From Halisarca cf. caerulea (Eukaryota; Porifera; Demospongiae; Chondrillida; Halisarcidae): a DNA stretch of 64,000 nt. The notes under the pieces were generated by a model, which made no database searches, was not told the origin of the DNA, and saw only the letters and a list, made by a program, of their open reading frames with translations. A program made the position numbers and the translations under genes. How positions within the stretch are numbered: position 1 is the stretch's first letter; every line of letters begins with the position of its first letter. The DNA lies in contig CAUJGJ010000030.1 of assembly GCA_963170055.1 (NCBI GenBank), forward strand, positions 1 through 64,000, read 5' to 3'. Below, piece after piece: positions 1 through 64,000 of this stretch.

Positions 1-3000
1 AGCTGTAATTTGACTTAAATGAAAGTTACTAAGTTCGCTTTTTAAGATATTTGCAACTTTGGAAATTTTATTCTTAAGATAAAATTAAAATTAGCAACGT
101 TAACATTTTGAAGAGACATTTGAATACTTGTTTAAGCTGTAATTTGACTTAAATGAAAGTTACTAAGTTCGCTTTTTAAGATATTTGCAACTTTGGAAAT
201 TTTATTCTTAAGATAAAATTAAAATTAGCAACGTTAACATTTTGAAGAGACATTTGAATACTTGTTTAAGCTGTAATTTGACTTAAATGAAAGTTACTAA
301 GTTCGCTTTTTAAGATATTTGCAACTTTGGAAATTTTATTCTTGAGATAAAATTAAAATTAGCAACGTTAACATTTTGAAGAGACATTTGAATACTTGTT
401 TAAGCTGTAATTTGACTTAAATGAAAGTTACTAAGTTCGCTTTTTAAGATATTTGCAACTTTGGAAATTTTACTCTTAAGATAAAATTAAAATTAGCAAC
501 GTTAACATTTTGAAGAGACATTTGAATACATGTTTTAGCTGTAATTTGACTTAAATGAAAGTTACTAAGTTCGCATTTTAAGATATTTGCAACTTTGGAA
601 ATTTTATTCTTAAGATAAAATTAAAATTAGCAACGTTAACATTTTGAAGAGACATTTGAATACTTGTTTAAGCTGTAATTTGACTTAAATGAAAGTTACT
701 AAGTTCGCTTTTTAAGATATTTGCAACTTTGGAAATTTTATTCTTAAGATAAAATTAAAATTAGCAACGTTAACATTTTGAAGAGACATTTGAATACTTG
801 TTTAAGCTGTAATTTGACTTAAATGAAAGTTACTAAGTTCGCTTTTTAAGATATTTGCAACTTTGGAAATTTTATTCTTGAGATAAAATTAAAATTAGCA
901 ACGTTAACATTTTGAAGAGACATTTGAATACATGTTTTAGCTGTAATTTGACTTAAATGAAAGTTACTAAGTTCGCATTTTAAGATATTTGCAACTTTGG
1001 AAATTTTATTCTTAAGATAAAATTAAAATTAGCAACGTTAACATTTTGAAGAGACATTTGAATACTTGTTTTAGCTGTAATTTGACTTAAATGAAAGTTA
1101 CTAAGTTCGATTTTTAAGATATTTGCAACTTTGGAAATTTTATTCTTAAGATAAAATTAAAATTAGCAACGTTAACATTTTGAAGAGACATTTGAATACT
1201 TGTTTAAGCTGTAATTTGACTTAAATGAAAGTTACTAAGTTCGCTTTTTAAGATATTTGCAACTTTGGAAATTTTATTCTTGAGATAAAATTAAAATTAG
1301 CAACGTTAACATTTTGAAGAGACATTTGAATACATGTTTTAGCTGTAATTTGACTTAAATGAAAGTTACTAAGTTCGCATTTTAAGATATTTGCAACTTT
1401 GGAAATTTTATTCTTAAGATAAAATTAAAATTAGCAACGTTAACATTTTGAAGAGACATTTGAATACTTGTTTTAGCTGTAATTTGACTTAAATGAAAGT
1501 TACTAAGTTCGATTTTTAAGATATTTGCAACTTTGGAAATTTTATTCTTAAGATAAAATTAAAATTAGCAACGTTAACATTTTGAAGAGACATTTGAATA
1601 CTTGTTTAAGCTGTAATTTGACTTAAATGAAAGTTACTAAGTTCGCATTTTAAGATATTTGCAACTTTGGAAATTTTATTCTTAAGATAAAATTAAAATT
1701 AGCAACGTTAACATTTTGAAGAGACATTTGAATACTTGTTTAAGCTGTAATTTGACTTAAATGAAAGTTACTAAGTTCGCATTTTAAGATATTTGCAACT
1801 TTGGAAATTTTATTCTTAAGATAAAATTAAAATTAGCAACGTTAACATTTTGAAGAGACATTTGAATACTTGTTTAAGCTGTAATTTGACTTAAATGAAA
1901 GTTACTAAGTTCGCTTTTTAAGATATTTGCAACTTTGGAAATCTTATTCTTAAGATAAAATTAAAATTAGCAACGTTAACATTTTGAAGAGACATTTGAA
2001 TACTTGTTTAAGCTGTAATTTGACTTAAATGAAAGTTACTAAGTTCGCATTTTAAGATATTTGCAACTTTGGAAATTTTATTCTTAAGATAAAATTAAAA
2101 TTAGCAACGTTAACATTTTGAAGAGACATTTGAATACTTGTTTAAGCTGTAATTTGACTTAAATGAAAGTTACTAAGTTCGCATTTTAAGATATTTGCAA
2201 CTTTGGAAATTTTATTCTTAAGATAAAATTAAAATTAGCAACGTTAACATTTTGAAGAGACATTTGAATACTTGTTTAAGCTGTAATTTGACTTAAATGA
2301 AAGTTACTAAGTTCGCATTTTAAGATATTTGCAACTTTGGAAATTTTATTCTTAAGATAAAATTAAAATTAGCAACGTTAACATTTTGAAGAGACATTTG
2401 AATACTTGTTTAAGCTGTAATTTGACTTAAATGAAAGTTACTAAGTTCGCATTTTAAGATATTTGCAACTTTGGAAATTTTATTCTTAAGATAAAATTAA
2501 AATTAGCAACGTTAACATTTTGAAGAGACATTTGAATACTTGTTTAAGCTGTAATTTGACTTAAATGAAAGTTACTAAGTTCGCTTTTTAAGATATTTGC
2601 AACTTTGGAAATCTTATTCTTAAGATAAAATTAAAATTAGCAACGTTAACATTTTGAAGAGACATTTGAATACTTGTTTAAGCTGTAATTTGACTTAAAT
2701 GAAAGTTACTAAGTTCGCATTTTAAGATATTTGCAACTTTGGAAATTTTATTCTTAAGATAAAATTAAAATTAGCAACGTTAACATTTTGAAGAGACATT
2801 TGAATACTTGTTTAAGCTGTAATTTGACTTAAATGAAAGTTACTAAGTTCGCATTTTAAGATATTTGCAACTTTGGAAATTTTATTCTTAAGATAAAATT
2901 AAAATTAGCAACGTTAACATTTTGAAGAGACATTTGAATACTTGTTTAAGCTGTAATTTGACTTAAATGAAAGTTACTAAGTTCGCTTTTTAAGATATTT

Positions 3001-4822
3001 GCAACTTTGGAAATTTTATTCTTAAGATAAAATTAAAATTAGCAACGTTAACATTTTGAAGAGACATTTGAATACTTGTTTAAGCTGTAATTTGACTTAA
3101 ATGAAAGTTACTAAGTTCGCATTTTAAGATATTTGCAACTTTGGAAATTTTATTCTTAAGATAAAATTAAAATTAGCAACGTTAACATTTTGAAGAGACA
3201 TTTGAATACTTGTTTTAGCTGTAATTTGACTTAAATGAAAGTTACTAAGTTCGCTTTTTAAGATATTTGCAACTTTGGAAATTTTATTCTTAAGATAAAA
3301 TTAAAATTAGCAACGTTAACATTTTGAAGAGACATTTGAATACTTGTTTAAGCTGTAATTTGACTTAAATGAAAGTTACTAAGTTCGCTTTTTAAGATAT
3401 TTGCAACTTTGGAAATTTTATTCTTAAGATAAAATTAAAATTAGCAACGTTAACATTTTGAAGAGACATTTGAATACTTGTTTAAGCTGTAATTTGACTT
3501 AAATGAAAGTTACTAAGTTCGCTTTTTAAGATATTTGCAACTTTGGAAATTTTATTCTTGAGATAAAATTAAAATTAGCAACGTTAACATTTTGAAGAGA
3601 CATTTGAATACTTGTTTAAGCTGTAATTTGACTTAAATGAAAGTTACTAAGTTCGCTTTTTAAGATATTTGCAACTTTGGAAATTTTACTCTTAAGATAA
3701 AATTAAAATTAGCAACGTTAACATTTTGAAGAGACATTTGAATACATGTTTTAGCTGTAATTTGACTTAAATGAAAGTTACTAAGTTCGCATTTTAAGAT
3801 ATTTGCAACTTTGGAAATTTTATTCTTAAGATAAAATTAAAATTAGCAACGTTAACATTTTGAAGAGACATTTGAATACTTGTTTAAGCTGTAATTTGAC
3901 TTAAATGAAAGTTACTAAGTTCGCTTTTTAAGATATTTGCAACTTTGGAAATTTTATTCTTAAGATAAAATTAAAATTAGCAACGTTAACATTTTGAAGA
4001 GACATTTGAATACTTGTTTAAGCTGTAATTTGACTTAAATGAAAGTTACTAAGTTCGCTTTTTAAGATATTTGCAACTTTGGAAATTTTATTCTTGAGAT
4101 AAAATTAAAATTAGCAACGTTAACATTTTGAAGAGACATTTGAATACATGTTTTAGCTGTAATTTGACTTAAATGAAAGTTACTAAGTTCGCATTTTAAG
4201 ATATTTGCAACTTTGGAAATTTTATTCTTAAGATAAAATTAAAATTAGCAACGTTAACATTTTGAAGAGACATTTGAATACTTGTTTTAGCTGTAATTTG
4301 ACTTAAATGAAAGTTACTAAGTTCGATTTTTAAGATATTTGCAACTTTGGAAATTTTATTCTTAAGATAAAATTAAAATTAGCAACGTTAACATTTTGAA
4401 GAGACATTTGAATACTTGTTTAAGCTGTAATTTGACTTAAATGAAAGTTACTAAGTTCGCTTTTTAAGATATTTGCAACTTTGGAAATTTTATTCTTGAG
4501 ATAAAATTAAAATTAGCAACGTTAACATTTTGAAGAGACATTTGAATACATGTTTTAGCTGTAATTTGACTTAAATGAAAGTTACTAAGTTCGCATTTTA
4601 AGATATTTGCAACTTTGGAAATTTTATTCTTAAGATAAAATTAAAATTAGCAACGTTAACATTTTGAAGAGACATTTGAATACTTGTTTTAGCTGTAATT
4701 TGACTTAAATGAAAGTTACTAAGTTCGATTTTTAAGATATTTGCAACTTTGGAAATTTTATTCTTAAGATAAAATTAAAATTAGCAACGTTAACATTTTG
4801 AAGAGACATTTGAATACTTGTT
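1..4822 (+). repeat. 24-monomer (3,216-bp) higher-order repeat in the satellite
   Basis: Rare variants recur at exactly 3,216 bp (24 x 134). These are the C in ttttactcttaag at 473 and 3,689, and the A of gttcgattttt at 1,110 and 4,326 and again at 1,512 and 4,728. About 12 monomers (1-1,606 and 3,217-4,822) correspond in order. Beyond them the match breaks: the unit after 1,610 has gcatttt, while that after 4,860 has gcttttt. Confidence 0.85.
1610..2950 (+). repeat. 5-monomer (670-bp) higher-order repeat
   Basis: The rare form ggaaatcttattc occurs with its C at 1,943 and again at 2,613. The spacing is 670 bp, or five monomers. The surrounding order of gcttttt and gcatttt monomers also matches. 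This is a short local duplication inside the 134-bp array. Confidence 0.75.
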
Positions 4823-5339
4823 TAAGCTGTAATTTGACTTAAATGAAAGTTACTAAGTTCGCTTTTTAAGATATTTGCAACTTTGGAAATTTTATTCTTA
4901 AGATAAAATTAAAATTAGCAACGTTAACATTTTGAAGAGACATTTGAATACTTGTTTAAGCTGTAATTTGACTTAAATGAAAGTTACTAAGTTCGCATTT
5001 TAAGATATTTGCAACTTTGGAAATTTTATTCTTAAGATAAAATTAAAATTAGCAACGTTAACATTTTGAAGAGACATTTGAATACTTGTTTAAGCTGTAA
5101 TTTGACTTAAATGAAAGTTACTAAGTTCGCTTTTTAAGATATTTGCAACTTTGGAAATTTTATTCTTAAGATAAAATTAAAATTAGCAACGTTAACATTT
5201 TGAAGAGACATTTGAATACTTGTTTAAGCTGTAATTTGACTTAAATGAAAGTTACTAAGTTCGCATTTTAAGATATTTGCAACTTTGGAAATTTTACTCT
5301 TAAGATAAAATTAAAATTAGCAACGTTAACATTTTGAAG

Positions 5340-8000
5340 AGACATTTGAATACTTGTTTTAGCTGTAATTTGACTTAAATGAAAGTTACTAAGTTCGCTT
5401 TTTAAGATATTTGCAACTTTGGAAATTTTATTCTTAAGATAAAATTAAAATTAGCAACGTTAACATTTTGAAGAGACATTTGAATACTTGTTTAAGCTGT
5501 AATTTGACTTAAATGAAAGTTACTAAGTTCGCTTTTTAAGATATTTGCAACTTTGGAAATTTTATTCTTAAGATAAAATTGAAATTAGCAACGTTAACAT
5601 TTTGAAGAGACATTTGAATACTTGTTTTAGCTGTAATTTGACTTAAATGAAAGTTACTAAGTTCGCTTTTTAAGATATTTGCAACTTTGGAAATTTTATT
5701 CTTAAGATAAAATTAAAATTAGCAACGTTAACATTTTGAAGAGACATTTGAATACTTGTTTAAGCTGTAATTTGACTTAAATGAAAGTTACTAAGTTCGC
5801 TTTTTAAGATATTTGCAACTTTGGAAATTTTATTCTTAAGATAAAATTAAAATTAGCAACGTTAACATTTTGAAGAGACATTTGAATACTTGTTTAAGCT
5901 GTAATTTGACTTAAATGAAAGTTACTAAGTTCGCTTTTTAAGATATTTGCAACTTTGGAAATTTTATTCTTAAGATAAAATTAAAATTAGCAACGTTAAC
6001 ATTTTGAAGAGACATTTGAATACTTGTTTAAGCTGTAATTTGACTTAAATGAAAGTTACTAAGTTCGCTTTTTAAGATATTTGCAACTTTGGAAATTTTA
6101 CTTTTAAGATAAAATTAAAATTAGCAACGTTAACATTTTGAAGAGACATTTGAATACATGTTTTAGCTGTAATTTGACTTAAATGAAAGTTACTAAGTTC
6201 TCTTTTTAAGATATTTGCAACTTTGGAAATTTTATTCTTAAGATAAAATTAAAATTAGCAACGTTAACATTTTGAAGAGACATTTGAATACTTGTTTAAG
6301 CTGTAATTTGACTTAAATGAAAGTTACTAAGTTCGCATTTTAAGATATTTGCAACTTTGGAAATTTTATTCTTAAGATAAAATTAAAATTAGCAACGTTA
6401 ACATTTTGAAGAGACATTTGAATACTTGTTTAAGCTGTAATTTGACTTAAATGAAAGTTACTAAGTTCGCTTTTTAAGATATTTGCAACTTTGGAAATTT
6501 TATTCTTAAGATAAAATTAAAATTAGCAACGTTAACATTTTGAAGAGACATTTGAATACTTGTTTAAGCTGTAATTTGACTTAAATGAAAGTTACTAAGT
6601 TCGCATTTTAAGATATTTGCAACTTTGGAAATTTTATTCTTAAGATAAAATTAAAATTAGCAACGTTAACATTTTGAAGAGACATTTGAATACTTGTTTT
6701 AGCTGTAATTTGACTTAAATGAAAGTTACTAAGTTCGCTTTTTAAGATATTTGCAACTTTGGAAATTTTATTCTTAAGATAAAATTAAAATTAGCAACGT
6801 TAACATTTTGAAGAGACATTTGAATACTTGTTTAAGCTGTAATTTGACTTAAATGAAAGTTACTAAGTTCGCTTTTTAAGATATTTGCAACTTTGGAAAT
6901 TTTATTCTTAAGATAAAATTGAAATTAGCAACGTTAACATTTTGAAGAAACATTTGAATACTTGTTTTAGCTGTAATTTGACTTAAATGAAAGTTACTAA
7001 GTTCGCTTTTTAAGATATTTGCAACTTTGGAAATTTTATTCTTAAGATAAAATTAAAATTAGCAACGTTAACATTTTGAAGAGACATTTGAATACTTGTT
7101 TAAGCTGTAATTTGACTTAAATGAAAGTTACTAAGTTCGCTTTTTAAGATATTTGCAACTTTGGAAATTTTATTCTTAAGATAAAATTAAAATTAGCAAC
7201 GTTAACATTTTGAAGAGACATTTGAATACTTGTTTAAGCTGTAATTTGACTTAAATGAAAGTTACTAAGTTCGCTTTTTAAGATATTTGCAACTTTGGAA
7301 ATTTTATTCTTAAGATAAAATTAAAATTAGCAACGTTAACATTTTGAAGAGACATTTGAATACTTGTTTAAGCTGTAATTTGACTTAAATGAAAGTTACT
7401 AAGTTCGCTTTTTAAGATATTTGCAACTTTGGAAATTTTACTCTTAAGATAAAATTAAAATTAGCAACGTTAACATTTTGAAGAGACATTTGAATACATG
7501 TTTTAGCTGTAATTTGACTTAAATGAAAGTTACTAAGTTCTCTTTTTAAGATATTTGCAACTTTGGAAATTTTATTCTTAAGATAAAATTAAAATTAGCA
7601 ACGTTAACATTTTGAAGAGACATTTGAATACTTGTTTAAGCTGTAATTTGACTTAAATGAAAGTTACTAAGTTCGCATTTTAAGATATTTGCAACTTTGG
7701 AAATTTTATTCTTAAGATAAAATTAAAATTAGCAACGTTAACATTTTGAAGAGACATTTGAATACTTGTTTAAGCTGTAATTTGACTTAAATGAAAGTTA
7801 CTAAGTTCGCATTTTAAGATATTTGCAACTTTGGAAATTTTATTCTTAAGATAAAATTAAAATTAGCAACGTTAACATTTTGAAGAGACATTTGAATACT
7901 TGTTTTAGCTGTAATTTGACTTAAATGAAAGTTACTAAGTTCGCTTTTAAAGATATTTGCAACTTTGGAAATTTTATTCTTAAGATAAAATTAAAATTAG
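5340..8000 (+). repeat. 10-monomer (1,340-bp) higher-order repeat
   Basis: Three independent rare variants repeat at 1,340 bp (10 x 134). They are aaaattgaaattagc (G at 5,581 and 6,921), gttctcttttt (T at 6,201 and 7,541) and the C replacing T in the ttttatt tract (6,101 and 7,441). Small private differences between the copies (for example gaagaaacattt near 6,950) show mutation after duplication. Confidence 0.85.
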
Positions 8001-8189
8001 CAACGTTAACATTTTGAAGAGACATTTGAATACTTGTTTAAGCTGTAATTTGACTTAAATGAAAGTTACTAAGTTCGCTTTTTAAGATATTTGCAACTTT
8101 GGAAATTTTATTCTTAAGATAAAATTAAAATTAACAACGTTAACATTTTGAAGAGACATTTGAATACTTGTTTAAGCTGTAATTTGACT

Positions 8190-9290
8190 TAAATGAAAGT
8201 TACTAAGTTCGCATTTTAAGATATTTGCAACTTTGGAAATTTTATTCTTAAGATAAAATTAAAATTAGCAACGTTAACATTTTGAAGAGACATTTGAATA
8301 CTTGTTTAAGCTGTAATTTGACTTAAATGAAAGTTACTAAGTTCGCTTTTGAAGATATTTGCAACTTTGGAAATTTTATTCTTAAGATAAAATTAAAATT
8401 AGCAACGTTAACATTTTGAAGAGACATTTGAATACTTGTTTTAGCTGTAATTTGACTTAAATGAAAGTTACTAAGTTCGCATTTTAAGATATTTGCAACT
8501 TTGGAAATTTTATTCTTAAGATAAAATTAAAATTAGCAACGTTAACATTTTGAAGAGACATTTGAATACTTGTTTAAGCTGTAATTTGACTTAAATGAAA
8601 GTTACTAAGTTCGCTTTTGAAGATATTTGCAACTTTGGAAATTTCATTCTTAAGATAAAATTAAAATTAGCAACGTTAACATTTTGAAGAGACATTTGAA
8701 TACTTGTTTAAGCTGTAATTTGACTTAAATGAAAGTTACTAAGTTCGCATTTTAAGATATTTGCAACTTTGGAAATTTTATTCTTAAGATAAAATTAAAA
8801 TTAGCAACGTTAACATTTTGAAGAGACATTTGAATACTTGTTTAAGCTGTAATTTGACTTAAATGAAAGTTACTAAGTTCGCTTTTGAAGATATTTGCAA
8901 CTTTGGAAATTTTATTCTTAAGATAAAATTAAAATTAGCAACGTTAACATTTTGAAGAGACATTTGAATACTTGTTTTAGCTGTAATTTGACTTAAATGA
9001 AAGTTACTAAGTTCGCATTTTAAGATATTTGCAACTTTGGAAATTTTATTCTTAAGATAAAATTAAAATTAGCAACGTTAACATTTTGAAGAGACATTTG
9101 AATACTTGTTTAAGCTGTAATTTGACTTAAATGAAAGTTACTAAGTTCGCTTTTGAAGATATTTGCAACTTTGGAAATTTCATTCTTAAGATAAAGATAA
9201 AATTAGCAACGTTAACATTTTGAAGAGACATTTGAATACTTGTTTAAGCTGTAATTTGACTTAAATGAAAGTTACTAAGTTCGCATTTTA
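8190..9290 (+). repeat. 2-monomer and 4-monomer higher-order repeats
   Basis: The variant gcttttgaag appears at every second monomer (G at 8,351, 8,619, 8,887 and 9,155; 268-bp steps). The linked variant atttcattctt recurs every fourth (C at 8,645 and 9,181; 536 bp). Two scales of duplication are therefore superimposed. A small deletion variant (aagataaagataaaattag) begins near 9,190. Confidence 0.85.
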
Positions 9291-10559
9291 AGATATTTGC
9301 AACTTTGGAAATTTTATTCTTAAGATAAAATTAAAATTAGCAACGTTAACATTTTGAAGAGACATTTGAATACTTGTTTTAGCTGTAATTTGACTTAAAT
9401 GAAAGTTACTAAGTTCGCTTTTTAAGATATTTGCAACTTTGGATATTTTATTCTTAAGATAAAATTAAAATTAGCAACGTTAACATTTTGAAGAGACATT
9501 TGAATACTTGTTTTAGCTGTAATTTGACTTAAATGAAAGTTACTAAGTTCGCTTTTTAAGATATTTGCAACTTTGGAAATTTTATTCTTAAGATAAAATT
9601 AAAATTAGCAACGTTAACATTTTGAAGAGACATTTGAATACTTGTTTAAGCTGTAATTTGACCTAAATGAAAGTTACTAAGTTCGCTTTTTAAGATATTT
9701 GCAACTTTGGAAATTTTATTCTTAAGATAAAATTAAAATTAGCAACGTTAACATTTTGAAGAGACATTTGAATACTTGTTTAAGCTGTAATTTGACTTAA
9801 ATGAAAGTTACTAAGTTCCCTTTTTAAGATATTTGCAACTTTGGAAATTTTATTCTTAAGATAAAATTAAAATTAGCAACGTTAACATTTTGAAGAGACA
9901 TTTGAATACTTGTTTTAGCTGTAATTTGACCTAAATGAAAGTTACTAAGTTCGCTTTTGAAGATATTTGCAACTTTGGAAATTTTATTCTTAAGATAAAA
10001 TTAAAATTAGCAACGTTAACATTTTGAAGAGACATTTGAATACTTGTTTAAGCTGTAATTTGACTTAAATGAAAGTTACTAAGTTCGCTTTTTAAGATAT
10101 TTGCAACTTTGGAAATTTTATTCTTAAGATAAAATTAAAATTAGCAACGTTAACATTTTGAAGAGACATTTGAATACTTGTTTAAGCTGTAATTTGACTT
10201 AAATGAAAGTTACTAAGTTCTCTTTTTAAGATATTTGCAACTTTGGAAATTTTATTCTTAAGATAAAATTAAAATTAGCAACGTTAACATTTTGAAGAGA
10301 CATTTGAATACTTGTTTAAGCTGTAATTTGACTTAAATGAAAGTTACTAAGTTCGCATTTTAAGATATTTGCAACTTTGGAAATTTTATTCTTAAGATAA
10401 AATTAAAATTAGCAACGTTAACATTTTGAAGAGACATTTGAATACTTGTTTTAGCTGTAATTTGACTTAAATGAAAGTTACTAAGTTCGCTTTTTAAGAT
10501 ATTTGCAACTTTGGAAATTTTATTCTTAAGATAAAATTAAAATTAGCAACGTTAACATT

Positions 10560-13330
10560 TTGAAGAGACATTTGAATACTTGTTTTAGCTGTAATTTGAC
10601 TTAAATGAAAGTTACTAAGTTCTCTTTTTAAGATATTTGCAACTTTGGAAATTTTATTCTTAAGATAAAGATAAAATTAGCAACGTTAACATTTTGAAGA
10701 GACATTTGAATACTTGTTTTAGCTGTAATTTGACTTAAATGAAAGTTACTAAGTTCGCTTTTTAAGATATTTGCAACTTTGGAAATTTTATTCTTAAGAT
10801 AAAATTAAAATTAGCAACGTTAACATTTTGAAGAGACATTTGAATACTTGTTTAAGCTGTAATTTGACGTAAATGAAAGTTACTAAGTTCGCTTTTTAAG
10901 ATATTTGCAACTTTGGAAATTTTATTCTTAAGATAAAATTAAAATTAGCAACGTTAACATTTTGAAGAGACATTTGAATACTTATTTTAGCTGTAATTTG
11001 ACCTAAATGAAAGTTACTAAGTTCGCTTTTTAAGATATTTGCAACTTTGGAAATTTTATTCTTAAGATAAAATTAAAATTAGCAACGTTAACATTTTGAA
11101 GAGACATTTGAATACTTGTTTTAGCTGTAATTTGACCTAAATGAAAGTTACTAAGTTCGCTTTTTAAGATATTTGCAACTTTGGAAATTTTATTCTTAAG
11201 ATAAAATTAAAATTAGCAACGTTAACATTTTGAAGAGACATTTGAATACTTGTTTAAGCTGTAATTTGACTTAAATGAAAGTTACTAAGTTCGCTTTTTA
11301 AGATATTTGCAACTTTGGAAATTTTATTCTTAAGATAAAATTAAAATTAGCAACGTTAACATTTTGAAGAGACATTTGAATACTTGTTTAAGCTGTAATT
11401 TGACTTAAATGAAAGTTACTAAGTTCGCTTTTTAAGATATTTGCAACTTTGGAAATTTTATTCTTAAGATAAAATTAAAATTAGCAACGTTAACATTTTG
11501 AAGAGACATTTGAATACTTGTTTAAGCTGTAATTTGACCTAAATGAAAGTTACAAAGTTCGCTTTTTAAGATATTTGCAACTTTGGAAATTTTATTCTTA
11601 AGATAAAATTTAAATTAGCAACGTTAACATTTTGAAGAGACATTTGAATACTTGTTTAAGCTGTAATTTGACCTAAATGAAAGTTACAAAGTTCGCTTTT
11701 TAAGATATTTGCAACTTTGGAAATTTTATTCTTAAGATAAAATTAAAATTAGCAACGTTAACATTTTGAAGAGACATTTGAATACTTGTTTAAGCTTTAA
11801 TTTGACCTAAATGAAAGTTACTAAGTTCGCTTTTTAAGATATTTGCAACTTTGGAAATTTTATTCTTAAGATAAAATTAAAATTAGCAACGTTAACATTT
11901 TGAAGAGACATTTGAATACTTGTTTTAGCTGTAATTTGACTTAAATGAAAGTTACTAAGTTCGCTTTTTAAGATATTTGCAACTTTGGAAATTTTATTCT
12001 TAAGATAAAATTAAAATTAGCAACGTTAACATTTTGAAGAGACATTTGAATACTTGTTTTAGCTGTAATTTGACTTAAATGAAAGTTACTAAGTTCTCTT
12101 TTTAAGATATTTGCAACTTTGGAAATTTTATTCTTAAGATAAAGATAAAATTAGCAACGTTAACATTTTGAAGAGACATTTGAATACTTGTTTTAGCTGT
12201 AATTTGACTTAAATGAAAGTTACTAAGTTCGCTTTTTAAGATATTTGCAACTTTGGAAATTTTATTCTTAAGATAAAATTAAAATTAGCAACGTTAACAT
12301 TTTGAAGAGACATTTGAATACTTGTTTAAGCTGTAATTTGACGTAAATGAAAGTTACTAAGTTCGCTTTTTAAGATATTTGCAACTTTGGAAATTTTATT
12401 CTTAAGATAAAATTAAAATTAGCAACGTTAACATTTTGAAGAGACATTTGAATACTTATTTTAGCTGTAATTTGACCTAAATGAAAGTTACTAAGTTCGC
12501 TTTTTAAGATATTTGCAACTTTGGAAATTTTATTCTTAAGATAAAATTAAAATTAGCAACGTTAACATTTTGAAGAGACATTTGAATACTTGTTTTAGCT
12601 GTAATTTGACCTAAATGAAAGTTACTAAGTTCGCTTTTTAAGATATTTGCAACTTTGGAAATTTTATTCTTAAGATAAAATTAAAATTAGCAACGTTAAC
12701 ATTTTGAAGAGACATTTGAATACTTGTTTAAGCTGTAATTTGACTTAAATGAAAGTTACTAAGTTCGCTTTTTAAGATATTTGCAACTTTGGAAATTTTA
12801 TTCTTAAGATAAAATTAAAATTAGCAACGTTAACATTTTGAAGAGACATTTGAATACTTGTTTAAGCTGTAATTTGACTTAAATGAAAGTTACTAAGTTC
12901 GCTTTTTAAGATATTTGCAACTTTGGAAATTTTATTCTTAAGATAAAATTAAAATTAGCAACGTTAACATTTTGAAGAGACATTTGAATACTTGTTTAAG
13001 CTGTAATTTGACCTAAATGAAAGTTACAAAGTTCGCTTTTTAAGATATTTGCAACTTTGGAAATTTTATTCTTAAGATAAAATTTAAATTAGCAACGTTA
13101 ACATTTTGAAGAGACATTTGAATACTTGTTTAAGCTGTAATTTGACCTAAATGAAAGTTACAAAGTTCGCTTTTTAAGATATTTGCAACTTTGGAAATTT
13201 TATTCTTAAGATAAAATTAAAATTAGCAACGTTAACATTTTGAAGAGACATTTGAATACTTGTTTAAGCTTTAATTTGACCTAAATGAAAGTTACTAAGT
13301 TCGCTTTTTAAGATATTTGCAACTTTGGAA
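10560..13330 (+). repeat. 11-monomer (1,474-bp) higher-order repeat
   Basis: At least four rare variants recur at exactly 1,474 bp (11 x 134). They are the aagataaagataaaat deletion form (10,664 and 12,138), tttgacgtaa (G at 10,869 and 12,343), cttattttagc (10,981 and 12,455) and tacaaagttc (11,551 and 13,025). The two 11-monomer blocks look essentially identical, so this is one of the youngest duplications in the array. Confidence 0.9.
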
Positions 13331-14205
13331 ATTTTATTCTTAAGATAAAATTAAAATTAGCAACGTTAACATTTTGAAGAGACATTTGAATACTTGTTTA
13401 AGCTGTAATTTGACCTAAATGAAAGTTACTAAGTTCGCTTTTTAAGATATTTGCAACTTTGGAAATTTTATTCTTAAGATAAAATTAAAATTAGCAACGT
13501 TAACATTTTGAAGAGACATTTGAATACTTGTTTAAGCTGTAATTTGACTTAAATGAAAGTTACTAAGTTCGCTTTTTAAGATATTTGCAACTTTGGAAAT
13601 TTTATTCTTAAGATAAAATTAAAATTAGCAACGTTAACATTTTGAAGAGACATTTGAATACTTGTTTAAGCTGTAATTTGACCTAAATGAAAGTTACTAA
13701 GTTCGCTTTTTAAGATATTTGCAACTTTGGAAATTTTATTCTTAAGATAAAATTAAAATTAGCAACGTTAACATTTTGAAGAGACATTTGAATACTTGTT
13801 TAAGCTGTAATTTGACTTAAATGAAAGTTACTAAGTTCGCTTTTTAAGATATTTGCAACTTTGGAAATTTTATTCTTAAGATAAAATTAAAATTAGCAAC
13901 GTTAACATTTTGAAGAGACATTTGAATACTTGTTTAAGCTGTAATTTGACCTAAATGAAAGTTACTAAGTTCTCTTTTTAAGATATTTGCAACTTTGGAA
14001 ATTTTATTCTTAAGATAAAATTAAAATTTGCAACGTTAACATTTTGAAGAGACATTTGAATACTTGTTTAAGCTGTAATTTGACTTAAATGAAAGTTACT
14101 AAGTTCGCTTTTTAAGATATTTGCAACTTTGGAAATTTTATTCTTAAGATAAAATTAAAATTAGCAACGTTAACATTTTGAAGAGACATTTGAATACTTT
14201 TTAAA

Positions 14206-17200
14206 GCTGTGATTTGCATTAAATGACATTTACTAAGTTCTTTTTCTGAAATAATTTCAAGTTTGGCAAATTTATTCTTATGAGAAAATAATAATAAATT
14301 AGTAAACTTATAGCTGCGATTATTTCTCAAATAAGTCAACCCTACAGGAAATATAAATTAGTTATTTTTTAAGTTATTTGCAATTCTTGCAATTTCAAGC
14401 TATTCTTGAATTCTTATGCATGTTTCATGCATTAACAAAGTCAGTAAACTTATAGCTTCGGTGATTTTTCAAATAAATCATCCATGCAAGAAATAAAAGT
14501 TAGTAAATTTCTTTTCTAAGTTATTTGTAATTCTTGCAATTTCAAGCTATTCTTGAATTCTTATGCAAGTTTCAAGCATTGACAACCTTAGTAAACTTAT
14601 AGCTGTGGAAATTTCTCAAATATATTGTGCGTGTAAGAAATATAAATTGGTAAATTTCTTTTCTACGTTATTTGCAATTCTTGCAGTTTCAAGCTATTCT
14701 TGAAATTCTTATACATTTTTCATGCATTAACAAAGTCAGTAAACTTATCGCTGCGATGATTTCTCAAATAAATCATTTGTGTAAGATATAAAAATTTGTA
14801 AATTTCTTTTTTAAGCTATTTCTATATCTTGCAATTTCAAACTATTCTTGAATTCTTATGCATGTTTCATGCATTAACAAAGTCAGTAAACTTATAGCTG
14901 CGGTGATTTCTCAAACAAATCATCCGTGCAAGAAATAAAAGTTAGTAAATTTCTTTTCTAAGTTATTTGTAATTCTTGCAATTTCATGCAAGCTAGCTAT
15001 TCTTGAATTCTTATGCAAGTTTCAAGCATTAACAACCTTAGTAAACTTATAGCTGCGGTAATTTCTCAAATAAATTATTTGTGTAAGAAATATAAATCAG
15101 TAAATTTCTTTTCTAAGTTATTTGCAATTCTTGCAATTTCAAGCTATTTTTTAATTCTTATGCATGTTTCATGCATCAACAAAGTCAATAAAATTATAGC
15201 TGTGGTGATTTCTCAAATAAATCATCCATGTTAGAAATAAATATTGGTAAATTTATTTTCTAAGTTATTTGCAATTCTTGCAATTTTATGCTATTCTTGA
15301 ATTCTTCTGTGAGTTTCATGCATTAACAACCTCAGTAAATTTGTAGCTGCGGTGATTTCTCAGATAAATTCTTTGTGTAAGAAATAAAAATTAGGTACTT
15401 TCTTTTCTTAGTTATTTGCAATTCTTCCAATTCAATGCTATTCTTAAATTCTTATGCAAGTATAAGGCATTGACAACATCAGTAATCTTATAGCTGCGGT
15501 GATTTCTCAAATAATTTGTTCGTGTAAGGAATAAAAATTAGGTAATTTCTTTTCGAAATTCTTTGCAATTCTTGCAATTTCAAGCTATTCTTCAATTCTT
15601 ATGCATGTTTCATGCATTAACAACCTTAGTAAACTTATAGCTGCGGTAATTTCTCAAATAAATCATCCGTGTAAGAAATATAAATTAGCTAAATTGTTTT
15701 CTAAGTTATGTGCAACTCTTGCAATTTCAAGCTATTCTTGAATTCTTATGCATGTTTCATGCATTAACAAAGTCAGTAAACTTATAGCTGCAGTGATTCT
15801 CAAATAAATCATCTGTGTAAGAAATAAAAATTAGTAAATTTCTTTTCTAAGTTATTTGCAAGTCTTGTAATTTCAAGCTATTCTTCAATTCTTATGCAAG
15901 TTTCATGCATTAACAACGTTAGTAAACTTATAGCTGCGGTGATTTCTCAAATAAATTGTTCGTGTAAGAAATATAAATTAGCTAATTTCTTTTCTAAGTT
16001 ATTTGCAATTCTTACAATTTCAAGCTATTCTTCAATTCTTATACATGTTTTAATGCTTTAACAACCTCAATAAACTTATAGCTGCAGTGATTCTCAAATA
16101 AATCATCTGCGTAAGAAATAAAAATTAGTAAATTTCTTTTCTAAGTTATTTGCAAGTCTTGTAATTTCAAGCTATTCTTCAATTCTTATGCAAGTTTCAT
16201 GCATTAACAACGTTAGTAAACTTATAGCTGCGGTGATTTCTCAAATAAATTGTTCGTGTAAGAAATATAAATTAGCTAATTTCTTTTCTAAGTTATTTGC
16301 AATTCTTACAATTTCAAGCTATTCTTCAATTCTTATACATGTTTTAATGCTTTAACAACCTCAATAAACTTATAGCTGCAGTGATTTCTCAAATAAATTT
16401 TTGGTGTAAATAATAAAAATTAGCTAATTTCTTTTCTAAGTTATTTGCAATTCTTGCAATTTCTTATTATTCTTGAATTCTTCTGCAAGTTTCATGCGTT
16501 AACAAAGTCAGTAAACTTATAGCTGCGGTGATTTCTCAAATAAATCGTCCTTGTAAGAAATAATAATTAGCTAATTTCTTTTCTAAGTTATTTGCACTTC
16601 TAGCAATTTCATGCTATTCGTGAATTCTAATGCATGTTTCATGCATTAACAAAGTCAGTATACTTATAGCTGCGGTGATTTCTCAAATAAATTGTTCTTG
16701 TAAGAAATAAAAATTAGCTAATTTCTTTTCTAAGTTATTTGCAATTCTTGCAATTTCATGTTATTGTTGAATTCTTATGCATGCTTCATGCATTAACAAC
16801 CTCAGTAAACTTGTAGCAGCAGTGATTTCTCAAATAAATCATCCGTGTAAGAAATAAAAATAGTAAATTTCTTTTCTAAGTTATTTGCAACTCTTGCAAT
16901 TTCATGTTTCATGCATTAACAAAGTCAGTAATCTTATAGCTGCAGTGATTTCTCAAAGAAATCATCCGTGTAAAAAATAAAAAAAATTAAATTTCTTTTC
17001 TAAATTATTAGCAATTCTTGCATATTCATGCTATTCTTGAATTCTTATGCATGTTTCATGCATTAACAAAGTCATTAAACTTATAGCCGTGGTGATTTCT
17101 CAAATAAATTGTCCTTGTAATAAATAATAATTAGCTTACTTCTTTTCAAATTTATTCGCAATTCTTGCAATTTCATGCTATTCTTCAATTCTTATGCATG

Positions 17201-17340
17201 TTTCAAGCATTAACAAAGTCATTAAACTAATAACTGCGCAGAATTCTCAAATAAATTGGCTGTGTAAGAAATAACATTTAGCTGATTTCTTTTCTAAGTT
17301 ATTTGCAATTCTTGCAATTTCATGCTATTCTTGAATGCAT
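14206..17340 (+). repeat. Diverged satellite of about 147 bp, about 21 copies
   Basis: The phrase agtaaacttatagctgcgg recurs at about 14,301, 14,443, 14,590, 14,738, 14,885, 15,040 and 15,187, and on to about 17,100. Spacings are 142-155 bp, most often 147. Copies are much less alike than in the 134-bp array. A dimeric duplication of about 295 bp is visible (15,787 and 16,082 start near-identical stretches). The layout resembles the 134-bp monomer: a ttctaagttatttgcaa block, then attcttga, then a gcattaaca block, then tagctg followed by tgatttctcaaataaa. The two satellites are probably related. Confidence 0.93.
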
Positions 17341-18563
17341 CAAAGAACATACATTTGAGAAAGTAAAGTGGTTAGAAGTTTAGTGACTTGGTTAACTTCT
17401 TAAACATGCATTTAAATTCAAGAACAGCATAAAATTACAAGAATTGCAAATAACTTATAAAAGAAATTAGTTAAAGTTTATTTCTTACAAAGAACATTTA
17501 TTTGAGAAAGCAAAGTGGTTATAAGTTTAATGACTTTGTTAACTTCTTAAACATGCATGTAAATTCAAGAACAGCATGTGGGACATGTCCACGCTAATTC
17601 GGAGGTGTGAAAATTTCGGTCTATTTTACAACTTCGGTTCTCAACTTGTAGAAGCTTCAGAGCGTCGAACGAGGGCTTAACGAGTAGGTGGACCCATAAA
17701 CATTTTGATAATTTCCCTTTTGAGAGGCCTGTTGTTGTTGTCACGAAGGAATTAGTTAGGATTTTCTAAGCCCTACTAAAAAGCGAAATGCTTTGGGTGC
17801 TACATGGAGGAACGCTTCTAAGACTATTGTTTCACATAAAATTATAGCAACACATTCACTAACTTTTCCATGCGGGAGCATTGACAATTCCTCTCAGAAG
17901 CCGAGCTGTGAAATTGGCCCTCAAATCACAAAATTCAAGCTCCGATAACTTCGGGCAGGAACTAAAGTTCTCTTGCCCCCACATGGAAAAGTTGTATTCT
18001 ATAAATAGCTCAACGTTCGCATCAAGAAACTGTGGCCAACTTGTCCCCTCGCGTAGCACCCAGCCGAAAACTAAAATTCCGAAGAACATCCAGTTAGGTC
18101 ACGAGCCAACATGTGACAGAACAACTGTGACGACAGAAAAAATCACCAAACGTGGATTCGACAATCGTATACGCCCAAAATTTAATAACAGCTCGAATCA
18201 GGAGATAAATGCGTGACTAATTACTTATAGGCACCGAAAAAACACATTTTATCACTATGCAAACTGAGAGGCGCTATTATGCATAACAAATCTGGACATG
18301 TCTCACATGCGACAGCATGAAATTGCAAGAATTGCAAATAACATAGAAAAGAAATTAGCTAAATTCTATTTCTTGCAAAGAACTTTTGTTTGACAAAGCA
18401 AAGTGGTTATAAATTTAATGACTTGGTTAACTTCTTAATCATGCATCTAAATTCAAGAACAGCATGAAATTGCAAGAATTGCAAATATGTAAGAAAAGAG
18501 ATTAGCTATAAATTTTATTTCTTGCAAAGAACATCTATTCAAGAAAGCAAAGTGGTTATAAGT
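17341..18563 (-). repeat. Inverted copies of the 147-bp satellite, interrupted by an insertion
   Basis: From 17,341 the repeat is read on the opposite strand. The phrase caaagaacat recurs at 17,341 and 17,488, and related phrases lie at about 18,376 and 18,525. The reverse complement restores the ttctcaaataaa and ttgcaattcttg blocks seen upstream. The segment 17,579-18,311 does not belong to the satellite and splits the array. The array ends at about 18,563, where an unrelated 155-bp repeat begins. Confidence 0.85.
17579..18311. mobile_element. TIR insertion (733 bp) in the inverted satellite
   Basis: The left end tgggacatgtcc (17,579) pairs with ggacatgtctca near the right end (18,294-18,305), with one mismatch. 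The satellite phrase acagcatg lies on both sides (17,571-17,578 and 18,312-18,319), fitting an 8-bp target duplication. A 4-bp duplication catg with strictly terminal repeats is also possible. The interior is less AT-rich than the satellite. Two overlapping frames of about 75-110 codons inside match no family I know. It is probably a non-autonomous DNA transposon; the superfamily is undetermined. Confidence 0.65.
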
Positions 18564-18870
18564 ACACATGTCAAATGACTATCCAATATGCTAACATGTA
18601 TATCTGCATGCATGTCCCACCTAAAACAGCATCAAATTGCATCCATTCTCTCATTGCATTAGCTAACCCAAAATGAGAACTAACCCAATATTGGGGTCAC
18701 ACCTACTCAAAATGGATGTACCCATGTCAAATGACTACCCAACATGCTAACATTCATGTCTGCATACATGTCCCACCTAAAACGGCACTGAATTGCATCC
18801 GTTCTCTTATTGCATTAGCTAGCCCAAGATAAGAACGATCCGAATATCAGGGTCACACCTACTCAAAATG
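18564..18870 (+). repeat. 155-bp tandem repeat, left part (about 2 units)
   Basis: Units begin acacatgtcaaatgacta (about 18,564, and about 18,719 with slight changes) and end cctactcaaaatg. The same unit resumes at 24,510, so this is the left half of an array split by the transposon at 18,871-24,509. The last six bases, aaaatg (18,865-18,870), are the left target duplication. Confidence 0.9.
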
Positions 18871-18968
18871 TATGGGGTGCCATTTGTGTCAAAATTACTG
18901 TTTTTTCCTGTTAGGGATATTATAACCTGATATACATTATAAACATGCATATCATAGCCTGATATACA
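18871..18968 (+). repeat. Left terminal inverted repeat of the HECT/integrase transposon
   Basis: It starts tatggggtgccatttgtg and runs through ttttcctgttagggatat into aacatgcatatcatagcc. The reverse complement of the right end (24,412-24,509) reads the same, with about three substitutions. The repeat merges inward with the 19-bp subterminal array. Confidence 0.92.
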
Positions 18969-19137
18969 TATCATAGCCTGATATACATATCATAGCCTAA
19001 TATACATATCATAGCCTGATATACATATCACAGCCTGATATGTGTATCACAGCCTGATTGACATATCACAGCCTGATATACATATCACAGCCTGATATAC
19101 ATATCACAGCCTGATATATAATATATCATAACTAGTA
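18949..19137 (+). repeat. Left subterminal array of 19-bp repeats (about 9 units)
   Basis: Units of the form atacatatcatagcctgat recur every 19 bp, with cacagcct and tgtgtatc variants. Each unit contains overlapping atatac/gtatat half-palindromes. The opposite end carries the same motif inverted. Such arrays often serve as transposase binding sites; that role is inferred. Confidence 0.9.
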
Positions 19138-19180
19138 TATATCACAAAGCTGCATTGAATCACTTCTGATGACTTTCTAT

Positions 19181-19327
19181 CTGAGCATGCTCAGTGCCAT
19201 GTGTTGTGTTTGCTGATCTGAGCATGCTCAGTGCCATGTGTTATGCTTGCTGATCTAAGCATGCTCAGTACCATGTGTTGTGCTTGCTGATCTGAGCATG
19301 CTCAGTGCCATGTGTTGTGCATGCTGA
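19181..19327 (+). promoter_or_regulatory. 37-bp direct repeats with a ctgagcatgctcag palindrome upstream of the HECT gene
   Basis: Four units start at 19,181, 19,218, 19,255 and 19,292. Each begins with the perfect palindrome ctgagcatgctcag (third copy ctaagc) followed by gtgccatgtgttgtg. They end about 85 bp before the HECT start codon. One copy of the same palindrome stands at 23,964-23,977, about 29 bp upstream of the likely integrase start, so both element genes share it. A promoter or operator role for an element-encoded DNA-binding protein is inference. Confidence 0.6.
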
Positions 19328-19411
19328 TAAACTGCTCAAGCAACTGGATCTCAACAGAAAGTGGACCCACTTCCCCGGCTATCCAACAGAGCAGTAAATT
19401 TGTTTATACCA

Positions 19412-22400
19412 ATGGACAATAACAATCAGCTGCGAGAATTGATGACAAGTGCTGTGGAGCAAGTGTTAGAAACCAAGTAAGTCTCAGTCTTCATGTAACA
19501 GGTGAAACTTTCTTAGTTAATGCATGCATGTACACATTCATTGCCAAATTGTGCAAACTATGCTTGTAATTTGTAGTCAAAGAATGCATGCAACTATGTC
19601 ACATGTGTCATACACATTAGGACGTATGCAGACCTGTACACATGTGATTATATAGCTTCCATTTGGCTATTGCAGCTATAGGAGACCTCCACCACAACCA
19701 ACTGGCTCACAATCTGAGCCTCTTGCTAGCCGTCCATCTCTCCCATCTATTGCTGCAACCATTTCGTCAAACCAACCTGAGCCTTTACCAGTAACGTTGT
19801 CATCGCAAAATTTATCATCTATTGGCAGAAAGAGGTCCAGGGCCTTTTCTCACAAGAAAGGGAAAGCAAAGGTAGCTCATCTCGTAACCTGGGATAGAAA
19901 CATTGTTTGTATCCCCAAGGATTACGGTGTGCATGGAAACAGCAGAGTAATAGCTATACCTAAAGGCAAGGGACGCGCTTCTCTACAAGCTAGAGGTCTA
20001 TGTGGCAAAATTCGTCTTCATTCGGAGATGACAGAAGAGGAAGTATTGAATGAAGTGAGGTCTACCTTCAAGGATGCAATGGGCCATGACCGCAATTTTC
20101 CTTTTCAGTTCCTTCAAACTGGTGGTGGAGGAGGAGGAACAAAGTCGTTAACAGTCCCAGCTGTGTCCGCATCATTTACCTGGACGGCAAAGGAGGTAGC
20201 AAAGCTAGCTGGCCAGGGTTGCCTCTATGTTGAGGCACAGGCAGAACTAGCAAACTGTGATGATAACTACACCTCTGACACAGACATAGACTTAACTAAA
20301 GGCGAAGCTAATGACTCAGAGGTACATATCCATTTGTACATATACAACATACACAGCCACGTACTTGATTATCAATCATGCCATGATTATGTACTTCTCA
20401 ATGGCATGTAAAATGTATAAATTATAATGCTTGCATGCTGGTTGATTTTTAATATGCTTAGGAGTTCGGGAATTACACTCAAGAAGGTACTGATTGTGAA
20501 CTTGAGACTACAAGACAAATCACTCCAAGTGATATTGTAGTCCTCCCAACTGAGCATTCCAACTTCTCTGCTGGTTGTAACACAACCCTGCCCAGGGAAC
20601 AACTCCTTTACAATAGCAGGTAAGTAATTATATACACAATCTTGTTTCTGTAACCTATACTAAATGATTGCATATTATATAAGTTGTATTAAACATTTTC
20701 TGCAGTGATCATAGTTCAAACACAGAGAAGCCAGACAGTGACAGTGACTTAGAAGACCTAGCAATTCAACAGGCCTGTGAGAATAGCTTTTTCACTGAGC
20801 AAATACACCAAAGGCAGGCAACAAAGTATGTGGCACTCATGTTGAATCTACAAGATGCTTTTTAGGACATTGTGTTAAAAGCATTCAGATTTAATGTATA
20901 TCATGCATAGATCAGGTGGGTACTGGTGGCTCAGTAGATCAGCACTGGAGGTTAAGCTGTGAGGAGAGGACACTATCCCACCTGTGAGTCATTGGGAGTT
21001 TTTTCCCTGCACCCCCCTGCCACCAACTAGGGAATGAATGAGAAGATGACCTACTACTGCAGCCACCAAATTAACTTAGAGTTTGATTTAATTTGATTGT
21101 GTGTGTGAGTGAGTGCGTGCACCTGGGGGCCTTAGAAGTAGCCTCTGGCTAATGGCCCACCCAGTTTAAATAAGAAAATGTTATCATTATTATTATCAGT
21201 GACTTATGAAATAGCGTTTTATGTTTTACTCAGGTCAGCTGAAACCATCATACGACAAATGCGTGATCGCCACTTACCAGATGATGATTTTTCAGACGAT
21301 TCCATTTTAAGCATTCAAGTAAGGCGGAAAAAGATCTGGAAGGATACCTTGCGTGCTTTTAAGCAGCCCAGATTTACACCACGAAAATGGCTGAAAGTGG
21401 AGTTTATTGGTGAAGCAGCCATTGACGATGGAGGGCCAAGGAGAGAATTCTTTCGCTGGGGGATGCAAGAGATATGTCATAGCCAAGCACTCTTCCAAGG
21501 CACAAGCAATGCACGAGTGCCAACACACAACGTTCATCTCCTGTGCAATCACGAGTATAGATATATGGGCATATTCTTTGCCATGTCTATACTGCAAGGA
21601 GGACCTGCCCCTACGTTTATGGCTCCGACAATCGCACACTATCTCCTACATGGAAATGTTGGCTTGCAGGCACGAATCACAGACATACCTGACCCTGAAA
21701 TTCAAGCAAAATTGAGGAAGGTACGTACGGATGTACAAATAGATAACAAAGAGAACTGTGTGTACACATTAAATTTTGGTGAATGCTGAAAATATGCCAT
21801 TTGCTAAGAGACCTTTCTGTGCACCATGCACATAATATTATAGAGATGTACTAATACAATTTGTACATAATCCATGGGTTTTTACCACTGGTAATGTATC
21901 ATGGTTTGTGCTTGTGCAATTAGTCAGTGGTTTCATTCCTCACATTCAATGCAGATTGAAGACATAACAAACACAGAGGATCTGCAGGACCTCATGACAT
22001 CAGACGAATATGACTTCAGGTATGCCTGTGGTTACACCAAGCCAACATCTTCACTAGCAATTTCGAACAAAGATGACATAGTATGCAGTCTCGCCCTACA
22101 CTATACCATCTACGCTCTGAAGGCAGAACTGGACCAGATCAGTGAGGGGCTGCAAATGGGAGGACTCATTTGGACTGAGGAGGAGGCAGCCAGTTTAGTA
22201 GGCCTATTTTGCAAAGACAACTGTGCGAGGGAACTCACAGCAGCCCAAGTGAGCGCACTATTCCCTCCCACTTTTTCAGAAGAAGGTTCGAACCGTCGGG
22301 ACATTGAGGAGGAGATGGCATTACATTGGAGATACTTTCTCCAAGATGTGGAGCAAGGCCTTTGTTCAATCACAGAGGTCAACAGTGATCCCATCAGCAT

Positions 22401-22626
22401 CACATTAGGTGATATTTTGGCTTTTGCAACAGGAGCAACTACCATCCCAATTCTGGGATTCGAGCAAATGGGATCACTCAAGTTCTTGCATGAAGGAGGC
22501 CAATTTCCAACAGCCTCAACTTGTGCCATAGTCATCCGCCTCCCGATTCATGAAGATTACGAAGAATTCAAGAGCAAAATGCTATTTGGTATTTTAAATG
22601 CTCATGGATTCTTTGGAAACGTGTGA
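19412..22626 (+). CDS. Transposon-borne HECT-type E3 ubiquitin ligase (six exons, 715 aa)
   Basis: HECT ligases take ubiquitin onto a cysteine and pass it to a substrate. Proposed exons: 19,412-19,476; 19,676-20,321; 20,462-20,619; 20,706-20,825; 21,234-21,720; 21,955-22,626. All introns are GT-AG, phases match, and the total is 2,148 nt with no internal stop. Residues 1-60 are Gln/Pro/Ser-rich, followed by a basic stretch (KRSRAFSHKKGKAK). An unnamed domain follows, with a poly-Gly run and an acidic Ser-rich linker. The HECT domain spans about residue 360 to the end. It has the N-lobe motif DDGGPRREFF (D394, D395) and the C-lobe PTASTCAIVIRLP, placing the catalytic Cys at residue 682, the normal distance from the end. 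Closest in style to animal G2E3-like proteins. The gene lies wholly inside the transposon, convergent with the integrase. A SINE-like repeat sits in intron 4. Joins need cDNA support; the domain call is firm. Confidence 0.88.
20914..21198 (+). mobile_element. SINE-like retroelement in intron 4 of the HECT gene
   Basis: The head contains tggctcagtagatcagcac, resembling a tRNA/Pol III A box. The tail acctgggggcc...gtagcctctggctaatggcc ends in a ttatcattattattatca run. The tail closely resembles the 3' end of the LINE at 51,300-52,665, the usual sign of a SINE using a LINE tail for mobilisation. It lies between the donor at 20,826 and the acceptor at 21,233 and does not disturb the reading frame. 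A clear B box was not identified. Confidence 0.6.
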
Positions 22627-22738
22627 CAATAATTAAAGAACATATATCAATAAGACATTAAAAGTAGCGTTGAAAGTATAATCTAGCCGGTGTGTACTTG
22701 TAATCACACACTTAAACCAATTTAAATAATGTTGTATT

Positions 22739-23989
22739 TCACTGTAGCTCATGGCAACATGTTGTGTGATTTTGTAAGTGATTACAAACAACAGTCATGG
22801 CATTCATATAAATGTCTTTTCCATAATTTTGTGATACACCCAAAGGGTTGATATTGATCTTCAATTCTTGTTGCAAGAGGGCACAAGGCTCAAAGCGACT
22901 CCGCGGCACATGCACATGGCTCAATACACCAGGCAAGCCAGCTGTTGGGCGTGGAGCTGAACTGCTGATGCCCCCTTGCTGGGCAGCTACTGGAGTGACA
23001 GGTAAACTAGGGGTGATCCCGACAACAGGAGTTGATAACATGCCCTCGATGAAGAGTTGATTGGGTGATCTGTTCCTTTCAGTTGATAATTTATGGTTAT
23101 TTCAAGCAATTGTAAACTCACTTATGACATGGTTGATTCTGCTCTCAAAGACATAGTGGAGGCAATACATGTCAGTTTCATTCAGTGGGTTCAGGGACCC
23201 TTCATGCTCCATCTGGTAGAATAGGCAGCGGAATTCTTCAGTTACAGACCTTCGTACATCATTCCACAGGCGTTCAACCCTCTCATTATGTGTGGAACTC
23301 CCTGTAATAACAGCTGAAGGGTTGTTATGTAAAGCACTCATTCGACGCCACACATCAACATTCTCGCCTCCAAGGTCTGTGCGCACTTTCCCGGGCAATC
23401 CATACTGACAAATGGCACTATCAAGAAGATTGACGACTGTGTGTGCGGTGTTATTGGTGGAGCACTGCAAGAAAACAATCATTCGGCTGAAGCCATCCAC
23501 GCCTCCATGTATCACAAATCTCCAACGAATAAGCTTGTGATTTCCATCTAGGTGCCATACACTGTTTGCCCCTTCCACCTGATAAACTCTTCTTCTTACT
23601 GTAGTAGCACGTCGTAAAGCAGTATTTTCAGGATCAACACGATGAATGCTTAGTCTCAGCCTCTGCCGTTGCACACGGACTCCAACTCTCAACAAATGGG
23701 CCTGCATCATCACTTCTCCATCATTTGGGTGGTCACATTTGATACTTCTCACTGTCCGGTCAAGTTCTCCATCTGTAATGCTGGTGTACTTATCAATTCC
23801 AGCCTCTTTCATGTGCCTGTAGAGTGTTGATCTACTAACATCCAATAGAGATGCTATGTCTTCCAACTTGAAGTCAAAGGCCAGCAAATACTTTACTTCT
23901 TCTAACTCTATTTCCTTAGCAGGACGACCAGCCATTATACTGCAGCATGCACAGCACATGGAACTGAGCATGCTCAGAAGAGTCATCAA
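22739..23989 (-). pseudogene. DDE integrase/transposase of the 5.6-kb element, one internal TGA
   Basis: Read right to left, the likely start is the ATG at 23,935-23,933 (MAGRPAKEIELEEV). A helix-turn-helix follows (LEDIASLLDVSRSTLYRHMKEAG), then an integrase core: WHLDGNHKL (first D), GVDGFSRMIVFLQCSTNN, GLPGKVRTDLGGEN (second D), and HNERVERLWNDV (catalytic E about 34 residues on). The frame is stopped by TGA at 23,104-23,102 but continues in the same frame (NNHKLSTERNRSPNQLFIEG) to 22,739. Related integrases have a Trp-Asn-Asn-His motif here, so the TGA probably replaces TGG. The frame totals 417 codons. Introns that would skip the stop fail on phase or use a very weak donor. This copy is therefore probably catalytically dead, unless read through or edited, or unless the stop is a sequencing error. 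Confidence 0.85.
23964..23977 (-). promoter_or_regulatory. Palindrome shared with the HECT upstream region
   Basis: The perfect 14-bp palindrome ctgagcatgctcag sits about 29 bp before the likely integrase start codon. It is the same word that is repeated four times upstream of the HECT gene. It may be a common control site of the element; function is inferred. Confidence 0.45.
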
Positions 23990-24035
23990 GTTATTAAGTG
24001 ATTAAAAGTCATCAACGTACTATATGTATAATTAT

Positions 24036-24440
24036 ATGTCAGGTTGTGATATGTATATCAGGCTATATATGTATATCAGGCTGTGATATGTATATCAGGC
24101 TATGATATGTATATCAGGCTATGATATGTATATCAGGCTATGATACACATATCAGGCTGTGATATGTATATCAGGCTGTGATATGTATATCAGGCTGTGA
24201 TATGTATATCAGGCTATGATATGTATATCAGGCTGTGATATGTATATCAGGCTATGATATGTATATCAGGCTATGATACACATATCAGGCTGTGATATGT
24301 ATATCAGGCTGTGATATGTATATCAGGCTGTGATATGTATATCAGGCTATGATATGTATATCAGGCTGTGATATGTATATCAGGCTATGATATGTATATC
24401 AGGCTATGATATGTATATCAGGCTATGATATGCATGTTTA
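24036..24440 (-). repeat. Right subterminal array of 19-bp repeats (about 21 units)
   Basis: The unit tatcaggctrtgatatgta recurs every 19 bp and is the reverse complement of the left array. The variant gatacacatatcagg occurs at about 24,142 and 24,275, a spacing of 133 bp or 7 units, so the array itself contains a higher-order duplication. It is more than twice as long as the left array, which suggests copy-number drift by unequal exchange. Confidence 0.9.
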
Positions 24441-24509
24441 TAATGTATATCAGGTTATGATATCCCTAACAGGAAAAAGCAGTAATTTTGACACAAACGG
24501 CACCCCATA
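24412..24509 (-). repeat. Right terminal inverted repeat of the HECT/integrase transposon
   Basis: Ends ...cctaacaggaaaaagcag, then taattttgacacaaacgg, then caccccata at 24,509. It is the inverted counterpart of 18,871-18,968, and the target duplication aaaatg follows immediately. Confidence 0.92.
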
Positions 24510-25050
24510 AAAATGGACGTACACATGTCAAATGACCACCCAACATGCTAACATGCATGTCTGCATGCATGTCCCACCTGAAACAGCATCAAATTGTATC
24601 CGTTCTCTAATTGTGTTAGCTAACCCAAATGAGAACGAACCAAATATTGGGGCCACACCCACTCAAAATGGACGTACACGTGTCAAATGACTACCCAACA
24701 TGCTAACATTCATGTCTGCATGCATGTCCCACCTAAACGGGCACCAAATTGTATCTGTTCTCTTATTGCATTAGCTAACCCAAGATGAGAACGATCTGAA
24801 TATCAGGGTTACACTCACTCAAAATGGATGTACACATGTCAAATGATCACCCAACATGCTAACATACATGTCTGCATATATGTCCCATCAAAAATGGCAT
24901 TGAATTGTATCCGTTCTCTGATGTGTTAGCTAACCCAAAATGAGAGCGATCGAACCAAATATTGGGGCCACACCTACTCAAAATGGATGTATACATGTTT
25001 AATGACCATGCAACCAACATGCTAGTCACATTAAAATAAAGAGCGTTGCC
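24510..25050 (+). repeat. 155-bp tandem repeat, right part (about 3.3 units)
   Basis: Units beginning acacatgtcaaatga start at about 24,521, 24,676 and 24,832, with a decayed copy near 24,990. This continues the array at 18,564-18,870. Each unit contains catgctaacat, gcatgtccca and attggggcc blocks in fixed order. No coding function is evident. Confidence 0.9.
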
Positions 25051-25148
25051 TCCATACTCTAACTGCAACATCACTAATATAATTCAATTGGGGAAAGTAT
25101 AGCACAAGTAAGGCAATTTGTTACTTTTGGCCTGCCAGTGTGTTGTGT

Positions 25149-25150
<2 letters not shown>

Positions 25151-25231
<81 letters not shown>
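25151..25231 (+). repeat. (TG)n microsatellite
   Basis: About 40 uninterrupted TG units. It abuts the end of a reverse-strand LINE tail at about 25,255. Confidence 0.97.
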
Positions 25232-25234
<3 letters not shown>

Positions 25235-25560
25235 TAGGGTAGGTAGGGTGGGGTATTCTTATTTAACCTGGGGAACCTTTAGCCAGAGGCTACTGTAAGT
25301 GGCACCCAGAAAAGAAAAGGGACAAAAGGCAAAAACAAAAACAACAAAGGGGGTGTACAAAGATTCAACAAAAAGAGTTCAAAGTTTGTATTATGGTGAA
25401 ATGATAATAGAATGAATAGATGAGCAAAATTATAAATTTAGTGAGAGAGACATTAGTGAATGGAATAAATTCAATCTGTAATGAGATCAGTAAGATTATT
25501 GGCGCATGAGTATGAAAATAGTGTCTGATTGATGATATGTACAAAATCATATTGTCAAGG
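25232..25560 (-). mobile_element. LINE 3'-end fragment (minus strand)
   Basis: The stretch acctggggaacctttagcc...aggctactgtaagtggcaccc (25,266-25,310) is the reverse complement of the tail seen at 21,118-21,175 and 52,610-52,665. The adjoining sequence up to about 25,560 has weak reverse-strand coding character (a frame of about 60 codons) and may be the end of an ORF2-like region. The boundary is approximate. Confidence 0.55.
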
Positions 25561-25626
25561 AGTTATTCATTTAAAAAGTGATTTTCGCATAGTTTACTGA
25601 ACACCCGAAAGTCCGCACAGCATCGG

Positions 25627-25628
<2 letters not shown>

Positions 25629-25694
<66 letters not shown>

Positions 25695-25695
25695 C

Positions 25696-25758
<63 letters not shown>
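25629..25758 (+). repeat. Interrupted (TG)n microsatellite
   Basis: Two long TG runs are separated by gacactg. The His-Thr and Cys-Val frames across it are artefacts of the dinucleotide repeat. Confidence 0.97.
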
Positions 25759-25760
<2 letters not shown>

Positions 25761-26019
25761 TACCCCCCAATTACCATGGCCAGCCTTATTATTACTCCAT
25801 TGAACAGCGCCACGGAAGAATCTCAAAAACGCATTGACTGTTTGAGAGAATAACGATGTTATCGCCCCCAGAGAAATACACTGCATGCGGATTGCTAAAG
25901 TGCTATCTTTCTAGTTAAAGTTTTAGTCAAGGTTTGTACGCTTGCTGCAATACTTCAAATCGATCTCCTATGCGAATATGCTTGCACTGAAACGTCGCCG
26001 CCAGAAGTTGGTTGTCAGA

Positions 26020-26064
26020 GGGCTAGCGTGTTCGGAATTCAGCAAATACCGAACACGCTAGCCC
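26020..26064. repeat. Perfect hairpin, 16-bp arms
   Basis: The arm gggctagcgtgttcgg (26,020-26,035) is perfectly complementary to 26,049-26,064, across a 13-base loop. It lies among several gctagac/gctagccc inverted motifs between 26,000 and 27,060. It is probably part of a foldback element. Confidence 0.85.
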
Positions 26065-26193
26065 AAGTTTGTGGGTGCGAACTAATCGCTATTCGGGCTA
26101 GACCATAGATGATAGGTTATGGTCTATGGTCGCTTACCATGCACGGTACGACGCCCTAGGTACCTATGACGCTATGCGTTTGCGAGCCTAGAA

Positions 26194-26778
26194 TAGGGGT
26201 CACAATGAAAAATATCATTGCTATCGGAAACATCCGAAAATAATGTTTTAGATGAAAGTCAGTACGGCGAATCTAATGGTGATGACCGTTTTTCGATTGG
26301 TTGAAGTATGACCAAGTTATGCGTAAAATCATATTTTGCTGCAACGCAGGTGGTTTAAGTAGAGCAATCTCCCCCAATTTTCTGCTATGGATAGCCGAGG
26401 GATGGATCATCCTTGCACAGCGTGAGGGTTTGTTTCGCGTATGTTTCGAGCTTGTAAGGACGTTTAGTGTGGAAATTTCGGAGACCCCCCTCCGACAAAT
26501 GCAAGGATAACTGTCCGAAATACGCCTTTCCTAGTCGATCATGACAGTAGTGAGTATCTGCTACAATTTTGGATCCATTTCATTTAACTCCGCATTGGTG
26601 GAAAGTAGTTTTCTCGCGCGCGTTGCACCACAATTTTGATTAATTTTTATGCATAACTTGGTCATACTTCGACCAATCGAAAAACGGTTACCACCATTAG
26701 ATTCGCCGTACTGAATTTCATCTAAAACAGTATTTTCGGATGATTCCGACGGCAATGAATTTTTCATTGTGACCCCTA
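26194..26778. mobile_element. 585-bp foldback MITE, long TIRs, 7-bp target duplication
   Basis: The left end taggggtcacaatgaaaaat is matched inverted at the right end. Similarity between the arms continues for about 135 bp through the tacggcgaatctaatggtg and cgattggttgaagtatgacc blocks. The 7-bp word cctagaa flanks both sides (26,187-26,193 and 26,779-26,785). No transposase is encoded; the short frames inside are not recognisable. Superfamily not assigned. Confidence 0.82.
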
Positions 26779-27060
26779 CCTAGAATCTATGGCTAGACCG
26801 TCTCTAGTCTAACTAGCTAGCCCGTCTCTGCAAGCGAGAAGGGGCGGACGTCTCCGCGTTTTTCTCGCCCGTAGGGCGCTAGCGGAGACGGGCTAGCTTG
26901 TTAGACTATAGTCTGGCCAGCTAGACCGTCTCCCGCTTGCGGGAGACGGTCTAGCTGGCCAGACCAGTTAGACTACTAGACTCTAATACCTGGGTGTCAG
27001 CTTGCTGTCACGCAGTTAACCGTCCCGTTAGACCATAGACCCTATATGTCTATGGCTAGG
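26779..27060. repeat. GC-rich palindromic region upstream of DHX16
   Basis: It contains nested inverted repeats built from ctagaccgtctc and ctagcccgtctc. The strongest is 26,911-26,964: 26-bp perfect arms (starting gtctggccagctagacc) around a 2-base loop. Another pair is ctagcccgtctc (26,817-26,828) with gagacgggctag (26,885-26,896). It is probably a foldback element remnant. It ends about 100 bp before the DHX16 start codon, so it could also fall in the promoter or 5' UTR. Confidence 0.75.
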
Positions 27061-27158
27061 CTATTCTTGGAGCAAAATCTTTATGAACAGAGGATTCTGA
27101 TCAACATCTAGGAAACTCCGCCCCTTATTTACAAGCCTATTTACGTGTGCTTGGAAAC

Positions 27159-56761
<29,603 letters not shown>

Positions 56762-58537
56762 GTAAGTTGACATTTAGTTTGCAATTCTCTTATCACACTA
56801 GGTTAGCCATGTTTTAGCCTTACTTTTTTATCTGATTCCAGTAACTATATTGGGCTATGCATAGATATTTAACTCTTTGGGTTGAAGGATCTACAGTATG
56901 TTTGCCATGTATAGTATGAACTGTACATCAAAAATGTGCAATGTTATGCTCATCAATTTGGGTGTAAATTACGTATATTATGCTTTATTAGTGGGTCCTA
57001 CATACCTCAAGTCATTTGCGTGTTAATTGGAAAATCCTTACAAATTCTATATGCTAGATGTATGGTACAAGTCAGAAATAACGTACAGTCTCATGCATAA
57101 TCATTTACGCGATCAAGTAAAAAACATGCGAGACTACCATGATTGATTGAAGTCACGAGATCACGTGTATTATTCGCACATGGTTGTACATTATCTAAAA
57201 ATCTCAAGCACAAGCATCTTAGCTATAGTTGCAAAAATTACAAGCATTCTCTCTGAAAACACACTGCTCCGAACTGGGCAGTTATCTTTCTCAACAGTTT
57301 TGGGATTTTGGTCAATCACTTGATCATCCTGAACCATAGCTTCGTCTAAAAACATGTGCATGCAGGCATCTTCAGTCTTCCCGAACACTTTCTGTCCTTG
57401 ACTATGCCTGTCATTTGGCATTTTGTCATATTACTAACCACTGTTTGATGCAGATGGCCACTCGAAAATTTATAAAAACGGTTTAGAAGAAGGAAGTACA
57501 TACTTGCACAAAATTGAGTGAATTGGGAGAATAGTCGCTGTATTTATTTTACTTTTATTAGGCCTCGGTAATTTTTGAAATCTTTCTATTTCTGCTAGTC
57601 CACTGGTCAACTCATGCTTTCTCGAGAACAACTTCTGAAGAGCCTATCATTCGTGCACAGTCTCAAAGGCAGTCTTGCACAATCAATTAATATTTGCTCA
57701 ATGTCACACACTATTGTACGTACAAGTGGGTCGCACAAGATTTCACGAAATTGTGCAAGTACAGTAACTCGACCTGTATCATACATAGGTTCCCATTGTG
57801 ATGTTATAGCATGTCGTTCACAAACATGACTGTCAATTTTGAGTGTGAAACCAGGCGGAAGTTGGTTACTTTTGCTCACTTTGCAGCGTTTGTACTGTAC
57901 ATAGCAATTTTAAATTCTGCCAACATTATTAATTTGGGAATAATATTGATTTTCACAAAGGTCGCATGCATTAACACATGCATGCACACATGCACGCATA
58001 TACACACACATCACACTCAACACACAATTTGCAGTAGCGATCAAAACTATCTTGCAGTTTCATGCCAAATCAATTGTGCCATTACATCGTTACCATATGC
58101 CCTCAAAGCTTTGCAGGATGAAACTTTTAAGGTTTCACAATATTTGTAGCCTGCATGGGAAAATTTTAGTCAAGCTCTTGGGCAATGACCAAAATGGGCG
58201 TCAAAGAACAGGTACTAGAGTCATCAAGAAGTACTGCAGTGCCTTAACTCTTCTTTCTAATCGCTTTCGTCCACAAACAGGTGCAGTTTATATCAGTAAA
58301 AGGCTAAATGAAGGTGGATTCAGAAAATATAAACCCAAGGTTACTTAACATACTTATCTGCAAAGTGCCAAGATACACACAAGATACAAGTATCCAAGGG
58401 CTACATTTTCTGAAATCGACTTCCTGCCCATGTTTCATATTATTATGTAGTTTGACAACAGGTATTTTATACTATCAAAATATTGCTGCAAAACCATTAT
58501 CTGCTCAGTAATGGCACAGTATTAACCACCTGTTCTA
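56762..58537. other. Intron 12 segment without recognised genes
   Basis: Several frames of 70-110 codons occur on both strands (for example 57,607-57,879 minus). None shows a family motif or convincing splice context. Confidence 0.5.
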
Positions 58538-58631
58538 TAGTCTCGTTCCCAGCCCCTCTTCCGGCCGCCATTTTATTCTCGCCGGGAAAAGTGGGTCTGG
58601 CAACAATGGTAGGTAAAACCTGGCTTACGAT

Positions 58632-58714
58632 TAGTCTCGTACCCAGACCACCCTCGCCGCGTAATACAATGGCGGCGAGAAGGGTGTGCGGAAGTTGGGC
58701 TGGGGACGAGACTA
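58632..58714. mobile_element. 83-bp mini-element nested in the 1-kb element
   Basis: Ends tagtctcgtacccag and the inverted ctggggacgagacta. Flanked by gcttacgat on both sides (58,623-58,631 and 58,715-58,723), a perfect 9-bp duplication. The same terminal word as the host element suggests one transposase family acts on both. Among the shortest TIR elements I would expect to see. Confidence 0.82.
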
Positions 58715-58789
58715 GCTTACGATAAACCAATCAGATTGCTGTATTGCACATATCACATGTTATGTCAGGTGCATCAGCCTTCATTTTAA

Positions 58790-59017
58790 GTGCGAAAGAA
58801 GCTGGAGCGAAGTTCGTCAATGCAAGAAGTAGAATCTTTATACCGCGACTGGAAAAATGGTTTGATTGGAACTACATCGGAAGTTATTATTAAGGCGACT
58901 ACTGCTCTTGGCTATTCTTCGCCGAAGCACAAACAGTGCGACACTGTCGAGTACTTTGTTTTTGGTCATGATGTTTTTATCTCTTTACCGCCTGTAGGAG
59001 GGAAAAGAGCTGTATAA
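58790..59017 (+). pseudogene. RecQ-like helicase N-terminal fragment in the 1-kb element
   Basis: The translation includes ATTALGYSSPKHKQ, then FGHDVFISLPPVGGKRAV. This resembles the start of RecQ-type DEAD helicases, where a Q-motif region leads to DVFVSLPTGxGKS (motif I). Here the Thr and Ser of the P-loop are replaced and a stop follows, so it is not functional. It is a captured or decayed host-like gene piece. Confidence 0.6.
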
Positions 59018-59864
59018 TACTTAAATCCTTGCTTAAATCCCGAAAACACGGAGATCGGCAAATGCAGCTTACAGTACCGTAAGAAGGAAAAGGCCATCCA
59101 GTTGGGCATACAATATCTAAGAAAAATCTTTGAAGATCAGCGTTAATATCTTCACTTTAATTTGTGGGTGGGTGACTCTTCTGTTGTAGATATTGACAGG
59201 CAAGCGACACAAAATGCACAGGTGAGTAATATATTTATCGCTCATTCCGCCAATCTCCCTGAGCTTAATAAAAGCAGTTCTGCCTAATCATAGATACTCT
59301 AACCTACGCGGTTGCGTATGTTAGAGTATCTATGGCCAAACTAAGTAAGATGCTTCACAGTAGTTCTCATTGTATCCTATGGTAATAAATCGTCCCAAAA
59401 GTGCGCCAGCTGCACAAGGTTCATAACTAAAATGTCATGTGACTTTCTCGTGGGATGCGACAGCCGAAAAGCCAGGTTTTACCTACCGTTGTTGCCAGAC
59501 CAACTTTTCCCGGCGAGAATAAAATGGCGTCTAGAAATGGGGCTGGGAACCAGACTACCTGTTCTATAGTGAATTTCCTATGGTTGCACAATAGTCAGAT
59601 GATGAAAACCATATTATTGGCAAATAGTCTAGTTACAAAAATGGGTTCTGGTAGGGCCAGTGAGGACGAAACTCAGCTGACCAGTGTGCCCCTGTAATCG
59701 CTAGTTGCGAGTAGGAGTTCAATTGATCGGAGCAACTTGGTCTTCCTTAAGTCACCAAAGAACATTTCAGCTTCTGGGATAGTTAATCTTCCAAATTAAT
59801 CTCATCCTTTTTGAGCCTGTACTCTCTCCCTCAAGCAGACTGTGTATGTGGGTGAATCATTTAA

Positions 59865-62337
59865 AGGGCCACTGACAGCGAAAAAAGATTTCACCTAGTG
59901 GATGGAAATTTGATAGAAAACAACAGTGGTAACTTTTAAATCCTTCGCAAACACACACAAATGCTTCAAAATTGGCAACTTCCGGTCACTATTTTACGAT
60001 CGAAAGCCATCTTGACATACAACACTCACTTACGTCACAAGAGGACTAGTGGGTACGCGGGTGTATGGTATTAGATAGCATTTTCCAAAAATACTGGCAA
60101 GCGAATTGGATTAGAAATTAGTAGAGCTAGCTTTGCACTCATTCCTAAATATTGTATGGCCTGCAGTTGCAACGGAAGTACTAGAAGTAGTTTAGCTTGC
60201 ACAAGTGCCCAAAACAACCCCCTGTAGAAGGACAAAATGGCGAATGAATGCCTGTTTGCAGGAATTAGTGCACTGAGAACTCGAATTAAGGCTACTTGCA
60301 TATAAAAGAGTACTTCTACTGCCCAATTATTCTTGCTATTCGAGGGTTTCAGAACATTGAAGAATTATTGGTGTATTTCTAGACAAGTACTGTCAATATC
60401 ATTCAGTAGTAGAACCTCAACAATATACAGTACCAGTAGCACCATTTATAAATAGATATATTGATACGTACATATATAGATATATGTACGTACAGTTTTA
60501 CTGCTGCACAGTACGTAGTGCCACTGATTCATTTGCAATAACACAGGTGAATCCTGGACAATATACAGTACATTGCCATGGTGAATCAGAATGCCAATGA
60601 CAATCTACATTATACCATCAGTAGACTCTAAGCAGTCCACTAATATGGCACTGCAAATATAGTTTGGTTAAAAATTACAGCTTTACGTGGGACATAACAG
60701 TTACACAAAGCATGAAATCTCCAATGGCAGGGCCAATCCTCATTTCACAATACTTATTGTTATCACCTGATGACATCATACATCAAAGGAGCCGCTTGGG
60801 CAACAAATATGATATTTTTTTCATCCGTGCACCTGCACAGATGAAAGATTACTTACTATCGACATTAAGCGCCCTAAGGTCATGTGAACCAATCAAGCAT
60901 GTGAATTGACAGACCGCAACCAACTTTAGGCTAAATATAGTAACAAGCGTCTTGTAAAAGCTTCGCATTGCCACTGCTTTTCAGAAACTTAAAGCTTTCC
61001 AAAAATCAGGAAGCTTCGCGCAAGCTTTTAAAGAAGATTAACAATGTCTAGAGACCTTTTGTCCAAAAGCTAGAGTCTGAAAGTTGAAACATGTGCGTAC
61101 ATAACCTGCGACTACTGTAAGCTCTTCGAAACGTTTTCATCCATCCCAAAATCGATTTTTTATTCTTTGTCGACATACGTTCATACTGACACCCTGAAAC
61201 ACCTGGAGACAAAATTCAGCAGACAGATCCCCTTCTAGGAGCTGTTGGAGTGTTTCTTTAGTGATAAATAGGTTACTACACGCCTCGCTTGGGAGGTATC
61301 GTATTTACTGCACTAGCCCTTGGGCACTTCACACCCTCAGAGCTCAAGCAGTAAATACGATACCTCCCACGGAGGCCTGTAGTAACCTATAATTACTGTT
61401 ATCAAAGATATATGGCCATATATAACAGTTCTCTGATGAAATAAGCTGTTTAAAGCAACCCTGGACACAAACTGGGCCAATCATGAACTGGAGATTGTAA
61501 ATTAATTAGTACCCTACTGAGTGCAGTTTATGAACAAAATGTATTGTACAGGCTATGTCTTAGGTACACTCTTGTGGAATAGCAGCCCCGTCCACCCATT
61601 GGTATCATGCAGATTCTATTTCTGCACACCCCTGCACATATCCGAAAAGACTGCATGGATTGATACCTTCATGGCTCATTACTGAGAATATCTAATCTAT
61701 TTCTGCTTTATGTTCTTTGACTTTCTGTTCTACCCAATTTTTTTACAGCAGAGACCCTCCCTATAGCAGAGGGCGTGTATAGCACTTGTGATCTACAAGA
61801 ACATCACCGGTGAAGATTTCCCTAGCTACAAGAACACTATATTCGAATTCTGAAAGAAAAAATTATCATACAGCATTCGTAACCATCAAATGGATGCATG
61901 ATACCATCGTAATCTTCTTTGGTCTTCATCAGCGCTCTTGTACTCACCAAGCGTGCTTCAGGGTCGATAGAGGCTTTGTTTGATCTTCTGTGCCTTTTTG
62001 CTCCTCATAAATGCTTTCTACTTTGCTTTCATTGACTAAACTATAAACCATTAATGTTTGTAAAAGAAGACAAATTAATTGGCAGAAGAAATGCTCACAT
62101 TTCCCCGTATTTGTGTACACGAGCTTCGCTTCCGTTCCCCTTGTGACGTCACTTACACTGTTCTGCTGGAAATTTTTAACCCACGCATTTAATCAAAATA
62201 TGGCTGATTTTGTTGAACAAAACGACGATTTACTCCCATTCCACCCATATTTTTAAGATACAAGTATGGCGAATGTCAGTTTTAACATGTATATTAATGG
62301 TTAGTGCCAAAAAATGAATTTTGCTGTCAGTGACCCT
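59865..62337. mobile_element. Candidate 2.5-kb TTAA-flanked element
   Basis: The left end agggccactgacagc (after TTAA, 59,861-59,864) pairs with gctgtcagtgaccct before TTAA (62,338-62,341), with one mismatch. Exact TTAA flanks suggest a PiggyBac- or Kolobok-type non-autonomous element. Similarity between arms is short (about 15 bp). No transposase was recognised inside. It also contains copy 2 of element B. The pairing could be by chance between two separate MITEs. Confidence 0.55.
60950..61395 (-). mobile_element. Hairpin-ended dispersed element B, copy 2 (inverted)
   Basis: Blocks aagctttccaaaaatcagg, gagaccttttgtcc, ccccttctaggagctgttgg and gggaggtatcgtatttactgc are the reverse of 29,530-30,010. 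The terminal hairpin here is perfect: 21-bp arms at 61,291-61,311 and 61,348-61,368. Confidence 0.78.
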
Positions 62338-62528
62338 TTAACTAGTAATACAGTAGGTAAGCCCACCTTTGGCTGGCTCACCTACTATATCGTGACGTGT
62401 GCATTGTCACATCATATGCATTGTTTAGTTGAGCATTGCATGACTGTGACCAACATCAGGCCCAATGCCAGGATTTCCCAGAGGGGGGGTACATTTCAGA
62501 TTTCTGCAATCCCCCTACACACACCATT

Positions 62529-62531
<3 letters not shown>

Positions 62532-62594
<63 letters not shown>

Positions 62595-62618
62595 ACACAC
62601 ACACATACACACACACAC

Positions 62619-62676
<58 letters not shown>
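62532..62676 (+). repeat. (CA)n microsatellite, interrupted
   Basis: Long CA run with ccacac, catac and caacac interruptions. Frames across it are artefacts. Confidence 0.97.
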
Positions 62677-62680
<4 letters not shown>

Positions 62681-62756
62681 CATTGACCCCTATGCAGAAT
62701 GCCCTCAAAAATTGTCCATATATTTTGCACAGTGCAAGAGTTACAAAATACATAGT

Positions 62757-62777
62757 ACACACACACACATACATACA

Positions 62778-62812
<35 letters not shown>
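62757..62812 (+). repeat. (CA)n microsatellite
   Basis: Second CA tract with catacata interruptions, 80 bp after the first. Confidence 0.95.
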
Positions 62813-64000
62813 TGACAACAAATGACATCATCACAAAATGGAGACCAACTGCGAACAGGTAGCATTCTGGGTAGTGTTTAGTGATAATAGAGCAACAAAA
62901 GAAAGGAAAAAGGTGGCTAGTGGGTCTAATTATGGCTACAGAGTATATACTGCTTTAGAACCCTTTTAGACTTATTTTTATGGGTTAGTGATTCTTAGGG
63001 GGAGGGTTCATCCGAACCCAACATGCACCCCTGGCTACGGGGCCTGAACATGTAACGTGAATGTTCCTGGATAAACTGATGGGCCAAAGGAAATGTATGT
63101 GTTGAAAAATGTGACAGAAAATGCAATTTTAAGATTCCCACCTCTAACCCACTCCTTTATCTTGTAATTTAGTGCGATTGCAAACATTATTCCTTAACAA
63201 AGCGCCAATAAATCATTCACCCATGCAGCAGGCAATGATTTTACAATCTCCAGAATACCACATACACATTCCGTAAACCCGTACAAAAGCATGGCATCTT
63301 TTTCACACAAAGGAAATTCATGTGGCACTCTTTTCAGACAAGGAACATACTGTAGGAGTGTAGCTTTCACATGGTTAAAGTTTTGCAAATTTCACAAATG
63401 AAAAGGCATTCACAAAAGTTTAGTTCGCACAAGTTTACTAGACATGGTAATCCCGATTCTAAGTAAACACAGGTCCTCCGTTGTTTGTTGTTCAACCAGC
63501 AATAGCCCATTGCTCAATAGGTTAGGCTGTTCTTTATCCTTTGAAATGGCTGCCATGTGTAAAGGGAAGAAAGCTTTGCAGCAATCTTGTGAACACATGT
63601 CACATCTAATAGTTGCCATCCAGGCGTTAAGCGCCAGGAGCATTACAGTGAGGTCCATGATTCACAAAACTAAACCCCCCCCCCAAAAAAAAACTTTAAA
63701 GTCGTCATTTACAAAACTTGAAGTACATGCAAGTTTCAACTACTACAGTATTCCTCCATCTACCCCACTATGAAACTCCCATGAGACACCTTGCAAGTAT
63801 TCCGTTTTTGAGTGGATTGCAGTTGAGCTGCAGGAGGAGTTTACAAACAGACATATTCAGCTCTACTGAATTATAGAAATACTGTAGATTGCATGCTGCA
63901 TAGTCATCACAGTATCTTGAATGTTAGTCATACCCATTCTGAATTCCTCACAACTGAGTGCATTTTCTTGCAGGATAGTCATTCACAATCAAGAAAGGCA
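62813..64000. other. Right end of window: no recognised gene
   Basis: AT-rich, with a C run then A run at 63,676-63,693. An acceptor-like ttcttgcag at 63,966-63,974 is followed by gatagtcattcacaatc, but its translation does not fit the next DHX16 segment. No RNA gene or repeat family was recognised. Confidence 0.5.

What the first reader, a model, noticed from the sequence alone, without database searches (positions are those of the whole stretch)
18871..24509. A complete DNA transposon that carries its own HECT ubiquitin ligase next to a DDE integrase
The boundaries are unusually clean: 6-bp target duplication, about 95-bp inverted repeats with about three mismatches, and a rebuildable target unit. 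The two convergent genes are a HECT E3 ligase and an IS3/retroviral-like integrase. A ligase inside a transposon could control host restriction factors, transposase stability or the host cell cycle. I vaguely recall G2E3-like HECT proteins associated with mobile elements in fish and invertebrates, but cannot confirm how well this arrangement is described.
Basis: partly seen in the sequence, partly recalled or inferred. Interest (0 to 1): 0.9.

Follow-up and report, generated by a model that had tools for sequence, protein, structure and literature searches.

The report
Transposon carrying its own ubiquitin ligase
A cut-and-paste jumping gene in an unnamed eukaryotic genome carries, beside its transposase, an evolutionarily preserved ubiquitin ligase, a protein-tagging enzyme that could let the element change its host cell's proteins.

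Summary
Window 18871-24509 is a DNA transposon with a 6-bp target duplication, ends TATGG..CCATA and a rebuildable empty site. A six-exon, 715-aa HECT ligase gene (+, open throughout) faces a DDE integrase-like transposase (-, Pfam rva_4). TSD, termini and transposase type match IS3EU. Correction: this copy's transposase has a premature stop 57 codons after the catalytic Glu; copies with that frame open exist elsewhere in the genome.

The HECT gene is a standing component. All 17 paired-TIR spans of at least 4 kb carry it, none of 13 shorter ones. A convergent HECT lies within 6 kb of 43 of the 55 best rva_4 loci. The catalytic Cys is kept in 25 of 25 stop-free copies, the DDE triad in 21 of 21. 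Between the nearer families HECT exons evolve at dN/dS 0.07-0.19, transposase 0.09-0.14. The protein may be ubiquitin-like fold + UIM-like motif + HECT; only HECT is firm. Its target is unknown; host silencing factors or the transposase are the leading options. No listed result of ten literature searches described HECT-bearing IS3EU elements; Repbase could not be searched.

The parts
18865..18870 (.). left target-site duplication AAAATG
18871..19118 (+). left inverted-repeat arm, 248 nt, 94% to the right arm; begins TATGGGGTGCC
18948..19118 (+). subterminal 19-nt tandem array, about 9 copies; candidate transposase-binding sites (inferred)
19179..19328 (+). 37-nt tandem repeat, 4.1 copies, upstream of the HECT gene, with palindrome GAGCATGCTC (also at 23966)
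19412..19476 (+). HECT gene exon 1 (start codon), predicted
   Evidence: splice signals and open frame
19676..20321 (+). HECT gene exon 2: conserved N-terminal domain, possibly a ubiquitin-like fold
20462..20619 (+). HECT gene exon 3 (linker)
20706..20825 (+). HECT gene exon 4, with a stretch at about 20752-20787 that fits a UIM pattern but not Pfam's UIM model
21234..21720 (+). HECT gene exon 5: HECT N-lobe
21955..22626 (+). HECT gene exon 6: end of N-lobe and C-lobe; catalytic Cys codon 22522-22524
22739..23935 (-). IS3EU-type DDE transposase (HTH-like N-terminus, rva_4 core; D 23546-23548, D 23375-23377, E 23273-23275); frame interrupted by a stop at 23102-23104; no stop in three sibling copies
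24035..24432 (-). subterminal 19-nt tandem array, about 21 copies, opposite orientation
24262..24509 (-). right inverted-repeat arm
24510..24515 (.). right target-site duplication AAAATG

Best explanation
This is an IS3EU-type cut-and-paste DNA transposon whose full-length form is a two-gene element: a DDE transposase and a HECT-type E3 ubiquitin ligase transcribed towards each other between TIRs. SHOWN by sequence: both genes lie inside TIRs flanked by TSDs; the pair recurs through many diverged families in the genome; both catalytic sites are invariant in the stop-free copies aligned; both genes are under purifying selection between the nearer families; one family's HECT matches a public sequence in which one intron is precisely absent. 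INFERRED: the transposase binds the terminal and subterminal repeats and moves the element with a 6-bp staggered cut; the HECT protein is made separately, recognises ubiquitin or a partner through its N-terminal parts, and ubiquitinates a nuclear protein so that transposition succeeds more often. I think the most likely target is a host factor that silences or restricts the element (about 0.45), ahead of the transposase or transpososome itself (about 0.35). Because the copies decay in different genes, the two proteins probably work in trans.
For: TIR, TSD and empty site. Of 14 insertions whose two ends I located, 10 have a perfect 6-bp TSD and 2 a 7-bp one read by eye. HECT in 17 of 17 paired-TIR spans >=4 kb, a listed transposase in 16 of them. 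Convergent HECT within 6 kb of 34 of 40 transposase loci down to 38% identity (crude random expectation 0.05) and of 43 of 55 rva_4 loci. Catalytic Cys 25 of 25, DDE 21 of 21 among stop-free copies with enough coverage. dN/dS window v C3:1305885 element: HECT exon 2 0.13, exon 5 0.12, exon 6 0.07; transposase (sibling C369:2191475 v C3) 0.13; all four reject 1. HECT fold: all 50 listed Foldseek hits of a related element's HECT are HECT ligases. UIM pattern in 10 of 23 loci v 0.29 expected. Public protein P0125 equals the C29 element's HECT with 0 mismatches and only the 132-nt intron missing. HECT and transposase distances co-vary, Mantel r 0.81, n=14. Window: HECT open, transposase stopped; two siblings the reverse.
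Confidence: 0.82

Rival explanations
1. The HECT ligase acts on the element's own transposase: it limits its amount or takes apart the strand-transfer complex, so that the element stays below a harmful activity. Same anatomy, different target.
For: Convergent pair kept together over families with transposases down to 38% identity; distances co-vary (Mantel r 0.81, n=14).
Against: HECT and transposase trees conflict at supported branches, as if HECT modules were exchanged between families (tree error possible), which fits a host target better than a cognate one; mosaic decay of copies.
Confidence: 0.3
2. The HECT gene is a captured host gene that merely rides along without function for the element.
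For: It has five predicted introns while the transposase is a single open frame, which suggests capture at the DNA level; short copies move without it.
Against: Purifying selection between families in three exons, catalytic Cys 25 of 25, presence in every long paired-TIR span (17 of 17).
Confidence: 0.06
3. Independent host HECT genes happen to be flanked by transposon ends; the transposon is the transposase part only.
For: 24 of the 78 HECT rows had no listed transposase nearby.
Against: The closest HECT relatives lie inside TIR/TSD-bounded units at many sites; the best Pfam HECT hits (up to 223 bits, contigs C400, C176, C357, where one search lists no rva_4) are taken as host genes and score far above the element copies (at most 53 bits); some of the 24 have shorter transposase pieces nearby that fell under my 200-aa cut (compare).
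Confidence: 0.03
4. The element is a degenerate virus-like or Polinton/Maverick-type element, with an integrase, rather than an IS3EU transposon.
For: Integrase-like DDE core and 6-bp TSD (recalled to occur in Polintons too).
Against: The window unit is 5.6 kb with two genes; no polymerase, capsid or protease domain among the Pfam matches of its frames; TATGG..CCATA ends; pattern-based scans of the viral collection found no relative.
Confidence: 0.02

Closest known systems
[quoted passage not shown]
   Same: TSDs usually 6 bp, TA..TA termini, integrase-like DDE transposase without an HHCC motif.
   Different: The passages I read describe the transposase; the search for papers holding both 'IS3EU' and 'HECT' returned 0. 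Here a HECT ligase is a standing second gene.
TET+ IS3EU elements of rust and truffle fungi (PMC12730594, passages read)
   Same: Same superfamily, ends TAYGG..CCRTA, 6-bp TSD; a second gene (alpha-kinase) in opposite orientation to the transposase; the TET/JBP gene is proposed there to help escape methylation-based silencing.
   Different: Accessory enzymes are alpha-kinase and TET/JBP dioxygenase, not a ubiquitin ligase.
HECT proteins named G2/M phase-specific E3-like (P0147 Geodia barretti, P0150 Paramormyrops kingsleyae)
   Same: HECT domain relatives by profile search, catalytic TC motif kept.
   Different: G2E3 proper is recalled to have PHD-type zinc fingers; the element protein has none by Pfam. 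Whether P0147 and P0150 lie in transposons is unknown.
Ginger1/Ginger2 DNA transposons (PMC2836005, search listing only; details recalled)
   Same: Integrase-like transposase in a DNA transposon.
   Different: PMC10045372 places Ginger1/2 apart from IS3EU/GingerRoot (its passages say without statistical support); termini and TSD here fit IS3EU. Ginger features were not tested here.

Membership tests
IS3EU superfamily | 6-bp target-site duplication | tested here: met
   Perfect 6 bp in 10 of 14 insertions whose ends I located (one, TATATA, in simple repeat), 7 bp in 2, none in 2; the search itself required an exact 6-bp match
IS3EU superfamily | Termini TA..TA, in fungi TAYGG..CCRTA | tested here: met
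   TATGG..CCATA in the window and in the other elements whose ends were read (one search required TA ends); definition from PMC10045372 and PMC12730594 (passages)
IS3EU superfamily | Integrase-like DDE transposase, no HHCC motif upstream of the core | tested here: met
   PF24764 rva_4 6e-73 and rve in the open sibling frame, only weak HTH-like matches N-terminal, no integrase zinc domain at E<=1; DDE 21 of 21, spacing 56 and 33
IS3EU superfamily | Transposase groups with Repbase IS3EU transposases in a tree | not testable with these tools
   Repbase sequences are not held
HECT E3 ubiquitin ligases | HECT domain over the family cut-off, both lobes | tested here: met
   PF00632 56 bits v cut-off 23.9; N- and C-lobe both align to ITCH; all 50 listed fold hits of P0125 are HECT ligases (TM low)
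HECT E3 ubiquitin ligases | Catalytic cysteine in the C-lobe | tested here: met
   TC aligned to ITCH TC; Cys in 25 of 25 stop-free copies
HECT E3 ubiquitin ligases | Ubiquitin transfer activity | not testable with these tools
   needs an in vitro assay
G2E3 proper | PHD-type zinc fingers before HECT (recalled) | tested here: not met
   no PHD match in the 715-aa protein at E<=1
Ubiquitin-interacting motif proteins | UIM in the linker before HECT | tested here: inconclusive
   UIM pattern in 10 of 23 loci v 0.29 expected; no Pfam UIM match in window exon 4, E 0.25 and below cut-off in P0121
Ubiquitin-like fold in the N-terminal domain | beta-grasp structure | tested here: inconclusive

The most novel reading that the evidence does not exclude
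A whole, old branch of IS3EU transposons (probably of animals) depends on an element-encoded E3 ubiquitin ligase (ubiquitin-like + UIM + HECT) that marks a host silencing or repair factor for destruction, a transposon counterpart of viral ubiquitin-ligase counter-defence; HECT modules are exchanged between element families as arms-race parts, and in some families are doubled inside long inverted repeats.
Probability: 0.35. Interest if true: 0.85.

Novelty: new variant of a known kind. Interest (0 to 1): 0.64.

Why it matters
As far as I recall, accessory genes in eukaryotic DNA transposons are few and mostly uncharacterised. Here one is maintained by selection about as strongly as the transposase between families with transposases about 70-80% identical, and is still present with its catalytic residue in families at about 40-55%. 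It is an E3 ligase, so target identification is experimentally direct (catalytic-Cys mutant, proximity labelling, ubiquitin proteomics). If the target is a silencing or repair factor, it would show how hosts without well-studied defences restrain DNA transposons. It may also be a source of some 'G2E3-like' HECT genes annotated in a sponge and in fish.

Tried and rejected
An intron in the transposase: I first read a short intron around 23070-23121; comparison with siblings showed one continuous frame and a nonsense codon in the window copy, so the intron was rejected.

Virus or prokaryote origin: pattern-based scans found no relative in viral contigs (transposase; HECT alignment) or in bacterial/archaeal genomes (transposase). 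rva_4 and HECT each ring in 0 of 14 control genomes.

Cross-species co-occurrence could only be hinted at: two proteins 82% and 79% identical to the query transposase and HECT exon 6 are each listed on one contig of the same length, 1,019,263 (P0003, P0131), which suggests the same contig in another assembly; contigs themselves could not be read.

The spliced HECT protein (region 300-715) found only one relative, probably because the gene is split into exons in six-frame proteins; the exon-6 alignment found 44. P0125 (2 contigs, longest 3,733 nt) may come from RNA or from a processed copy; this was not checked.

Literature: ten searches, of which I saw listings (up to 30 papers each). No listed title or abstract start describes HECT-bearing DNA transposons; 'IS3EU'+'HECT' 0 papers; HECT+transposase+TIR+TSD 2 papers, one holding the word 'hectic', the other with no word beginning 'hect'. 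PMC12062965 (passages) has no HECT. One paper notes an unclassified repeat in Cottus fish with a blastx match to G2E3 (PMC5638112, passages). Repbase Reports are not in the library, nor are most papers of subscription journals.

Dropped before counts: one search used 40 of 136 rows (at least 200 aa of query) and all 78 rows; one search used the first 55 of 143 rows and 69 of 98 rows plus 9; one search used all 93 ends with 41 HECT and 38 transposase starts chosen; one of its 17 long spans (9,488 nt, no listed transposase) may join two elements. In one search sequences with stops or under 55% coverage were left out, pairs were run among 9 chosen loci, and pairs with dS of 3 or more are not quoted as saturated. 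One search skipped one of 24 loci. One search used the 14 loci with usable HECT exons 5 and 6 and transposase.

Full report
WHAT IS THERE. The element spans 18871-24509 (5,639 nt). Both flanks carry AAAATG (18865-18870, 24510-24515), and the ends are inverted repeats with 3 mismatches in the first 95 nt and 94% agreement over 248 nt. Deleting the element and one TSD restores a unit of the ~156-nt satellite in which it sits; the junction aligns ungapped to neighbouring units at 72, 70, 70 and 58 of 80 positions. Inside the ends are 19-nt tandem arrays of opposite orientation, about 9 and 21 copies.

THE TRANSPOSASE. The - strand gene encodes an HTH-like N-terminus and an integrase core (PF24764 rva_4). 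The catalytic D, D, E (spacing 56 and 33) are present in 21 of 21 stop-free aligned copies. In siblings it is a single open frame of 416 codons (two shown; no stop in three). The window copy has a nonsense codon at 23102-23104, 57 codons after the catalytic Glu. Decay is mosaic: window HECT open and transposase stopped; C369:65658 and C4:1629160 transposase open and HECT stopped; C369:2191475 without stops in the transposase and in HECT exons 2-6 (exon 1 and splice sites not checked there). BLASTN pieces against the two closest siblings are mostly 96.6-98.0% identical, against C4 mostly 89-92%.

A STANDING PARTNERSHIP. The genome (194 Mb, 454 contigs, unnamed) holds many relatives. Of 40 transposase loci with at least 200 aa of match, 34 have a HECT exon-6 hit facing them within 6 kb, 24 of the 34 at 0.46-0.91 kb; a crude random expectation is 0.05. 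With Pfam profiles on both sides the count is 43 of the 55 best rva_4 rows, including more distant lineages. A terminal pattern finds 93 ends (reversed control 0); 60 of them pair into 30 spans and 33 stay single. 17 of 17 spans of at least 4 kb hold a HECT hit (16 a listed transposase), 0 of 13 shorter ones do, and five of those short ones keep transposase. So HECT marks full-length elements and is lost in shorter derivatives, which can still move: the HECT-less copies C301 (CGAGAC, 6 bp) and C253/C29 (CGTACGT, 7 bp; identical flanks, counted once) have their own TSDs. Ten of 14 insertions whose ends I located show a perfect 6-bp TSD, two a 7-bp one, two none. One search looked for exact 6-bp TSDs and TA ends, so it favours such cases; C150:2027267 and C369:3872500, fetched on both sides, gave no bounded pair. 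One of the ten TSDs, TATATA, lies in simple repeat. Subterminal arrays with units of about 19-22 nt, different in sequence from family to family, occur at both ends of all nine elements examined.

SELECTION. Maximum-likelihood dN/dS between the window element and the C3:1305885 element is 0.13, 0.12 and 0.07 for HECT exons 2, 5 and 6; between an open sibling (C369:2191475) and C3 it is 0.13 for the transposase; likelihood-ratio statistics against 1 are 82-200. All between-family pairs with dS under 3 fall between 0.07 and 0.19. These families have transposases about 70-80% identical; more distant pairs are saturated. Of 14 within-family pairs, 11 do not reject 1, as expected for neutral decay after insertion. 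The catalytic Cys is kept in 25 of 25 stop-free sequences. Selection acting through the element is the simplest reading, because the copies sit at unrelated places and most of those read have their own TSD.

EXPRESSION. The public protein P0125 (JGI, longest contig 3,733 nt) matches the HECT of the C29 element with 0 mismatches and one gap, the 132-nt intron between exons 5 and 6; a second entry, P0126, keeps the intron. This supports transcription and splicing; whether the contig is RNA-derived was not verified.

COEVOLUTION. HECT and transposase distances co-vary over 14 elements (Mantel r 0.81, 0 of 9999 permutations reach it), less after removing near-duplicates (n=10, r 0.60, 42 of 9999). 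Some clades agree, while C3:1516473/C412:8218130 and C369:7767034/8760781 are placed differently at supported branches; the program warned of long branches. I read this as long association with occasional exchange of HECT modules; tree error is possible.

WHAT IT IS AND IS NOT. TSD length, TA termini and the transposase fit IS3EU as described in PMC10045372, and the termini match TAYGG..CCRTA of fungal IS3EU in PMC12730594 (passages read). The TET-bearing fungal IS3EU of that study have an alpha-kinase gene opposite to the transposase and a TET/JBP gene between them; the HECT ligase here sits in the equivalent place of a second, opposite gene. A tree with Repbase IS3EU proteins could not be made. 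The HECT protein is not G2E3 proper (no PHD finger by Pfam; the PHD feature is recalled), although relatives in Geodia and a fish bear that name. The best Pfam HECT hits, on contigs without rva_4 rows and taken as host genes, score up to 223 bits, element copies at most 53, so the element HECTs are a diverged branch rather than recent copies of those genes.

MECHANISM. Shown: anatomy, recurrence, constraint, likely splicing. Inferred: cut-and-paste with a 6-bp stagger, array binding by the transposase, ligase activity, action in trans. For the target I favour a host restriction or silencing factor, because HECT appears exchangeable between families, because related fungal elements carry a proposed anti-silencing enzyme, and because copies with a stopped transposase can keep HECT; action on the transposase remains a close rival. 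Novelty is limited by the known IS3EU superfamily and the known habit of accessory genes; the ligase as a near-universal, selected second gene is the new part, as far as the listings of ten searches of the open literature show.

Noticed in passing
G000 C11:30600-40425 (L081, L082); similar layouts at C129, C226, C290: HECT pieces lie on both sides of a single transposase in inverted orientation; the fetched arms at C11 are 99.96% identical over 2,426 nt, so this family seems to carry the HECT gene doubled inside very long inverted repeats. Ends and TSD not determined; an assembly artefact is not excluded, though four loci share the layout of hits.
   Followed up: partly
window 19183, 19220, 19294 and 23966: Palindrome GAGCATGCTC lies upstream of both genes (three times in the 37-nt repeat before HECT, once before the transposase); of nine elements scanned, five have it (window, C1, C29, C369:65658, C3:1306723) and four do not. 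Possible shared promoter element.
   Followed up: partly
G000 C369:5276256-5283304 (L046, L047): Two HECT genes of the element type in tandem without a transposase hit in the stretch held; one is close to the C29 element's HECT. Possible solo or domesticated copies, or nested elements.
   Followed up: no
window 18600-18864 and 24516-25025: The element is inserted in a ~156-nt tandem satellite.
   Followed up: no
L074 (G000 C29:184218-184751): The 8.3-kb C29 element has extra sequence near its left end with a 178-codon frame and, further in, another piece of subterminal repeat; looks like a nested insertion.
   Followed up: no
window 41150-42183 and 49579-50716: Four long open frames in two overlapping pairs on the - strand without a Pfam match at E<=0.01.
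   Followed up: no
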